From positions 1-64,000 of the IMG/VR virus record IMGVR_UViG_3300043446_005369: 64,000 nt of DNA; one strand, written 5' to 3'. A model generated the notes under the pieces. The model searched no databases. It was not told the DNA's origin and saw only the letters and a program-made list of their open reading frames with translations. The translations under genes and the position numbers were made by a program. Origin of the DNA: a virus. Of the stretch, positions 1 to 64,000 are shown in pieces; within the stretch, counting starts at the first letter, position 1, and every line of letters begins with the position of its first letter.

Positions 1-995
1 GCTGAGGATGCAGGAGCTGTTCCGGTTGGTGATGGGGTAGAAGCTCCTGCAGCAGGAGCTGAGGGAGTCCCTCCAGTTGGTGTTGCCGGAGCTTGAGTTC
101 CAGCTTGAGAAGGTTGAGTTGGATATGGAGTAAATTTACGATTTCCGGATTTATCGTAAACTACATATCCTCTTGCACCACCAAGAGTTTCTGGATATCC
201 CTTCCCTGGAGTAACCTTTTGACCACTTTGAGTTGTTGCACTTTGAGGTGCGGTACTACGAGTTGGTTGTCCCGGATCTTTAACTGGGGAGGCACCCGCC
301 CTTTCTCTTTCTTTATTAATAGTTGCTGGAAATTGCCATCCTTTTCCCGGAACATATATCTTGGTCTGTCCACCTCTCGTTAAGGTTGCCCAATCTTTTC
401 CTTTTTCTTTAGCCCAGTCATATGCTTCCCTTTTAATCATCGATTCTGGGGCCGTAAGGAAGGGGTTTTTAGAAGGAGCAGGCTTCGCTGTACTAGAAGA
501 TCCTCCAGACATGGCTTTTAAAGCTTGTTGAGCACCAGATCCAATTGAACCAGTAATTTTTCCTTGATTTAATAGAGCATCTAGTCCAATTAATCCGAGT
601 GCTAATCTTCTTTTTCCTCCAGTATTTTTAGCGGAAGATCCTACAGCAAGATTTTTTAAAGTTTTTGTAGTTTGTGCTCCAGATCTAGTCGCACCTTCAA
701 TACCTCTACTTACAAGAGCTTGTCTTACTGGTATGTTATATGGTAATTTAAATCCAGTTCTTAACCCAGTCTGTATAGCACTTTTAATAACAGAACCCCA
801 TCCACCTTCACTCAAATAGTATTCATATAAATCTTCATAAGTATAATCACTCAAATCATAACCTTCTTCCAAAAGACTATCTACCCATAAGTTAAAATCT
901 TCTATAATTTGTTCTTCTGTCAGATCGGTTGGCTCATAAATTGAATTATAAGCTTCCATCAAATCTTGAGCCTGATTTTTTGTAATTTTATTCAT
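1..995 (-). CDS. Modular late structural or internal protein, 3' end cut by window edge
   Basis: The frame is open from an ATG at 995 to the left edge, at least 331 residues. No enzyme domain is recognised. The N-terminus has a LMEAYNSIYE motif, followed within the first 70 residues by an acidic module containing EEGYDLSDYTYEDLYEYY. Both motifs recur in the proteins at 2811 and 26595. A middle segment (DWATLTRGGQTKIYVPG, then GWQFPAT and VKDPGQPT) is closely repeated in the neighbouring gene at 1039. The C-terminal part is rich in Pro, Ala, Gly and Thr. An AATAAATA late-promoter variant lies about 25 nt upstream. I infer a virion-associated late protein. A tail-fibre-like or internal role cannot be separated from sequence alone. 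Confidence 0.75.
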   Translation of the reverse strand, partial: MNKITKNQAQDLMEAYNSIYEPTDLTEEQIIEDFNLWVDSLLEEGYDLSDYTYEDLYEYYLSEGGWGSVIKSAIQTGLRTGFKLPYNIPVRQALVSRGIEGATRSGAQTTKTLKNLAVGSSAKNTGGKRRLALGLIGLDALLNQGKITGSIGSGAQQALKAMSGGSSSTAKPAPSKNPFLTAPESMIKREAYDWAKEKGKDWATLTRGGQTKIYVPGKGWQFPATINKERERAGASPVKDPGQPTRSTAPQSATTQSGQKVTPGKGYPETLGGARGYVVYDKSGNRKFTPYPTQPSQAGTQAPATPTGGTPSAPAAGASTPSPTGTAPASS

Positions 996-1019
996 TTTAA
1001 TTACTTTATTCCTATATTT

Positions 1020-1027
1020 TATTTATT
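1020..1027 (-). promoter_or_regulatory. Late promoter variant AATAAATA
   Basis: It matches the T4 late consensus TATAAATA at 7 of 8 positions and lies about 25 nt before the ATG at 995. Chance matches are common in AT-rich DNA; the spacing, like that of the exact copies, is the main support. Confidence 0.5.
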
Positions 1028-1038
1028 TTATATTGTAA

Positions 1039-2736
1039 TTAAGCAGGTTTAATAAGAGTACTTCCTGGAGATGCAGGTTTGGGTGCTCCAATTTTTTTAG
1101 GCCCTACAATTTTTGGTCCGACTTTTTTAGGGCCAACACCATATCCAGGAAGTTTCTGTTGAGTTGCCGATTGGGGAGTAATTCCTAGTTGTTTAGTGTA
1201 TTTTTGTGTAGATTTTAATGCGGTCTTATATTCTTGTTTTGCGGCTTTAGATTCGGCTTCTTTTGAATATCTACCAAGATTTAACGCTCTACCAACTCTG
1301 GCAGTAAGCGAAGTGTCTCTCGACTGTATAGATGGTCTTGCTAAGTAAACCGCCTTATTTCCCCTAAAAGCTAAATCTCCAACTTTTTGTTTTCCTGTTT
1401 TTGGATCACGAACTAATTGTGTTGGTGCCAGTGAGGCAGTTTTTCCTCCAGTTGTAATTGTTCGGGCTTGACGATTTACTGTTGCTGGCGTTGAAGTACC
1501 TAACAATGCGGATCCCTTTCTAGTACCATATACACCTTTTTGAGAAGCTATTTCTCTAGCTCCTCTTGTTCCTATAGTAGAACGTGCCTGTGAACTAGCC
1601 TTAAAATAATCTGGAGTACCTTTTGATGGAATAGAAGATGTTGGTTGTCCTGGATCTTTAACTGGTGGTAATCCAGCTTTTCCTCTTTCTTTATTAACAG
1701 TTGCTGGAAATTGCCAACCGATTTGAGGAACGTATATCTTTCTTTCACCACCTCTTGTCAGAGTAGCCCAATCTTTACCTTTTTCTTTAGACCAGTCATG
1801 TGCAGGTGTTGGTTTGGCTGTCCCAGATCTTTGAATTTTTTGAGTTAGATCTTCTATTTTTTTGGCGTCATTAACTCCAGTTGCTTTTGAAATTGCTTGT
1901 CTTGCTGGACGTGTTTTTTCCACTGCCCAATCATATGCAGGTTTTGCGCCAGTGGCAAAAGCTGTACCCAAAGCTAAACTGGCAGCCCCTCTATGTATTG
2001 GATTTCGTATTGGTGATGCAATTTTTGCACCCAAACCATATGCAGCGGCAGTTGTCAAAACACCTCCAGCAGCCTTAGCTTTAGATTGTCCTTCGTCTCT
2101 TCTCTGTTTATATTCCATTGCTGCAGGAATTGTAATACCAGCAGCCGTTCCAATTTTCCCTAATGTGGGTTTCCATTTTATTCCCGATTTAGGTGTCGGA
2201 GTGACTGGAGGTCTTACTGTTTGGTATCTTGCAGATGCAGAAGTTGGTCTACCCCTATATGGTCTTGGGGTTCTTCCACCTGAGGATGGATCTGAAGGAG
2301 GGGTTTCTGCACCTGAAGGCTGTCTAGGAGGTGGAGGTGGTGGAGGTGTTCCTGCTGATCTTCCGGCTCCTGGAGGTGGTGGAGGTGTTCCTGCTGATCT
2401 TCCGGCTCCTGGAGGTGGTGGAGGTGTTCCTGCTGATCTTCCGGCTCCTGGAGGTGGTGGAGGTGTTCCTGCTGATCTTCCGGCTCCTGGAGGTGGCGTT
2501 CCTGCTCCTGAAGGTCTAGCAGTAGTTCTAGCCCATTCTGGGGGCTGACCTGTTTTCTTATATGTTTTAATGAATTCTCTGGCTGCTCGATTCATCTTAT
2601 CAGTTGAATTTCTATCATAAAATATACCCCCCCTTTCATGCACGTGTGGATTATCTTTCAGCCATTTTCTCCATACTACCAAAGGTTCTTCTGGTATATT
2701 CTCGATGATAAAAACAAATTCTCTAAAAGTCTTCAT
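1039..2736 (-). CDS. CTS-tagged, proline-rich modular late protein with a 13-residue repeat array
   Basis: 565 residues. It starts MKTFREFVFIIEN, close to the T4 capsid-targeting tag, with a possible gp21-type cleavage site I-I-E. At about residues 75-140 there are four copies of a 13-residue unit (GAGRSAGTPPPPP), encoded by a perfect 39-bp tandem repeat. An Ala/Gly-rich stretch follows, then a segment (KGKDWATLTRGG and GWQFPATVNKER) nearly identical to part of the protein at 1-995. The end carries VGPKKVGPKIVGPKK, which resembles SKIVGPKIVGG in the protein at 29749. An exact TATAAATA late promoter lies 23 nt upstream. No catalytic motif is visible. I infer a late, virion-packaged protein; other roles are possible. 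Confidence 0.75.
   Translation of the reverse strand: MKTFREFVFIIENIPEEPLVVWRKWLKDNPHVHERGGIFYDRNSTDKMNRAAREFIKTYKKTGQPPEWARTTARPSGAGTPPPGAGRSAGTPPPPPGAGRSAGTPPPPPGAGRSAGTPPPPPGAGRSAGTPPPPPPPRQPSGAETPPSDPSSGGRTPRPYRGRPTSASARYQTVRPPVTPTPKSGIKWKPTLGKIGTAAGITIPAAMEYKQRRDEGQSKAKAAGGVLTTAAAYGLGAKIASPIRNPIHRGAASLALGTAFATGAKPAYDWAVEKTRPARQAISKATGVNDAKKIEDLTQKIQRSGTAKPTPAHDWSKEKGKDWATLTRGGERKIYVPQIGWQFPATVNKERGKAGLPPVKDPGQPTSSIPSKGTPDYFKASSQARSTIGTRGAREIASQKGVYGTRKGSALLGTSTPATVNRQARTITTGGKTASLAPTQLVRDPKTGKQKVGDLAFRGNKAVYLARPSIQSRDTSLTARVGRALNLGRYSKEAESKAAKQEYKTALKSTQKYTKQLGITPQSATQQKLPGYGVGPKKVGPKIVGPKKIGAPKPASPGSTLIKPA
2332..2497. repeat. 39-bp perfect tandem repeat, about four copies
   Basis: The word GATCTTCCGGCTCC recurs at about 2358, 2397, 2436 and 2475, exactly 39 bp apart, inside the gene at 1039. 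The unit keeps frame and encodes 13 residues. It is more GC-rich than its surroundings. Confidence 0.9.
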
Positions 2737-2758
2737 CTATTTTTTCTTCTTTTTTATA

Positions 2759-2766
2759 TATTTATA
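2759..2766 (-). promoter_or_regulatory. T4-type late promoter TATAAATA
   Basis: Exact TATAAATA on the minus strand, 23 nt before the ATG at 2736. It directly abuts the U-tract of the terminator at 2766-2790. Confidence 0.8.
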
Positions 2767-2790
2767 AAAAAAGAGGGCGTTATGCCCTCT
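2766..2790 (-). terminator. Rho-independent terminator after the gene at 2811
   Basis: A 7-bp AGAGGGC/GCCCTCT stem with a 5-nt loop is followed by a run of Ts on the minus strand. The T-run leads directly into the late promoter of the next gene. Confidence 0.85.
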
Positions 2791-2810
2791 AAAAATTATT
2801 AGTTTTAATT

Positions 2811-3683
2811 TTATCTACCAATCGCTCTGCGTCTGCGAGCAGAGCGATTGGTGTGACTCAGACTATAGTGGCGTCTCCCATCCGAAGTGTCATCATCTCC
2901 ATAGTAACCAGAATCATAGTCACCACTATCTTCTCCAGGTTTAGCGTTTAATCTTTGAATAGATTTTTTATTTGCCTTAATTCTTTCATTTTCTCTTTTA
3001 TTTTCTGATTTCCGATTAGTTACCTCTCTTTTATCTGAGGGCAATCTACCAATAGCATCACGAATTTTTGTAATGTTTTTAGGTTCTTTGTATTTTTCCT
3101 CACCAGACTTAGAACGAACACTCAAAATCCTCTGTGCCTCGTCAAGTACATTTTCAATAATATTTTCTTTCCAATCCTCACTCATATTTGCCATGATTAT
3201 CACTGCATCCTCATAAGTATCCGCATATCCTTCATCTAGAAGATGTGAAAGAATAATATCATAATTATCTACACTTTCATGTTGCGTTGAAGATTCTCTT
3301 GTTTTTCTTGCACCTCGAAGTTCATCATCATCATATTCTGTTTCGAAACGTCTATGAGCCAATCTTACTTGTGTTTTAGTTCTTGGGTGATATTTGGGTT
3401 CATTTCTATTTTTTCTAGCTGCCCTTTTCGTCATAATTCTGTCAACTGCTCCTACACCACTGGCCTTTAATTTTTTATCCACAACATCATCAACTTTTGC
3501 TTCATAAAGATTCCACATATCATCCCAAGTATAATCACTCAAATCATAACCTTCTTCTACAAGAGAGTTTACCCATTCTTCAACTTCTTCCCAAATTTGT
3601 TCTTCAGTAATTTCTTCTGGTTCATAAACTGCACTATATGCTTCCATTAAGCCCCAAGCATCAGTTCCGGTAAGTCTAGTCAT
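2811..3683 (-). CDS. Modular late protein with EGYDLSDYTW and EGYA...MSEDW modules
   Basis: 290 residues, highly charged, with no enzyme motif. The N-terminus has LMEAYSAVYE, then an acidic helix and EEGYDLSDYTWDDMWNLYE (about residues 43-62). The middle is basic (VDRIMTKRAARK). Around residues 140-180 lies a second module, LLDEGYADTYEDA followed by MSEDWKENI, which is also found at the C-terminus of the protein at 29749. The C-terminus is Arg-rich and its coding DNA forms a 14-bp inverted repeat. An exact late promoter lies about 26 nt upstream and a terminator follows. This is probably a late virion protein of unknown function. Confidence 0.8.
   Translation of the reverse strand: MTRLTGTDAWGLMEAYSAVYEPEEITEEQIWEEVEEWVNSLVEEGYDLSDYTWDDMWNLYEAKVDDVVDKKLKASGVGAVDRIMTKRAARKNRNEPKYHPRTKTQVRLAHRRFETEYDDDELRGARKTRESSTQHESVDNYDIILSHLLDEGYADTYEDAVIIMANMSEDWKENIIENVLDEAQRILSVRSKSGEEKYKEPKNITKIRDAIGRLPSDKREVTNRKSENKRENERIKANKKSIQRLNAKPGEDSGDYDSGYYGDDDTSDGRRHYSLSHTNRSARRRRAIGR
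2817..2852. repeat. 14-bp perfect inverted repeat at the 3' end of a coding region
   Basis: ACCAATCGCTCTGC (2817-2830) and its exact complement (2839-2852) flank an 8-nt loop. The structure encodes the Arg-rich C-terminus of the gene at 2811 and ends 6 nt before the stop codon. Confidence 0.9.
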
Positions 3684-3708
3684 TTGATTATTTTTTTACT
3701 TTATAATT

Positions 3709-3716
3709 TATTTATA
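3709..3716 (-). promoter_or_regulatory. T4-type late promoter TATAAATA
   Basis: Exact TATAAATA about 26 nt before the ATG at 3683, immediately after the T-run of the terminator at 3716-3740. Confidence 0.8.
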
Positions 3717-3740
3717 AAAAAAGAGGGCCTAAAGGCCCTT
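3716..3740 (-). terminator. Rho-independent terminator after nrdB and the 53-residue gene
   Basis: An AGGGCC/GGCCCT stem with a TTTA loop is followed by a T-run. The stop codon of the small gene at 3729 lies inside the hairpin. Confidence 0.8.
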
Positions 3741-3890
3741 CGAAGTCGTATTTCTCAACCAATCTTTTTCATAATCATAATCTCCAAAAAGATATTCATC
3801 TATGACTGCTGCTTCTTTAAAAGCATTTTGTATTTCTTCTTCACACCATTCATCATAATTTCCATCACTTTCAAGAATTTTTGGATTCAT
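3729..3890 (-). CDS. Small acidic protein coupled to nrdB (53 aa)
   Basis: The ATG at 3890 overlaps the nrdB TGA as ATGA, so the gene is probably translationally coupled. The 53-residue product is acidic and aromatic (motifs YDEWCEEE and DEYLFGDYDYE) and has a single Cys near residue 16. The TAG stop falls within the terminator stem. No family is recognised. The overlap and open frame make it a plausible gene; function unknown. Confidence 0.6.
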   Translation of the reverse strand: MNPKILESDGNYDEWCEEEIQNAFKEAAVIDEYLFGDYDYEKDWLRNTTSKGL

Positions 3891-5017
3891 AGTTTAAAAT
3901 CAGCAAATTGATTTTCAGTAATGTCGTGCTTTACTGCACCTACAAGATATGATGTTTTTTCAGTTTCCATTGGAAGTTCTTGAAGCCCCTTGCTATTTAG
4001 CCAATGGAAGGTCCAAGGTAAAGGATTGTTCTTTGCAGAAATATCAAACATAGGCTTAAGATCAATTGCTTTCATTCTAAGATTCGAAATCCATTCAACA
4101 TACATACAGAGTAGTTTATCATTTAGGCCGATTATCGATCCATCTTTAAATAAGTATTGTGCCCATCGTTTTTCTTCATTTACAGTACGTTCAAACATCT
4201 TATAAGTCCAATCCTCCTCTTCCTTAGCGATTTTAATCATATCTGGATCATCGCCATTCTTCCATTTAGTAAGAATATTTTGAGTGATTGATAGATGAAC
4301 TCCTTCGTCACGGGCAATAAGTTCAATGATTTTAGCCGAACCCTCCATCATCTTAAGTTCACCAAAAGCAAAGGAACAAGCAAAAGAAACGTAAAAACGA
4401 ATACCTTCAAGAATGTTGACATTCATAATCGCCCTGTATAGTCTTCGCTTTACTTCATATAGAATATCTTTACCTAACTCAACACCTTCATTTCTAAATT
4501 TCCACAATTCACTAGAACCATAAGATTGTGCGGAGTTAATGAAATCATCATATGATTGAGTTACCGACTTTGCTCTTTCTAGAATATTTTCATCTCCAAT
4601 AATTTTATCAAATACTTCGGATGGATTTGAATATACATTTTTGATAATATGAGTATATGAACGTGAATGAATCATTTCCATGAATTCCCATGCAGTCATA
4701 CACGATTCGAGTTCAGGAAGAGAACAATAAGGAATAAATGCTAATCCGGGACCTCTTCCCTGAACAGAATCAAGCATAATTTGATATTTTAGATTTGATG
4801 TGAAAATATGCTTTTGCTCGGGTCTTAATTGCTGATAATCTAATCGGTCTTTCTGAAGAGAAATTTCCTCTGGTCTCCAAAAAAAGCTCAACTGCTGTTG
4901 AGCTAATTTATCAAAAACTGGATATTTGAAAGTATCGTAACGTTGAACACCCAAAGGAGGACCAAAAAACATCGTTTGTTTTGTGGTATCTACATTATTA
5001 GTATTAAAAACTGTCAT
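3887..5017 (-). CDS. nrdB: Ribonucleotide reductase class I beta subunit
   Basis: 376 residues. It makes the di-iron tyrosyl radical used by NrdA to reduce ribonucleotides for phage DNA synthesis. The protein has MTVFNTNNVD, QLSFFWRPEEI, EFMEMIHSRSYTH and the late Glu/His ligand region IARDEGVHLS, all typical of NrdB. I chose the ATG at 5017 because homology to T4 NrdB (MSTVFNTN) begins there; a GTG at 5047 with a GGGAGAAG-like ribosome site is an alternative that would add 10 residues. It lies directly after nrdA and forms an operon with primase and nrdA. Confidence 0.95.
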   Translation of the reverse strand: MTVFNTNNVDTTKQTMFFGPPLGVQRYDTFKYPVFDKLAQQQLSFFWRPEEISLQKDRLDYQQLRPEQKHIFTSNLKYQIMLDSVQGRGPGLAFIPYCSLPELESCMTAWEFMEMIHSRSYTHIIKNVYSNPSEVFDKIIGDENILERAKSVTQSYDDFINSAQSYGSSELWKFRNEGVELGKDILYEVKRRLYRAIMNVNILEGIRFYVSFACSFAFGELKMMEGSAKIIELIARDEGVHLSITQNILTKWKNGDDPDMIKIAKEEEDWTYKMFERTVNEEKRWAQYLFKDGSIIGLNDKLLCMYVEWISNLRMKAIDLKPMFDISAKNNPLPWTFHWLNSKGLQELPMETEKTSYLVGAVKHDITENQFADFKL

Positions 5018-5027
5018 TCCTTTAATT

Positions 5028-7337
5028 TCAGATTGTACATGATTCACAATAATCTTCTCCCTCTTTTGAGTTTATAATTTCATCGATAAGTTCTTGTACT
5101 GAATTTTGTTGAGCCGATTCTTCTACACTTTCATCTCTACCATCATAAATGTTACTATAATAGGCAGTCTTTTGACCATACTTATATACATAAAGAGCAT
5201 CTTGAATAATTACAGAAGTAGGTATTTCATTATTTGGATAGTGTTCAGGATTATAAGACCAATCGGCACTAATTGAATGATCAAAAAATTTCTGGAACAT
5301 TGCTACAATGTTAAAGTAGCTCGTGTTATTCTTCAGATCCCAGAGGATAGTATAATCATTTTTGAGAGTATTATACTGAGGAACAATTTGTTTAATTGGA
5401 CCTTTTTTTGATTTTTTGAATGAGATATATCCACGAGGAGGTTCAATGCTACTAGTAGCGTTTGAAATGATCGAGGAGCTAGCAGATGGCATTATAGTAC
5501 TCAGAGTTGAATGCCTCAAACCGTAAGTTTTAATATCTTCACGAAGAGATTCCCAATCATATTGAAGGGGATCATTACAAATTTCATCAACTTCTTTTTT
5601 ATAGGTGTCAATCGGTAGAATTCCATCTGAATACTTTGTTCGATTAAACCAATTACAAGCTCCCTTTTCTTTAGCTAGAGTGTTTGATGCCTTAAGTAGG
5701 AAATATTGAATACTTTCAGCAAGTCCATGAGCTGCGGACCAAGCTTCTTTTTGGTCATATTTTAATCCAAGTTTAGCGAGATAATGGGCAAACCCAATCA
5801 CACCGACACCAAGCATTCTTCGATTTCGAGTTGAAATTTCTGCAGCATTTACCAGATAAATTTGATTTTCAATTAACTCATCTAGAAAACGAACCACTAA
5901 TTCAGCAAGTTCATTGAGTTCTTTATCAGATTTAATCAATCCAACATTAAATGCAGACAAAGTACAAAGAGCTACCTCCCCATTCTTATCGTCTATTGAT
6001 TCTAATGGAGTTGTGGGTTCAAGGATCTCACAACACAAATTTGACATCACTACTTGATCTTTAAAAGGACCATGAGAATTGGCATGATCAATATTCATCA
6101 AATAAATACGGCCAGTTTCGAATCTTTCCTGTAGTAAAGAAATAATAAGTTCTTGTGCTTTTACTGTCTTTTTAGGAATAGAATCATCATTTTCGTATTT
6201 TACATAAAGTTCATCGAATTCTGGAAGACCAAAAACATCATAAAGTCCTGGAACATCATTGGGGCAAAACAGAGTGATATTACCATTCTGAATGAACCTC
6301 TCATAAAAAATACGAGAGAGTTGAATATTGTAATCAAGTTTGCGAACTCGATTTTCATCCGTTCCTTTATTGTTTTTTAATACAATAACACTTTCAATTT
6401 CCTTGTGCCAGATGGGAACATATACAGTAGCCATTGCGGCACGAACCCCACCCTGATGACAGGATTTAAGAGATCCTTCAAACTTCTTCAGGAATGGAAT
6501 TAATCCAGTAGAAACTACTTCACCTCCACGAATTTTACTACCAATAGCTCGGATTCTGCCCATGTTCAATCCAATTCCAGCCCGCCCTGCGATATATCGC
6601 ATCATTGCACCATCAGTAGCAATGATGCTTTCTAAAGAATCTCCACAATCTAAGAGAACACAAGATGCAGATTGTTTCATGGGTGTACGAATTCCAGCAA
6701 GAATCGGAGTAGGTACATTCAACTTATGTTTAGATATTGCATCATAATACCTTTTCACAAAAGACATTCTCGTTTCTTTGGGATATCTTGAGAATCCAAT
6801 TGCAGCGATCATCATGTACATAAACTGAGGTGTTTCATACAGTTTACCTGTACTACGATCCTGAACCAGATACTTATCGACGACTTGGCGAAGCCCAGCG
6901 TAAGTAAACAAATAATCTCGGTCATGTTTAATATATTCACCAAGATGATTGAGTTCCTCTTCAGTGTACCAATTTAGAATCTCATCATCATAAACTTTAA
7001 GTTTTACACAATTCTGAATATGTTCATAAAAACTAGGATACTCCTGCACTACCCCATATAAAGATTTTCGAATAGAAAACAGAAGAAGACGGGCTGCCAC
7101 AAATTGATAATTGGGAGCATCCAATGAAATCAGATCTGCTGCAGACTTAATTAAAATCTCTTGAATTTCTGACGTACTAATTCCATCATAAAATTGAATT
7201 CCAGATGTCATTTCAACCTGAGATGCAGAAACACCAGATAAACCTTTACATGCTTCTTCCACCATAAGATGCATTTTATCCAAATTCAATGGTTCAATTC
7301 TACCATCTCTTTTTTTAACATTTGTCCCGTTGCTCAT
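5028..7337 (-). CDS. nrdA: Ribonucleotide reductase class I alpha subunit
   Basis: 769 residues, about the usual length. It reduces ribonucleoside diphosphates. An N-terminal ATP-cone-like region (VKKRDGRIEPLN) is followed by the catalytic barrel, with SASCVLLDCGDS, the NLCCEI motif and a LCTLSAFNVG segment carrying the second redox Cys. Near the C-terminus is the MPSASSS/ISNATSSIEPP region. The last residues, CESCTI, hold the Cys pair that passes electrons from thioredoxin or glutaredoxin. There is no intein, although phage nrdA genes often carry one. It overlaps the end of gp61 by 4 nt and precedes nrdB. Confidence 0.97.
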   Translation of the reverse strand: MSNGTNVKKRDGRIEPLNLDKMHLMVEEACKGLSGVSASQVEMTSGIQFYDGISTSEIQEILIKSAADLISLDAPNYQFVAARLLLFSIRKSLYGVVQEYPSFYEHIQNCVKLKVYDDEILNWYTEEELNHLGEYIKHDRDYLFTYAGLRQVVDKYLVQDRSTGKLYETPQFMYMMIAAIGFSRYPKETRMSFVKRYYDAISKHKLNVPTPILAGIRTPMKQSASCVLLDCGDSLESIIATDGAMMRYIAGRAGIGLNMGRIRAIGSKIRGGEVVSTGLIPFLKKFEGSLKSCHQGGVRAAMATVYVPIWHKEIESVIVLKNNKGTDENRVRKLDYNIQLSRIFYERFIQNGNITLFCPNDVPGLYDVFGLPEFDELYVKYENDDSIPKKTVKAQELIISLLQERFETGRIYLMNIDHANSHGPFKDQVVMSNLCCEILEPTTPLESIDDKNGEVALCTLSAFNVGLIKSDKELNELAELVVRFLDELIENQIYLVNAAEISTRNRRMLGVGVIGFAHYLAKLGLKYDQKEAWSAAHGLAESIQYFLLKASNTLAKEKGACNWFNRTKYSDGILPIDTYKKEVDEICNDPLQYDWESLREDIKTYGLRHSTLSTIMPSASSSIISNATSSIEPPRGYISFKKSKKGPIKQIVPQYNTLKNDYTILWDLKNNTSYFNIVAMFQKFFDHSISADWSYNPEHYPNNEIPTSVIIQDALYVYKYGQKTAYYSNIYDGRDESVEESAQQNSVQELIDEIINSKEGEDYCESCTI

Positions 7338-8305
7338 ACCTTTTTCCAGTGAGTAAATTTAAGTTTTGCTTCTAATCCTTGATAAGTACTAGCTTCTAGT
7401 ACTTCTTGCACATTTAAATCAGAAAGTACCATATTATTAATGTCTTTATCTTTGATATAAGAAGGCCAAATTACCACCTTATATCCTTGACCTATGACCT
7501 TAGAAATTCTGTTTACAATTTCAAGATTTCTGGGCTCATTATCATAAACGTAAACATAATCTTTCCAATTAAATTCAGAAAGATCTATATCAGAACCACA
7601 CATTGCAACTGAATTATCAATAAATGTGGAATCAAACGGACCCTCAACAACGTAAATTGTTTTTGATAAATTTACTTTATCAAGTCCATAAATTTTAGGG
7701 GCATTTTCAATAAGCATCACAGTGATGTATTTATTTGGTGATGCTTCGAGGCTTCTTCCTTGATATCCAATCAGATTTTTATCGAAATCGTACATAGGAA
7801 TCACGATACGTTTTTCATCTTTTGATATATCGTCAAAGACTTTTTTATTCGTATTTACCCATTTTTTGAATTCTTTTGCAAAATAAAATTGATCAGGATC
7901 TACTTTTCTATCTTCCAAATATTTTTTAGCTTCTGGTACATCTGAAGCTTTGGGTAAATCAATTTTGTTTCTAAAAATGGGCTTATTGAAATCAAATTTT
8001 GGAGTATCTACTACAAATCCCTTTCCAGTATGACCTTCTTTGAATTTTTCAAAGATATATTCTCGATGTAGAACACTGTCGAAAGATTTTAAAAAGTTAT
8101 TGAATGAAAAACTAACTCCACAATTATGACACTTAAAATTGGTATTGTTTTTTGTTGAGTAAAAATATCCTCTTGCTCGATTTTTATTTTTCTTGGAATC
8201 CCCACACAGAGGACATCGAAAGTTATATAAATTAACCTTAACTTTTTTGAATTTTTGTAGACGTGAAGATACTAATCCAATATACTTTGAATCGATAAAA
8301 TCCAT
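7334..8305 (-). CDS. 61: DNA primase, gp61 type
   Basis: 323 residues from the ATG at 8305. It makes RNA primers for lagging-strand synthesis with helicase gp41. An N-terminal zinc ribbon is visible (CPLCGDSKK, then CHNCG). A central TOPRIM region has IYVVEGPFDS and VYVYDNEP. The first reliable residues are MDFIDSKYIG. A longer reading from a TTG at 8356 is unlikely because that TTG is the start of a promoter -35 box. The stop overlaps the start of nrdA. Confidence 0.92.
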   Translation of the reverse strand: MDFIDSKYIGLVSSRLQKFKKVKVNLYNFRCPLCGDSKKNKNRARGYFYSTKNNTNFKCHNCGVSFSFNNFLKSFDSVLHREYIFEKFKEGHTGKGFVVDTPKFDFNKPIFRNKIDLPKASDVPEAKKYLEDRKVDPDQFYFAKEFKKWVNTNKKVFDDISKDEKRIVIPMYDFDKNLIGYQGRSLEASPNKYITVMLIENAPKIYGLDKVNLSKTIYVVEGPFDSTFIDNSVAMCGSDIDLSEFNWKDYVYVYDNEPRNLEIVNRISKVIGQGYKVVIWPSYIKDKDINNMVLSDLNVQEVLEASTYQGLEAKLKFTHWKKV

Positions 8306-8327
8306 TCGTAAGACCGGAAGGACGAAC

Positions 8328-8356
8328 AGTCTAGCAGAGGTTCGACGCCTTGTCAA
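8328..8356 (-). promoter_or_regulatory. Early-type sigma70 promoter for gp61-nrdA-nrdB
   Basis: On the minus strand the sequence reads TTGACA (8351-8356), 17 nt, TAGACT (8328-8333), with TGC just before the -10. The same extended -10 pattern (TGC then TAnnnT) is seen at 20532 and 36217. The -10 ends about 23 nt before the gp61 ATG. Confidence 0.8.
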
Positions 8357-8366
8357 TCACCTTGGA

Positions 8367-8810
8367 TCACTTTTCTTCAGGGACATTTTGCTGATGTACA
8401 TGACCCTCACGTTGCATTTGCATTTCAGATGGAGTCCACCATCCAGACGCAAGCGAAGCTAGAGATGCAGTAATAATTGCTAAAACAACACCACAACCCA
8501 CAGTCATCCATTTAATTTTAACAATTTCCTTTACTTCCTGCTCTATTATGCCAACTCGATCCGACACTTCTTTATGCTCTTTTCGATTTTCTTGCTTTAA
8601 ATCGTCCAACATTTTTGCAACTAATTCGTCGCTTTTATTGCATTGTTCAATTTTTTCTTCATGAACAGCCAACATCTTGCTAATATTTTGACTGGTTTTA
8701 CCCATGATTTGAATTGCTTCGTCTATTTTTTTCATCATAATTTCATATGATGAGAGACGTTCTTCAAGCACAGCTAACTTTGTATCAGATGTAGTATTCG
8801 TATTAAACAT
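8367..8810 (-). CDS. Coiled-coil protein with one C-terminal membrane segment
   Basis: 147 residues. The first 100 residues are helical and heptad-rich (KLAVLEERLSSYEIMMKKID, then ISKMLAVHEEKIEQCNK). They are followed by one hydrophobic segment at about residues 103-125 (MTVGCGVVLAIITASL). The tail is short and polar, with HVHQQ. This layout recurs in cyanophage genomes as a protein of unknown function. Membrane anchoring is inferred; a holin or spanin-like role is possible but not shown. An AATAAATA word lies 53 nt upstream of the start. Confidence 0.75.
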   Translation of the reverse strand: MFNTNTTSDTKLAVLEERLSSYEIMMKKIDEAIQIMGKTSQNISKMLAVHEEKIEQCNKSDELVAKMLDDLKQENRKEHKEVSDRVGIIEQEVKEIVKIKWMTVGCGVVLAIITASLASLASGWWTPSEMQMQREGHVHQQNVPEEK

Positions 8811-8868
8811 TTTGGTGATGTGGGAAACTTATCTCTCACGAAACAAATCTAATGCTTATTAATATTTA

Positions 8869-9078
8869 TTATTTTGGGGGATTTCGTCTCATCATCCATC
8901 GAGATCTTGACCCCTTTCCTAAGTATGCGTATTTTTTTCTAACTGGTGGTGATTCTTTTTGAGGATCGAATCCAAGACCGGAAGCTCCAGCATTATTAGT
9001 AGGATGAGTTCCTGATACAGACATACCCTCTTCCTTTAAATATCTAATTAAATGAATAATTTTATCTATTTTTTTCAT
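8869..9078 (-). CDS. Conserved small protein (69 aa)
   Basis: I chose the ATG at 9078 because it overlaps the preceding stop as TAATG; a start at 9105 would overlap the neighbour further. The sequence begins MKKIDKIIHLIRYLKEEG, a predicted helix. It continues into a Gly/Pro-rich stretch with PPVRKKYAYLGKG, and the end is very basic (SRSRWMMRR). Similar short proteins occur in cyanophages; function unknown. Confidence 0.7.
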   Translation of the reverse strand: MKKIDKIIHLIRYLKEEGMSVSGTHPTNNAGASGLGFDPQKESPPVRKKYAYLGKGSRSRWMMRRNPPK

Positions 9079-9449
9079 TAAATTGTTTGCAATATTGACA
9101 TACAATTAGTATCTTCTAATATTTCATGTATTTTTGTTTTTGGATATTGAGGTATTCTATTTAAAAATACCAAAAAACTTTTTATACACGGCCACAAGTC
9201 TTCATCCAAACTATAAAAAAGTAAAGGAATAGCGGCATCATCAAAAACATTAAAAAGAACTATAAGATGGTTCAATATTAATTGTGTTTTTAGAATGCCA
9301 GTATTCCTATATCTTTTTAATAATCTTTTAATATATTTAATTCGTTTCAAATCATCATCAAAATCCTCTTTTGTTAATGCCTGAGGATTATTATAAAATT
9401 TTATAGCAAATAATAGATAATTATCTTTATTCAATTCATCAAATCTCAT
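9078..9449 (-). CDS. Conserved cyanophage protein of unknown function (123 aa)
   Basis: 123 residues, helical, beginning MRFDELNKDNYLLFA. Internal motifs are FDDDLKRIKYIKRLLKRY and LILNHLIVLFNVFDD. I recognise the pattern as a small conserved protein of T4-like cyanophages but know no function. It lies 4 nt after the structural gene at 9453 and overlaps the next gene by one base, so it is probably co-transcribed from the late promoter at 10244. Confidence 0.8.
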   Translation of the reverse strand: MRFDELNKDNYLLFAIKFYNNPQALTKEDFDDDLKRIKYIKRLLKRYRNTGILKTQLILNHLIVLFNVFDDAAIPLLFYSLDEDLWPCIKSFLVFLNRIPQYPKTKIHEILEDTNCMSILQTI

Positions 9450-9452
9450 ATA

Positions 9453-10211
9453 TCACTGATTCGTTGGATATAAAATACCGTTGGTTCCTGTTGTAATTCC
9501 GGACATAGCAACAAGAATTTCACTCTTGACTCTTAAGTTTCCATGAGTGTCAATATAAGTAGTCACACCTACCCATCCGGATCCACTAGTCCTAAACTCA
9601 GTAGATACATTGGAGTATGCACTTGTGCTAATACCATAAACCTGTTTATCATAACCTCCAGTATATCTCTTGAAGATTAGGGTGTCGCCAGTTGCAATTC
9701 CTACAGAAATTGTAGAACCTAAAGTAATTGTATTTGTACTAATAGAAGAAATTGCAATATCATTTCCACCATTCAGGAGAGTATCACCTTGAATAAGAGT
9801 AGAAGGAGGAATTACTGGAATTATATTCGTGCCAATTCCTGCATTTGTGGTTGCAGTTCCGGTGACTCCAAAATTTTTAAGAGATGGTGCAGAATCTTTT
9901 GCATTACTATATGATGAATCCAAAACGGTATATTTTGGAAGTTCACTTAAGTAAAAGCTAGTAGCTGCGAATGATACTGTAGAAAGACCTGCAGTAGAAT
10001 CAATAGTCAATTGCGTAGTACTAGCAATTCCAACAATTACTGCATCACCATAATATACACCTCCGTTTCCACGAACACCAAAACGAATTACATCTCCAGT
10101 TTTTGCAGCACCAACACGACCAAAGGTAGTTCCAGTTCCAGTCACAATATTATTAGAAAGTGAAACCGTGCCAGTGGCCTTTAAATTATCGTTTATTCCC
10201 CAAAGAGACAT
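9453..10211 (-). CDS. Virion structural protein (MSLWG family)
   Basis: 252 residues, low in charge and rich in Gly, Ser, Thr and Ile, as in phage beta-structured virion proteins. It opens MSLWGINDNL, followed by repeated short strands of the form VTGTGTTF and GDVIRFG. It ends with TYIDTHGNLRVKSEILVAMSGI. Similar MSLWG proteins are annotated as virion proteins in T4-like cyanophages. An exact late promoter lies 33 nt upstream. The position within the particle is unknown. Confidence 0.75.
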   Translation of the reverse strand: MSLWGINDNLKATGTVSLSNNIVTGTGTTFGRVGAAKTGDVIRFGVRGNGGVYYGDAVIVGIASTTQLTIDSTAGLSTVSFAATSFYLSELPKYTVLDSSYSNAKDSAPSLKNFGVTGTATTNAGIGTNIIPVIPPSTLIQGDTLLNGGNDIAISSISTNTITLGSTISVGIATGDTLIFKRYTGGYDKQVYGISTSAYSNVSTEFRTSGSGWVGVTTYIDTHGNLRVKSEILVAMSGITTGTNGILYPTNQ

Positions 10212-10243
10212 TTGACTTACCCGATAGATTTCTTTTATATTGA

Positions 10244-10251
10244 TATTTATA
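10244..10251 (-). promoter_or_regulatory. T4-type late promoter TATAAATA
   Basis: Exact match 33 nt before the ATG at 10211, fused to the T-run of the terminator at 10251-10279. Confidence 0.8.
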
Positions 10252-10279
10252 AAAAAAGGAGACCTTAAAAAGGTCTCCT
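10251..10279 (-). terminator. Rho-independent terminator after the gene at 10299
   Basis: A perfect 10-bp stem (AGGAGACCTT with its complement) and a 3-nt loop are followed by a T-run on the minus strand. Confidence 0.9.
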
Positions 10280-10298
10280 AATAATTTATGAAATTGAT

Positions 10299-10484
10299 TC
10301 AGGGAGTTGGATCGACTGCACCCTTTTCTTTAAGTCTAGCTTGAACTTGCAATAAAACAAGTGATAAAATACCATTTGCTTTAATTTTTGGTGATGCACC
10401 AAGAACTTCAGAAAGAACAAAAAGAATAGTAGCAATCAATGCTTCATTAGCTTTTAGAAATGCGAGTAGTGCTGCGAGTGTCAT
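10299..10484 (-). CDS. Small hydrophobic protein (61 aa)
   Basis: 61 residues with a long hydrophobic helix (ALIATILFVLSEVLG) and an amphipathic second half ending in KEKGAVDPTP. Similar short proteins occur in T4-like cyanophages. It has its own late-promoter variant upstream and a strong terminator downstream, so it may be a late monocistronic unit. A membrane role is inferred from hydrophobicity only. Confidence 0.7.
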   Translation of the reverse strand: MTLAALLAFLKANEALIATILFVLSEVLGASPKIKANGILSLVLLQVQARLKEKGAVDPTP

Positions 10485-10516
10485 AATAAGTTCCTCCTAT
10501 AAAGGATATCTAATTA

Positions 10517-10524
10517 TATTTATT
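10517..10524 (-). promoter_or_regulatory. Late promoter variant AATAAATA
   Basis: 7 of 8 match to TATAAATA, 33 nt before the ATG at 10484, the same spacing as the exact promoter at 10244. Confidence 0.5.
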
Positions 10525-10528
10525 CAAA

Positions 10529-11791
10529 TCACATTTTTACACCCATTGATCTTACTTTATTTTTTACTAAATTTACGGAAGTTGGAATGGATCTAGTATC
10601 TTCCTTATTCTTTTTATCATCGCAACCACATTCTTCTGATTCTTCCTTCATCGCTTCTTTGCGAATTTTGGCAAAGTAAACTTTTTTACCTTTTTCCGCT
10701 CCATACTGCTGTTGCATATTTTGCTTCATTGAGGAATCATCATATTTTTTCTTTAACTTCTTTTCTTTTCTTTTTTTAGCCGCAGTCATTTTCTTCTCTT
10801 GAAGAAGATTCAAGAATTTTTTATACCCATTCTCTTGAATCAAATCACCATTCAACTCAGTATGAGCCATGATTGAATTAGTAGGATTTACGGTTATTTT
10901 ATTTTTTTTACCTTGAAGAATATCGATTTGTTGATTTTGATTATTCGTAGGAAGTGGAGGTTCATCCATTTGTGGAAGATTTGCCATTCCTAAAACTTCA
11001 CCCATAAATTCTTCTTTCACTGAAGAGGTATCTTTACCATCAGCAGGTAATCCTTTTTTGCGTTGAATTGCATTATGAACAACTCCAGCATGTTCTTTTG
11101 CACCACTTTCAACTTTACCGTCCCCATCATAATCTTTGGATGCTCTACTTCTTCCTCTGGAAACCTCGGCAGTTTGTTCGCCTTTTTCTTTTTCTCCTTC
11201 ATATGCATCACCATATTCAGTCATTTCAACATCAAGTCCTCTCGCTCTAAGTTGACTAATTTTAGAACGAGTTGCAAATCTTACATAACTGACTCCACTT
11301 TGAGTATCTGTAACTCTTACTTTATATTTCTTACTTTCAGCACCATTTGATTTACTTTGAAAATCTTTTTTAATCTCTTCAATATATTCTTCAGTAATTT
11401 TTGGTTGATTATCTACAAAGACTTTATAAAGTGCCTTTGCCATAGTATCGGAGGCAATAGATTTCATATCAAAACTTTCGGCCTGTGTCCCACCTTCTTT
11501 ACCAAACAATCTTTTTCTAACCTCTGCCTTTTCCATTTCACTCATAGAGCTATTTTGCATATATTGGGAATATGCAGTGCGAATCGGTAGATTTTCTCTT
11601 CTTGCACGATAACGAATATCATATACCGCTTGTCTTATTTTTTGGTCAGGTGTTTTTTCTTTACCATCTCTTCCTCTTTCGGATCCGCCACCTTTTTCCG
11701 AATCTCCACGATCTGATTTTTGTGATTGTGCAGATAATTGTGCCTGTGGATGACTTCTTGCAGGAAGATCTTCAGCAATATTTTTTTTCAT
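10529..11791 (-). CDS. Highly charged virion structural protein
   Basis: 420 residues, very rich in Lys, Glu, Ser and Gly, with low-complexity charged stretches. A compact segment in the middle reads KKYKVRVTDTQSGVSYVRFATR, then a module with DYDGDGKVESGAKEHAGVVHNAI, a pattern I associate with cyanophage structural proteins. The C-terminal part is basic (KKRKEKKLKKKYDD) and has a CGCD cluster. Composition and late-promoter context suggest a virion protein, perhaps a core or DNA-associated one; the exact role is unknown. Confidence 0.7.
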   Translation of the reverse strand: MKKNIAEDLPARSHPQAQLSAQSQKSDRGDSEKGGGSERGRDGKEKTPDQKIRQAVYDIRYRARRENLPIRTAYSQYMQNSSMSEMEKAEVRKRLFGKEGGTQAESFDMKSIASDTMAKALYKVFVDNQPKITEEYIEEIKKDFQSKSNGAESKKYKVRVTDTQSGVSYVRFATRSKISQLRARGLDVEMTEYGDAYEGEKEKGEQTAEVSRGRSRASKDYDGDGKVESGAKEHAGVVHNAIQRKKGLPADGKDTSSVKEEFMGEVLGMANLPQMDEPPLPTNNQNQQIDILQGKKNKITVNPTNSIMAHTELNGDLIQENGYKKFLNLLQEKKMTAAKKRKEKKLKKKYDDSSMKQNMQQQYGAEKGKKVYFAKIRKEAMKEESEECGCDDKKNKEDTRSIPTSVNLVKNKVRSMGVKM

Positions 11792-11806
11792 AAGAAAAAT
11801 TTACCC

Positions 11807-13123
11807 TTACTTTTTGCTATTTTTATTTATTAAATTAATGCCGTAAGGAACACCACCATATTGTAAATTTTCTTTTCCAGTTCCAATTGCTCCGGGGGTC
11901 ATCTTAGAAGCATATTTAAAATATCCCAAAGTTCCCACTAAAGTATTTGGCTTTTTTGGCATTCTCATAATTCTTGGCATGGATTTTTCAGTATAAGCTT
12001 CATTTACATCTTTAATCCAAGACTTAAACATAATTCCATCTTCAGTAACACAAATTAAGTAGTTCGTGCCTCTTCGAATAATTTTACCACTTAATCCTGT
12101 AGTGACACTTTCAACTTGTTCACCCTCTTTAAAGATATTATTAGCAATATAATTTTCTCTTAAAGATTTTAGGTCATAATCTGGAGCAATTTCCCATGTA
12201 TGATACCCTTCTTGTTGTATCTCTTGTATATTCATTCCTTGGCGAACTGAATCAAAAAGACTTAAGGCTTCCTTATTTTTAATTTCTTTTGGCAATCCTG
12301 CACGGAATGTTATAAAATCACCTTCAGCTGCTGCGAGTCGAAGTCTAGCTGAAGATAATTGATCTAGACTCTTTCCATCTGGATCTATTTCGCCTGAAGG
12401 AATAACTTCAATTGTATCGAATTGATAAAGCTGCCCATTATAACTATTTGCAAGTTTTTCGAATTCTTTTACTCGATCCGGCCCAGTTAAAATTCTAACA
12501 TTTGAATACCCATCATTATGGGCTCTTTTTAAGACATCAAAAATCGAAATTAGATTTGTATCATTAATAATTCTTTCACTATGATATGGATACATTATTC
12601 TCATAAATGAGATTTTAGTATCAGGATCTAAAGGATTTTTCTTTGCATCTTGAGATCTGGAAGGTATAATTACGTATTCATCTCCAGATTCGGCTGCCAT
12701 GTTCATGATTTCAGAGTGCCCAATAGTGGGCGGATTAAATCTGCCGAACACAATTGCCAGAGTTCCTTTGGTCTTTGGAACCGCAGGAGGAGCGATTGTG
12801 GGCTCTTCTGGAGGCATTGGAGGCTGCTCGGCAGGAATCTCTGGTTCCGTCGCCACAGGCTGTTCTGGCTGCACTGGAGGGGCTTGAGATGGAAAGGTGG
12901 ATCCCAAGGGAATATTTTTTTGAAATTCCCCTTGCTTCGGATCCTTTCCTCCGATGATCTGATTTTTATTATAAAACTTTAATTGGCCACCAACAGTTTT
13001 TGCTTCAAATTCTCCCGTAGCTCTATTATACCATCCACCATGCCCATCACCAACATAACCAAATCTTTTTGCTTGAACAGAAGCATAAGATGCTTCCTTT
13101 AAAAATTCCTTAAAGGTTTTCAT
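11807..13123 (-). CDS. CTS-tagged nucleotidyltransferase-fold protein
   Basis: 438 residues in four parts. Residues 1-11 (MKTFKEFLKEA) match the T4 capsid-targeting tag with a possible L-K-E cleavage site. Residues 18-60 form a small Gly/Tyr-rich module, followed by a Pro-rich linker (about 78-116). Residues 120-290 form a cytidylyltransferase or NMN-adenylyltransferase-like domain: FGRFNPPTIGH carries the TxGH-type nucleotide-binding motif and LSSARLR resembles the second signature (SSTxxR). Residues 332-376 form a small beta module ending FKSWIKDVNEA. T4-like cyanophages have related proteins often labelled cytidylyltransferase. The substrate is unknown. The tag suggests packaging in the capsid, which is inference. 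Confidence 0.8.
   Translation of the reverse strand: MKTFKEFLKEASYASVQAKRFGYVGDGHGGWYNRATGEFEAKTVGGQLKFYNKNQIIGGKDPKQGEFQKNIPLGSTFPSQAPPVQPEQPVATEPEIPAEQPPMPPEEPTIAPPAVPKTKGTLAIVFGRFNPPTIGHSEIMNMAAESGDEYVIIPSRSQDAKKNPLDPDTKISFMRIMYPYHSERIINDTNLISIFDVLKRAHNDGYSNVRILTGPDRVKEFEKLANSYNGQLYQFDTIEVIPSGEIDPDGKSLDQLSSARLRLAAAEGDFITFRAGLPKEIKNKEALSLFDSVRQGMNIQEIQQEGYHTWEIAPDYDLKSLRENYIANNIFKEGEQVESVTTGLSGKIIRRGTNYLICVTEDGIMFKSWIKDVNEAYTEKSMPRIMRMPKKPNTLVGTLGYFKYASKMTPGAIGTGKENLQYGGVPYGINLINKNSKK
11824..11831 (-). promoter_or_regulatory. Late promoter variant AATAAATA
   Basis: 7 of 8 match, 33 nt before the ATG at 11791, located within the last codons of the preceding gene. Confidence 0.45.
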
Positions 13124-13164
13124 TATTTACTTGTACTCGGCAACACTATATAATAACTTTATTA

Positions 13165-13172
13165 TATTTATG
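13165..13172 (-). promoter_or_regulatory. Late promoter variant CATAAATA
   Basis: 7 of 8 match to TATAAATA, 42 nt before the ATG at 13123. It lies in a non-coding gap that also holds a tRNA-like sequence. Confidence 0.45.
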
Positions 13173-13182
13173 TTTTTAAATA

Positions 13183-13243
13183 GGAACATCAAGATTTGCA
13201 CTTGAATCTATTTTTAATCGCTTTACTAATTAAGCTATGTTCC
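13183..13243 (-). other. tRNA-like remnant lacking an anticodon arm
   Basis: The ends GGAACAT and ATGTTCC pair as an acceptor stem. A D-arm-like hairpin GCTT/AAGC and a T-arm-like hairpin TCAAG/CTTGA with a 7-nt loop follow in the right order. Only about 14 nt separate the two arms, too few for an anticodon arm, and the T-loop reads TGCAAAT, not the usual TTC start. If this was a tRNA it is no longer functional. Confidence 0.35.
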
Positions 13244-13250
13244 AGTTCAA

Positions 13251-13655
13251 TTATCGAATTGACATATAATTGAATAATTCCGGATGAGATTCACAATATT
13301 TTCTTATGATTTCACCTGCTTTAGCATTGGCTTCATTCTCTGAAGGACTTCCTGCTTTTGTATTTTTTTCAATTCCTTTTTCAATATGTTGTTTGTAGTG
13401 AACATATTCATGAGAAATCGTTCTTAAAATATCGACAGGATGTCTATTAATGATACTCAAATGAATTACATTATCTTTAGAGATATGACCAAATGTACGC
13501 ATGTGTGAAGCATAATCTACATCATCGATTATGACGATTGGAATGTCATATCTGAGTCGAAGTTCTCTTTTAAGATAAATTAGAAAACGTTTTAGAATTA
13601 CATTAAACTGTATTCTAGATATTGCTCTTCCTTTTGATTTACCAAGAATAGACAT
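13251..13655 (-). CDS. Putative zinc metallopeptidase (HExxH)
   Basis: 134 residues. The motif TISHEYVHYKQH holds an HExxH zinc site, and SENEANAKAGE about 20 residues later offers a third, Glu ligand. This is the arrangement of small gluzincin-type peptidases found in phages. The N-terminus is basic. It has no signal peptide, so a cytoplasmic or virion-assembly role is likely; the substrate is unknown. It lies after mazG and before a short non-coding gap. Confidence 0.65.
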   Translation of the reverse strand: MSILGKSKGRAISRIQFNVILKRFLIYLKRELRLRYDIPIVIIDDVDYASHMRTFGHISKDNVIHLSIINRHPVDILRTISHEYVHYKQHIEKGIEKNTKAGSPSENEANAKAGEIIRKYCESHPELFNYMSIR

Positions 13656-13672
13656 ATTTTTGTTTTTATTTA

Positions 13673-14089
13673 TCAGAGGTCTCCCGCTTCTCTGTTTTCA
13701 GAATAAAATGAATCAAAGTAACCATCCGGGTATCTCTTCGAAAGTTTTTCCACGTTCATTGAAATAATTTCATCTAAAGAGGTATCCAAAGCAATACAAA
13801 TCTCAGCAACATACCACATTAAATCACCTAATTCACGTTTGAGATGAAACTTAGTTTCGTCATTCCAATTTTTACCCTGAAACACGAGTTTCTTTACGAT
13901 CTCCAGAAGTTCACCACTCTCAGCCGAAGCACCTATGGCTCCAGTCAAAAGTCTTTCAATATTTGCACCCTTCCCATCAAGTGAAACCAAACGATCAGAA
14001 AGAGCAAGAAAATCTTTAGATTCATCTGATGTTACTGCATCTACAAACTTAGAATAATCGTTAAAATTGATCTGCTTGTTATTTTCCAT
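13673..14089 (-). CDS. mazG: MazG-type nucleotide pyrophosphohydrolase
   Basis: 138 residues. The all-alpha NTP-pyrophosphatase signature is present: SAESGELLEIVKK supplies the ExxE-type pair and RELGDLMWYVAEI the following ExxD pair that bind Mg. The family hydrolyses (d)NTPs and is common in marine cyanophages, where effects on nucleotide pools and ppGpp have been proposed. It is embedded in the replication cluster. Which nucleotide this member prefers cannot be read from sequence. Confidence 0.85.
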   Translation of the reverse strand: MENNKQINFNDYSKFVDAVTSDESKDFLALSDRLVSLDGKGANIERLLTGAIGASAESGELLEIVKKLVFQGKNWNDETKFHLKRELGDLMWYVAEICIALDTSLDEIISMNVEKLSKRYPDGYFDSFYSENREAGDL

Positions 14090-14121
14090 AGTTAATAATT
14101 AATTGTGAATAATTTGTTAAA

Positions 14122-14523
14122 TTAGTTTACTAAATATCTAACTTCATCAATAAAGTTAGCAGCTAATGCAGTTTTAATCATATGATCGGATGAACTGTCT
14201 TTTTTTGGATAATCCGAAAAATAAACCACATATTTAATTGAAGGATCTATAAATTTTAATAAAGCCCCGTTGCATATCGCTTTTTTTACATTATCAGTTC
14301 TTTTTGCCCCTGGTCTTTTCTTTGTACCTTGTTTTCCACCTTTAGCTTCACCATATTCAATGATTCCGTTTTTTTCTGCAATATAATCGACATCTACACC
14401 AATTTCGACAATTTTTGTAGATTTAGGTATAATAGTATAACCAATATCGGTTAAATGATTTTTAACTAAGGTTTCAAATTCCTTTCCTGTTTTTTTGCTC
14501 TCTGATTGAAAGTTTGTTTTCAT
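14122..14523 (-). CDS. Putative PD-(D/E)xK-like nuclease
   Basis: 133 residues. A helix with GKEFETLVKNHL precedes IGVDVDYIAEKNGIIEYGEAKGG, which matches the D-(x)n-ExK core of PD-(D/E)xK nucleases (Asp in VDVDY, then E-A-K). The rest is basic (KKRPGAKRTDN). It lies 5 nt after gp41, so a role in DNA replication, recombination or host DNA degradation is likely. The assignment rests on the motif alone. Confidence 0.6.
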   Translation of the reverse strand: MKTNFQSESKKTGKEFETLVKNHLTDIGYTIIPKSTKIVEIGVDVDYIAEKNGIIEYGEAKGGKQGTKKRPGAKRTDNVKKAICNGALLKFIDPSIKYVVYFSDYPKKDSSSDHMIKTALAANFIDEVRYLVN

Positions 14524-14528
14524 AATTT

Positions 14529-15908
14529 TTAAAACTTAAATCCATCAAATGATTTTTTTATTTTTGATCCATCAGCATGATCAAAATCTTCATCTTTACC
14601 AGAACCTAAAATACCCTTTTGGGCAATTTGCTCACAATCATAAAGTCGCATTTTTGTTCTATCAATTCCCAACACGAACCTCTTATATATGTCAGTTGAA
14701 GAATAACGATTTTTTAACTGTTTTACCATAATCTGACCTAACTGTTCCAACTCTTCTGTGCTAATCAGCGCAAACATAAAATCTGCAGTAGCTGGAAGTC
14801 CGAAAGATTCCGAGGTATCAGTAAGTTCTAAATCCGATGAACCAAATCCACTTCTAGTAGTTTGTGTAGCACTAACAATAGGAACATTAAACTCAACAGC
14901 AAGACCTCTGAGTTCTTCTGCAATAGATTTAATATAAGAGTATGAATTAATTGATGAATTTCCCTTATATCTGGAAGAAGAACAAATATTTAAATAGTCA
15001 ACAAAAATAATATCTGGGTAAAATGATTTCTTAAGTGCCAATTCATTCAGTAATGATTTAAAATGTCCTGCATGTGCAGAAGCAGTCGGATACTCTTTAA
15101 TAACAAGTGATCCTTGAGTTTTTTTAGATAAATTTTGAACTTTATTTTTAAATACTTGTTGTTGCAAATCAGACAATTGTTGAATTGGCACATTCAACAA
15201 ATTTGCATCGATACGTTCTGCAATTCTTTCCTCGGCCATTTCGAGAGTAATATACAATACGTTTTTACCTTGCAATAAGGTTGATGCTGCAAAATGACAT
15301 AATGCTAAACTTTTGCCGACACCAGTACCTGCAATTATTATATTAAGCGTTTTCCTAGGTAATCCGCCTTTAGTAATCTTGTTGAAATATTCTAAATCAA
15401 ACTCAATTTTATCTTCTTTTTTAGTATAAAACTCATAACGACTTTCATAATCTCCGAGATAATCGTGACCAATATTATTATCAAAAGAAACTGATAATGC
15501 ATCTGAAAGAATGCTGGGAATGGCATCACGACTTTTCTTTTCGTTATTTCCATCTGCAATATGAATGGATTCCATAAGAGCAAGATATATCGCACGATCT
15601 CGACACCACTTTTCAGTAATATCAATTAACCACCGTTGATCTGTAAACGAATTGTTTAAAACCTTAATAATTTCATAAATTTCTTTGAGATCTGATTCGT
15701 TTAAATCAGTTCGATTATCGATTTCAATAGTCAATGCTTCTTTAGTAATCAGTGAATTATATTTACTAACAAACTTAGAAAGTTCTTCAAAGATTATTTT
15801 TTCCGTTCTTTTTTCGAAGTATTCTTTTTGTATGAATGGAATTACTTTTCTGCAATATTCTTCATTAAAAATTAAATTTCCTAGGATTGTAAATTCAAGT
15901 CTTTCCAT
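14529..15908 (-). CDS. 41: Replicative DNA helicase, gp41 (DnaB family)
   Basis: 459 residues, close to T4 gp41. It is the hexameric 5'-3' helicase of the fork and works with primase gp61. An N-terminal helical domain is followed from about residue 185 by the RecA-like motor: Walker A GTGVGKSLALCHF, Walker B PDIIFVDYLNI and an SATQTTRSG motif. No intein is present. The gene begins at the stop of the oxygenase gene. Confidence 0.96.
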   Translation of the reverse strand: MERLEFTILGNLIFNEEYCRKVIPFIQKEYFEKRTEKIIFEELSKFVSKYNSLITKEALTIEIDNRTDLNESDLKEIYEIIKVLNNSFTDQRWLIDITEKWCRDRAIYLALMESIHIADGNNEKKSRDAIPSILSDALSVSFDNNIGHDYLGDYESRYEFYTKKEDKIEFDLEYFNKITKGGLPRKTLNIIIAGTGVGKSLALCHFAASTLLQGKNVLYITLEMAEERIAERIDANLLNVPIQQLSDLQQQVFKNKVQNLSKKTQGSLVIKEYPTASAHAGHFKSLLNELALKKSFYPDIIFVDYLNICSSSRYKGNSSINSYSYIKSIAEELRGLAVEFNVPIVSATQTTRSGFGSSDLELTDTSESFGLPATADFMFALISTEELEQLGQIMVKQLKNRYSSTDIYKRFVLGIDRTKMRLYDCEQIAQKGILGSGKDEDFDHADGSKIKKSFDGFKF

Positions 15909-16465
15909 TACTTATAGTGCAGATATGCAGTGAGAATATACTTTGATCCTCCAACTGGTGCTTCCCCTCGGTGAGGAAAAAGCCAAAGAGGAGGAAAGAC
16001 GACCAGTCTACCCTTTTTGGGGGAGATTGTCAAATCATGAAACACGGTGTTTCCTCCAGCAGTCACATCATTCAAATACCATAGAAAAGATAAAAATCTT
16101 CTCGATGAATCATGATCCACTACATCTACATGTGTGTCGAAGCGATCATTACCATCAGAATTATATTTTTTTATTCTAAATTGTTCAAAGGCGTGTTCAT
16201 TTGGAAAAACACGCTTATCAATAAATTCATAATAAAGATCACGATATTCAATTACTTTTTTGATGATATGATTATGAACACTTGAAATTTCTGATGATAA
16301 ATTCCGATTTTGTGTTAGATTTAATTGAGTGAAATTTGGCTTACCTTCATTATCATGCCTTTCATGTAAATTGGTATGCTGATCGAAAGTTGAAACTAAA
16401 AAATCACAAATATCAGGTTCTAGTGCGCTCTCATATATCTGAATAAATTCATTAAGTTCAGCCAT
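15908..16465 (-). CDS. 2OG-Fe(II) oxygenase (prolyl-hydroxylase-like)
   Basis: 185 residues from the ATG at 16465, which overlaps the uvsX stop by 8 nt and has GAGAAG upstream; a TTG further upstream at 16492 is less likely. The double-stranded beta-helix motifs are present: HVDVVDHD holds the HxD iron pair, FPHRGEAPVGGSKY the distal His, and the following segment the 2-oxoglutarate-binding basic residue. Such enzymes are common in cyanophages; the substrate (protein, DNA or small molecule) is unknown. Confidence 0.88.
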   Translation of the reverse strand: MAELNEFIQIYESALEPDICDFLVSTFDQHTNLHERHDNEGKPNFTQLNLTQNRNLSSEISSVHNHIIKKVIEYRDLYYEFIDKRVFPNEHAFEQFRIKKYNSDGNDRFDTHVDVVDHDSSRRFLSFLWYLNDVTAGGNTVFHDLTISPKKGRLVVFPPLWLFPHRGEAPVGGSKYILTAYLHYK

Positions 16466-17456
16466 ACTTGAATTCTTCTCTTGCAATTTCATCTAGTTTC
16501 TGCATAATATCATCTGTAAAATACTGTTCTGGATTTTTAAGAATTTCCTTTCCATAGATTTTTTTACCATCAATTTCATAGCGTCCTGCAGTATTTTTCC
16601 AGAGACCACCAAGCTCTCCTAATTCAAGTAGCCCATAATACCGATCAAGACCACGTTCATCATAATATAAACGAATTTCGACATCTTGATTTTCCTTACT
16701 TAATCGTGATTTGTATGTTTTAGCTTTAATGATATTACCTACAATTTCAGTACCTTCCTTTTCTTTAGATTTTGAAAGATAAATGATAGTAGAAGCTGAA
16801 TATTTAATTCCTGAGCCGCCAGACATTTCTTTAGGTGAATACAAGCTCATAGAATCATATACATGATTTGTTACTAACATTGGAATATTCGTCTGCCCAA
16901 GTTTAAGTGTAAGCATACGAAAAGCACCTTTAATTAATTGTGCTTTAGTCATGTCCCGAGAATCCTTTTCCGCTAGCGTATCACTAATTTCTTTATTTGA
17001 AGATAGCATTCCAAGAGAATCCAATACGAACATACAAGGCTTTCTTTCTTCTGCGGGTTTTTTCTGATATATATCTACAGCTTTTACAGCTTTATTTCTA
17101 AATTCTTCAATAGTAACCACATTAATTACAATGAGTCTATTAATATCGATTCCTCGACTTTCTAGAAGAGATTTAGTAATAGCAGACTCAGTGTCAAAAT
17201 AGAGACAGTAACCATCGGGATTACTTTCTAGAAAGTTTTTGACGACTGCGAGAGAGAAAAAAGTTTTCCCAGTGGAGTTTTCACCGCAAATTGCAGTAAT
17301 CTTATTTCCTGATACTCCACCATAAATGGATCCGGATACGAGAGCATTAAAAATATATGAACCTGTATCTACATATGTCTCAGATTCATCAATTTCGGAT
17401 GCTATAGAAGCATACTCAGATCCAACTTCTTTTATAATTTCTTTTAAAAAATCCAT
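16458..17456 (-). CDS. uvsX: UvsX RecA-like recombinase
   Basis: 332 residues. It forms filaments on single-stranded DNA and drives strand invasion for recombination-dependent replication. Walker A is ICGENSTGKTFFSL; a Walker B-like strand reads PCMFVLDSLGML; the DNA-binding loop region includes PKEMSGGSGIKYSA. It follows gp43 directly. Its loader UvsY is at 38624 and the branch-migration helicase UvsW at 36715. Confidence 0.96.
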   Translation of the reverse strand: MDFLKEIIKEVGSEYASIASEIDESETYVDTGSYIFNALVSGSIYGGVSGNKITAICGENSTGKTFFSLAVVKNFLESNPDGYCLYFDTESAITKSLLESRGIDINRLIVINVVTIEEFRNKAVKAVDIYQKKPAEERKPCMFVLDSLGMLSSNKEISDTLAEKDSRDMTKAQLIKGAFRMLTLKLGQTNIPMLVTNHVYDSMSLYSPKEMSGGSGIKYSASTIIYLSKSKEKEGTEIVGNIIKAKTYKSRLSKENQDVEIRLYYDERGLDRYYGLLELGELGGLWKNTAGRYEIDGKKIYGKEILKNPEQYFTDDIMQKLDEIAREEFKYG

Positions 17457-17463
17457 AATTTTT

Positions 17464-19965
17464 CTAGATAAAAAGTGATTCTAATGTGATAGTTTTTTCG
17501 GTTTTCCATCCAATAATATCTAATATAGTTTTTAATGGATCCAGAAAACCTTTTTCAAATTGCAAATCATAATCAACATATTTTTCAAGACTAAGTTCTT
17601 TAGGAAATTCTTGAATAAAAGAGATTACGTTTTCACGAATTATATTTGGTTTTTTTAAGTAAACATATTTAATCTTTTCTCCATTATAAATCAAAGAGTA
17701 TTTGTTTGTTAACTTTTTCTCTTTGATGTAATGATTGAATAAAAGAGCCCCACGAACATGCATTGGAGTTTTGGGTGCGTAAATATTTGAAGATGAAAAA
17801 TATTTACGTATATCAGAAGCGGATCTCGGGAATGCTATTTGTTCAGGAGTCAAATTCTTAAATTCAGATCTACACTTACTGATAAATTCGATAATATCAT
17901 TTTCATTGCCACTCATGAGTATATGAAAGGCATCTTTTAACATTTTGCGACATGGTGCTGGGGTTGACGATTTGATAGCCTCGATACCCTTGATCTTCAA
18001 CTTTGGTTCAGAATACCGAACACCTTCACTATCCCAGACCTTTAGAATATATCTTTTCTTTGCTGTCCAGATTCCACGTTCCGCAATACATTCCCGCTTC
18101 ATGATCATTTTCTGATCATATGCATTTACATATTCGGCCAGCTTTTGGTAAGAACTCTCAATATATTTTTCAAGTTCCAACTTACAGATCTTATCAAGGA
18201 ACGAAACAATGCCTTCAACAGTTTTTTCTCTTCCTTTGTATATAGTTTCAACCAAAGGACCCATATTGAGATAGAGAGAATCAGTATCGGAAGCAATAAC
18301 ATAATCAACATCCTGAGTTTTAAGAAGTTTGTTCAGATAACCATTCATAGAATTCATAATCCATCTAATCGAAACTTGTCCAGAGAAGGTAATAGCTTCG
18401 GCTAAATCGAGTTTATAATATCTAAAGTATTGATTCCCCGTGGCCCCAAAGGCGGAATTTAATTGAATCTTTCTCGCCATCTGAATATTATTGCAACGAG
18501 AAATTTCCTTAATTAACTCTTTGTTTTTGGTTTTTTCATATTCTTGCTCAGCCGCAAGCATTTTCTGTTTAAAAATAACTCGTTCATTATAAATTTTTTC
18601 CATTAATTCTGGAAGAAATCCCCTTTTATCTTTTCGAAACATTGCACCATTAGCGCATATACAATTGTCTTTATATTCGGAAAAGTCAATTGATTGATTT
18701 AAAATTTTATCTACATTAACTGTTGGATGTTTTTCTTCGAGAATAGTTTCCGGGCTTAAATTGTACATCATAATTAAATGAGGATACAAGCTGTTTAAAT
18801 CGCAACTTACAACCCAATCATAAATACCAGGAATTGGTTCCTTTACATAAGCACCGCCAAATTTATCAGTTTTTTCTGAAAATTTCTTTTGCGGAATAAC
18901 AATATTTCGTTTCTTCAGGTAATTGTAGATAATAGTATCCCACATTTTAACTTGAGAAAATACATCACTATAATTAACTTTAGCATCATAAGCCATAGTG
19001 ATTGCCAGTTCGATAAGTTTCATCTTATCTTCTAACCGATCAACTAGCTTAACGTCAAGAATATTATAAGACACAAATTTTCCCCAACCCTTAGTATAAA
19101 AATCCCTAAAGGTATCGAATTCAGAGTGATCTAGCTTTTTCTGTCCAAGCTCAACCTCGGCAATGTAATCTAGACGATAAGACTCTTGAACTTTATAGGT
19201 GAACTTTTTATACAAATCTAGATAATCGAGTTGGGATATACCCATAATATTATATGAAATGTACTTTCTACCAGAAATGTAAACTTCATCCTCCTTAACT
19301 ACGTTCCAAGGAGAAAGCATATTTTTATACTTTTCTCCTAGAACAGATTCAATCCTTCTAGAAATATAAGGAATATCATACAATGTTGAATTCCAACCAC
19401 TGATAATGTCGGGAGTGTTATTTTCATCTGACCACCAATGAATAAAATCCATTAGAAGTTCATGTTCAGTATCAAAAGGTTTATACAATACATCTTGATC
19501 TGTAGTATGATATGAACCTTTACCCCAAGTGTAAATTTGTTTAGTTGAACAATCTTGAATTGTAATCAGTAGAATTTCCTCTGCTGCGGATTCAACATCA
19601 GGGAATCCGTTTTCAGATGCGACCTCAATATCAATTACGTAGATTTTGATTTGATCAATATCATACCGAATTTCATCATCTGGATACTTTTCGGAAATGT
19701 ATTGATACAAATATCTTTCATTTCCATAAATTTCAAAGTTTTCAATATCTTCGTACTGTTTATAAAATTCTCTACAATCTTTTATGGATCCAGGATTAAT
19801 AGCTTGAGCATATTCTCCAGATAAGGTTTTGTATTCAGTTGGGATATTTGATTTTACAAACAATGTGGGTGAAAATTCCTCTCTGACTTTAAATCGTACT
19901 CCTTGATTAGTTCCCCTGACTAAAATACGATTGCCATACATTTCAACATTGGTATAAAAATTCAT
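17464..19965 (-). CDS. 43: Family B DNA polymerase, gp43
   Basis: 833 residues. The exonuclease domain has IYVIDIEVASENG (Exo I) and the polymerase domain has CDLNSLYPHLIM (motif A), KIQLNSAFGATGNQ (motif B) and ASDTDSLYLN (motif C). I chose the ATG at 19965, which overlaps the previous TGA as TGATG. No intein or split is seen, although gp43 is a frequent intein site in T4-like phages. It works with the clamp gp45 and clamp loader gp44/62 encoded upstream. Confidence 0.97.
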   Translation of the reverse strand: MNFYTNVEMYGNRILVRGTNQGVRFKVREEFSPTLFVKSNIPTEYKTLSGEYAQAINPGSIKDCREFYKQYEDIENFEIYGNERYLYQYISEKYPDDEIRYDIDQIKIYVIDIEVASENGFPDVESAAEEILLITIQDCSTKQIYTWGKGSYHTTDQDVLYKPFDTEHELLMDFIHWWSDENNTPDIISGWNSTLYDIPYISRRIESVLGEKYKNMLSPWNVVKEDEVYISGRKYISYNIMGISQLDYLDLYKKFTYKVQESYRLDYIAEVELGQKKLDHSEFDTFRDFYTKGWGKFVSYNILDVKLVDRLEDKMKLIELAITMAYDAKVNYSDVFSQVKMWDTIIYNYLKKRNIVIPQKKFSEKTDKFGGAYVKEPIPGIYDWVVSCDLNSLYPHLIMMYNLSPETILEEKHPTVNVDKILNQSIDFSEYKDNCICANGAMFRKDKRGFLPELMEKIYNERVIFKQKMLAAEQEYEKTKNKELIKEISRCNNIQMARKIQLNSAFGATGNQYFRYYKLDLAEAITFSGQVSIRWIMNSMNGYLNKLLKTQDVDYVIASDTDSLYLNMGPLVETIYKGREKTVEGIVSFLDKICKLELEKYIESSYQKLAEYVNAYDQKMIMKRECIAERGIWTAKKRYILKVWDSEGVRYSEPKLKIKGIEAIKSSTPAPCRKMLKDAFHILMSGNENDIIEFISKCRSEFKNLTPEQIAFPRSASDIRKYFSSSNIYAPKTPMHVRGALLFNHYIKEKKLTNKYSLIYNGEKIKYVYLKKPNIIRENVISFIQEFPKELSLEKYVDYDLQFEKGFLDPLKTILDIIGWKTEKTITLESLFI

Positions 19966-20216
19966 CAACTAGTTAACTCCAAATATTTTTGAATAATTTC
20001 TGGTTTTGGATCTACCACAGTTAGTACATTATCGGAAAGAATTTTCATTTCTCTTTGATTTGTAACTTCCGGCCAAGGAGTCATATTTTCGTTGACATCA
20101 ATACGATATGGATTAATTAATTTCCAATCTGGATCACCAAGTTCTGCATCAATTTCAACAACTTCAGTAATAATTACATTATCAACATTCAGTAAAAGAC
20201 ACTTGATTGCTTTCAT
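19965..20216 (-). CDS. Small Sm-like family protein upstream of gp43
   Basis: 83 residues, beta-rich, with LINPYRIDVNENMTPWPEV and LTVVDPKPEIIQKYLEL. The proteins at 20182 and 36301 share this pattern: a dP/NP segment, then PW, then VxTxxdP with a terminal helix. I infer a small beta-barrel, perhaps Sm/Hfq-like. The start at 20216 overlaps the preceding gene by 35 nt. Function unknown; a role in RNA binding near the polymerase gene is only a suggestion. Confidence 0.65.
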   Translation of the reverse strand: MKAIKCLLLNVDNVIITEVVEIDAELGDPDWKLINPYRIDVNENMTPWPEVTNQREMKILSDNVLTVVDPKPEIIQKYLELTS

Positions 20217-20517
20217 TTATTTTTTCCTCATAAAGATTTTTAACGGATGTAATTGGGTCAACCATTGTTACGACCCAACTTGGAGTAATTACTACATCAG
20301 TATCTTCAGTAAGTAATATCCAAGGTGTTAAGGATACTTGAATCTGCGAATCGTGCAGCCTCTCTTCAGAAAGAAGAATTGGACGTTCGGTTAGAACTTT
20401 ATGTGGATTATGTAGCATATATCCACATAAAGAATTATCCTGTATAATTTCCTTTGCTTCAGAGATTATAGTCTCACCGGACTTCATTAAAATTAGTTTG
20501 ATCGTCATTTGGCTCAA
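20182..20517 (-). CDS. Sm-like family protein, promoter-proximal gene of the gp43 operon
   Basis: 111 residues. IKLILMKSGETIISEAKEI opens the protein, followed by LHNPHKVL, VSLTPWILL and WVVTMVDPITSVKNLYEE. The 'K.SGE.I' opening is typical of small Sm-like beta-barrels, which supports but does not prove that fold. It is the first gene after the composite promoter at 20532 and precedes the 83-residue relative and gp43. Confidence 0.7.
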   Translation of the reverse strand: MSQMTIKLILMKSGETIISEAKEIIQDNSLCGYMLHNPHKVLTERPILLSEERLHDSQIQVSLTPWILLTEDTDVVITPSWVVTMVDPITSVKNLYEEKINESNQVSFTEC

Positions 20518-20531
20518 TACTCTGCCTTACC

Positions 20532-20560
20532 ATCTTAGCAAAAAAATGGGGAGATGTCAA
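20532..20560 (-). promoter_or_regulatory. Early-type sigma70 promoter for the gp43 operon
   Basis: TTGACA (20555-20560), 17-nt spacer, TAAGAT (20532-20537), with TGC before the -10. The -35 box lies partly in the loop and partly in the 3' arm of the terminator at 20540-20574, and the terminator's T-run forms part of the spacer. Confidence 0.8.
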
Positions 20561-20574
20561 GCGGCATCCCCCCA
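20540..20574 (-). terminator. Terminator overlapping the gp43-operon promoter
   Basis: A 10-bp stem (TGGGGGGATG with CATCTCCCCA, one G-T pair) and an 8-nt loop are followed by seven Ts. It should end transcripts from hsp20 and the 52-residue gene while the same bases provide the -35 and spacer of the next promoter. Confidence 0.85.
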
Positions 20575-20597
20575 AATCTCTAATTAGTTTTTAAAGC

Positions 20598-20756
20598 TCA
20601 ATCTCCGTTTCCTCCAGAACTAGAAGAAGACTTCTTTGCACAAGCCTTTCCTCCAGGAGCCATAGCATAAGGTATTACATTATAGCATTTTACTTTTTGA
20701 CCAGAAGATGAATTAATATATTGAACTTTTTCAATAAATTGTTCAAAAGATTTCAT
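20598..20756 (-). CDS. Small CTS-like tagged protein (52 aa)
   Basis: It starts MKSFEQFIEKVQ, resembling the MKTFxEFL tag of other proteins here, but the P1 position of the would-be cleavage site is Lys where Glu is expected. The rest is short and Ser/Gly-rich (KKSSSSSGGNGD) with two Cys. A TCTAAATA late-promoter variant lies 15 nt upstream, within the end of hsp20. A small virion component is a reasonable guess; function unknown. Confidence 0.6.
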   Translation of the reverse strand: MKSFEQFIEKVQYINSSSGQKVKCYNVIPYAMAPGGKACAKKSSSSSGGNGD

Positions 20757-20770
20757 TTGAATTTTTATTT

Positions 20771-20778
20771 TATTTAGA
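20771..20778 (-). promoter_or_regulatory. Late promoter variant TCTAAATA
   Basis: 7 of 8 match to the T4 late consensus, 15 nt before the ATG at 20756, overlapping the hsp20 stop. Confidence 0.4.
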
Positions 20779-21199
20779 GATAATCTTTTCTCGCATGATG
20801 ATCTGGTATTGTTTTTTTCAGATAAATGCTCAATAATCCATCTTCGAAAGTTACATCTTTAATAATAACATCATCGGATAAAGTCCAAATTCTCTTAAAA
20901 GATCGAAGAGCAAGACCTTTATGAATATAATTCGTGTTAGATTCTTTATCTTCTTTTTGGCCTTCAACAAATAATTTTCCGCATTCAGTATATACCAATA
21001 ATTCTTTTCGTTTAAATCCGGCTAAAGCAAGTTCTAATTTATTTTCAACACTACTTAGCTGAATATAATTGTATGGCGGATAATTTGAAGTGGTTTCATG
21101 AATATTAAAAATTCTATCGAAATATTCTTCAATACCGATACTATTTTTTGAAATTTTATCCATCAAAGCGGAAAGATCCGCTGAAGTATATTTTGTCAT
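20774..21199 (-). CDS. hsp20: Small heat-shock protein Hsp20
   Basis: 141 residues. An alpha-crystallin domain spans about residues 42-135: NYIQLSSVENKLELALAGFKR, the LLVYTECGKLFVEG strand pair, ALRSFKRIWTLSDDV and the conserved DGLLSIYLKK near the end. These chaperones hold unfolding proteins and are common in T4-like cyanophages. It follows the terminator after regA, so it probably has its own promoter in the 157-nt gap, which I could not pin down. Confidence 0.92.
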   Translation of the reverse strand: MTKYTSADLSALMDKISKNSIGIEEYFDRIFNIHETTSNYPPYNYIQLSSVENKLELALAGFKRKELLVYTECGKLFVEGQKEDKESNTNYIHKGLALRSFKRIWTLSDDVIIKDVTFEDGLLSIYLKKTIPDHHARKDYL

Positions 21200-21272
21200 T
21201 TAATTCTCCTTAAAAAGCGAGTTTGAATAGAAGGATCCTTTCGGCATCCAACATTATTTAATCATAAAAAAG

Positions 21273-21308
21273 AAAAAAGAGGAACAGTGAAAACCGAACC
21301 TCTTTTTT
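21273..21308 (-). terminator. Terminator after regA
   Basis: AAAAAAGAGG and CCTCTTTTTT form a 10-bp stem (GC-rich core of five pairs) around a 16-nt loop, ending in Ts. The rest of the 157-nt gap 21200-21356 holds a small GAGAC/GTCTC hairpin near 21340 and nothing else I can identify. Confidence 0.75.
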
Positions 21309-21356
21309 GGGTGTTCCGAACTTTTCTGTAGAGACCGCACGAAAGTCTCATACTAT

Positions 21357-21797
21357 TTAGTTAAATTCTTCAGGCTTCTTTTTCTTTGCCCCGATATTAT
21401 ATTTTGTTTCTAAAATCCATTCGTCTTTTTCCTTATACGAAAGAACTTTAATTTGATTCAAGGGAGCAATGTTTTGTATTTTAGATACATCGACAATTGT
21501 AATAAGTCCCCAATCGGCCAATAGCTGTGCAATTCTATTACGGCGTTGTACATCATTTACTGTTAGATTGGCATGTTTACCATCTAAAGCAAAAAGTTCT
21601 TTAAAATGAATAATATAATAATGACCCTGCTTATGTAAAATATGACAGGATTGATACAATTTTTTTTCTTTTCTTGAAGCAACCCCAATACGAGTTAAGG
21701 TTTCTCGTACTTTTAAAAAGTCATCGGGCTCATTGAGAATCACCTCCACCATTTGATCTGGTGTCCATCTCACTTCAGGTTCTTGAACTACGCTCAT
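21357..21797 (-). CDS. regA: RegA translational repressor
   Basis: 146 residues. RegA binds ribosome sites of early phage mRNAs and represses their translation. The core EPDDFLKVRETLTRIGVASR, then QSCHILHKQGHYYIIHFKE and the GKHANLTVNDVQRRNRIA region, match the family over its whole length. It overlaps the end of gp62 by 4 nt, as in the T4 order 45-44-62-regA. Confidence 0.95.
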   Translation of the reverse strand: MSVVQEPEVRWTPDQMVEVILNEPDDFLKVRETLTRIGVASRKEKKLYQSCHILHKQGHYYIIHFKELFALDGKHANLTVNDVQRRNRIAQLLADWGLITIVDVSKIQNIAPLNQIKVLSYKEKDEWILETKYNIGAKKKKPEEFN

Positions 21798-22174
21798 TTT
21801 GTTCCTCCAGTTTCAAACTTTGATTTTATATAATTAAGCTGTTCTTTATTTAGAATCATCAAAGCTTGCTTTGCCTTTTCATTACTATAGCCATAATAAC
21901 GTTTGACATAATCAAGGTCTTTGATATTATCTTTACGGAGCCAGGGAGAATATCTCTTCTTTTTCCGCAAAATATTTATATAAAAATCATACTGCATTTT
22001 TTTAGGCAAAAAATGATTTATATTCATTTCATTTGCAAACATCACACAATCGATGTGACCAGAAAGACACCGATTAATGATATATGAATTATATTCTTTT
22101 TCCAATAAAGAGTTTTCATCCATCAAATTGATTTTTGATGAATTAATTGAATTTAGCCAATCCTTAAGTTCCAT
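21794..22174 (-). CDS. 62: Clamp loader small subunit, gp62
   Basis: 126 residues, smaller than T4 gp62 (187). It is identified mainly by position between gp44 and regA, plus a helical sequence (LKDWLNSINSSKINL, MQYDFYINILRKKKRY). It forms the clamp-loader complex with gp44 that places gp45 on DNA. Confidence 0.85.
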   Translation of the reverse strand: MELKDWLNSINSSKINLMDENSLLEKEYNSYIINRCLSGHIDCVMFANEMNINHFLPKKMQYDFYINILRKKKRYSPWLRKDNIKDLDYVKRYYGYSNEKAKQALMILNKEQLNYIKSKFETGGTK

Positions 22175-22175
22175 A

Positions 22176-23120
22176 TTATTTAAATGAACATTCGACCATA
22201 ATTTCAGTTAAAGCAGCAAGAAGATTGATTTCCTGGTCACAAACAAAAGCACACTGATATTGATACCTTGCAATGATTAAAACTGCAGCAGGAATTGATG
22301 CTGGAATTAATGCAGTATAAAGAGCATCATAAACTCTACGAAGAAGCACAGAAGCATCATTATCTAAATTTGATACCACCCATTTACGAACTTCCGTGAA
22401 ATTCTTATCCTTTAGATTTTTAATCAATTCATTTACGGAAATATCAGAAAGTGATGCAAGAATTCCGGAGTCAATAATTCCTCCAGCAGAATATCTCTGA
22501 CATTCATTCAAAACTCGTCTAAAATCAGGAAAATACTTGGTTACAAGTTCTGCAACTACTTTTTGATCATATTTAATCCCCTCATTATCCAAGATAGTTT
22601 GAAGACGTTTGAAAAAAGCTCCAGCCAGTTGAGCTTTTTGTTTTCCTTTGATTGTAAAATCAATGACGGCACATCGGGAATGCAATGGCTCAATAATCTT
22701 GTTCTTGTAGTTGCAAGTGAAGATGAATCTACAGTTGTTATAAAATGTCTCAATATTCGCCCGTAGTAAGAGTTGAACATCTGAGGTTGTGTTGTCACTT
22801 TCGTCCACAATAATGACTTTGTGTTTAGATGTTGACGTAAGTGAGACGGTCGAAGCAAAGCTCTTTGCTTGGTTTCGGACAGTATCCAAGAAACGCCCTT
22901 CGTCGGATCCGTTAATGACATAATAATCTGCTCCTAATTCATTGCATAATGCTTTTGCGATTGTAGTTTTACCAATACCAGGTGGACCAGAGAGAAGGAG
23001 ATTTGGAATCTCTCCTTTGGCTACAAACTCCTTAAAGGTTTTTTTAGTATCTTCCGGAAGAATACAATCCTCAATAGTTTTTGGTCTATAGCGTTCCACG
23101 AAAAGGAAGTCACTTGTCAT
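22176..23120 (-). CDS. 44: Clamp loader ATPase, gp44
   Basis: 314 residues, AAA+ ATPase. Walker A is LSGPPGIGKTTIAKAL (about residues 44-59), the DExD-type box is VIIVDESDN, and the SRC arginine-finger motif is LHSRCAVIDF. The C-terminal helical part forms the collar. Together with gp62 it loads the sliding clamp. Confidence 0.96.
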   Translation of the reverse strand: MTSDFLFVERYRPKTIEDCILPEDTKKTFKEFVAKGEIPNLLLSGPPGIGKTTIAKALCNELGADYYVINGSDEGRFLDTVRNQAKSFASTVSLTSTSKHKVIIVDESDNTTSDVQLLLRANIETFYNNCRFIFTCNYKNKIIEPLHSRCAVIDFTIKGKQKAQLAGAFFKRLQTILDNEGIKYDQKVVAELVTKYFPDFRRVLNECQRYSAGGIIDSGILASLSDISVNELIKNLKDKNFTEVRKWVVSNLDNDASVLLRRVYDALYTALIPASIPAAVLIIARYQYQCAFVCDQEINLLAALTEIMVECSFK

Positions 23121-23129
23121 AATTTAAAA

Positions 23130-23303
23130 TCAATCAGATCTTTTTAAAATAAAATAAGGATATTCATCCTCTTCAGCATATAATCCCATCGGGTAAAGTG
23201 CTGCAGGATATTCTTCGACAGGACCAACATAAAGAGTTACCTCCAGGTCCAACTGATCTTCAGATAATTCTTGAAGTTTTTCTATAACTTCTCTATATTT
23301 CAT
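23130..23303 (-). CDS. Small acidic conserved protein (57 aa)
   Basis: An ATG at 23303 gives 57 residues starting MKYREVIEKLQELSEDQLD, a predicted helix, then VTLYVGPVEEYPAALYP and an acidic, aromatic end. The opening resembles a short conserved cyanophage protein. It sits tightly between its neighbours. Function unknown. Confidence 0.65.
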   Translation of the reverse strand: MKYREVIEKLQELSEDQLDLEVTLYVGPVEEYPAALYPMGLYAEEDEYPYFILKRSD

Positions 23304-23306
23304 AAT

Positions 23307-23816
23307 TTAGATCCATTCAGGTTTTCGTTCTGGCATACGAAGATAATTAGATGCAACCCAAGGTTTGCTGCTAATGTACATCTTGTAAGCAGTAAAAGTG
23401 TCAATCCCTTCGTCAAGTTTATACTCATCTGGCATCGCCCTCACAAATGGTGTTACTTCAGTAATTTTGCCTTTAGGAAAAAGATAATATGCTTCCAGTA
23501 AAGTAGTATAACAAGAATGCACCTTACCATAACGAAGTGCATATTCGTCGCACAAATTCATACCATGTTTAATCAACCAATAAGCATTATTTGGGGATTG
23601 GCTGGTCCAGATCGTACAGGGATGATTGCGGAAAGCTCCCTTGGTGGTACTGTAAGGCGTCCCATCGGCCTTGTGAAGGGGACCATACCCATGATACCAG
23701 TCGGATGCTACGATCGCCAAGAGTTGGCAGCATTCCAAAGGCATTTTAACAATATGCTTGTCGGGAAGACAAATAGCACTTTCAGCTGGGAATTTGTTCG
23801 TTACAAAGATGTTCAT
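23307..23816 (-). CDS. Conserved phage protein of unknown function (169 aa)
   Basis: 169 residues, compact, with many Trp, His and Cys. Conserved-looking motifs are PDKHIVKMPLECCQLLA, FRNHPCTIWTSQSPNNAYW and MNLCDEYALRYGK. I recognise this pattern from other large phages, where it is usually unannotated. The His/Cys/Trp-rich motifs look catalytic or metal-binding, but I cannot name a reaction. Confidence 0.75.
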   Translation of the reverse strand: MNIFVTNKFPAESAICLPDKHIVKMPLECCQLLAIVASDWYHGYGPLHKADGTPYSTTKGAFRNHPCTIWTSQSPNNAYWLIKHGMNLCDEYALRYGKVHSCYTTLLEAYYLFPKGKITEVTPFVRAMPDEYKLDEGIDTFTAYKMYISSKPWVASNYLRMPERKPEWI

Positions 23817-23822
23817 AATAAA

Positions 23823-24299
23823 TCAATCAATACAGTACTTCATAATCATTTTTTTTGTTTCAGTTGGATTGTCCTCCAACCAAAAAGCTTCGTGTTCTAC
23901 ATCTTCCGTACTCGGATTAATGACAACTGCTTGCCGTAATGAGACTAGTTTTTGCTTAGATAGTCTCATTTCACTTTTAGGAATTCCAAAAGGACTAAAA
24001 TAGTCATTACTAAAAAGTGATTTGAAGAATGAAAAAATATTTCGCTTTTCATTCCTAGATTTACATGACTGTGCATAATGAACACTTTCATGTACCAATG
24101 TTTGATTAATATTGAATCTTACATTTGGATACTGCTTAATTTTGTCCGTGCAGATCGACAATTGATTTAGTCTCGCTTCATAAAAGCCAAAAATATCATA
24201 CTGCTGACAAACCTCAGAATTTTCAACCACTTGTATCTTATTAGACATCAATTTATACATGTCCATAGATTGAGTGGAAAGATAAAGAAGAAATTCCAT
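23823..24299 (-). CDS. Putative zinc metallopeptidase-like protein (HExxH)
   Basis: 158 residues. TLVHESVHYAQSC carries HExxH, and EDVEHEAFWLEDNP about 60 residues later offers a Glu ligand. This is a second small HExxH protein besides the one at 13251, with little other similarity. It starts at the gp45 stop (TAATG overlap). No signal peptide is seen; substrate unknown. Confidence 0.6.
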   Translation of the reverse strand: MEFLLYLSTQSMDMYKLMSNKIQVVENSEVCQQYDIFGFYEARLNQLSICTDKIKQYPNVRFNINQTLVHESVHYAQSCKSRNEKRNIFSFFKSLFSNDYFSPFGIPKSEMRLSKQKLVSLRQAVVINPSTEDVEHEAFWLEDNPTETKKMIMKYCID

Positions 24300-24967
24300 T
24301 ATTCGTTAAATTTACTATCTGGCTCTAATGCAATCCAATATGAAAGATTATACTTTTCGTTTGTAAATTTAGAGTATAGTTTAGAAGAAACTACGACATC
24401 ATATGATCCAGAGATGATTTTAATGTGTTCTATTTTAAAGTTAAACACAAATACATCATTAGTTTGGCCAACTACTATAGAATATTCATTCGAGGTATCA
24501 TTATTTTTATCACGAACCACCAAACGAATAACTCCGTTTTCTCCAATTGCAGAAAGATCTGGAAGTTGATAGATGGAAGATGCCTTAATCAATTTGTCTA
24601 AAGAACTACTATCGAGCTGAAAACAAACATCCTGAGAAGGCAATTTAATCTCTTTATCTGGAGGTGTTACAATTACATTTGGATCTGCATAAAAATATTT
24701 TGCTCGCCAGTTGCCCTCCCGAATCGTAACATACGAATCATTTGTAAAATCCAAATCAGGACTTTGATGTAGGCTTAAACCATTTAGGAATTCACTTAAA
24801 TCATAAATCGCAAATTGACGAGGGAAATCTTCCTCAATTTGTGCTTCAGCCAAAATATTTTTTGCAACTGAAATAGTTCGAAGATGATTTCCATTTTTTA
24901 CCAAAATTGAATTATTAATTTTAGAAAAATTCTTAAGAATGCTTAGTGTTTTATCAGATAATTTCAT
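24299..24967 (-). CDS. 45: Sliding clamp, gp45
   Basis: 222 residues, the usual length. It forms the trimeric ring that tethers gp43 and, in T4, activates late transcription through gp33 and gp55. It opens MKLSDKTLSILKNFSKIN and keeps the family's YDLSEFLNGLSL and FQLDSSSLDKLIKASSIYQLPDL segments. Confidence 0.95.
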   Translation of the reverse strand: MKLSDKTLSILKNFSKINNSILVKNGNHLRTISVAKNILAEAQIEEDFPRQFAIYDLSEFLNGLSLHQSPDLDFTNDSYVTIREGNWRAKYFYADPNVIVTPPDKEIKLPSQDVCFQLDSSSLDKLIKASSIYQLPDLSAIGENGVIRLVVRDKNNDTSNEYSIVVGQTNDVFVFNFKIEHIKIISGSYDVVVSSKLYSKFTNEKYNLSYWIALEPDSKFNE

Positions 24968-24977
24968 TTTATTTCAA

Positions 24978-25343
24978 TCAACGGAACTCATTTAGGCCAT
25001 TGTCTTTGCGAGTGTAGTGCCCATCAAAGTGAAGAAGAAGCATAGCATAATGAATTACTTTAAGAAGATCCCTTTTGTTTCTTCCATCCTTGTCACCATA
25101 ACGACTCCCATACTTTAGAATATTGGCTTGACAAAATTTTACTGCCAAATCTTTAGAAGCCATTAAATCGATTGTTTGAATATTTTTATACTCTTCATTA
25201 TGACCACAATAATGACTAGTATAAGTTTCAGTTACATAATTTTCAATATCTTTGATGATTTTATCTTCATTATACTTCCAAAGATGATTTGTTTTTTCTG
25301 ATTCGTGTGAGTTCATGCGTAAATTGTTTTCATAATTTTTCAT
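24978..25343 (-). CDS. Conserved cyanophage protein, DUF3310-like end
   Basis: 121 residues from an ATG at 25343; an internal ATG at 25316 is also possible, and a TTG at 25373 is unlikely because it lies inside a terminator hairpin. Motifs are NHLWKYNEDKIIKDIENYV, SHYCGHNEE, and an ending with YGSRYGDKDGRNKRDLLK and IHYAMLLLHF that resembles DUF3310 proteins. Function unknown; possibly nucleotide-related. Confidence 0.7.
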   Translation of the reverse strand: MKNYENNLRMNSHESEKTNHLWKYNEDKIIKDIENYVTETYTSHYCGHNEEYKNIQTIDLMASKDLAVKFCQANILKYGSRYGDKDGRNKRDLLKVIHYAMLLLHFDGHYTRKDNGLNEFR

Positions 25344-25346
25344 AAA

Positions 25347-25371
25347 GAAAGGAGAGGCGTAGATCCTCTCC
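25347..25371 (-). terminator. Possible terminator after the CobS-type gene
   Basis: A perfect 7-bp GGAGAGG/CCTCTCC stem with a 7-nt loop is followed by TTTCTTT. The T-run is interrupted, so termination may be partial. Confidence 0.6.
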
Positions 25372-25378
25372 AAGATTA

Positions 25379-26509
25379 TCAGAATGGGATCTGGGTGTCA
25401 ATAGGTGTGTTTTCTTTTGTTTCTGCTTGCTGATTCATTTTAAAATCAACATCAATTTTATCGTATAACTCAAGAAATGATTGTTTCGTTTCATCATCAA
25501 AACGATTAATACAAATCTGAATTGCCTTCGATTTATCTTTAAAGATACTATAAGCTTTGATAATATGAACTAGACGACGAGTACTAATGATTTCTTCAAT
25601 TCCTCCATCATAAAAGGTTTTACGAATTACATCCCCCCAATCCACCAATCTCTTGCAGAAATCTTCGTCAGTAACTTCCAATTGATTAGCAACTGCATTG
25701 AGAATTTTTTGTTCTGTGGAAACTGAAGGATACTCTTGTTCTAGAGTTACTGGAAACCTCTCTAGAAACGCTTCATTCAGAACATTAGTTCCAATAAAAC
25801 GACCATCATCAGATCCCTTACCCTTTGTATTTGCAGTTGCAATTACATTAAATCCTTGAGCAGGTTTTACGAATGTGCCAATTTTTTTGAGGAAAACACC
25901 TTTACCCTCTAAAATAGATTGAAGACATAGAATTTTATTTGATGCGAGATCAATTTCATCTAGAAGTAGAATTGCACCCCTTTTGAGAGCTTCAATTACA
26001 GGACCATCATGCCATGCAGTTTCTCCATTTACTAGACGAAACCCACCGATCAGATCATCTTCATCGGTTTCAATTGTAATATTGACTCGAATGAGTTCCC
26101 TCTTTAATTGGGCACATGCTTGCTCGACGCTAAACGTTTTTCCGTTACCGGAAAGACCAGTAATAAATGTAGGATAAAAAATACCAGATTGAATAATCTT
26201 TTTAATATAAGAAAAACTACCAAATGGCACAAATAGTTTATCTTTCGCTGGAATTAAATTTTGTTCATTCGTTGGAAGAACAGAAAGTGAATGGTATGAA
26301 CGTTCAATTTCTTCAATTTTCTCAGAAGTTACTTCAAGATTCCAACGCCCACGGTCAGTTTTATATGGTTCGAGTTTACGTGTTAGTGTGGGATAAGATA
26401 CCCCTTTAGATGCACAATATCCCCTAATGTCACCAGAAGTAATATCCGTTCCAAAAAGAGAAATGAGTTCATTTACTAGCTGATTATCATTCATTGGACT
26501 ATTGGTCAT
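25379..26509 (-). CDS. cobS: MoxR-type AAA+ ATPase, CobS-type
   Basis: 376 residues. The N-terminal 70 residues include DIRGYCASKGVSYPTLTRKL. The AAA+ core has Walker A ITGLSGNGKTFSVEQA, Walker B GAILLLDEIDLAS, and IATANTKGKG as sensor region. T4-like cyanophages carry this gene as cobS, named after the cobaltochelatase subunit. The phage also encodes a VWA/HExxH protein (27483) like the CobT partner, so the pair looks like a self-contained MoxR-VWA chaperone module. Whether it acts on cobalamin synthesis or on phage proteins is open. Confidence 0.85.
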   Translation of the reverse strand: MTNSPMNDNQLVNELISLFGTDITSGDIRGYCASKGVSYPTLTRKLEPYKTDRGRWNLEVTSEKIEEIERSYHSLSVLPTNEQNLIPAKDKLFVPFGSFSYIKKIIQSGIFYPTFITGLSGNGKTFSVEQACAQLKRELIRVNITIETDEDDLIGGFRLVNGETAWHDGPVIEALKRGAILLLDEIDLASNKILCLQSILEGKGVFLKKIGTFVKPAQGFNVIATANTKGKGSDDGRFIGTNVLNEAFLERFPVTLEQEYPSVSTEQKILNAVANQLEVTDEDFCKRLVDWGDVIRKTFYDGGIEEIISTRRLVHIIKAYSIFKDKSKAIQICINRFDDETKQSFLELYDKIDVDFKMNQQAETKENTPIDTQIPF

Positions 26510-26533
26510 AACAAATTTAATTCATCGATTTAC

Positions 26534-26551
26534 TTGTTGAGTATACAACAA
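26534..26551 (-). promoter_or_regulatory. Inverted repeat around a possible -10 box before cobS
   Basis: TTGTTG and CAACAA flank TATACT, a plausible -10 box, just after a terminator and 25 nt before the cobS ATG. No good -35 is seen. An operator over a -10 is possible but unproven. Confidence 0.35.
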
Positions 26552-26573
26552 AAAAGGGACCTTATTGGTCCCT
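26550..26573 (-). terminator. Terminator after the modular gene at 26595
   Basis: A 7-bp AGGGACC/GGTCCCT stem with a 5-nt loop is followed by a T-run. Confidence 0.85.
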
Positions 26574-26594
26574 CTTGTGCCACTTTTGAAAGTG

Positions 26595-27455
26595 TCAACT
26601 TTCGAAATATTGATCATAAAGATCATACATTTCCTCCCAAGTAAAATCAGATAAATCATATCCTTCATAGATTAAATCATTTACCCAAAGTTCCACTTGT
26701 TCAGTTTTTGTTTTATTCTTAGGAAATCTCATTGTAGTTTGACGATATTTTCCAGTTACTCTTTTTGGTTTAGACCTTTTAGGGGCAGTAACTTTACCAA
26801 GTGGCTTACTTAATCTTCCTTTTGGAGTATCAAATAATGATCTCTGTCCAGATGCATCTTCGGAACCATACTTAGAGGGGGGCAATGCTCTCCCGGATGA
26901 TGACGGAGAAACTGAAGAATCTGACCTAGAGGATTTAGTTACTACTCCACCACTAGAAGCTCTTTCTTGACCAAGATTGGATAAGCGATATCTTCCTCGG
27001 GCTTCATGTTTTTTTCTATCAATCGCCCTATCTATAGACGCTGCAGCTTTATCCGCAGCACCAGCTCCTGCATCACCAATTTTAGTGAGAGTATCACCTA
27101 TTGCCCCCAATGCCCTACCAGCTTTAGATTTTCCAAATTTTTCAGTTGCCCGACTGTGCCTCTCTATACCTTTGAGAATTTGGCCAGCAATTACGTCTTG
27201 TAATCTAGCCTCATTTAATTTGTTTATACTGAAAATGTTATTAACTAAATCATCAAATTCTTCTACATTCAAATTCTCAATTATAATATCAATATGTTCG
27301 TCAGATAACCCCATTTCATAAAAATATTCCAGAGCTTGCTCCGGAATATCCTCAGGAAAGATCGTATTATTATACAAATGAGCGTATTCTCTCATTTCTG
27401 AGTCATACACCGCCTCATATAAGAGGCGGATATTTTGACAATCTTGACTATTCAT
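26595..27455 (-). CDS. Modular late protein ending in EGYDLSDFTW module
   Basis: 286 residues. The N-terminus has RLLYEAVYDSEMREY and, around residue 60, GLSDEHIDIIIENL, similar to DLSDTFIDDILEY in the protein at 29749. The middle is basic and Ser/Gly-rich. The C-terminus is VELWVNDLIYEGYDLSDFTW followed by EEMYDLYDQ, the module seen near the N-terminus of the proteins at 1 and 2811. An AATAAATA late-promoter variant lies 22 nt upstream and a terminator follows, so it is a separate late unit placed between cobT-like and cobS. Probably a virion protein. Confidence 0.75.
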   Translation of the reverse strand: MNSQDCQNIRLLYEAVYDSEMREYAHLYNNTIFPEDIPEQALEYFYEMGLSDEHIDIIIENLNVEEFDDLVNNIFSINKLNEARLQDVIAGQILKGIERHSRATEKFGKSKAGRALGAIGDTLTKIGDAGAGAADKAAASIDRAIDRKKHEARGRYRLSNLGQERASSGGVVTKSSRSDSSVSPSSSGRALPPSKYGSEDASGQRSLFDTPKGRLSKPLGKVTAPKRSKPKRVTGKYRQTTMRFPKNKTKTEQVELWVNDLIYEGYDLSDFTWEEMYDLYDQYFES

Positions 27456-27476
27456 ATGAAAATTAATTTTTACTTA

Positions 27477-27484
27477 TATTTATT
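27477..27484 (-). promoter_or_regulatory. Late promoter variant AATAAATA
   Basis: 7 of 8 match, 22 nt before the ATG at 27455, overlapping the end of the VWA gene. Confidence 0.5.
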
Positions 27485-29663
27485 AAACAATGAGATTAAT
27501 AAATTCCGTAAGAATTTTTTTGTTTGTTTTTTTATTTTTTAGACTACTCATAAATGCATCTTTAATTTGCCTTTTAGATGCAGTATCCGAAACAACAAAA
27601 GATGTGTCTTGGAATAAAGAACTAGAAGCAATACCAAAATAAGTATGATATCCAGATGTGTCTTTAATTGAACAAGATTTATTATCTTTCCACTGCTTCA
27701 TATATTTTTTATATTCTTCTCTATTATCGGCATATCTATTAATAAAGTAAGATCCATCTCTAGAGCAAATAATTCTAAATCCAATAAAATTGGTATCAGG
27801 ATACATATCTCTTAAATTATTAAGAAATACTGAGGGTGTTTTATAATAATCTTCTGAAAATTTATAAGTATTACCAGTTTTTCGATTTCGAAGAAATGTA
27901 CTAGAAGAAACTTGATTATATCCATTACAAATATGCGTCCCATAAGGAGAAATTGAGTCGATAATATGATACTTAGGGGGAGAAGCATCCCCATCAGTTA
28001 ATATAATGCACTGAACCTTCTGTAGTTTATATTTACTCTTAAAAGTAGGAATAATTTCTTGTAATGCTATGATGGATTCATTCAAGGGGGTTCCTGATAA
28101 TCTAAGTTCAGAGGGAATGGGATAACTACTACCTACGTTATAAGCATAAGCTACCCTAAAAATATTTTTCATCATATTATTTAACGTATATGAATTCATT
28201 TGACTATTTAAAAAATTCATTAACGAAAATGTACGAGGAATTTCAACTAAACCATTCTTACTTTGATATGCAAATTTTTTGTTTCGAAGTGGATAATCAT
28301 GTGTAAATGCATATACTTCAAATGGAATAGAAACTTTCTTACAAAACCAAATAAGATTAAATAATTGCTTAATTGTGTCTAAAATTACGTTAGACATAGA
28401 TCCTGACCAATCTAAAATAAAAATCAATCCATGATTTTTACCATCAGGTAAAGTTGTAATTTTTTTAAACAAATCTTCATTGAATTTATATGTATGCAAT
28501 TTAGAACAATCTAAGATTCCAGTCCTAAAAGTTAATGCTCTAGAATAAGCATTAGCAGCTTTTTTCGATTCAAACTCTTTCACAAGAAAATTAACTTCCT
28601 TTTGGGAAGACTGTTTAAATTCTTTAAATTGCGCATCTGTTCTTTCGAACATTATGGAATCTGTTGTTTTCCAAGCAGAATCAAAAACTTTGTTTATTTC
28701 TTTACATGGAATAATAATTTGATCAATATCTAAAGTGGGCGTTTCCACATATACATTGTAGTTCAAACCTCTAGATACTAATTTTTGTATCGCTTGATTT
28801 AACTTGTCTACCGTTTTAACATCGTCGGTTGTAGATACCTGTGATCCAGTGCTACTTCCAGGACGAGATTCATTTGAGTTTTCCCCTGATTTTGATTTAT
28901 TCGAAGAATTAGTTACCTCGTTATTGTCCCCAATGTTTGAGTTCTCTTTATTGGTAGCCTCAGACGTTGATGATTCTCCACCCAGTTCTAATTGCTCTTT
29001 AGGTATTTCGGTATGCGTAGATTCTTTCCCAGCATTACTATTTTCTTGTGTATCTCCGGTGCAATTTCCAAAGACAATAGTATCTAAAGAAGTTGAATTT
29101 ACTTCTTCATGATTCTGTTTCTTATTGCAATACTCAAAAAGTATCTTAGATGCCTCTAAAACATCATCAAATGTTTCGCATTGTGCAATTAAATCTATGA
29201 TTGATTGTTCTTCAGAATTAAAATTTAATTGTAGGTGATTGCCAATTTTGAAATACAAATTTGCTCTATCTGCTAGACCATACTTGGTGATATCATTTTT
29301 ACTCAGTTCAAAGAAATCTTTTTCCGCCATTTCTTTATATCCAAGATAAAAAGTCTTAGATAAGCCCCCATATCGTCTCTTTACAAGTTTTTCAATTCTT
29401 GCATCTTCAACAATATTCACATATGAAAGGGGAATTTCATGGTCCTTACACCAATCGTCAGTAGGAGTGTACAATGCATGGGCAGCTTCATGACTCAATA
29501 GAAGATCATAAATTTCATTTGACGCCCTTTCCCACATTGGCAGCGTAAGAACCCTACTTTTTACGTCAAAACATGCGGTTTCTACGTATCGATGTTCCAC
29601 AATAATATCCTCAGTCGCCAAAAGACGTGCAAGCATTCCTTTAACTTCAAAGTTAATTCCCAT
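27483..29663 (-). CDS. VWA-domain protein with HExxH motif, CobT-like
   Basis: 726 residues. Residues 50-65 carry LLLSHEAAHALYTP, an HExxH zinc motif, with NIVEDARIEKLV as a possible third-ligand segment. A long Ser/Asn/Glu-rich low-complexity linker spans about residues 195-285. The C-terminal half is a von Willebrand A domain with the MIDAS motif IFILDWSGSMSN. This layout (acidic linker plus VWA) resembles CobT, the partner of CobS. The HExxH motif suggests a peptidase. It lies upstream of cobS with a modular late gene in between. Possibly a phage MoxR-VWA machine for folding or metal insertion. Confidence 0.8.
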   Translation of the reverse strand: MGINFEVKGMLARLLATEDIIVEHRYVETACFDVKSRVLTLPMWERASNEIYDLLLSHEAAHALYTPTDDWCKDHEIPLSYVNIVEDARIEKLVKRRYGGLSKTFYLGYKEMAEKDFFELSKNDITKYGLADRANLYFKIGNHLQLNFNSEEQSIIDLIAQCETFDDVLEASKILFEYCNKKQNHEEVNSTSLDTIVFGNCTGDTQENSNAGKESTHTEIPKEQLELGGESSTSEATNKENSNIGDNNEVTNSSNKSKSGENSNESRPGSSTGSQVSTTDDVKTVDKLNQAIQKLVSRGLNYNVYVETPTLDIDQIIIPCKEINKVFDSAWKTTDSIMFERTDAQFKEFKQSSQKEVNFLVKEFESKKAANAYSRALTFRTGILDCSKLHTYKFNEDLFKKITTLPDGKNHGLIFILDWSGSMSNVILDTIKQLFNLIWFCKKVSIPFEVYAFTHDYPLRNKKFAYQSKNGLVEIPRTFSLMNFLNSQMNSYTLNNMMKNIFRVAYAYNVGSSYPIPSELRLSGTPLNESIIALQEIIPTFKSKYKLQKVQCIILTDGDASPPKYHIIDSISPYGTHICNGYNQVSSSTFLRNRKTGNTYKFSEDYYKTPSVFLNNLRDMYPDTNFIGFRIICSRDGSYFINRYADNREEYKKYMKQWKDNKSCSIKDTSGYHTYFGIASSSLFQDTSFVVSDTASKRQIKDAFMSSLKNKKTNKKILTEFINLIV

Positions 29664-29695
29664 AAATCTGTGTGTGAAAGAATAGTATCATACAC

Positions 29696-29720
29696 AAAAA
29701 GAGGGCACATAGGCCCTCTT
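29696..29720 (-). terminator. Terminator after the gene at 29749
   Basis: An AGAGGGC/GCCCTCT stem is followed by TTTTT. A possible -10 (TATGAT) for the VWA gene follows, without a convincing -35. Confidence 0.85.
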
Positions 29721-29748
29721 GGTGGACGGTTTTTAAATTGGTTGAGTA

Positions 29749-31521
29749 TCAATTTGTAGATTTCAAAATTGAATACAACCACTCATCACTCATTGAATTG
29801 ATAATTTCATGTGCAGATTTTTCATCATTTGCATAACCTTCAGATAATAGAGAATACATAATATCTGAATAGAATTCCTCTTTAGCCAATTGAGTTGTAT
29901 ATTCACCACTCCCATATTTGAATGTTTTCTTACCAAATTCTCTATTTTTCCTAAATGCATCTTCAAAATCTTTTGCGGGACCAAGTGCGGCACCACCAAC
30001 AATCTTTGGGCCAACAATCTTTGAGCCAACATTCAAACGACTACGAATTGTGCCACTTGGATCTTTCGTATTATATACATCATATTTTTGCTGTTTTTTA
30101 TTCATTTGATCTGCACCAAGAATAGCACCTGCGCCAGCCACTGTTGCTGCGGCAGCACCTAAAGCTGGTTTTCTAGGAATTCCACCTTTCTTTGATGTTG
30201 CAGATTGAGATGCCAATCTTTCTAATGTTGGATTTCCACCTGAAGGACCAGTTGCCCTAAATGGAGCACGACCTCTTGAAGATGTATGACGATATGGAGA
30301 ATTTGGCTTAGTGCCCCCAAACGTAGGTTGTGTTATTCCACCAGAAGGTTTAGGTGTACCTTTAGGAGCTTTGGCTATATTCTGTGAATTGGATCTAGCC
30401 ATCGATTTGCCTGTCGTGCCCCCAAAAGTAGGTTGTGTTATTCCACCAGAAGGTCTAGGTGTACCTTTAGGCATCTTGGCTAAAGTTTGCGTATTAGATG
30501 ATGCCATTGATTTACCTACCGATCCAAATTCCGGTTGAGATATATTGCCAGAAGGTTTAGTGGCACCTTTAGGCATCTTGGCTAAAGATTGTGTATTAGA
30601 TGATGCCATTGACTTTCCTGCAGTATTTTTTGCTGCAGGAAGTAATCCTTTTGGTTCTGGTGATGGTTTTGGTAAAAATCTACCAGGAAGTGGACTAGAA
30701 GGACCTTCTCTCGGTAATCCATATTGTTTTGGCTTAGAGCCTTTCATAAATTGCATCCAAGGATCTGCAGCTGCTCCAGCTACTTTTCTAGCTGCAGGGG
30801 CGACTTTTTGACCAACATTTTTAACTGTACTTGCAATCGGCGCTGCAGCTCTAGATACCCCGGATATTGCTTTTGATACTGGCAATCCGGCCATTTGTGC
30901 TACCCCAAGCATAGTAGCTAAAATTGTAGGATCCGCAGCAGCTCTTTGCGCAATTTTCTGAGGACTAGGACCACCTGCAGCAGTATGTCTCTCCCATCCC
31001 TTTTGCACAAAAGATCCTCCACTGGAAGAAGCTCTCTTCTGGGCAAGCATATCTGCATACTTATTTGGAGCTTCTGGTGCAGGTGGTTTTCTTGCAGCTC
31101 TTGCTTGTTGAATTGCTCTAGTTTGAGTTGCTCTTGCTTGAGGATTTAGAATTTTACCTGTCTTTCCGAATCCACCAGGAGTATATCCTTTTTTGGCTAA
31201 AGTTTTTGCAGACATTCCTCTAACTGCGGGAGTCACCTTTTTAAGTACTCCGCCGGCAGCCTTTAATCCAGCTTTTATAAGTCCTGTACTTACTTCTGCA
31301 ATATAAGATTCATCTAACAATTGTTCTTGATTACAATATTCCAGAATATCATCAATAAATGTATCCGAAAGATCATTTTCAATAATCAGACTTGCGAAGT
31401 ACTCAGATTCTTCTACGTGTTCAAATATATTGAGTTCTTCACAAAAATTTACTATATCCCCGTAAAAACTACTTTCATCATAACAATATACATCTTGATA
31501 CGCTTCGTAAAGTGATTTCAT
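29749..31521 (-). CDS. Modular late protein with 34-35-residue tandem repeats
   Basis: 590 residues. The N-terminus has MKSLYEAYQDVY and an acidic helical part with ENDLSDTFIDDILEYC. A long Ala/Pro/Lys-rich middle follows, then three repeats starting at about residues 302, 336 and 371 (GKSMASSNTQ...MPKG...GGITQPTFGG). SKIVGPKIVGG at about residue 505 resembles the end of the protein at 1039. The C-terminus has LLSEGYANDEKSAHEI and MSDEWLYSIL, shared with the protein at 2811. An exact late promoter lies about 21 nt upstream. It probably encodes a virion or packaged protein; function unknown. Confidence 0.75.
   Translation of the reverse strand: MKSLYEAYQDVYCYDESSFYGDIVNFCEELNIFEHVEESEYFASLIIENDLSDTFIDDILEYCNQEQLLDESYIAEVSTGLIKAGLKAAGGVLKKVTPAVRGMSAKTLAKKGYTPGGFGKTGKILNPQARATQTRAIQQARAARKPPAPEAPNKYADMLAQKRASSSGGSFVQKGWERHTAAGGPSPQKIAQRAAADPTILATMLGVAQMAGLPVSKAISGVSRAAAPIASTVKNVGQKVAPAARKVAGAAADPWMQFMKGSKPKQYGLPREGPSSPLPGRFLPKPSPEPKGLLPAAKNTAGKSMASSNTQSLAKMPKGATKPSGNISQPEFGSVGKSMASSNTQTLAKMPKGTPRPSGGITQPTFGGTTGKSMARSNSQNIAKAPKGTPKPSGGITQPTFGGTKPNSPYRHTSSRGRAPFRATGPSGGNPTLERLASQSATSKKGGIPRKPALGAAAATVAGAGAILGADQMNKKQQKYDVYNTKDPSGTIRSRLNVGSKIVGPKIVGGAALGPAKDFEDAFRKNREFGKKTFKYGSGEYTTQLAKEEFYSDIMYSLLSEGYANDEKSAHEIINSMSDEWLYSILKSTN
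30308..30620. repeat. Imperfect tandem repeats of about 102-105 bp
   Basis: Three diverged copies encode the 34-35-residue repeats of the protein at 29749. The word TTCCACCAGAAGGT recurs in two copies, and the third is more diverged. Confidence 0.8.
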
Positions 31522-31541
31522 CTTTAATATCTATTTTTAGA

Positions 31542-31549
31542 TATTTATA
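31542..31549 (-). promoter_or_regulatory. T4-type late promoter TATAAATA
   Basis: Exact match about 21 nt before the ATG at 31521, touching the T-run of the terminator at 31549-31576. Confidence 0.8.
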
Positions 31550-31576
31550 AAAAAAGCACCCTTTTCGGAGTGCTTT
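31549..31576 (-). terminator. Terminator after gp46 and the 41-residue gene
   Basis: An AAAGCAC/GTGCTTT stem with a GC extension is followed by a T-run. The opposite strand also ends in Ts, so it may work in both directions. Confidence 0.75.
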
Positions 31577-31621
31577 TTCTTTAGTGCTTGTCGGCGTGCT
31601 TTTTCTTTAGTGCTTGTCGGC
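31570..31621. repeat. Exact 26-bp tandem duplication
   Basis: GTGCTTTTTCTTTAGTGCTT and the next six bases occur twice in a row (31570-31595 and 31596-31621), with a partial third copy from 31622. The unit is not a multiple of three, so each copy is read in a different frame in the small gene at 31581. Confidence 0.9.
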
Positions 31622-31706
31622 GTGCTTTAGCTTGTCGAAGTGCTTGTGGTTTAAGTTTTCGTTTTTGTTCCTTTTTGGAATGTTTTTGCCAATTTGGAAG
31701 ATTCAT
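31581..31706 (-). CDS. Small very basic protein overlapping the end of gp46 (41 aa)
   Basis: From an ATG at 31706, inside gp46 in another frame, 41 residues run to a TAA at 31581. The product starts MNLPNWQKHSKKE and is dominated by Lys, Arg, Gln and Ala, ending KKKHADKH. The C-terminus is encoded by the 26-bp duplication. A nucleic-acid-binding role would fit the charge but is speculation. It may also be a chance frame. Confidence 0.45.
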   Translation of the reverse strand: MNLPNWQKHSKKEQKRKLKPQALRQAKARRQALKKKHADKH

Positions 31707-33438
31707 CTGAATTTGTGGATTCTACTGAACTAATTATACGAGAAAATCCTTTGATCTTCTCAAACTGTATGACACTTCCAAATTTGTCATACAAGTCAGC
31801 TTTATGAGAAATAACAAAAATATTAGAATCTTTAATCACATACCGAATAATCTTCAGGAATTCATCCGTTCCAAAGCTATCAAGAGATCCGTCAAAAACC
31901 TCATCGAACAAAAGAATATTACAATTTGCTGAATTTTTAATTCTCGCCAATTCTCTCCAGGCAAATATAAGTGCAAGATTAATCTTTGCTCTTTCCCCTT
32001 CAGAAAAAGAAGAATAGGAAAAATCCTCATGTATAGGAGATTTAATTTTTTCATTAAACTCAGAATCTAATTCAAAGTTAATATAAAAATCCATCATTCG
32101 TAAATATCGATTCACTTGTTGATTAATGAAAGGAAGATACTTTTGAATAATTTTAGTTTTTACTCCATCATCTTTTAATAAAGAATTTATAAATTCATAA
32201 TATTTTATATTTTCTTTTTTTGTTAAAAGATCATCATATAACTCTTGAAGTTTTTGTTTAAAATTTTCTAACTTTTCATGTTCAATATTTCGATTTTTAA
32301 GTTGCTCGGTAATTTTTTGAATTTCTTTTTCAAAATCTCGGATCTGTCTTTGATTGGATGATATCCGAGTATTATTTTGAGAAATCTCATGATTTAATTT
32401 TGTAATTTCCTTTGAAAGATTTAAAAATTTTCCTTCTCTTTCTTGTTCGAGTTTTATTGTATCCTCAAGTTCTTTAAAACTTGTTTGAAGCTCTTTTGCT
32501 TTATTTTGTGAAGTTTCAATTCTATTTAATCTAAAATTTTCATCAATTTCTTGAGTGCATGTAGGGCATACCGAATTTTCTGTAAAAAATTTATATTCTT
32601 TTGTAATCGTTGTTACTTTTTGTGAAATTTTACCTTTTAAATTTAATAACTTAGAGAGTCTATTAGATGAATTCGAATATTCTTCTTGTTGTTGTATTAA
32701 TTTAAGAGATTCCGCTTCTAAACTCACATTATTAGAAAGATATTGGGAAACTTCTTGATCGAGTATTTTAATTTTGGAATAATTTAATTTTATATTTTCG
32801 TTTCCTCTATTTTCTATTTCTTCAATAAAGTTTTTTTGCATCTCAATTTTATCTTTGAGATTTTCTTTATTATTTTCAAGCAACTTAATTTGTTCACGCT
32901 CAAATCGAATTTTTTCTTTTACAAGTCCATTCATTGTGGAAAAAATTCGAATATCTAAAAGATCTTCTATAACTTCTCTTCGATTTGCAGCAGTAAGTTG
33001 CATAAACGGAACAAAATTACTGCTACCTAAAATTACAATTTGCGTAAAAGATTTATAGTTTAATTTTAAAATATTCTCTTCAAGCAATTTTTGATTAGCT
33101 TTATCATCAGATTCTCGATTTAATCGATTTCCATCTATCTCTATGTCAAATATGCTGGGTTTAATTCCTCTACGAACTAGATAATTTTTATTATTTACAG
33201 AAAAATCTATTTCTACTAAACAATCTTTTTCATTTGTACTATTAATTAGTTGATTTTTATTTACTTTTCTAAAACTTTTATTAAAAAGTACAAATGTCAA
33301 TGCATCCAAAAATGTCGATTTTCCTGATCCATTTACGCCTATAATTAAATTAGTATTGTGTTTTTGAAAATCTATTTCAGTGAACTGATTTCCTGTAGAA
33401 AGAAAGTTGCGATATCTAATTTTTTTAAATGTAATCAT
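31651..33438 (-). CDS. 46: Recombination exonuclease subunit gp46 (Rad50/SbcC-like)
   Basis: 595 residues from the ATG at 33438, one base after the previous stop. Walker A is IGVNGSGKSTFLDA, followed by long coiled coils flanking the zinc hook CPTC at about residue 290. The signature region FSEGERAKINLAL and Walker B ILLFDEVFDGSLD are at the end. It forms a complex with gp47 to resect ends for recombination and degrade host DNA. Confidence 0.96.
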   Translation of the reverse strand: MITFKKIRYRNFLSTGNQFTEIDFQKHNTNLIIGVNGSGKSTFLDALTFVLFNKSFRKVNKNQLINSTNEKDCLVEIDFSVNNKNYLVRRGIKPSIFDIEIDGNRLNRESDDKANQKLLEENILKLNYKSFTQIVILGSSNFVPFMQLTAANRREVIEDLLDIRIFSTMNGLVKEKIRFEREQIKLLENNKENLKDKIEMQKNFIEEIENRGNENIKLNYSKIKILDQEVSQYLSNNVSLEAESLKLIQQQEEYSNSSNRLSKLLNLKGKISQKVTTITKEYKFFTENSVCPTCTQEIDENFRLNRIETSQNKAKELQTSFKELEDTIKLEQEREGKFLNLSKEITKLNHEISQNNTRISSNQRQIRDFEKEIQKITEQLKNRNIEHEKLENFKQKLQELYDDLLTKKENIKYYEFINSLLKDDGVKTKIIQKYLPFINQQVNRYLRMMDFYINFELDSEFNEKIKSPIHEDFSYSSFSEGERAKINLALIFAWRELARIKNSANCNILLFDEVFDGSLDSFGTDEFLKIIRYVIKDSNIFVISHKADLYDKFGSVIQFEKIKGFSRIISSVESTNSDESSKLAKTFQKGTKTKT

Positions 33439-33439
33439 A

Positions 33440-33709
33440 TTAATTAATAACAATATTTTTAGGTGGTACTACAATATCATCTGGAGTAATTACAACATAA
33501 TTATAATTATTCATTTTACATGAATTTATAACTAATTCATCATCAACATCTACAACTTCCATTTCTATATTTTCCTGATCCTCTAGCATTAAAGCATAAC
33601 GGCTCGCATCATCTTCTTCTTCGAAAAGAAATAAAACTTTTTGGCCATATTGATTTTGTACTGCATATGCACCTTCTTCTTTTTTATCCTTCAATGCTAG
33701 TATAAACAT
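33440..33709 (-). CDS. DUF3110-type protein between gp47 and gp46
   Basis: 89 residues; the ATG at 33709 overlaps the gp47 stop as TAATG. Sequence MFILALKDKKEEGAYAVQ, then KVLFLFEEEDDASRYALMLEDQE matches the cyanobacterial DUF3110 pattern as I remember it. A small domain of unknown function, inserted in a conserved recombination gene pair, it supports a cyanobacterial host. Confidence 0.75.
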   Translation of the reverse strand: MFILALKDKKEEGAYAVQNQYGQKVLFLFEEEDDASRYALMLEDQENIEMEVVDVDDELVINSCKMNNYNYVVITPDDIVVPPKNIVIN

Positions 33710-34746
33710 TACTCCACTTCGCAAGACTGTTGATAAAGATCCTGAAAAAGATTTTTAATCGTATTTTTATTTAAATCAATTTCAGCATCGTCAATATATC
33801 TATTTAAGATTGAAAGTGTATTTTCTTCTTCATAAATTTCAAAATTTTCACTTTCTTGAATTTGGAAATTTTCAATAATTTTAAGTTCTTGAACTTTTGA
33901 ACTATAAAGTTTGTCTATAAATTTTTCAAAAGCTTTAGGATTTGTTTTTTTCTTAACGATAACCTTTACGATTTTATTTTCATACTCAGATGTATTGAGC
34001 ATTTGATGAGGAGTATCTTCGTAATAAAGAATATAAAAAAGTTTGTAAGGATTATTAACTGGAGTATGCTTTAGTGTTTCTGTATCAAAAATATGAAATC
34101 CTCTAGGATCATTCAAATCACTCCAATACATTTCATATGGATTTCCGAGATAATATATCTTACCATCATTTGAACGAGTGTGATAATGACCTGAATATAC
34201 TCTTTCAAATTTATCAAAAATAGATGGGCTTAATCCATGCTCATCCATTACCATATTATGATTTATTTTAAATCCCTGAAGTTCCAAATGACCCAATACA
34301 ACTTTTGCTTTTGTATTTTGAATTGCATTCATTGTTTGATTATAATTATTTTCACAAATCCAAGGAATTAATAATACATCTAAATTTTCAATTCGAGTTG
34401 TTGTTGGCGAATCATAAACTTTTATATTTGGATAATCCTTAAGTAAAAGAGAAGGAGAATTAATATCGGTAGAATTTCGAAGAAAAATATCATGATTACC
34501 AACAATCATATGAACATCATACTTAGAAAGCGGATCTAGTACAACTCTTCGAGTCCAATCTAGTCCCCAAAAATCAATACCTTTACGATTATCAAATGCA
34601 TCCCCCATATGAATAATTGTATCGATTCCTTCTTTTTCTAAAGTTGGAAAGAAAATATTTTTGTAAAAAAGTTCAAAATGATCATGCAAATGTCTTGATG
34701 ATTTTTTTGCCGACCAGTGAGTATCGCTGACCAAACCTATACGCAT
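33709..34746 (-). CDS. 47: Recombination exonuclease subunit gp47 (Mre11/SbcD-like)
   Basis: 345 residues. The metallophosphatase motifs are in order: VSDTHWS, IIHMGDAFD, IVGNHDIFL, LGHLELQG and YSGHYHTRS. It pairs with gp46 in end resection. It follows gp55 closely. Confidence 0.96.
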   Translation of the reverse strand: MRIGLVSDTHWSAKKSSRHLHDHFELFYKNIFFPTLEKEGIDTIIHMGDAFDNRKGIDFWGLDWTRRVVLDPLSKYDVHMIVGNHDIFLRNSTDINSPSLLLKDYPNIKVYDSPTTTRIENLDVLLIPWICENNYNQTMNAIQNTKAKVVLGHLELQGFKINHNMVMDEHGLSPSIFDKFERVYSGHYHTRSNDGKIYYLGNPYEMYWSDLNDPRGFHIFDTETLKHTPVNNPYKLFYILYYEDTPHQMLNTSEYENKIVKVIVKKKTNPKAFEKFIDKLYSSKVQELKIIENFQIQESENFEIYEEENTLSILNRYIDDAEIDLNKNTIKNLFQDLYQQSCEVE

Positions 34747-34755
34747 AATATATCC

Positions 34756-36183
34756 TCAACGATTTCCTCGATATTGAATAGCATCCTTAATGCTGTTATA
34801 TTCTGCACTACTTCCTGACAAATGACCATCATCGACTACCATAACTTCATCATACCCACTTCTTTCGATTAACTTCGTTTTTACTTCTAATTGTTTCTTT
34901 TCTTTTTGTATTCTTCTTAAGAATGCATAATGTATGATTTGTGTAAAATATGCAAAGGGGTTTCTAGATTTTTCTGGATCAAAATTATGAATGTATTGTA
35001 TACAATTTCCAGTAAGAAGACCATTACCCAAAACAAAAGAATTAGTTTCTGGTTCTTCTAAACAAAATACCTCATCTTCACCATACTCTTTGATGTATCT
35101 CACCTTTGGTTGATAGTGTTCGGGTTTCGCTAAAGTAATTACATTTAAAGGTTTTCCATTTTTGAATGAGTCATCATTTTCTGTTCTTTCAATAATTCTA
35201 TGACTAATTATATGAAAACCAGCATAAGATGAATAATAAACTAACCATTCTGCAGCATCGGAATTACTAGTACTAATTTGTAATCTATTTGTTGAGGTTG
35301 TTTTATATCCATCAGCTAACCACCATCCATATATAAATCCAGCGATATATTCTGGGTCAGTTGTAAATGGCAGATCTTTAACTAGAGGGTATTTTCCAAT
35401 ATAAAAACAAGGATCACCATTAGCATGTTTTGGGTATGTGGAAGTATATCCAAAATCTGTTAATAATGCAACTATTTCATCCTTAACCGAATCTTGTTTA
35501 CATACCCGGATTCGTGCATATTTATTACCCTGCGATACTACCAAAGGATCCCCATAGGTTACGGATTTATGTCCAGAACCATCACCGTAAAGAATCCCGT
35601 GCAAAACTGCATTCTTATCATAAGTATTTTCTATAGGAGCATTCTGAAGACAATCACCTATTTTTAAATTAGTAATGACTTCATTTTTATAATATAAACA
35701 CCTATTTTTATTTCTCCTAGAGGAAACAAACCATCGATGATTCTCTGTGCATATAACTTTTTGATATACATCTTTCTCAGGAACATTGAATGATGAAAAT
35801 CCATATTCATAAAGCATTTGAGTTCCATAAGATTTAACTAATGCTTCTCTCCATTTACCGTCAATACACCTAATTGTAACTTTCTTATTTACTATCTTTT
35901 CGATTTCTATTGGCCCATATTCAATTGTAGGAATAATTGTGGATCTATGAAAACAGTTTTCAACTCCATCAGAAATCATATCATCCCTAAACATGTAATT
36001 CACAAAATTTGGCTTATAGGACAAATGAGTTGCAATCTTTAAAAAACATTCTCCAAGATAATTCGTAATCTTTGGCTTAGGTAATTTCTTTTCTTTTGCT
36101 TCTTGTAGCTTTGATCTATAAACAATTAATGCTTCTAGTAGCTCTTTATTGTTCACATAATGTTCTGATTTTTTCTTGGTCAT
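34756..36183 (-). CDS. 55: Late-transcription sigma factor gp55, interrupted by an intein
   Basis: 475 residues as translated; removing the 317-residue intein leaves 158, near T4 gp55 (185). gp55 directs host RNA polymerase to TATAAATA late promoters, with gp33 and clamp gp45 in T4. N-extein: MTKKKSEHYVNNKELLEAL, ending YMFRDDMISDGVEN. C-extein: CIQYIHNFDPEKSRNPFAYF, the sigma-2-like core. I chose the ATG at 36183, where homology begins; an ATG-proximal extension to 36228 would lie on the promoter transcript but has no support. Confidence 0.93.
   Translation of the reverse strand: MTKKKSEHYVNNKELLEALIVYRSKLQEAKEKKLPKPKITNYLGECFLKIATHLSYKPNFVNYMFRDDMISDGVENCFHRSTIIPTIEYGPIEIEKIVNKKVTIRCIDGKWREALVKSYGTQMLYEYGFSSFNVPEKDVYQKVICTENHRWFVSSRRNKNRCLYYKNEVITNLKIGDCLQNAPIENTYDKNAVLHGILYGDGSGHKSVTYGDPLVVSQGNKYARIRVCKQDSVKDEIVALLTDFGYTSTYPKHANGDPCFYIGKYPLVKDLPFTTDPEYIAGFIYGWWLADGYKTTSTNRLQISTSNSDAAEWLVYYSSYAGFHIISHRIIERTENDDSFKNGKPLNVITLAKPEHYQPKVRYIKEYGEDEVFCLEEPETNSFVLGNGLLTGNCIQYIHNFDPEKSRNPFAYFTQIIHYAFLRRIQKEKKQLEVKTKLIERSGYDEVMVVDDGHLSGSSAEYNSIKDAIQYRGNR
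35005..35955 (-). mobile_element. Intein in gp55 with LAGLIDADG-type motifs
   Basis: 317 residues from Cys1 (CFHRSTIIPTIEYG) to Asn (GLLTGN), followed by Cys+1. TENHRWFV fits the block B TxxH motif. Endonuclease-type motifs are LHGILYGDG and FIYGWWLADG. The residue before the terminal Asn is Gly, where most inteins have His. The exteins join to a continuous gp55, so it is probably active. Confidence 0.88.
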
Positions 36184-36216
36184 TGAACCTATTACTCTAC
36201 GCCTGAATGTCCGTAA

Positions 36217-36245
36217 ATTGTAGCACATTTAAAGGGGGTTGACAA
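36217..36245 (-). promoter_or_regulatory. Early-type sigma70 promoter for the gp55-47-46 operon
   Basis: TTGTCA (36240-36245), 17-nt spacer, TACAAT (36217-36222) with TGC before it. The -35 lies in the loop of a GGGGGT/ACCCCC hairpin followed by TTT, so it may be joined to a weak terminator. Confidence 0.8.
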
Positions 36246-36267
36246 GACCCCCGAATCCATGTAGACT
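36239..36267 (+). promoter_or_regulatory. Possible plus-strand promoter overlapping the gp55 promoter
   Basis: TTGACA (36239-36244), 17 nt, TAGACT (36262-36267). The -10 is identical to that of the gp61 promoter. It would transcribe antisense to the genes from 36301 on. No plus-strand gene is seen. Confidence 0.4.
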
Positions 36268-36300
36268 AGCTTTGTCATCGATGAAGGGTGGGTTGTGTCT

Positions 36301-36705
36301 TTAAGTTTCTTTAAGACCTTTAAAGATCTTTTCAAGATTCTTTCTAGCTTCTTCTACAGATCCTAAGTATCCCATCTTAGAAGTAATCTTGTTAGAATCA
36401 TTATGAATATCAGTTGTATCTGAACTGTCTCTTAAATAAGAATTATAAAGATCTATTAGTTTTTTATCTTTAATTTCAGTCATAGTAATGACTTTATTAA
36501 GAGTAATAATAAAGAAATCATCAGTAGAGAATTCTATCCAAGGTTTTATTTTAATATGAGTTCCATACTGATTTGTTAAAAGTTTTAAGATAACAGGATC
36601 TTGTAAAACAATAAATGTATCATCTTCTGTTTCATCTATCATAATTAATGATAGTATCTCTTCTCCTGAAATTAGTTTAAGTAAACAGTAAAATTCCTCT
36701 CCCAT
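36301..36705 (-). CDS. Sm-like family protein between UvsW and gp55
   Basis: 134 residues. EEFYCLLKLISGEEILSLI opens the protein, followed by LQDPVILKL, IKIKPWIEF and LNKVITMTEIKDKKLIDLY. This is the same order of motifs as in the proteins at 19965 and 20182 (SGE, dP, PW, VxTM, terminal LY helix), so the three look like paralogues. Fold inferred as a small Sm-like barrel; function unknown. Confidence 0.7.
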   Translation of the reverse strand: MGEEFYCLLKLISGEEILSLIMIDETEDDTFIVLQDPVILKLLTNQYGTHIKIKPWIEFSTDDFFIITLNKVITMTEIKDKKLIDLYNSYLRDSSDTTDIHNDSNKITSKMGYLGSVEEARKNLEKIFKGLKET

Positions 36706-36714
36706 AGTTAATAA

Positions 36715-38178
36715 TTATTTTTGAAATGGTATATTGACAATATCATAGTTGAAGTTTTCTTCTGAATATATTTTAATTCGTTCTATTAAATGATTTAATG
36801 TGTAATTTCTTTTAGATTTATAAGTAATATCATCAGCTATATCATATAAAGTTGCTTTTGTTTTTTGATCACTTTTTCTTAAAACTCTACCGATTGATTG
36901 TAAATTGCGAATTCTAGATTTAGATGGAGAAGCAAAAATTACATTATGTAAATTTTTAATATTAATACCTGTAGAGAATGTTCCATAAGATGCAACAATA
37001 ATTGCATTATTTTCTCTTTCAGTAATTTCTCTTACTTTTTCACGATTCTCAGTATCTACTCCACCATGAACAAAAAATATTTGACGATTATTAATTTTGT
37101 TCTTATTTATTAATTCATATAAAGGTTGCCCATGAGTTTCTACTCTTGAGTATAGAATTAATGTATTACCCTTTAAATCTAGTGCAAGATTTTTGATAAA
37201 TGAATTTCTTTTCTTATGATTAATAAGATACTGAACTTCCTCTTCGTAGTTATTAAATTGTTGAGCTGAATGTTTTAACAGAAGAATATTAATATCCAAT
37301 TTGGCTAGATGACCTTTTTGCATGAGTTCATCAGTTTTTATTACTTTATATGATGGGCCAAAAAGACCTTCTAATACTAGTTTATGCACTTCTATGTCAT
37401 CTAGAGTTCCAGTAAAACCAAATCTGTATTTTGCGTCCTTCAATTTTGAAAGTATAGTTGTAAGTGACTTAGCTTTTGCTGCATGACATTCATCTACAAT
37501 TACACATTGAAATTTTTCAAAATAAGAATTAGGTAACTTAATTAATGATTGCCAAGTAGATATATAAACATTTTTATCACTAATTTTTTCTCTTCCGGAA
37601 TAAATCATATGACAATGTTGATTTGCATCCCAGCCATAATCATCGAAGTCCTTATATAGCTGAGATACTAGAGATGTTGTTGGAACTATGATTAAGATAT
37701 TATTATTTTTACTTATATAATATCTGGTAAGAGCATAAATCATCATACTCTTTCCACTTCCAGTAGGAGAAACTATAACTTTACGATTATATTTTAATGC
37801 TTCTACGATACCATTAATTTGATAGTCTCTTGGTTTGATATGAGTAATTGAATTTAAGTAATCTTTAACACCTTCAATTGTGATATTTTGATTTGCCTCG
37901 AAAGGAAGGCCATAAAATTTATTATCAACAAATTCGTAAGTGTAATTATAATCTCTACAAAATTGAACAATTCGATCTAGCAGTCCAACGTAAATTTCAT
38001 GTGTGGTTACGTTAAACATATAAATGATTCCATCCCACCATCGATTTCGATATGCTGGGGAAAATTTTGCATTTGGAACCTCAAATTTAAATGCGTCTCT
38101 TAACTCATAGTAAACATGAGGTTCTGCTTTGATTTGAAGATAAACTTCGTTCTTCTTTGAAATAATCAAGTGAGACAT
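36715..38178 (-). CDS. uvsW: UvsW helicase
   Basis: 487 residues, superfamily 2 helicase that unwinds R-loops and branched DNA. An N-terminal DNA-binding part (about 100 residues) precedes QxxGI-type motif QINGIVEALK, Walker A VSPTGSGKSMMIY, DECHAAK, GFTGTL and QSIGRVLRKS. In T4, uvsW is transcribed late; an AATAAATA word 23 nt upstream agrees. Confidence 0.95.
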   Translation of the reverse strand: MSHLIISKKNEVYLQIKAEPHVYYELRDAFKFEVPNAKFSPAYRNRWWDGIIYMFNVTTHEIYVGLLDRIVQFCRDYNYTYEFVDNKFYGLPFEANQNITIEGVKDYLNSITHIKPRDYQINGIVEALKYNRKVIVSPTGSGKSMMIYALTRYYISKNNNILIIVPTTSLVSQLYKDFDDYGWDANQHCHMIYSGREKISDKNVYISTWQSLIKLPNSYFEKFQCVIVDECHAAKAKSLTTILSKLKDAKYRFGFTGTLDDIEVHKLVLEGLFGPSYKVIKTDELMQKGHLAKLDINILLLKHSAQQFNNYEEEVQYLINHKKRNSFIKNLALDLKGNTLILYSRVETHGQPLYELINKNKINNRQIFFVHGGVDTENREKVREITERENNAIIVASYGTFSTGINIKNLHNVIFASPSKSRIRNLQSIGRVLRKSDQKTKATLYDIADDITYKSKRNYTLNHLIERIKIYSEENFNYDIVNIPFQK

Positions 38179-38200
38179 TCATAAAATAATCAGCTGCGAT

Positions 38201-38208
38201 TATTTATT
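38201..38208 (-). promoter_or_regulatory. Late promoter variant AATAAATA before uvsW
   Basis: 7 of 8 match, 23 nt before the uvsW ATG, overlapping the stop of the gene at 38204. Confidence 0.5.
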
Positions 38209-38611
38209 TGTCCATATAAACAGGTTTTCCTTGATATGTCCCGGTTTTAACTCTTCCTGATGCAGTTGGTCTGGATTTCATTGTCAGATATGCAGCTCCA
38301 ACGGGTCCTGCCCCTCTCAAATATGGAGCTGCAATTGAAGCTGCTGGAGCTAGAGTTTTGATTGCACCTCCCACAGCACCACCAACTGCTTTTCCTGTAA
38401 TATTTGTTAAAGTATTTGCAACATCACCTGCAGCACCAGTTATAGGATTAAAAGCAGATCCTATACCCTTAATAATATTCCTCGAAACATTTGCTGGATT
38501 TTGTCCACTTACACTTGGAAGACGATTCCAAATATTTCGAGCAACTTGACCTGCTTTAGGTGATAAAGAATTTGCTTGAACTTCTAAAATAAATTCTTGA
38601 AATGTCTTCAT
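38204..38611 (-). CDS. CTS-tagged small Ala/Gly-rich protein (135 aa)
   Basis: 135 residues. It begins MKTFQEFILEVQ, the closest match here to the T4 internal-protein tag, with a possible cleavage site I-L-E. After the tag it is basic, Ala/Gly/Thr-rich and free of acidic residues over long stretches, as expected for a DNA-associated internal protein. It lies between uvsY and uvsW. Packaging is inferred. Confidence 0.7.
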   Translation of the reverse strand: MKTFQEFILEVQANSLSPKAGQVARNIWNRLPSVSGQNPANVSRNIIKGIGSAFNPITGAAGDVANTLTNITGKAVGGAVGGAIKTLAPAASIAAPYLRGAGPVGAAYLTMKSRPTASGRVKTGTYQGKPVYMDK

Positions 38612-38623
38612 TTTTAATTTTAT

Positions 38624-39055
38624 TTAGTTATATCCAGCAATAAATTTAGACCACTCAATGCTGTTTTTAATCTGAAAAGATCTGTTAGAAACGGTCTTTA
38701 TGATCTCTTCTAGGAACTTCAGCATGGTGTCATAGTAGCGAACCTTCATCTCCGCTTTGGAAAGCCTCTCATCGGCCTCTAGATGCCTCTGTAAGGCGTC
38801 TTTATCCCTCACCTTGTAGGGGAATGGCTCTTGGGCATAAACCTCTGCTGCAGCCTTTCCTGAGTAGTAGTTGTAGCGTTCCAGTTTGATTCTACTTAGA
38901 GTCTCTTTTGCACGTTCTCTGAGTAGAGTTGTGGTATTATATACAGTATAATATTTTGCATGTAGTTGTGGAATTTTTAAAGATTCTTCATGCAGATTAT
39001 CGGGATCAATCACCGAATCTTTTTTCCACATTTCTTCAATATCTTCAAGTGTCAT
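38624..39055 (-). CDS. uvsY: UvsY recombination mediator
   Basis: 143 residues, about the T4 size (137). It loads UvsX on gp32-covered single-stranded DNA. MTLEDIEEMWKKDSVID and ESLKIPQLHAKYY match the family opening; the rest is helical. It overlaps the previous stop by 4 nt. Confidence 0.95.
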   Translation of the reverse strand: MTLEDIEEMWKKDSVIDPDNLHEESLKIPQLHAKYYTVYNTTTLLRERAKETLSRIKLERYNYYSGKAAAEVYAQEPFPYKVRDKDALQRHLEADERLSKAEMKVRYYDTMLKFLEEIIKTVSNRSFQIKNSIEWSKFIAGYN

Positions 39056-39597
39056 AGGGGCTTGTTGTTTTTGTCAAGTATGTTGTAGATAGTATACTTG
39101 AACACTGCCTCTGTTGTAAAGTACTGTATGTCCGATTTTGTCGAATCAAACTCCAATGCAGAAAGTGAAATTGGATATAAATCTTTAAATTTAATCACAA
39201 TATTAGTATTGAAATTACTATCTAAAATTGATAGTGATCCATCACTAAACCCTTTTAATGAATCTTGATTTCCAGCATCATCTGTAATTAAATTTTTATA
39301 TTGTTGCGCAGTTTCTGGAAATCCAAGACCAGTAATCCAATTATGAATAGCACTATAATTTACAAAATCTTCATCTACTAGAAATTTAATGCTAAAATCT
39401 CCATATGAAATTTTATCTCCAGGTACATCAATATCCTTTAAATAGGTGGATTGCGTTTCTGTTGATAAAGTAATATCTGGAATTTTTGCAGAATTACAAA
39501 AGAAAGCTATTTTTGGATTTTTACTAATTGTAAATTTAAATCCTATTGGAGATAAAAAATTCCGATTTGAAATTTGATTCGCAAAAGCGTTTGTCAT
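39052..39597 (-). CDS. Tail-tube-fold structural protein, probable gp3-type tail terminator
   Basis: 181 residues, near T4 gp3 (176). It begins MTNAFANQISNRNFLSPIGF and contains YLKDIDVPGDK, VNYSAIHNWITGLGFPE and, at the end, FTTEAVFKYTIYNI. These resemble tube-fold proteins (gp19/gp54 family). Its place between gp23 and uvsY is where T4-like cyanophages keep gp3. Assignment by position and fold-like motifs, so not certain. Confidence 0.65.
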   Translation of the reverse strand: MTNAFANQISNRNFLSPIGFKFTISKNPKIAFFCNSAKIPDITLSTETQSTYLKDIDVPGDKISYGDFSIKFLVDEDFVNYSAIHNWITGLGFPETAQQYKNLITDDAGNQDSLKGFSDGSLSILDSNFNTNIVIKFKDLYPISLSALEFDSTKSDIQYFTTEAVFKYTIYNILDKNNKPL

Positions 39598-39779
39598 GGA
39601 TTTTTAATTGGAACCAATCTAAATGGAGTATGAGTAACACCTCTTGCTCTAGGACCCATTTGTCCTCTTTTTGCTTTATTTAAATTATCTTGTTCTACTG
39701 ACCCAAGAGGTATTATATTATCTTTTGATATTCTTCTATTATTTGAAGCGTCTTCCAAAAATTGTTGAAAAGATTTCAT
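39594..39779 (-). CDS. CTS-like tagged small protein after gp23 (61 aa)
   Basis: 61 residues starting MKSFQQFLEDASNN, similar to the capsid-targeting tag but with Asp where the cleavage Glu would be. The rest is basic (KRGQMGPRARG). It has a TCTAAATA late-promoter variant 16 nt upstream, right after the strong gp23 terminator, and overlaps the next gene by 4 nt. A small capsid component is likely; unproven. Confidence 0.65.
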   Translation of the reverse strand: MKSFQQFLEDASNNRRISKDNIIPLGSVEQDNLNKAKRGQMGPRARGVTHTPFRLVPIKNP

Positions 39780-39794
39780 TTTACTTTTTATTTG

Positions 39795-39802
39795 TATTTA
39801 GA
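39795..39802 (-). promoter_or_regulatory. Late promoter variant TCTAAATA
   Basis: 7 of 8 match, 16 nt before the ATG at 39779, just after the gp23 terminator. Confidence 0.45.
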
Positions 39803-39803
39803 T

Positions 39804-39829
39804 AAAAAAAGAGCCCCTCTCGGGGCTCT
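39804..39829 (-). terminator. Strong terminator after gp23
   Basis: A perfect 8-bp AGAGCCCC/GGGGCTCT stem with a 4-nt loop is followed by seven Ts. Confidence 0.92.
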
Positions 39830-39846
39830 AAGATTTGTGAGATTGC

Positions 39847-41259
39847 TCACATTAGATTTTGTACTTTAACTCTTCTGTAGTATACGTTAGAGTTTGCAGT
39901 AATGTTATCAGGTGAAGTAGCAGCAGTAGCACCCTTCGCAAATGGATTCGCAACAATACCATAACGAGTCTTAAATCCAATTTTTGGTTGGAAGGTTTGC
40001 TCACCAACTGCACGTACCATCTGTAGAGGTACGTATGGGCAATAGAAGAGACCTGCATCATAAGGAGAGGCACCCTTATAACCCATTACATAGAATTGAT
40101 TAGCAGAAACGTTTGCGGAATATGGGTCAATGTATACACGATACTTACCCTGAAGAATTCCAGCAAAAGTATTGCCAGTATCATCTACTTGAAGATTTGA
40201 GTTTAGAGCTGGGGTATAATCCAGAACTCCGGCCATAGTTAGTGCAGAAGCAACGTCGGCAGAGCAAAGGATCATATTACCCTTTCCTCTACGAGTTTGC
40301 TGAGCGATAGCGTTGGCATCACGCTCAATCTGGAAAATTAGACCTTTAAACTTCTCAACAGACCAACGGCCATTGGAGTCAACATCAAGGTCAAAAGTAC
40401 CAGCAGTTGCGGTATTAACTTGAGCACCAGGAACAGCAATCTTATAAATGGTACGAATGATCTCACGGTTAATCTCAGCAAGAATCTCAGTGGAGAGAAT
40501 ATTTGCGAGTTCCGCTTCAGCATTCAGACCATGAATAGCCTTTAGGTCCTGAGCAAGCTCAAGTGAGTACTCAGCTTTTAAAGCACGGCTCCTTGCAGTA
40601 ACGGTAAGCTTCTCGATTGAGAAAGCCATTTCGTTAAAGTAAGTTCCAGAACCACCATCACCGAGAGCTTCAGAATCGGCAGTAACCATGCCTTCACCAA
40701 CATTATAAGCCTGTTGATTAGCATTGGTTGCATCAAGAATTGAAGGATTGCTGCCTGAAACTGGTGATGTAGTACCAAGACCAACAGCACCGTCAATAAA
40801 TCCACGATCAAGATTACGTCCTTTATTTTGACCGGAGAAGGAAGAATCAGCTTCATTATAGAAAGCTTCAGTTCCAGTCATGTTATTATAACGGGAACGC
40901 ATTGCAAAAATTAGACCTGTGGGGCCGTTCATTGGCTGAACACCACAAAGATCATATGCAATGAGATTAGGCATTGAACGGCGAATCAGAGAGATTAGCA
41001 CTGGATCAAAACCTGCAACTGGAGTTCCAGTTGTATTTGAAGCACTACCAGTATATCCACCAGTTACACCAGCGGAACTAAAGCTTTGAGTAGGAGCTTC
41101 ATATAGGAAAGAGCGTTCTTCACGTAGTTCTCTTTCTTGGTTCTCTAACAGGATAGCGGTTACGGCTCTACGGTGTGAGTCTGAAATGCGATCCATTCCT
41201 TGATAATCAAGAATTGGTGCCCACTTCTCCTGCAGATACTCTGCGTTATACATCTGCAT
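39847..41259 (-). CDS. 23: Major capsid protein gp23
   Basis: 470 residues. It forms the hexamers of the capsid shell. The first ~54 residues form a removable leader: SFLYEAPTQSF holds an L-Y-E site for protease gp21 around residue 54. The mature part includes VGTTSPVSGSNPS, NIIDEEID-free HK97-like core segments such as FSIEKLTVTARSRALKAEYS, and a C-terminus with GFKTRYGIVANPFAKG. An AAGAGG ribosome site precedes the ATG, and a strong terminator follows. Confidence 0.97.
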   Translation of the reverse strand: MQMYNAEYLQEKWAPILDYQGMDRISDSHRRAVTAILLENQERELREERSFLYEAPTQSFSSAGVTGGYTGSASNTTGTPVAGFDPVLISLIRRSMPNLIAYDLCGVQPMNGPTGLIFAMRSRYNNMTGTEAFYNEADSSFSGQNKGRNLDRGFIDGAVGLGTTSPVSGSNPSILDATNANQQAYNVGEGMVTADSEALGDGGSGTYFNEMAFSIEKLTVTARSRALKAEYSLELAQDLKAIHGLNAEAELANILSTEILAEINREIIRTIYKIAVPGAQVNTATAGTFDLDVDSNGRWSVEKFKGLIFQIERDANAIAQQTRRGKGNMILCSADVASALTMAGVLDYTPALNSNLQVDDTGNTFAGILQGKYRVYIDPYSANVSANQFYVMGYKGASPYDAGLFYCPYVPLQMVRAVGEQTFQPKIGFKTRYGIVANPFAKGATAATSPDNITANSNVYYRRVKVQNLM

Positions 41260-41303
41260 TGAATTTACCTCTTAAAAGTTTTGTTTGATTTATGATTTAG
41301 AAA

Positions 41304-42473
41304 TCACTTTCTAGCGACTCTACTAAGAGTTTCTAAGTAAGCTTCCATTGCAGGAGATACTGAGGAATACTCGGTATCCCCATCATAGTAAACTTCTTCT
41401 GAAAGAATCTCTGTAGTTTCTCTTTGAGTACTAGTAGTTGAAGGGAAATAAGATTCTCTTAGTGTTACTAGCTTCTCACGATAGTTTTCTTCACCATCAA
41501 ACTCAACATTTTCGGCAAGAGAAGCGAGTTTGTCTTTTTGAGAAAGTGCAAGACCTTCTGCGACATCTGCAAAAATTACATCAGCAACTGACTCGGCTAA
41601 TCTTCTATTAAGAGCAACATTTCTTTCAATTTGCTCGTTGAGTTTTTCTTCCATTTCATCAAGTTTATCTACCATACTCTCGACAACATCATATTTATCT
41701 TCAGGTATTGATACATAATGTTCTTCAAAAAGTTGTCTCATTCCATAAAGAAATGATTCTGTCATTTGATTTTTGATACCCATTTCGACTGCAAGAGCAT
41801 TTTCTTGCATCCATTCGTCTGCAGCATATTCTAGATAAGTATCCAGACGATCTGTGAGTTCTTCTTTAATAACTTCAATTTCTTCTACGAGTGCATTCTC
41901 GTAGGTTTCTTGAAGTTGCTCTTTAATTTCTGAAACTTTAGAACGAATCGCAGCTTCAAAAATAGTGCGAGCCTTTTCTTGAAATTCTTCAGAAAGATCT
42001 TCACCATCTAGAAGAGCACTGACATCTTCATCGATATCAAATTCCTCTTCCATTTTCTTTTCTTCAGTCTCTTCGTCTTCGTCTTCTTCGTCGTCTTCGG
42101 CTTCTTCAGAAACTACGTCTTCGTCCTCATCATCTTCTAGATATTCGTCTTCATCTTCAACTTCTTCTTTCATTCCTTGACCTGGAAGTCCAACAGGAGT
42201 TGCTGAAGTACGTGGACCTTCGGCAGCTTGAGCCCTAGCATTGACTACATTTCGTACCTGTGCTAAAGTTGCTCCAGGTGTTCTGAGAACAGCTGAATCA
42301 TCATCAGGACGATAATTTTCGGGAGTAGGGCCACCTAAATCTTCCCAAGCTCCAGTTTGTCCAGGAATCATAACTCCTGATGCATTCTGTGCAATGCCTT
42401 GCATTGGATCGGCAGCTGAAGCCCCTTTGGTTACTACGTTTTCCATTTCTTGTAAATTTCTACCAACGGACAT
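41304..42473 (-). CDS. 22: Prohead core scaffold gp22
   Basis: 389 residues. An acidic low-complexity block at about residues 105-145 (Glu/Asp runs) is followed by a long helical, Glu/Leu-rich region typical of the scaffold that gp21 later degrades. The N-terminal 100 residues are less acidic and contain PGQTGAWEDLGGPTPENY. Position between gp21 and gp23 is the T4 order. An exact late promoter lies 28 nt upstream. Confidence 0.93.
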   Translation of the reverse strand: MSVGRNLQEMENVVTKGASAADPMQGIAQNASGVMIPGQTGAWEDLGGPTPENYRPDDDSAVLRTPGATLAQVRNVVNARAQAAEGPRTSATPVGLPGQGMKEEVEDEDEYLEDDEDEDVVSEEAEDDEEDEDEETEEKKMEEEFDIDEDVSALLDGEDLSEEFQEKARTIFEAAIRSKVSEIKEQLQETYENALVEEIEVIKEELTDRLDTYLEYAADEWMQENALAVEMGIKNQMTESFLYGMRQLFEEHYVSIPEDKYDVVESMVDKLDEMEEKLNEQIERNVALNRRLAESVADVIFADVAEGLALSQKDKLASLAENVEFDGEENYREKLVTLRESYFPSTTSTQRETTEILSEEVYYDGDTEYSSVSPAMEAYLETLSRVARK

Positions 42474-42500
42474 TTTAGATTTCTGTTTTTAATCTATATT

Positions 42501-42508
42501 TATTTATA
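42501..42508 (-). promoter_or_regulatory. T4-type late promoter TATAAATA before gp22
   Basis: Exact match 28 nt before the gp22 ATG. Confidence 0.8.
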
Positions 42509-42510
42509 AA

Positions 42511-43161
42511 TTATAAATTTGAAAGAAACTCTTGGAACAATTTTACTTTATGTTCTTGAAGTGTTCTTTCATCAACAAGTGTATTAATTCTCTTTTTTGT
42601 GGATTCTACAAGTTTTTCCTGAAGAATACCTCCACTCCACACCCACTCTTTTCCTTCCATAATACCCTGAACAAATGCGTCAGGGGCAGAAGGATCCGCT
42701 ACAATGTCTGCAGCAGTAGCCAACATAAAATCTTCTCCAACAATTTTATGACCTTCATTAGTCATTTTTAATGATCCGACACCACGAGAAGAAACTCCCA
42801 AACATACACCTTCATGAATAAGAGATTTTGCAATCTTACCCATTGGAGTTTCAAGAAGTTGAGCCTTACCTACAAAATTTCTACCTTCTTGACGAAGAGA
42901 TACAATTTTATGTGAAACTCGATCTAAATTTACAGTAGGTCCATCAGGATGTCCTAATTCGCCAAGAGCACGACCTTTATTGATAAATGATTCTGAATAA
43001 CGATTTACTTCACGGCGAAGTGTTTCTAATGGATACATTCTTCCATTACGATTACAAATGTCTCCTTGAAGGAAAATACCTTCAATAAACATTTTTTTCT
43101 CAGATCCCTTACCTTCGGTAATGAATTTTACTTTTTGAGCTTCTTCTGTGATGAGTTTCAT
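42511..43161 (-). CDS. 21: Prohead protease gp21
   Basis: 216 residues. The serine protease matures the prohead by cutting after (L/I)xE. Segments GRALGELGHPDGPTVNLDR (candidate catalytic His) and GVCLGVSSRGVGSL (candidate Ser) match T4-type prohead proteases. It lies between a small structural gene and gp22. Confidence 0.95.
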   Translation of the reverse strand: MKLITEEAQKVKFITEGKGSEKKMFIEGIFLQGDICNRNGRMYPLETLRREVNRYSESFINKGRALGELGHPDGPTVNLDRVSHKIVSLRQEGRNFVGKAQLLETPMGKIAKSLIHEGVCLGVSSRGVGSLKMTNEGHKIVGEDFMLATAADIVADPSAPDAFVQGIMEGKEWVWSGGILQEKLVESTKKRINTLVDERTLQEHKVKLFQEFLSNL

Positions 43162-43163
43162 TT

Positions 43164-43706
43164 TTATTCTGAGACTAGGGTTACTACTTCTGCAATATTA
43201 AAGAAAGTATTTGGTTCATAAGATAAGCATGAAACCTTAACGCTTCTTGCAACTGTCGCTCCCGCAACTACTGGAGAAACTATTGATGAACTATTAAAAT
43301 CAATGGTAATTGATGAATCTGTAGACGATATAACTGGCTTATGCGTTGTGTTTATTCCAACTGTTTGAGCATTTTCAATTGTTACATAATCACCAACTTC
43401 AAATGGATTTCCTGCATTATTTCCAAAAATTAATGTAGTTGAAGTGCCAGTAGTGATACCTGAAATAACTTGTCTTTTTAGTGTTTCCTTAAGAATATCA
43501 ACACTATAGGAAGTGATATGATAGTTATTTTGTGTTGCAACTGGATTATTTCCAATTGCAATATAGCCTCCAGCACTTCCTGTAGTTGAACCAATAGTAA
43601 TTCTCAAATAACCACTCTTTAATGCAATAGGCACACTAGTTGCTGCAACTCCTACTGACGGAGTAAGCCTTGGTATATTTGTATCTTGAACTATTTTTGT
43701 GGCCAT
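43164..43706 (-). CDS. Beta-rich structural protein between gp67-like and gp21
   Basis: 180 residues, rich in Ile, Thr, Ser and Val, low in charge. Segments GYLRITIGSTTGSAGGYIAIG and VGDYVTIENAQTVG look like beta strands of a small virion or head-decoration protein. It overlaps the previous stop by one base (TAATG), so it is translated with the head assembly genes. No specific family recognised. Confidence 0.7.
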   Translation of the reverse strand: MATKIVQDTNIPRLTPSVGVAATSVPIALKSGYLRITIGSTTGSAGGYIAIGNNPVATQNNYHITSYSVDILKETLKRQVISGITTGTSTTLIFGNNAGNPFEVGDYVTIENAQTVGINTTHKPVISSTDSSITIDFNSSSIVSPVVAGATVARSVKVSCLSYEPNTFFNIAEVVTLVSE

Positions 43707-43870
43707 TATTCGTTTTCTCCGGATTCATAATCATCAAACATTGATGCTGTAACTTCTGGAACAACACTATCAATTTTTTCACCAGCTTTTGCGTATAATA
43801 ATTCTTTGATTTTATCAGTAATATCTGATGGTTTTCCATCAGTTGCAATCAAATCGACGAGATCTTCCAT
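43706..43870 (-). CDS. gp67-like prohead core protein (54 aa)
   Basis: From an ATG at 43870, 54 residues starting MEDLVDLIATDGKPSDITDK, then YAKAGEKIDSVVPEV and an acidic end. The opening and position (between portal and protease) match the small prohead core protein gp67 of T4-like cyanophages. An exact late promoter lies 25 nt upstream. Confidence 0.8.
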   Translation of the reverse strand: MEDLVDLIATDGKPSDITDKIKELLYAKAGEKIDSVVPEVTASMFDDYESGENE

Positions 43871-43894
43871 AAAATTTAAACTATGTTATAGAGT

Positions 43895-43902
43895 TATTTA
43901 TA
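43895..43902 (-). promoter_or_regulatory. T4-type late promoter TATAAATA
   Basis: Exact match 25 nt before the ATG at 43870, overlapping the end of gene 20. Confidence 0.8.
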
Positions 43903-46846
43903 TTTTTCCACCTTTAGGATTGGGAATTTCCACCGCAGAGGTATTCATAGATGGTTCAATTGGTGTTTCTCCGGTTGGGGATTGTTCTACTCCTTGAGGG
44001 ACACCACCTTGTTGATCCGTCGCAATGGGGTTTCCAAATTCATCTACTGGTTGATTTGGATTTGGTAAAATACCTTTATTAATTTCATCTTCAATTTGCA
44101 TATCAATTTCAATGATTTCGGAATCAGTTTGACGCAGAATTTTTTTACGAATGTATTCTGTGGAATAATATTTCCCGATATATGGCTCAATTGTAGTTGC
44201 AAGTGTTAAACGATTTGTCATCAATTCTGCTTCCTTTAATTCGGCAAAATGATTATCATAAAGAAAATCATACTGAATATGATCTGCCATTTTCTCCCAA
44301 TCTTCAGGAGAAACGATGTTTTTAAGAATTAGTTGACTTCTCAGAATATCATTAAAAACATTTGCGAATTTTTTTCTTAATCTTCCAACAAATTTGGAGA
44401 ACATTAATTCGTCACGAAGAATTTCTGAAGATCTACCTAGATTAAATCCATCTCCACTACCAGCAATTCTAGATTCAGGAACTCCAAGTGCTCTATAAAG
44501 TTTTTTCTGAAAATATTGAATATCGCTGAGTTCACCTAAGTTTTGACCGCCTGGAAGAGTTGTAATTTCTGTTCCTCTTCCACCTTCTCTTCTAGGAAGC
44601 CAGAAATCTTCTAGCATACTCATGAATTTGCGATCATCTCTTATTTCACCTGTGTTTGCGTCATATACCAATTTATTCCTATAACGAGACATAACTTCTT
44701 TTAAGTATTGCTCAGCTTTTACTTTAGGAAGATTGCCGACATCAATGTAAAAAATTCTACGTTCAGGAGCCCTCGAATTATGAACTACAATACCGTTCGC
44801 CACAAAATTATGCTTTTCATGAGAAACTTCAATATCATAAACATCCTCGACTTCTGCAGTTTCCACAGAAATAATTTTTTCAAATTTTGGAAGTTCATAT
44901 TCACTTAAATACAATTCCCAGCATTGAGTTTCTGGAATTAATCTTGTCTTATTTTCCTCACCTATAATTCTTGTTTGTTCTGGTCGGATTCTATGGCGAA
45001 TTTGTCCGGAACAAAGGCCAATTGAAGTCCAGATTTCTTTAATATCTTCAATAAGCTGTTTATTTGCTAAAGAAATTTCACATGAAAATCCATTTACTAG
45101 ATCTCTATAATGTCCATCTGCATCTAGAAGTCCAAGAATAAATTCTCTTTTAATGTTATTTGGGGATGTAAATACCCAATCTGGAATTCTCTTAATTTTA
45201 GCTCCATTTTTAAATCCAAGCTTTTGCAGAAGTTCCGAAGCAAGCGTGTTGCTTGAATGGTAATTACTATATTTTCTATTAGATTTTGACCTCGTACAAT
45301 TACCAAAAAACTTTTCCATCAACTTACTATAATATAAGTTTTGAATCTCATCTTCACCTTCTGCGAATGTTACACCATATTTTGTAATACATCCATCACC
45401 AATTAAAAATCCAAATAGTCTTGCAAATTCTTCATCGATATATTCTGGAAGATTTAGTTGATTTGTACCCCAACCATATAGTTTTTCCTCGAATTTTGCA
45501 TCTTTAAGTACTTCAATTTCTTCTTGAAGTACTGCAACATCAGAAGATTCTAATGACTGAGATCCATATAAGAAATTTTGAATACTACTCCTATTGATAT
45601 TAGTTTTTTCTGAAATTTGTTGTATAACTTTTTCTTTATTGTCAATTTTATAGGAGGACCACAAGAAAGTATCTTTTAGTTTATAGCATTTTTCTCGAAC
45701 TTCTGGAAATGCAGTTTGAGTAGAGCATTCTTCTGGTCTAATGTAAGTTAAACTATGTCTTTTTGGTTGAAGATCTTTGATAGGAACGTACTTCACGTCT
45801 TTAGTCTCATTATCATAAACGAGAACTGGGTGAGTATCGGTTCCTACAACACTATGATGCTTAGACTGAACTCTAAAAGACTGTTTAGTTCCAGTTAACC
45901 ACTTATTAGATACAGTTGTTTCAACTAATTTATCAACACGATTATCATAACTATAAACTTTATCTCCAACTTGAATATCTTTAATGTATGAATAACCTTT
46001 GTCTGTTTTTACTCGGGTATCTCCAATTAAGCAAAGGCGATAAATTACCAAAGAATCTTCAATCATTCTAAGTTGATTGAGAGCCTTAATTGCTTTATGT
46101 AAATAAGATAAAATAGTTCCTTTATTGCGATCTACAAGCCCCGAAGTGCAATATGTAATAGAGTCTTTTGCAATTTTAACTCCCTTTTTGGATCCTCCGG
46201 AAATAGTTCCACTTGGAAAATTAGGAGTCGGAGTATACACAAAATACTCTTCAATTTCAGGAAAGTTATATTGTTGAGCATCAGTTCCATCATTTAGTCT
46301 AAAATTCTTATACTTATCCGCACCATTCGAAGTTCTTTTCTCTTGACGCACATGCTTCATTTTCATTGGATCAATATATCTCAATTCCTGAATTCCTTTC
46401 TCAGGATTTTTTTGATCAATGACTTTTAAATAGAATAATCTTCCATCCACATACCAATTCCTAAAAATTTCATGGCATTTTTTATCAAAATCCATGATTT
46501 CTTTAATATATTTAAATTCTATTCGAATTAGTTCTTTTAATCTATCACTCGCATTTAAATTTGATAGTTCAATTTCAACTGGAGAATCATATAGGTCACT
46601 GACAATAGCTTCATTGACTACACTTTCAATTGCACCTTCACATTCTGGATGTAAAGCCATTTCTCGGTATCTTCGAATCAAGTCGTACTCAGTTCGATAA
46701 ACACCTTCAATATCTACATATTGACCATAAAATCCAGATTGAATAAAATGATCAACCCCGTCCTCATTATTTGCGGGAACGGGGGAAACTATAGATTTAG
46801 ATTTTTTATCATTATCATCAATTGAAAAACCAAAAAGTTTTGCCAT
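43898..46846 (-). CDS. 20: Portal protein gp20, interrupted by an intein
   Basis: 982 residues as translated; splicing out the 419-residue intein leaves 563, near T4 gp20 (524). It forms the dodecameric DNA entry ring at one capsid vertex. N-extein segments include MAKLFGFSID, YRTEYDLIRRYREMA and LNQLRMIEDSLVIYRL. The C-extein resumes at SRAPERRIFYIDVGNLPK, an otherwise continuous portal motif, and includes SRIAGSGDGFNLGRSSEI. The C-terminus is Pro/Gln-rich. Confidence 0.95.
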   Translation of the reverse strand: MAKLFGFSIDDNDKKSKSIVSPVPANNEDGVDHFIQSGFYGQYVDIEGVYRTEYDLIRRYREMALHPECEGAIESVVNEAIVSDLYDSPVEIELSNLNASDRLKELIRIEFKYIKEIMDFDKKCHEIFRNWYVDGRLFYLKVIDQKNPEKGIQELRYIDPMKMKHVRQEKRTSNGADKYKNFRLNDGTDAQQYNFPEIEEYFVYTPTPNFPSGTISGGSKKGVKIAKDSITYCTSGLVDRNKGTILSYLHKAIKALNQLRMIEDSLVIYRLCLIGDTRVKTDKGYSYIKDIQVGDKVYSYDNRVDKLVETTVSNKWLTGTKQSFRVQSKHHSVVGTDTHPVLVYDNETKDVKYVPIKDLQPKRHSLTYIRPEECSTQTAFPEVREKCYKLKDTFLWSSYKIDNKEKVIQQISEKTNINRSSIQNFLYGSQSLESSDVAVLQEEIEVLKDAKFEEKLYGWGTNQLNLPEYIDEEFARLFGFLIGDGCITKYGVTFAEGEDEIQNLYYSKLMEKFFGNCTRSKSNRKYSNYHSSNTLASELLQKLGFKNGAKIKRIPDWVFTSPNNIKREFILGLLDADGHYRDLVNGFSCEISLANKQLIEDIKEIWTSIGLCSGQIRHRIRPEQTRIIGEENKTRLIPETQCWELYLSEYELPKFEKIISVETAEVEDVYDIEVSHEKHNFVANGIVVHNSRAPERRIFYIDVGNLPKVKAEQYLKEVMSRYRNKLVYDANTGEIRDDRKFMSMLEDFWLPRREGGRGTEITTLPGGQNLGELSDIQYFQKKLYRALGVPESRIAGSGDGFNLGRSSEILRDELMFSKFVGRLRKKFANVFNDILRSQLILKNIVSPEDWEKMADHIQYDFLYDNHFAELKEAELMTNRLTLATTIEPYIGKYYSTEYIRKKILRQTDSEIIEIDMQIEDEINKGILPNPNQPVDEFGNPIATDQQGGVPQGVEQSPTGETPIEPSMNTSAVEIPNPKGGKI
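44777..46033 (-). mobile_element. Intein in the portal gene with LAGLIDADG endonuclease
   Basis: 419 residues from Cys1 (CLIGDTRVKTDKGY) to Asn (NGIVVHN), followed by Ser+1. Block B is VGTDTHPVLV; the C-terminal blocks are VYDIEVSHEKHNFVANG. Endonuclease motifs are LFGFLIGDG (about residues 477-485 of the precursor) and ILGLLDADG (570-578). All splice residues are standard, so splicing is expected. Confidence 0.94.
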
Positions 46847-46877
46847 TTTATAAATTTAAAATTGTAACGTATTTTAT

Positions 46878-47468
46878 TTAGTTAATGTCTACACCACCAG
46901 CCGCAGGAGAATTACCCTTAACAGCTTCCCACCAGAGAATTTGGAATTCCACAGGAAATTCTTCAATTGAACTTGTACTATAATCTAACTGAATTGCGCC
47001 AACTTGAGTTGGAAATATGTCATAAAAATGATATGCTCTTAGAGTTGATCCGTCACGATCTAACTGATAAACAAATGCATCTGCGGTATATGCAGATGGA
47101 TCAGTAACACCAGTATTGTCAGATACTCGATTAACTTTATTCATCCAATTTTCAAAGGCAGAACGAATTGCAAAGTCAGTATCATTTAAAACAGTTACTG
47201 TCCAACTATCAAATGTGCGATCTCCTGCAACTTTAAGAGTTCTACCTCTAAAATTTACATCGATTGGGGCAATATTTGATCCAGGGAGATTTGCACCCTT
47301 TACCAAAAATCTTGCTTTGTCTAAAACGTTTGTATCTGCGGGTGCAATAGAAGGAAATGAAAGAACTACCTCAAAAAGATTAGAGCGAGTACCACCACCA
47401 GTAAGTTTACTTTTGAAGTCAGTAATCTTTCTTAGTGGAGGTGGATTGAATTGGGTTCTAGTTGTCAT
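46878..47468 (-). CDS. 19: Tail tube protein gp19
   Basis: 196 residues. It polymerises into the inner tail tube. LTGGGTRSNLFEVVLSFP, RFLVKGANLPGSNIAPIDV, FRGRTLKVAGDRTFDSW and the end VEFQILWWEAV are characteristic of T4-like gp19. It follows gp18 as in T4. Confidence 0.96.
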   Translation of the reverse strand: MTTRTQFNPPPLRKITDFKSKLTGGGTRSNLFEVVLSFPSIAPADTNVLDKARFLVKGANLPGSNIAPIDVNFRGRTLKVAGDRTFDSWTVTVLNDTDFAIRSAFENWMNKVNRVSDNTGVTDPSAYTADAFVYQLDRDGSTLRAYHFYDIFPTQVGAIQLDYSTSSIEEFPVEFQILWWEAVKGNSPAAGGVDIN

Positions 47469-47486
47469 AGTAGTTTAACCTCTAAA

Positions 47487-50123
47487 TTAAAAGTTTCCGA
47501 TTACTTCTTCAAAATCAACGCCAGTCTTGGTGGCAATAAAGTTCAGTCCAATAAAGTTGATAGATCTTGATGGTTTAATGTAAATATCAGCAATAAATTC
47601 ATTATTATCAATAACTGCACCTGTATTATTTGTTTCATCACAAATTACAATATAATCAAAGATACCTCTCTTTGCCTGAATATCACGAAGGAAAGGTTCG
47701 ATAGTATTCACAAAATTAGTTCTTGTAACTTCATCATTAAATTCAAATAGAACATCTTTTGCTGCTTGAGAAATTGCATTTTCAATATAAACAAACAGGC
47801 GACGAACATTAATTCTGTCAAATGCAGATGCTCTTGAGAGACCTGTTTTATCACCAAAAAGAATAATTCCCGAGCCAGGAGAAGAAATTACTGGATTAAT
47901 TCGGTTTGAATATAGTCTATCTCTTTGGGATTTAGTTGGATTATATGCAAGTTTAACTGCATTTAGAATAGTTCCTCTTGCAGTCCCTGCAGGTGAATAC
48001 CAAGGGAAATTATTAATATCATTTCTTGCACAAGTACCAGCAATATCCCCATTTAATGGTACATATCTAAAGGTATTCGAGAAACGATCATACATGTACT
48101 TATAACCACTATCGAAAACTGCATAAGATGAAGAAGTTATAGGTGAATAGAAAGAAATTAGATTTTCTGTAATATCTGCGGCAGATCTTACAGTAACTTC
48201 AGATGGAACTGAAGTATCACTAATTGATGCTCCTCTATATGGAGAAATAAATGCGATTGAATCTTTTCTTAATTCCGCAATAGAAATTAACTTGTTTGCA
48301 AGTGCTTGAGTGGTTTCCATATCATATGCTGCAGATCCCATGATCAAGAAATCTACCTGATGATTTTCTGTTGATTCAAATAAGTCATAACCATCCGAAA
48401 GCTTTGCTAAAGTTGCAGTTAATGCACCAGTCGAAAAATCGGTTTCTCCTCTATAATTTTGTCCACCAGTCATAATTTCATTTACTGTACCACAGCATGA
48501 GAAAATAATCCCATCTGCATTTTGGTCCCAATCATCGTCAGAAACGAGATTGAAATCTGTGGTATAACCAGTCGTAGCTGTAGCATTTGGCTGACCCAAT
48601 CCAAAAACATATTTTGAATTATATGCTAAATATTTTCTCCAATAAGAAGTACTTCCAGCAGAAAACTCCGCATCTTTTGCTTTAGATAACCCAAGATGCT
48701 TTTCTAAAATTGTACCAGCATTTCCGGAAATGGATCCATTTGCATCAATTATAACAACATGAATCTCATCAAATCTTGAATTTCTTGCTGCCGCATATCC
48801 AGATGTTCCTGGTCGTGGAGCAATATTATTCCAATTAATACTAGTGGTCTCAGTAATTTTTATATCTTGTGCATCAAACCAATCATAACTGGAACTATAG
48901 GATAGTGAAGTGTTTGAAGTAGTCTGACCATTTTTATAAAAATTGAATTCTCCACCACTTGGATCAAATTGATATATACCAGATTGCTGATAATCTACTT
49001 GTTCTTCAACACCATTCGGTGCAATATAACTTAAAACTTTAACACTAATTGTATCACCAATAACTCTAGTAACAATACCCTTTAGATCTCCTCTAAGAGT
49101 TGTTTTATTACCTACTCCAGGATTTATTTTACCGGATAATGACTGCCTAATACCATCACCAAGATTAATTGCAGTAAATCCAACAGAAATTGTACCGAAA
49201 TCAAAAGTAGAAAAAATGTCATTTCTTCTTACTGAAGCAGTAGATAATCCAATAACACCTGATCCTATTGAAACTACTGTGGCAATTCCAGGTAGTACTC
49301 CAAGGGTATTACAACGTACTCTCTGACCAAGAGAAATATTATCTGTGGAAATTGCTACAGTGGATGCACCACCTACAATAAGACCACCCTTAGGATCTGA
49401 AATTATACTAAAATCAAATGTGGAATTAATATTACCAGTATCTTGTGAAGCCTTAGATAGGGTAATGATTCCTGATCCAACTGAGACTACTGTTGTATTT
49501 TCAGGAAGAACATTGGGCGTATCGCATCTTACGATTTGACCAGCAAGAATTCCGGTTGTGGTAATTGCTACAGTAGATGCACTACCAACAAGAACACCTT
49601 GTCTATTTGAAACTATTGAAATTTCGGCAGGAGTAAAAATACTTGCGGCTTGAGTATCAATACCATCCAATACTTGATCTGCTCTACTATCGATAAATGC
49701 AACTCTAACTCCATTTGACCAAGTTCCTGGATTTTTTGCTGCAAAAACAACCTGGGGAAGAGTATTTTCATCATATCCCAGCTCTTCATAGTGTTGTAAA
49801 CTATTAATTCTAACTGATGTTGCAACTCCCACAAATCCATTTTGAAGTTCATCATCATTTGCTCTTACTACTTTTAGTGATCCACCATAAGCAAGGTAAG
49901 AAGATGCGACCAACCAATGTTCATAATGATTATCCGTAGAATATGGTTGCCCGAAATTAACTAGTAAATCGTTTTCATTTTCTACAAGTGTTGGTACGTC
50001 TACAGGACCTTTCGCAAAAGGTGCTACAATTGCTCCAATCTTATTTGATGATGGAGTGACTCTGCCAAGCGTTAAGTCAAATTCTTTTACTAAAATTCCA
50101 GGAGATGCTAAATTTAGCGGCAT
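47487..50123 (-). CDS. 18: Tail sheath protein gp18 with an internal duplicated insert
   Basis: 878 residues, much longer than T4 gp18 (659). It forms the contractile sheath. The N-terminus MPLNLASPGILVKEFDLT, the segment SLKVVRANDDE and the C-terminal VYIENAISQAAKDVLFE region match the family. Between about residues 176 and 313 there are two similar modules (VLVGSASTVAI...NSTFDFSIIS and LIVGGASTVAI...FSTFDFGTIS), an apparent surface insertion. An exact late promoter lies 35 nt upstream. Confidence 0.96.
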   Translation of the reverse strand: MPLNLASPGILVKEFDLTLGRVTPSSNKIGAIVAPFAKGPVDVPTLVENENDLLVNFGQPYSTDNHYEHWLVASSYLAYGGSLKVVRANDDELQNGFVGVATSVRINSLQHYEELGYDENTLPQVVFAAKNPGTWSNGVRVAFIDSRADQVLDGIDTQAASIFTPAEISIVSNRQGVLVGSASTVAITTTGILAGQIVRCDTPNVLPENTTVVSVGSGIITLSKASQDTGNINSTFDFSIISDPKGGLIVGGASTVAISTDNISLGQRVRCNTLGVLPGIATVVSIGSGVIGLSTASVRRNDIFSTFDFGTISVGFTAINLGDGIRQSLSGKINPGVGNKTTLRGDLKGIVTRVIGDTISVKVLSYIAPNGVEEQVDYQQSGIYQFDPSGGEFNFYKNGQTTSNTSLSYSSSYDWFDAQDIKITETTSINWNNIAPRPGTSGYAAARNSRFDEIHVVIIDANGSISGNAGTILEKHLGLSKAKDAEFSAGSTSYWRKYLAYNSKYVFGLGQPNATATTGYTTDFNLVSDDDWDQNADGIIFSCCGTVNEIMTGGQNYRGETDFSTGALTATLAKLSDGYDLFESTENHQVDFLIMGSAAYDMETTQALANKLISIAELRKDSIAFISPYRGASISDTSVPSEVTVRSAADITENLISFYSPITSSSYAVFDSGYKYMYDRFSNTFRYVPLNGDIAGTCARNDINNFPWYSPAGTARGTILNAVKLAYNPTKSQRDRLYSNRINPVISSPGSGIILFGDKTGLSRASAFDRINVRRLFVYIENAISQAAKDVLFEFNDEVTRTNFVNTIEPFLRDIQAKRGIFDYIVICDETNNTGAVIDNNEFIADIYIKPSRSINFIGLNFIATKTGVDFEEVIGNF

Positions 50124-50157
50124 TTTTTATTCTCCATGTCCAGAATTATTCTAAAAG

Positions 50158-50165
50158 TATTTATA
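50158..50165 (-). promoter_or_regulatory. T4-type late promoter TATAAATA before gp18
   Basis: Exact match 35 nt before the gp18 ATG, in the gap after gene 17. Confidence 0.75.
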
Positions 50166-50191
50166 AATTCCTAGTGTTTATAAATTATACT

Positions 50192-52915
50192 TTATTGATA
50201 TTCCCACATGTAGCTCCATTCGGAAGAAACATCACCATATTCATCTAAATTCCATACTTCCAGTGATCCTTTTTGATTATTTTGATTTGCAAAAACCCAC
50301 ATGTCTCCAGTTTCTTTTTCAATATCAATTCCAGATAGTTCTTCTAGACCATCAGAAATAAATCCAAAAGGAGACATGTCTTGATCAATTTGGTTTTTTT
50401 GTTCCTCATAAATTCTTTTTCTGACATCATTATCTGTCATTTCTTTGAAATATTCTTGAGCAACAAGCCAAGCAAATATCACAAGACACATTGCTAGATC
50501 ATCATTACAACCTTCTTCAGCTTCAAATGAATTATGTTTTTGAATAAATGTGGTTAACTCTGCAATGATGTCATAATCATTAATCATTAATTTATCATCT
50601 TCAATCAGCAATTTTAAGTTAGAGCAACCTAACTTTTTAACTGCAGATGTCATTCTTACACCCATTTGCGATTTTTTCCCACTAAAACCTGAACCAACAA
50701 TCTGCCCAGCTCGACCTCTCATAGAGCACATAAGCATATTATCATATTCAAGATCATAATGCAAAATACTAGCAACTTGCTCACCAATATCATTAACTTC
50801 TGCTAAGACCCAAGCATTGTTATAACCTTTTGCTACTTTTTCAATAATACTTGGAAAAAGCATAGGTTTGATTTCATTATTTTTATATTTTGCTACTACT
50901 TTATATGGAAAATTGGTAATATCAAATACAATAAATGAAGAATAGTCATTTCCAATTCCTCTCGCAACATCGACAGTAATTAGATAATTATTTTCTTCTT
51001 TTGGATTTTCATATACATCTAATCCCTTTTCCCCTCTTTTAACTGGATCATCATAAGTTAAAATTTTAAGTTTACTTGGATTGATTAATGTTCCTACAGA
51101 TCCCAGGAATTCGCAAAGGTGCTCAGCCCTAAACTGTTCTTCACTAGTATTTGCAATTGTCTCTGCTTTCCACTTTTCATCTCTACCTGGAACTTCTGAC
51201 CAATGAACTTCAGTAGCAACAAATTGATTTTTATTTCTTTCAGCATCGTGCCACATTCTATAGAAGTGGTTCATGCCTTTTGGTGTTGAAACGACAATAA
51301 CTTTTGTTGATTTACCTGAAGAAATTGTAGGATATACAGAAGCAAAGAAATCGTCTGCAATGTGATTCGGAACGAATGCAAATTCGTCAAGGAAGATAAT
51401 ATTAAATGTCATACCACGAACTGCAGATGCAGAAGTAGATGCTGCAATAATCTTAGAACCGTTTTCTAATTCTAGAGATCCTTTGTTCCACGATATAATA
51501 CCCTGTTGCATCCATTTTGGTAGATTCTCATAAGATAATTGAAGTCTACTTAAAAGTTCTCTGGAAGTAGATGCCTTGTTTGCCAAAATTCCAATGTTTA
51601 CGTTGTCATTAAAAACAACATAATGCAATAGATAAGATACTACGGTAGTTGAATTGTGAGTAGGTATAAATGTTTTTCCGCACAAAAATAAATGATCATC
51701 ACTATCTACTTGGAGGCAACAAACTGGAACACTTTCAACTTTTTCTATTTTATGTATATAAATTCGTTTATTTTGTGGCCTTTCGTTTTTATTAAAATTA
51801 ATTAATTTTATTTTTCTAGGAAGATTAAATATTTTTTCTTTACTCGCAAAACGAATCGTATAATACCAACAATTATTAATTAATTTCCTAGATACTCTAG
51901 ATTTTATTCCCAATGAAGAGAGTAATTCTATAACTTGAATAATGAGTTCGTAGTTTTTTTGATAAAATTCAAATGATTGTGTTTTTGTTATTGACCCATC
52001 AGTGTCCATCAAACCACGAAGTAATTCCATTCTTTGTTCGACCGATGAACGAAGATATAATTCTGGAATATGCTTGTGTTTTAATAAATTATTATCTTTT
52101 AATTTTTTTTGCAAATTTTTACACTTAAATGTAATACAATTATTATTTTCTCTTTCATATTCAACATCAATTTTAGTTTTATAAAATTCATAATCATCTT
52201 TATGTGAAATAATTCTTCCATCCGAAGAAAATCCATCACCTAACCAAACACCAAGGAGGTATGGATCAATCGGAAGATTTTTATTTTCTCCCACAAAAGG
52301 ATTTGTATAATCGATATATAATGATCCGATTACGCCCCTTCCTCTTTTATTGTTTATTTTTTTTAAATATTTTGAATAAATCTCATTTGTTGTTAATATT
52401 TTTTTTCCAGTTCTCCAATATACCGAATTTACTTCCCATAAATGATCACCATCAGCAATAATTTCTTCCCCATTATCAAAATATATTTTATAACATTGAT
52501 GATTAAACATCGTTTCTGTTTTAAAAGTAACAGAAACAGGATTGCCGCTTGGTGATAGTATTTTATCTCCAACTTTAACTTCCTCCATTGTTGTCCAACC
52601 AGCTGGAGTTGGAATAGGAGTATCCAATGCCAAAGCCTTTCCAACCTGTCTAGGCATCTTGCAAATATTAAATCTGTTTTTATGGAAATTTGTAATCAGT
52701 TTTTCTTGAAATGGCCATAAGTTAAATTTAACTAAGCCATCATCTACGTTTACGATTTTAATATAATTTTTAGCAAAATATACAGGATCTTCCTTACACT
52801 TCAAAAATTCAATGACTTGCTCTTCAGTCCATTGAATAGGGGTATTTGCTCTCTTTAAATTTGGATTGGAGAGATAAGCATCACCTTGTTTTAATTGGAT
52901 ATCTTCAATTGCCAT
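50192..52915 (-). CDS. 17: Terminase large subunit gp17, interrupted by an intein
   Basis: 907 residues as translated; removing the 328-residue intein leaves 579, near T4 gp17 (610). It is the packaging motor. The intein splits the Walker A loop: N-extein ends KMPRQVGK, C-extein resumes STTVVSYLLHYVV. Walker B is NIIFLDEFAFV, and ATPase coupling includes VVSTPKG. The C-terminal nuclease shows ITVDVARGIGNDYS, LAEVNDIGEQV and the later acidic NDDLAMCLVI. Without splicing, ATP binding would be destroyed. Confidence 0.96.
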   Translation of the reverse strand: MAIEDIQLKQGDAYLSNPNLKRANTPIQWTEEQVIEFLKCKEDPVYFAKNYIKIVNVDDGLVKFNLWPFQEKLITNFHKNRFNICKMPRQVGKALALDTPIPTPAGWTTMEEVKVGDKILSPSGNPVSVTFKTETMFNHQCYKIYFDNGEEIIADGDHLWEVNSVYWRTGKKILTTNEIYSKYLKKINNKRGRGVIGSLYIDYTNPFVGENKNLPIDPYLLGVWLGDGFSSDGRIISHKDDYEFYKTKIDVEYERENNNCITFKCKNLQKKLKDNNLLKHKHIPELYLRSSVEQRMELLRGLMDTDGSITKTQSFEFYQKNYELIIQVIELLSSLGIKSRVSRKLINNCWYYTIRFASKEKIFNLPRKIKLINFNKNERPQNKRIYIHKIEKVESVPVCCLQVDSDDHLFLCGKTFIPTHNSTTVVSYLLHYVVFNDNVNIGILANKASTSRELLSRLQLSYENLPKWMQQGIISWNKGSLELENGSKIIAASTSASAVRGMTFNIIFLDEFAFVPNHIADDFFASVYPTISSGKSTKVIVVSTPKGMNHFYRMWHDAERNKNQFVATEVHWSEVPGRDEKWKAETIANTSEEQFRAEHLCEFLGSVGTLINPSKLKILTYDDPVKRGEKGLDVYENPKEENNYLITVDVARGIGNDYSSFIVFDITNFPYKVVAKYKNNEIKPMLFPSIIEKVAKGYNNAWVLAEVNDIGEQVASILHYDLEYDNMLMCSMRGRAGQIVGSGFSGKKSQMGVRMTSAVKKLGCSNLKLLIEDDKLMINDYDIIAELTTFIQKHNSFEAEEGCNDDLAMCLVIFAWLVAQEYFKEMTDNDVRKRIYEEQKNQIDQDMSPFGFISDGLEELSGIDIEKETGDMWVFANQNNQKGSLEVWNLDEYGDVSSEWSYMWEYQ
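51653..52636 (-). mobile_element. Class 3-like intein in the terminase P-loop
   Basis: 328 residues from Ala1 (ALALDTPIPTPAGW) to Asn421 of the precursor, followed by Ser+1. It lacks Cys1 but has the class 3 triad: Trp160 in DGDHLWEV, Cys400 in VPVCCLQVDS and Thr419 in IPTHN. Endonuclease motifs are LLGVWLGDG (220-228) and LLRGLMDTDG (298-307). Confidence 0.93.
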
Positions 52916-52916
52916 A

Positions 52917-54161
52917 TTATGTTAAATCTAAAAATTGTATAGAACCGATAAAATTAGTTGACGTGCCTTCGACAACTCTTGCTGCAAGTGTATAAATATC
53001 ACTAACTTTCGATTGAGTTCTTCCTAATTGTAGATCCCAATTATAGGTTGTTTCAATGTTAATAGGATTTGTTACTTTATTTGCAGCAGAAACATAATCA
53101 TTTAGAACTATAGTTCCTCCAGTTACAATTCCAACCGAATCATAGTTTTGTTGGACATTAGGTGATGATGTATTCACCCAATTTGTGGCTGAAATTTGAC
53201 CATTTTTAATAAGTACTACTTCTACAATAGACCCACCGCCACTGGAATCCGCAGAAAATGAAAATGCTTTAGGTAAAATAATTGCATCTTCCCTGCCAGG
53301 AGCCAAACGAATACTCACAATAGGAGTAAAATTACTACTACTTGCAATTCCAGTAACTAACGATGGTCTTCTTGCAATATCCCTTGCAACTACTTTTTCG
53401 TATCCACCATTAGATTGAACTGAAACACAAATCTGTTTCATAGTAGATGGTGATGTTGTAATTCCAGTATTTAAAATTTCATATCTAACAGGAAGAGATG
53501 CAGTTGTCATATATACACTATCAATAATATTAGCATGTTCAAATCTATGAGCTATATGAAAATTGCCTTCTTCATGAGCAAATCCACAACGTACTGCCCC
53601 CACTCCCAACCATTCATATTCAGTAAACATTAATTGAGCTTTGGTTAAATCTAAAATATGACCAGTAACACCTTCGCCATCGAATTTGTCTACATTCCAT
53701 TCAGATTGGGGAACACGGATTTCTGTAGTAATTCCAGATTTAGCAGTCCTCATCATCCAATATGTAGTAGTAATTCCAGATTCCGAAGTAATTTGTTCTA
53801 GAAATACTCCATTTTGCGATGATCCATAACCAACTCTCTGTGTGAGATTTGGTTTTGGTAGATTCATTACAAATGTTTGTAAAACTTGCAATGCTTTTCC
53901 GGACTGATATGAAAAAACTCTTTTACTTTCTCTTATAAAAGAACATCCTGCAGTTGTCCCCACTCCAAGAGTTGCAGTACTTTGATGAGTAATAATTCCT
54001 ACAGTGGATCCAGTTCCAACTATAACATCATCGAAATCACCATCTTGACTATATCTATGTGTACTATCAAAAAGTGTATATGGTGTAGATACCTTTAATC
54101 TTCCAAATAAATCTCCGCTAAATCCTTTTCCAAGTGGTGACTGATCATATAAATGAGACAT
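52917..54161 (-). CDS. Virion structural protein between gp17 and gp16 cluster (414 aa)
   Basis: 414 residues from an ATG that overlaps the previous stop as TAATG. It starts MSHLYDQSPLGKGFSGDLFGR and is beta-rich and low in charge, with FEHANIIDSVYMTTASLPVRYE. Related proteins occur near the terminase of cyanophages and are labelled virion proteins. It may belong to the head-tail or tail-surface structures. Exact role unknown. Confidence 0.75.
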   Translation of the reverse strand: MSHLYDQSPLGKGFSGDLFGRLKVSTPYTLFDSTHRYSQDGDFDDVIVGTGSTVGIITHQSTATLGVGTTAGCSFIRESKRVFSYQSGKALQVLQTFVMNLPKPNLTQRVGYGSSQNGVFLEQITSESGITTTYWMMRTAKSGITTEIRVPQSEWNVDKFDGEGVTGHILDLTKAQLMFTEYEWLGVGAVRCGFAHEEGNFHIAHRFEHANIIDSVYMTTASLPVRYEILNTGITTSPSTMKQICVSVQSNGGYEKVVARDIARRPSLVTGIASSSNFTPIVSIRLAPGREDAIILPKAFSFSADSSGGGSIVEVVLIKNGQISATNWVNTSSPNVQQNYDSVGIVTGGTIVLNDYVSAANKVTNPINIETTYNWDLQLGRTQSKVSDIYTLAARVVEGTSTNFIGSIQFLDLT

Positions 54162-54874
54162 TAGATTACCCTCCAAGAATTACCTTTCCATATAAATGTT
54201 AAACTACCATAATCATAAGCAAGAATTGCACGATCTCTACCATCAATCAAATCATCCCCTGAAGGTAGTATTGTAATATATCTATTCGTTCCTTTGGATG
54301 CTTCTCCTAACTCATCTTTAACTACAAATATCTTTCCTTGCCTATCTGCTTTTGGAAGTCTAATTGATACTGCACCTGAATAATTAACTCCAATATAATA
54401 ATCTCTAGGTGTAATTGTATAGAATGATGTAGTTACCGAAGTAACTGGCACATCCATAAATGCGAGATTTGTTTCACCACCTCCACCAAGAGTAGAAAGT
54501 TGTTGTTGAATTCTCTCCAAAAATAACTTATAATGTTTTTGCAAATCTTCATGTGTTGCAAAATTTTGATTTATTGGAGTGATTGGATCTTCTTTTTGTT
54601 TAATATTTGATGGTTCAGATAAAAGTCCCAAAGATTTTTCTATCAATGTCTCTTCCTTCAAGGGAGGAGGAGAAATATTACTTAAATTACCAAAATCATC
54701 AGGAGGATCTGGTAATTTAATTTTTTTATCTTTTAATTTTTTCTTTACTTTGTTATCTGGATATATAAAATTTTCAAATTCTTTTAGAATTTTCTTATCC
54801 TTTTCAATTTCTTCATTTTTTTGTCGTCTTTCTTGAGCTATTAATTTAAAAAAATCAGATAATTCGTTGCTCAT
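54161..54874 (-). CDS. Virion structural protein, coiled N-terminus and beta C-terminus (237 aa)
   Basis: 237 residues. The first 60 are charged and helical (SDFFKLIAQERRQKNEEI), followed by a Pro-rich linker. From about residue 130 the protein turns beta-rich: DYYIGVNYSGAVSIRLPKA, GKIFVVKDELGEA, DDLIDGRDRAILAYDYGSL and WKGNSWRVI. This resembles the C-terminal domain of phage fibre or decoration proteins. Role unknown. Confidence 0.7.
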   Translation of the reverse strand: MSNELSDFFKLIAQERRQKNEEIEKDKKILKEFENFIYPDNKVKKKLKDKKIKLPDPPDDFGNLSNISPPPLKEETLIEKSLGLLSEPSNIKQKEDPITPINQNFATHEDLQKHYKLFLERIQQQLSTLGGGGETNLAFMDVPVTSVTTSFYTITPRDYYIGVNYSGAVSIRLPKADRQGKIFVVKDELGEASKGTNRYITILPSGDDLIDGRDRAILAYDYGSLTFIWKGNSWRVI

Positions 54875-54875
54875 A

Positions 54876-56237
54876 TCAGCAATTCCAGGATCTTAAGGAT
54901 TTATTGATCCTCGAATTTGGATCTCTTGCTGTTTTCGCTGAAGTTAATTTTTTCTTCATTCCAGTCATACGTGAGCAAAAGCTCTTTCTTCTATTCCAGG
55001 CTTTTTCTCCTTTTTTGAGTTTTGAAGGATCTTTAGTTACTGCAGTTTTTAACTTTGAGCCGGGATTTTCTTTTCTATAAGATTCAACACCAGCTTTATT
55101 CAATCCTCCGGATTCCCTTTTCCCTTCTTTACGTTGCCAAGCTGCGGTTTTAGCTTCAAGTACAAATTGCTCAAAAGTTTTAAGTTTTGAAGGATGTATA
55201 GAAGCAGCTTGTTTTCGATCAAATTTTTCTTGTTCAGCATCTTCTCCAATATAATTGCCATCAGGATCATAATGTGCTACATCTAATTTTCTAGATTTAT
55301 TTTTAGCTAAAGGAAATAGTTTAGCTCCAGTTGGTTTTGGCTCTTGATCTTTTGGATAAATTCTTTTTCCTTTTTCGCCTTTAAGGCCAGGGGCATTTGG
55401 CAATACTGGACCACGTTCTACGTTCTCTTTCATTTCACCACTATCTACATAATCCGCAGCAGAATCTAGATAGTCGGCAGCTTTTGTGATTTTTGATTGC
55501 ACCCACGCCTCGATATTTCCTTCTCCCTTCATTTTTTTACGAAGTCTTTTTACAGCAGATGAAATTGTGTAAAGTTCTGATCTTGCCATAGAATGCTCAT
55601 GATCAACTGCTTCTGGCATATTTCCGGGATGTGGTGTATTTGGAGTGTATTTATTTCCCAAACGTATTGGCTGGGAAAACATATCCCAAACTCGTTCTCC
55701 ATATTTACACTCATTTCTGGTTTCATTTTTATTGCATTTAGGGCAATATCTGACACCATTCGATTCGGCCACTGGCACACAATTCGGAACTTCTTTGCCA
55801 TTTTTTATTTTTGTGCGTGGAGTTCCTAATTTTTTTCCTGACCAACATTTGCTTGCTCCAACATTTTTTCTAGCTTGTTTAATTCCCTCATCAATCTTTA
55901 AGGTTTTGGGGTATCCTTTTTCACCTTTTTTTGCTGGACGTTCACCACGGGCTCTCTTTGCATGAATGTTATCCCATAAGCCCATTTTTTCTTCATTTAC
56001 ATCCTTAAATTTTTTATGGTTTTTAATTGCAGATTTTTCCATTTTTTTAAGTCTTGTGTAATAATCGGGAATTTCGTCCAAATGTTGAAGAGCAATATCA
56101 GTAGCTAAATCTTTATCTTTAGTATGTTCATGTTCAATTTGAACTCCCATCTTGAGTTGATTTTGAACAAATGAAACATCTAAACGATGTTTTTTTGCTA
56201 TGCTTTCTACTGTGCTATGAGATTTTATTTGAGTCAC
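54876..56237 (-). CDS. Mosaic protein: DUF5661-like, internal CTS, DUF6321-like
   Basis: 453 residues built of modules. Residues 1-70 (IAKKHRLDVSFVQNQL, then EHTKDKDLATDIALQHLDE and IPDYYTRL) resemble DUF5661. GLWDNIHAKRARGERPAKKG follows, then CPKC and NECKYG cysteines. SMARSELYTISSAVKRL with WVQSKITKAADYLDSAADYV is a helical module known from phage virion proteins. At about residue 355, KLKTFEQFVLEAKTA looks like an internal capsid-targeting tag with a V-L-E site. The end, NRRKSFCSRMTGMKKKL to INKSLRSWNC, resembles DUF6321. It lies between gp16 and gp17. Family names are from memory. Confidence 0.75.
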   Translation of the reverse strand: MTQIKSHSTVESIAKKHRLDVSFVQNQLKMGVQIEHEHTKDKDLATDIALQHLDEIPDYYTRLKKMEKSAIKNHKKFKDVNEEKMGLWDNIHAKRARGERPAKKGEKGYPKTLKIDEGIKQARKNVGASKCWSGKKLGTPRTKIKNGKEVPNCVPVAESNGVRYCPKCNKNETRNECKYGERVWDMFSQPIRLGNKYTPNTPHPGNMPEAVDHEHSMARSELYTISSAVKRLRKKMKGEGNIEAWVQSKITKAADYLDSAADYVDSGEMKENVERGPVLPNAPGLKGEKGKRIYPKDQEPKPTGAKLFPLAKNKSRKLDVAHYDPDGNYIGEDAEQEKFDRKQAASIHPSKLKTFEQFVLEAKTAAWQRKEGKRESGGLNKAGVESYRKENPGSKLKTAVTKDPSKLKKGEKAWNRRKSFCSRMTGMKKKLTSAKTARDPNSRINKSLRSWNC

Positions 56238-56246
56238 AATAATATG

Positions 56247-56672
56247 TTATTCTTTATTATTTAGAAAACCTTGTTTTAGAATTTTAGATAGTTCTGATGT
56301 TGATCCTACAAAGATTGCATTATTCATAGTGTTATTTGTAGTTTTAATATTCTTATCATCATCAATTTCTTTGAGTTTTTTCTGAAGATCTATCAATTTA
56401 TCTGTAACATCACCCACACTTTTAATTAATTGACCTGCAACTTCATATGCTCTAGCTTGCCCACCCTCATTTGCAATTTCTAATATTCCATTAATTGCTT
56501 CCTGTCCTTTTTCAATTAATGAATATAAATTCGCTCTTGTATATTCATAATCTTTATCAACATCATCTATTTTAATTGGGGATACTTCAATACTTTCCTT
56601 TACCTTTTCAACATCGGCAAATTTACTTTCAATATTTAATGCTGAATCTAAATTTTCAAATTGATTTTTCAT
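56247..56672 (-). CDS. 16: Terminase small subunit gp16
   Basis: 141 residues, helical. It regulates gp17 and recognises DNA for packaging. A central helical pair (DYEYTRANLYSLIEKGQEAI, then QARAYEVAGQLIKSVGDVTD) is typical. Position after gp15 follows the T4 order 13-14-15-16-17, but here three extra genes separate it from gp17. Confidence 0.92.
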   Translation of the reverse strand: MKNQFENLDSALNIESKFADVEKVKESIEVSPIKIDDVDKDYEYTRANLYSLIEKGQEAINGILEIANEGGQARAYEVAGQLIKSVGDVTDKLIDLQKKLKEIDDDKNIKTTNNTMNNAIFVGSTSELSKILKQGFLNNKE

Positions 56673-56677
56673 GGTCT

Positions 56678-57475
56678 TTAAATATCAGATTGTTGGGTTG
56701 GACTATATGATTTACCGTCAAAAAACATTTCCAATGATTCATTGAATCCATAGTCATCAGTAGGTTCTGCATCAATTGGATCAGGTGTTACTGTGTATCT
56801 CATTTCCCTCTTTGCGGTTTGAGTATCGCTTCCACTATAATAATCAACTTGGACTTTTCGAATAAGACCTTCTGCGGTGTCTGAAATTGGACCAAAAAGA
56901 TATATTTTTGCGGTAAAGTTAAAAGTATATATTAAAATTCTTCTTGTTGAAAAATCTCCTTCATAATCGTCAGTAAAACTAACACTATCCAATACAATTG
57001 GTATATCTTTTTTTTCTCCTATCGAATCTACAAGATCTAAAGTTAGATTAAATGATGGTTGAAAATAAGGTAAAATTTGCTCAACAACTTGTAATGCATC
57101 ATCTTGCAATTTACTAATCAAGTTTACTTGAAATCCTATATTATAGGGCACCGGCATAAAAACTTTTTTCAAATTTGCCCCATCAGAAGCCTTAAATGAT
57201 TGCGTCACACCAGCTTTTCTTGACGGATCATATTCTATCGATACCATTTCATAAGCCAATCTAGGCAATGTCATTGCAATTGGTTTATTTAATTCTGGTT
57301 GTTGTTCAATTCTGGCAAGAAATTTTTGAATTGGACCGTAAGCGATTGGTACTTTAATTTGACTTATACTATCACCATCAGAATTTTTATGACGAATATC
57401 GATGTCATTAAATAATGTACCAAAAGCTATGATTGTTTTTCTAATAATTTGATGATAGAAATATGAGGATAACAT
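56678..57475 (-). CDS. 15: Tail sheath stabiliser gp15
   Basis: 265 residues, near T4 gp15 (272). It caps the tail and connects it to the neck. SYFYHQIIRKTIIAFGTLFND and KVPIAYGPIQKFLAR with LPRLAYEMVSIEYDPSRK are the family's strongest motifs. It overlaps the gp14 stop by one base. Confidence 0.95.
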   Translation of the reverse strand: MLSSYFYHQIIRKTIIAFGTLFNDIDIRHKNSDGDSISQIKVPIAYGPIQKFLARIEQQPELNKPIAMTLPRLAYEMVSIEYDPSRKAGVTQSFKASDGANLKKVFMPVPYNIGFQVNLISKLQDDALQVVEQILPYFQPSFNLTLDLVDSIGEKKDIPIVLDSVSFTDDYEGDFSTRRILIYTFNFTAKIYLFGPISDTAEGLIRKVQVDYYSGSDTQTAKREMRYTVTPDPIDAEPTDDYGFNESLEMFFDGKSYSPTQQSDI

Positions 57476-58872
57476 TAGTAAAAACCGAAAGGATTTGTTT
57501 CTGAAAAATCTATAATTTCATTAGCTTCTGTTTGAATTATTTCATTATCACCATATTTATCTTGTTTATCCCATAAATCAAAAGGTGCTATCGCATACGT
57601 TGCGGAAGATATTGATCCAACAATAGTTTCTCCCGGTTGAAATCCAAGTGTATTATTACTAATATTCATATATGATACTTTAAGAATCTTTGATGGAGAA
57701 TCCCATGATTTAACTCTCGCAGTAGTACCAGAAATCGAACCCGTTACAATTTCATTAAATATATAAGTTCCAAATCCACTAATAATAGAAGGAGGATCAA
57801 TAATTATATTTGGTGATTGATTGTATCCGATTCCCGGACTCGAAATTGCAATTGAAACAACTTCTCCATTTCCATTGATGTTTGTAACGGCTAAAGCTGT
57901 TTGGCCAACACCAGATGGCCCAGAAATGGAGATATTCGGTCTATTAATATATCCGGAACCGGAATTATTTACTAAAATTTGAACTACACCACTTTGATTT
58001 TTTTCTATTTCACATGTTGCTGCTGCGTTTGTCCCTCCACCTCCAGTAATAGTAACGGAGGGGGCTATAGTATATCCAATACCAGCATGTGTTAATAAAA
58101 TATTCTTTATGGATCTTGTAGAGCCATTCAATGAGGACATAACAGCAACTGCGCTTGCGTTAGTTCCTCCGGGTGGTGCAGGAGTTATGTTTATTTGAGG
58201 TGTAGTAGTATATCCAAACCCATCGTTAATTAAATATATATTTTTGACGTAACCAGTACCGATTGTTGCTGTTGCCGTAGCAGTAGATCCAAGTGATACC
58301 AAATTTAAATCTACAATATATCCTTCCTCTTTAATACTATGATCCACATCAGGTATAGTGGTATCAATGATTTCATCTTCATATTCAAATAGTTCACATT
58401 TTAGTTGATAAACATAAAGTTTACCTAATTGATAAAATGGATTTTCATGTTCAACAAATTTAACTTCGAATAATCTTTTTCCTAATGGAAAAAAGATTAA
58501 GTCTCCTTCTCTGGGTCTATTTGATAATTCTATTTCAGAAGGATTTTTATTATTTAAAAATTGGACTATAAAATTTTCAAATCTTTCTCTAGATATAACT
58601 AAACTTACTTCATCCTTTAAGGATACACCGAATTTCGATAGTATATCTCCTTGACCAGTATATCCATCATAATTTTCTAGGTATGCTTCAATTGAGAAAG
58701 AATCATTAAATTTTGAAGAAGAAACTTCTTTTAAAATTGTTTCTTTTCTTACAAATTTTCTAGGTATGTATATGATTTCAACGCCAAACATTCGAATTTG
58801 TTCGTTAATTAAATCTTGCAATAACCCTTGTTCACCCAGACTACTATTTAAAAAAAATGAATTAAGTGTCAT
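57475..58872 (-). CDS. 14: Neck protein gp14 with an inserted GxGY repeat array
   Basis: 465 residues against about 256 in T4. The N-terminal 190 residues are the gp14 core (LLQDLINEQIRMFGVEIIYI, EAYLENYDGYTGQGDILSKF). Then four repeats of about 35 residues follow, each with a GxGY motif (NDGFGYTTTPQINI, HAGIGYTIAPSVTI, NSGSGYINRPNISI, SPGIGYNQSPNIII). The C-terminus FDLWDKQDKYGDNEIIQ closes the core. The insert probably forms beta domains on the neck surface. Confidence 0.94.
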   Translation of the reverse strand: MTLNSFFLNSSLGEQGLLQDLINEQIRMFGVEIIYIPRKFVRKETILKEVSSSKFNDSFSIEAYLENYDGYTGQGDILSKFGVSLKDEVSLVISRERFENFIVQFLNNKNPSEIELSNRPREGDLIFFPLGKRLFEVKFVEHENPFYQLGKLYVYQLKCELFEYEDEIIDTTIPDVDHSIKEEGYIVDLNLVSLGSTATATATIGTGYVKNIYLINDGFGYTTTPQINITPAPPGGTNASAVAVMSSLNGSTRSIKNILLTHAGIGYTIAPSVTITGGGGTNAAATCEIEKNQSGVVQILVNNSGSGYINRPNISISGPSGVGQTALAVTNINGNGEVVSIAISSPGIGYNQSPNIIIDPPSIISGFGTYIFNEIVTGSISGTTARVKSWDSPSKILKVSYMNISNNTLGFQPGETIVGSISSATYAIAPFDLWDKQDKYGDNEIIQTEANEIIDFSETNPFGFY

Positions 58873-59714
58873 TATCCAATAAAATCGTAAGGTGGTAATT
58901 CGTATTCTTGGGTCATTCTAGATTTAATATCCTCTAGTTCCTTTACCCCTTCGTCATATAGCTCTCTGGCATTAAATTCCAATCCACCGGGGAGTTTGAC
59001 ACCTCTATATTTAATTAAATTCCAGCCCCACTGCTTTTTCATTAAAGCAGTAAGGTATTTTTTTAAGAAACTATCATTATATACTTTAGTAAAATTATTT
59101 GGATCTAAAATTCTATAACAATCAATAATAATAAAAGTATCTTTAGATTTTGCTCCCCAATCTATATCTAAATAAAGCCTATTTTGTCTTTTATTGAATC
59201 TAATTTGTTTATCTGGAGATAATAGAAAATCAATATCTTCTAGATAACTTTTTACCATTGCATATTGTAATAATTCAACTGAATTAAAATAATATAAATC
59301 ATTTAAAAATAATTGATATTTAATGCTCCACATTCCACCAGAAATAGAGCTAGTATCAAATTTAAAAACTTTTTCTATACCAATTACGGTGTCTGGAACT
59401 TGTATAAAATTAGAGTTTTCATAAAAATTATAATTAATATTACCAATACCAGGAACTTCAGCGGACGCAGTAGTGGTTACAATTCCAATTCCATCAGTAT
59501 TTTTTGCTTTACCTCTATCTATATCTTCTTGCGTAATTTTATATTTTAAGAACATTCGTTCGACACCATCGAAATGTCTTTCATAAAAATATTGAAGAGC
59601 ATCATCCACTAGATCATCGATCTGTTCTTCATCTAAATTAATTTCTAGAACTGGTGCCCCCAATTTTCGGAGGCAATAATCTATTAGCTCTTGTCTACTT
59701 GTAGGTTTTGACAT
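58872..59714 (-). CDS. 13: Neck protein gp13
   Basis: 280 residues, near T4 gp13 (309). It joins head and tail with gp14. SRQELIDYCLRKLGAPVLEI and LVDDALQYFYERHFDGVER are the typical opening; the end GVKELEDIKSRMTQEYELPPYDF is also conserved. It overlaps gp14 by one base. Confidence 0.95.
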   Translation of the reverse strand: MSKPTSRQELIDYCLRKLGAPVLEINLDEEQIDDLVDDALQYFYERHFDGVERMFLKYKITQEDIDRGKAKNTDGIGIVTTTASAEVPGIGNINYNFYENSNFIQVPDTVIGIEKVFKFDTSSISGGMWSIKYQLFLNDLYYFNSVELLQYAMVKSYLEDIDFLLSPDKQIRFNKRQNRLYLDIDWGAKSKDTFIIIDCYRILDPNNFTKVYNDSFLKKYLTALMKKQWGWNLIKYRGVKLPGGLEFNARELYDEGVKELEDIKSRMTQEYELPPYDFIG

Positions 59715-59740
59715 TCAAGTATTTAATTAGTTATTTGTAT

Positions 59741-59914
59741 TTAGGAATTAATATGAATAGCTGCTAAAGTTTCCTGTTGTGCAAGATATAATCTACAAAA
59801 TAATTTTGCATATTTTTGAGAATCACTCAAAGATAAACTATCAATTGTTCTGGCAACTTTTTCATATTCAAATAATTTATTAATTGACTTAAGTTCAATA
59901 TCATTTGGATCCAT
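59741..59914 (-). CDS. Small conserved protein before gp13 (57 aa)
   Basis: From an ATG at 59914, 57 residues starting MDPNDIELKSINKLFEYEK, a helical protein with KLFCRLYLAQQETL. It overlaps the end of the previous gene by 14 nt. The same opening is familiar from T4-like cyanophages next to gp13. Function unknown; perhaps a virion assembly factor. Confidence 0.75.
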   Translation of the reverse strand: MDPNDIELKSINKLFEYEKVARTIDSLSLSDSQKYAKLFCRLYLAQQETLAAIHINS

Positions 59915-60101
59915 TTAGTAACTCCTTTAATAAACATTTAATTTCATGAATATCCTTTTTCATATCTTCAATTTCTTTCTTTTGATTTTTTCTATTTTCT
60001 AAAGAATTTATATATTGATTATATGAGATATTATCAGTGTTAATTATCGCTCCAGAATATTCATCCCGAAACAGATTTGGGTGCCCTTTTACTGGTATCA
60101 T
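59901..60101 (-). CDS. Small coiled-coil protein (66 aa)
   Basis: 66 residues. MIPVKGHPNLFRDEYSGAII is followed by a coiled-coil half (KKEIEDMKKDIHEIKCLLKE). The ATG overlaps the stop of the large structural gene as TAATG. A recurrent small protein in T4-like cyanophages; function unknown. Confidence 0.75.
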   Translation of the reverse strand: MIPVKGHPNLFRDEYSGAIINTDNISYNQYINSLENRKNQKKEIEDMKKDIHEIKCLLKELLNGSK

Positions 60102-63100
60102 TATCGAATAGCAATTGTTCTAAGATCTTTAATTTTTGGAGGATATGCTTGATTTGTCGAGGACATCACAATTTTAATTATATATCCACTAAATTGGGAA
60201 AGATTATTTGCAGTAAATTCGTATTCTAAGTATTCATTTTCTCTACTTGGTCGAACATACATGTCTGGTAATCCACTATTATTTCCTCCAGCTAGTTTAT
60301 CATAACCAGGGAATAATTCAAATGAAGTAGCAATTTCACTAGAATCTGGAGTAATCAAACTATACAAAACTCTAAAATCTGAATCTGCATGGCGATATGC
60401 AGACATTATAACCTTTAGTGATGTTGCATTTTGCGCTAAAATGACTGTGTTAGAAACATATATCGCAGAATGAGGATCACTAATTAGAGAATTTACTCTA
60501 TTATCTTTAATATAATTAAAAATTGGTGAATTAATTCTATAACTATGAAAATCCGTAAAACAATTATCTAAGAAAATTTGAGGAGAAAGATTTTTATCAC
60601 TTGTAGAAAGTGTTAATGCAGTTGTAAATGATTTATTTCTTGGCAAATCATTTAAGTATTGATCTTCATTAACTTTTGAACAAATGAGTCTAGTAGATGA
60701 TAATTTGTTAGGGGTATTAATCTGAATTTCCTCATATCCAAGATCCACAAAAGAGCTTTCGTCCCCACTCACACTAGTTCCACTGACTGTTCTGATTTTA
60801 CCAGAGATTGAAGTATCCGCTGATGGCATTGATACATTATACAGAGGAATGATAGTATCGAACTGAATATTCTCTGAGGCAAAAACTTGAGAACCACCAA
60901 ATGATCCTTCAGAATCAAATGAAAGTTGAGGAGTATTGCTCAAAGACCCATCGGAAGATCTATTTGTGCCATTACTATTTCTTAAAAATTTAATATAATA
61001 TTCATCCATATCGATACTAGAATCAAAAATATCATGAGTTTTATTGATTCTTCTTAATGACACTCCATTTAATTGATAACTATAAACAAATGCGTTTATA
61101 TCATGCGTAATTATTTTTGTTGAATCTTGCCCTCTTGTTATTGTTCCAAGTGAATTATTCCCAACACTTTCATATCTAATAATTTCATTTTCAATTAAAA
61201 CATATCCAGGATTTGTATTACTTACTGGGATACCTTCAAAGGATGCGAATTGGGCAGTGCTCGCAACAGATATAATAACCGAAGAATTAGTTAAACTTTG
61301 TGTGAGTGTAGTAGGAGATGAATTTGGAGTAATGCCAGATAATTTTATTTTGTTATTAGGTGCATACATTCCATGATTAAAATGATTAACTTTAAAATAA
61401 TCTCCACTTGAATAATCCCCACTCAATGAGGAACTATAAATGTATGTAGTATCGAGTGTTATTGCAGCATTTGAGTTATTATAATATACCAACTTTGCAG
61501 TACCATCATTTGTAAATGATTGTCCTTTTACATTACTTAGATAAAGAGTATCAATTCCATTATTATTTCCAGTGATTGTGATTAAGGCTCCCGCACCACT
61601 ATTAGACGAAATAGATGAGGTAACTATACCAACAATATCTCCCACCGAATATCCTTTTCCAGGATTTACGATAGAAACCGCAGTTACAATCCCTGCAGTT
61701 GCTTCTATATTTAAAATTAATCCAGATCCATTCCCACTGATATTATAGGTTAAAACGCCAGTATTATCGGTAACATAATTCTTACCACCAGTAGTTATTC
61801 CGACTGATGAAACTGAACACCCAGTACCGACAATATGACCAGTAACATAAGTTTTAGTTGTTTCACTTATTTTTCTTCCGGGTGTCAGAACATCAATAAT
61901 ATTACTGTCCGTTGTGGTAGTGATACCTATTGTTAGTTTTCTTGGAAGTGTAGTAATTGGATTACCTAGAAGATTTTTAACATATCCATTACTTTCATTT
62001 AATGTTGGATTATAAAAATAAGCAGTTCCTGGCGTATTAGTTACAAATTCTGCCTTATATAATATAAATTTCATATCTTGATATTGATTTGCAGTCCAAA
62101 TCGATCCATTTTGAGATTTGAATAGACTACCTAGAGCAAATTGTTGAGTGTAAGATACGCTTTGAGAATCTGGAAGATTTCTAGATTGTATAGTCTTTTC
62201 TCCCATTTCTGCGATAAACACTTCATATTCATTGCTTTCCGGGGCTAGAAGTACAATACAATATTCGAGAGCGGGTTCTAAAAAGATTGGATAATCAAAA
62301 GTAACTGTTGTTGCTATTGATCCATCATCAGATATATTGATTTGATCTGGCTTTAATGTTACTGAATTACCTAAAATTGTTCTTGTGGGAGTTCCCAATT
62401 CGACTGTTCTAAGTTCTACTGTCAATGGGCTATTATTCGAATCCTTTTTATAGAAAAATAGATCAACTGAAGTGATAAATACGCCATTTTCATCATCATT
62501 TACAGTGTTACTTCCACCCACACTAAAAGATTGTGCAAGTGGATCAAAATATGTTGCAGTTGTTCTTGTTAATGTAGTAGTTGTAGTTTTAGTAGTTGTA
62601 ACTGTAGATTGATTGGTAATCACTGTTTCATAAAGTTCTAATACTCCTTCTGAGGTATAATTAGTTTCCGCTGAAGAAATAGTAGTACTACCAGGAGCCG
62701 CTGTTTGATTTGTGGAACTAGAAGATACTTTATATGTTTTATTACCAGTATTAATTCTAACTGAAGGTGGAGGATTGGTATTTGGATCACGAATAAAAAA
62801 TGATCCAATCAAATCGCCATAATTATCAGATATAAGTTTTAGATCCTTAACATAAGCTATTGCCCCACTAGTCTCACCAATTAAACGAGTCCCTTTTACC
62901 AAATATCCAGAATATAAGCCCTGAGCTTCCTCCGAAAGAGAATACGTATCAATATTTAAAACTTTAGAAGATTGATTATAAAAATTAGATAAAGATTCAG
63001 TTTTAATATAAGGATTAATATTAAAGATTTCACTTGGGGCATTATATGGACCATACTTATGATTCGGGGCTGCTAATCTAAAAGTAATTATTGGAACGTA

Positions 63101-64000
63101 TAGACCTGATCCGGAATTTATCCAACCTGTTACAGTTTCTCCAGTAATGAATGAACCAGAAGAACCATAGTTTTCCAAAGAAGAATCAACAGCAATTTCT
63201 AATAATTTTGGAATAAAATCAACTGAACCATTTCCATCTAGGAAATGATAATACTGTGTTAGTGGTTTTAAATTAACAATAGAGAATTCAGTATTTCTAG
63301 ATCTCATATATTCTTCAGATCTAGATTCAATTAAATTGGTTGTACTAGAAGAACTTGTTATTGTATTTGTGCTTGTTGTGACATTTTGGGATGCACTTAT
63401 ACCTAAATCTGCAGTCGTACCTCTTCTATTTGGATCTGCGATACTAATGGATCTATTTTCTAAAAGAACTCGATCAGTTTCCAATAAAACATAATCAGTT
63501 ACTGAAATTGTTTTATTTGGCAATTGAACAGTTCTTACCCAATTATCTCTACTTGGAGACAATTTAATATTTCCTCTATAGGATACTATATTAAATGGAT
63601 TTACATTTTCAACTCTAGTTGCAAAAGGTTGTTCGATCCATTTTTTGGAGATATACTTTAATGTAACTGTTTTTCCTGTCTTTTGGACATTAGAATCAAT
63701 TAAGTCATAATTTGTAGATAAATCTATTTCTTCATCTATAATATTTGCAGCTGGAGCCAAATAATTTTTTAAGCTATTCCTAGAAACAATTGGAGTTAAT
63801 TCTTGATTATTTTTATCTATTTCAATAAAAGACACATTCGAATTTAATCTAGAAGTATCTTTAAAATCGTCAACAAAAAATCCAGTTTTAAATCTATCGA
63901 ATCCCTCAGCATCTTGTATCTGAAGAGTTTGGGTACTTAGTTCTAATAGTGACAAGGAAGTAACTCTTTCTAGATTCTTTACTCTATTTTCGATTGATCC
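60101..64000 (-). CDS. Large virion structural protein, DUF4815 type, 5' end outside window
   Basis: The frame is open to the right edge; the visible part is 1299 residues, starting in-frame with IENRVKNLERVTSLSLLEL at about 63997-63940, so the true start lies beyond the window. SLLELSTQTLQIQDAEGFDR and FKTGFFVDDFKD resemble the DUF4815 pattern of large phage virion proteins. Near residue 480 is YFDPLAQSFSV, a motif recurrent in this family. Beta-rich GKGY-type repeats follow (VNPGKGYSVGDIVG). It is probably a large baseplate- or fibre-associated protein. Role inferred. Confidence 0.85.
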   Translation of the reverse strand, partial: GSIENRVKNLERVTSLSLLELSTQTLQIQDAEGFDRFKTGFFVDDFKDTSRLNSNVSFIEIDKNNQELTPIVSRNSLKNYLAPAANIIDEEIDLSTNYDLIDSNVQKTGKTVTLKYISKKWIEQPFATRVENVNPFNIVSYRGNIKLSPSRDNWVRTVQLPNKTISVTDYVLLETDRVLLENRSISIADPNRRGTTADLGISASQNVTTSTNTITSSSSTTNLIESRSEEYMRSRNTEFSIVNLKPLTQYYHFLDGNGSVDFIPKLLEIAVDSSLENYGSSGSFITGETVTGWINSGSGLYVPIITFRLAAPNHKYGPYNAPSEIFNINPYIKTESLSNFYNQSSKVLNIDTYSLSEEAQGLYSGYLVKGTRLIGETSGAIAYVKDLKLISDNYGDLIGSFFIRDPNTNPPPSVRINTGNKTYKVSSSSTNQTAAPGSTTISSAETNYTSEGVLELYETVITNQSTVTTTKTTTTTLTRTTATYFDPLAQSFSVGGSNTVNDDENGVFITSVDLFFYKKDSNNSPLTVELRTVELGTPTRTILGNSVTLKPDQINISDDGSIATTVTFDYPIFLEPALEYCIVLLAPESNEYEVFIAEMGEKTIQSRNLPDSQSVSYTQQFALGSLFKSQNGSIWTANQYQDMKFILYKAEFVTNTPGTAYFYNPTLNESNGYVKNLLGNPITTLPRKLTIGITTTTDSNIIDVLTPGRKISETTKTYVTGHIVGTGCSVSSVGITTGGKNYVTDNTGVLTYNISGNGSGLILNIEATAGIVTAVSIVNPGKGYSVGDIVGIVTSSISSNSGAGALITITGNNNGIDTLYLSNVKGQSFTNDGTAKLVYYNNSNAAITLDTTYIYSSSLSGDYSSGDYFKVNHFNHGMYAPNNKIKLSGITPNSSPTTLTQSLTNSSVIISVASTAQFASFEGIPVSNTNPGYVLIENEIIRYESVGNNSLGTITRGQDSTKIITHDINAFVYSYQLNGVSLRRINKTHDIFDSSIDMDEYYIKFLRNSNGTNRSSDGSLSNTPQLSFDSEGSFGGSQVFASENIQFDTIIPLYNVSMPSADTSISGKIRTVSGTSVSGDESSFVDLGYEEIQINTPNKLSSTRLICSKVNEDQYLNDLPRNKSFTTALTLSTSDKNLSPQIFLDNCFTDFHSYRINSPIFNYIKDNRVNSLISDPHSAIYVSNTVILAQNATSLKVIMSAYRHADSDFRVLYSLITPDSSEIATSFELFPGYDKLAGGNNSGLPDMYVRPSRENEYLEYEFTANNLSQFSGYIIKIVMSSTNQAYPPKIKDLRTIAIR

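Follow-up and report, generated by a model that had tools for sequence, protein, structure and literature searches.

The 438-residue protein encoded at 11807-13123 (minus strand) of the window, i.e. the whole 64,000-nt stretch of viral DNA analysed here, is with a probability of roughly 0.83 packaged and processed as an enzyme-bearing internal head protein of a T4-like myovirus. It combines a capsid-targeting sequence of the T4 kind with a nucleotidyltransferase (NTase) domain. Packaging as such appears almost certain and cleavage of the tag by the prohead protease gp21 highly probable; entry into the host cell, judged by analogy with T4, is a reasonable expectation. The presence of tagged relatives in purified particles suggests delivery of pre-formed enzymes to the host along with the DNA of such phages.

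The gp23 of this phage is 87% identical to that of the freshwater Synechococcus phage S-SRM01, whose NTase copy is also the best annotated match to the window enzyme (68%), and the host is probably a cyanobacterium. P-SSM2_194 is annotated as T4-GC190, which places the window protein in that family; 544 annotated phage records carry the NTase family. Translated from its ATG, the protein begins MKTFKEFLKEASYASVQ. The gene and its parts are as follows.

11807..13123 (-): coding sequence with tag, DGHGGWY module, Pro-rich linker, NTase domain and SH3-like module (phrog_395 / T4-GC190); translation, Pfam and PHROGs, T4-GC190 via P-SSM2_194
13094..13123 (-): capsid-targeting sequence MKTFKEFLKE, residues 1-10; T4 mutagenesis (PMC9026906) and conservation in relatives
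12944..13075 (-): DGHGGWY module, about residues 17-60; common to S-CREM2 gp12 and gp14 (virion-borne) and S-CRM01 g128 and g130
12770..12943 (-): Pro-rich linker, about residues 61-118, variable in length, disordered in the model; alignment and structure model
12224..12769 (-): NTase domain, about residues 119-300, block pLDDT mostly 80-90; Pfam, structure model and Foldseek
12716..12727 (-): T-I-G-H nucleotide-binding motif, residues 133-136; translation and alignment
12338..12355 (-): S-S-A-R-L-R, the SSTxxR-like motif, residues 257-262; alignment
11993..12136 (-): C-terminal SH3-like module, about residues 330-377 (phrog_4808 region); PHROGs and structure model
13165..13172 (-): late-promoter-like CATAAATA, starting 49 nt ahead of the ATG; from a motif scan, and so a motif, not a transcript

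In S-RSM4, S-PM2, and Sf-FP1, where the protein is split, the SH3-like module has an ORF to itself. A small IrrE/M78-like protein (13251-13655, minus strand) is encoded upstream of the NTase gene and is conserved in S-SRM01 and in the nearest relative (L003); Peptidase_M78 is also matched by one protein from the blind tag scan given below.

Capsid-targeting tag, processing machinery and late promoter

The N-terminus had been likened in a preliminary description, made without database searches, to the tag of T4 internal protein IPIII, and this resemblance is borne out by conservation of the T4 targeting and processing residues. Across 87 distinct IMG/VR relatives F4 and F7 are each kept in 87/87, K2 in 86/87, [ILV]8 in 85/87, E10 in 83/87, and [AS]11 in 79/87, and positions 3, 5, 6, and 9 vary; the sample is biased to the window's own architecture, since the relatives were retrieved via conserved peptides of the full-length protein. 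In 25 non-redundant relatives positions 4 and 7 have an entropy of 0 bits, position 10 one of 0.48, and positions 3, 5, 6, and 9 values of 1.7-2.7. According to a review of mutagenesis of the T4 IPIII tag, residues 4 and 7 serve targeting and residues 8 and 10 processing (PMC9026906); thus, the positions conserved here are the same residues that mutation in T4 found to matter. The match departs from IPIII at position 4, which is F in this protein and in 87/87 relatives and Y in IPIII. Like internal head proteins, the window protein has aromatic residues at 4 and 7 (F4, F7), and L8, E10, and A11 around the cut, which is predicted to fall between residues 10 and 11 (LKE|A) and to give a mature N-terminus ASYASVQ.

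A chance N-terminus was rejected on residue-specific conservation and on two background counts. The tag is found on only 2/968 other ORFs in the relatives' loci (7 listed, 5/7 of them further family members), and a DNA pattern for M-K-x-F-x-x-F-[IL]-x-E-A, scanned blind over IMG/VR, matched at least 120 contigs as against 15 for a control pattern with one F codon shifted (complete scan). Nor does the tag simply travel with the DGHG module, for it directly precedes the NTase in S-CREM2, S-CRM01, S-SZBM1, P-RSM6, and several IMG/VR families.

The T4-type protease gp21, the scaffold gp22 and the capsid protein gp23 all lie within the window, as do further tags of differing quality.

42511..43161 (-): prohead protease gp21, predicted to do the processing; Pfam Peptidase_S77, E=1.5e-35
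41304..42473 (-): gp22 scaffold, presumed docking core for the tag; Pfam T4_CASP, E=1.6e-79
39847..41259 (-): gp23 major capsid protein, predicted gp21 site FLYE|APTQ after residue 54; Pfam and motif
38204..38611 (-): further tagged protein, MKTFQEFILE|V, 135 aa; N-terminal tag pattern
39594..39779 (-): 61-aa protein with tag MKSFQQFLED, Asp at 10; tag pattern, PMC9026906
1039..2736 (-): Pro-rich protein of 565 aa with possible tag MKTFREFVFIIEN and a late-promoter motif, TATAAATAT, at -30; tag pattern and promoter scan
20598..20756 (-): 52-aa ORF with a weak candidate tag, MKSFEQFIEK, which has K at position 10; tag pattern

The earlier proposal of a gp21 site at L-K-E|A fits the form of L-Y-E|A in gp23 of the same phage, FLKE|ASYA and FLYE|APTQ being alike, and the gp23 proteins of three phages whose virion proteomes are published read FLAE|A, LLTE|A, and ILTE|A at this point, all of these gp23 sites being motif predictions. 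Asp at tag position 10, as in the 61-aa protein, allows targeting and blocks processing in T4 (PMC9026906). An internal tag-like LKTFEQFVLEA is present in the DUF5661 protein at 54876-56237 (minus strand), just ahead of its C-terminal DUF6321 domain; given tagged DUF6321 and DUF5661 proteins elsewhere, gp21 could cut this protein internally. The portal gp20 (43898-46846, minus strand) has Pfam matches to Portal_T4, Intein_splicing, and LAGLIDADG_3, and its length of 982 aa is explained by an intein with a LAGLIDADG-type endonuclease. An apparent intein remnant also stands ahead of GVGKS in the gp41 helicase of the nearest relative (L003:88-1254).

The published late promoter of cyanomyoviruses is NATAAATA (PMC2984593). 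A late-promoter motif is found in 39/98 relatives versus 6% in shuffles. Within the window such sites stand before gp22, gp18, and virion-type genes nearby, and none was found upstream of the replication genes gp41, uvsX, gp43, gp44, gp46, and gp47 or of nrdA and nrdB; the rule is imperfect, as UvsW also has one.

The protein would be expressed late, as an internal head protein of an S-SRM01-related T4-like phage. Through residues 1-10, with F4 and F7, it would bind to the prohead's gp22 scaffolding core, and as the head matures gp21 would cut LKE|A, so that a protein starting ASYASVQ... is retained in the capsid with the DNA; docking and cutting of this kind are suggested by the match of the tag to T4, by the gp21 and gp23 that this genome encodes, and by the virion proteomes of orthologues. 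T4 internal proteins and Alt that are retained in the head are injected, and Alt, an ADP-ribosyltransferase, acts on the host after entry. By this analogy the window protein would most likely leave the head with the DNA and act in the cell from the first minutes, and the initial suggestion of injection with immediate action on host nucleotides or NAD is plausible.

The nucleotidyltransferase domain and its likely chemistry

The assignment of the domain to cytidylyl- or NMN-adenylyltransferases in the preliminary description finds support as far as the superfamily goes. Pfam CTP_transf_like (PF01467) matches residues 125-219 (E=2.5e-6, 28.2 bits versus a curated cut-off of 21), and phrog_395 'cytidyltransferase' matches with E=4e-87. 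The NMN adenylyltransferase models PRK01153, TIGR01526, and TIGR01527 score far below their cut-offs (24.6 versus 127, 20.4 versus 341, and 19.3 versus 181 bits), yet NMN/NaMN adenylyltransferases are the closest curated subfamilies in NCBIfam. A teichoic-acid-type glycerol-3-phosphate cytidylyltransferase (TagD) was rejected, no such model appearing among 11 NCBIfam matches at E<=10. Both motifs named earlier, TxGH-type and SSTxxR-like, are present as TIGH (133-136) and LSSARLR (256-262). (H/T)xGH or TxAH together with KKNPL is kept in the 98 family members collected, and H136, K161, K162, N163, and R262 are invariant in an alignment of 18 rows.

A sequence search of the PDB with the window protein gave nothing below E=0.1. 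The structure model has a whole-protein mean pLDDT of 63.7, and its NTase part matches NadD and CoaD equally by Foldseek against the PDB (E about 1e-6, 14-21% identity). The fold and the (H/T)xGH and SSTxxR-like motifs are those of the NMN/NaMN adenylyltransferases (NadM, NadR, NadD) and CoaD, from which the window protein differs in scoring far below curated cut-offs. The NadD/CoaD fold matches, with NMN adenylyltransferases as best curated subfamilies, make adenylyl transfer likelier than cytidylyl transfer. The protein is likely to be catalytically active. As an alpha/beta nucleotidyltransferase it would most probably adenylylate a small phosphorylated acceptor; NMN or NaMN is put forward tentatively as substrate, and NMN, which would tie the enzyme to NAD supply, is the best single guess on family scores only.

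Orthologues in virions and competing explanations

Mass spectrometry has detected orthologues in the virions of four phages: T4-GC190 in S-SM1 (PMC3037559), ORF91 in S-SCSM1 (PMC9602691), S-SZBM1_140 with 2 peptides in S-SZBM1 (PMC9146016), and gp154 with 3 peptides in S-CREM2 (PMC10665884). All four begin with a tag, MKKFSAFLNE|A in S-SM1, MKSFLQFLKE|A in S-SCSM1, MRFRQFIIE|A in S-SZBM1 (one residue shorter than the other three), and MKNFSSFLTE|A in S-CREM2. The S-PM2 copy is untagged and fused to a DUF6267 fragment; according to Sullivan et al. (PMC3037559) T4-GC190 is encoded by S-PM2 and undetected in its virion, the virion data being those of another study whose depth may differ. Phylogenetically, by their NTase domains, the cyanophage copies that lack a tag, those of S-PM2, P-HM1, S-RSM4, and Sf-FP1, group together in a single clade with support of 98/93. 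Demonstration of tag removal in cyanophages was not found in the literature covered, nor N-terminal peptide data in the text of the virion-proteome papers. The conserved tag residues, gp21 in the genome, the late-promoter motif, and the proteomes of four tagged orthologues together give good support to the capsid-targeting and packaging proposed in the preliminary description.

The tag is also associated with virion detection more widely. For S-CREM2 and S-SCSM1 together, the strict tag is found on 4/88 virion versus 1/361 other proteins (one-sided Fisher p=0.006) and a looser tag on 7 virion versus 3 other proteins (p=0.0006), values that are indicative only because the S-CREM2 table covers part of the genome (ORFs 85-105 and 190 onwards unused, portal gp141 left out) and because the pattern was widened slightly, allowing I at position 2, after S-CRM01 and P-RSM6 had been seen. 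In S-SCSM1 alone the counts are 1/48 and 1/234 (p=0.31), and significance is reached only with S-CREM2 added.

The main rival to an injected enzyme is a purely structural one, in which the protein is packaged by its tag and serves the core of the head, in head assembly or DNA arrangement, the NTase being a vestige or binding platform. Several relatives would suit it: L146:1670-2224 (185 aa) and L230:10506-11114 (203 aa) keep the tag with the DGHG and SH3-like modules and have no NTase domain, and the (H/T)xGH motif is degraded in tagged relatives to FNPPSKEH (L176/L180/L218) or FNPPSKNH (L205). The NTase domain is moreover flanked by two extra modules, and T4-GC190 is described as a core gene, present in 16/16 cyanophages compared (PMC3037559). 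The persistence of the nucleotide-binding and KKNPL motifs in 98 members and the five invariant residues weigh on the other side, as do the untagged P-HM1, S-RSM4, and jumbo coliphage slurp01, which keep the NTase as a separate protein and so indicate that the domain is selected for itself. A structural role is considered unlikely. Less probable still is activity confined to assembly, whereby the tag would recruit the protein to the prohead core, e.g. to modify some head protein, or nucleotides close by, ahead of DNA packaging, and nothing would be delivered to the next host. The injection of head-retained T4 internal proteins and Alt speaks against this, as does the detection of orthologues in mature CsCl-purified virions, from which it follows that the protein stays in the head. 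In its favour, core proteins such as gp21, gp22, and gp67/gp68 mostly disappear or survive only as fragments once the head has matured (PMC9026906).

Carry-over of a normal metabolic enzyme that is synthesised during infection, with an N-terminus that is simply an amphipathic start segment, is very improbable. The authors of two of the proteome papers themselves allow for carry-over of abundant soluble protein, and an untagged NMNAT-like protein has been detected in virions of S-CBWM1, which is not a T4-like phage, so packaging by other routes, or carry-over, also occurs. Four independent detections in tagged phages speak against such an origin; it is further opposed by the residue-specific conservation of the tag, its association with virion detection across two proteomes, and a late-promoter motif of the gene's own beside early genes. 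Packaging as an enzyme-bearing internal head protein remains the preferred reading.

Known systems and tagged cargoes beyond T4-GC190

The window protein shares with T4 IPI-IPIII the ten-residue M-K-x-[FY]-x-x-F-[IL]-x-E|A tag, the retention of residues 4/7 and 8/10, gp21 and gp22 in the genome, and, as a sequence motif, a late promoter; it differs in having F rather than Y at position 4 and a cargo that is a roughly 430-residue multidomain NTase protein with DGHG and SH3-like modules. It would resemble T4 Alt in being an enzyme of a T4-like head (PMC9026906), although the fold and chemistry are different, Alt consuming NAD and an NMNAT making it. The virion NMNAT of S-SCSM1, S-SZBM1, S-CREM2, and S-SM1, i.e. 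the T4-GC190 'cytitidyltransferase', belongs to the same family and the same gene neighbourhood (S-SCSM1 ORF91 is 45% identical over 93%), and the window protein is a new member of it.

The presence of T4-GC190 in virions is already published, and host entry was proposed for S-SCSM1 (PMC9602691); the capsid-targeting sequences of T4 are classical. What is new is the tag as the explanation for the presence of T4-GC190 in virions. The passages covered of the T4-GC190 virion papers make no mention of a tag, and within a partial coverage of the literature no paper joining capsid targeting with cyanophage or Synechococcus was found. The tag offers a mechanism for the recurrence of metabolic enzymes in cyanophage virion proteomes, where authors could not exclude carry-over. 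Being readable from sequence, it predicts packaged proteins, cut sites and, by analogy, injection in many of the 544 phage records and in uncultured viruses, and enzyme injection by phages of the main oceanic phototrophs becomes a directly testable question.

Cargoes other than the NTase are evident in several phages. Two further virion-borne enzymes of S-CREM2 are tagged, the SAM hydrolase gp6 with MKDFDSFLEE and the kinase gp14 with MKRFDAFLTE, and gp13 and gp136 of this phage have looser versions of the tag. In S-CRM01 the tag or a close form is found on the kinase g130, on g129, and on the NTase g127; protein kinases are present in S-CRM01 virions according to PMC10665884. Among the matches listed from the blind tag scan NTases are the most frequent cargo, making up at least 47/114 tagged ORFs (at least 41%); the others among these include DUF6267, DUF5661, DPBB, GNAT, and deoxyribonucleotidase-like proteins, whose packaging is a prediction from sequence. 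With odds slightly better than even, the T4 capsid-targeting sequence may serve cyanophages and related T4-like phages as a general signal by which a whole kit of enzymes is loaded for injection. The proposed members of the kit are the NTase, a protein kinase, a SAM hydrolase, DUF6267 proteins that bear a ligase-like KWDGAP motif, a deoxyribonucleotidase-like protein, an acetyltransferase, and others, several of them linked by a common DGHG module. If true, such a kit would reset host nucleotide and NAD metabolism, together with host defence, ahead of all phage gene expression.

DUF6267 (T4-GC71) proteins carry a KWDGAP motif reminiscent of covalent nucleotidyltransferases (L121:3372-4268, L123:2284-3489, and L141:4695-5942). 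DUF6267 adjoins the NTase in many cyanophages, is fused to it in metaG-MbCM1, and is capsid-tagged in L141. Tagged ORFs in L177, L235, and L153 have HGT...GF segments that look ADP-ribosyltransferase-like by eye and have no Pfam match. A GFTG..A..GP.AGYDPLM-like stretch is common to small virion proteins, those of L043 (S-CREM2 gp160 and gp145) and S-SCSM1 ORF97 and ORF42, and recurs in the N-terminal region of gp23, right after its cleavage site.
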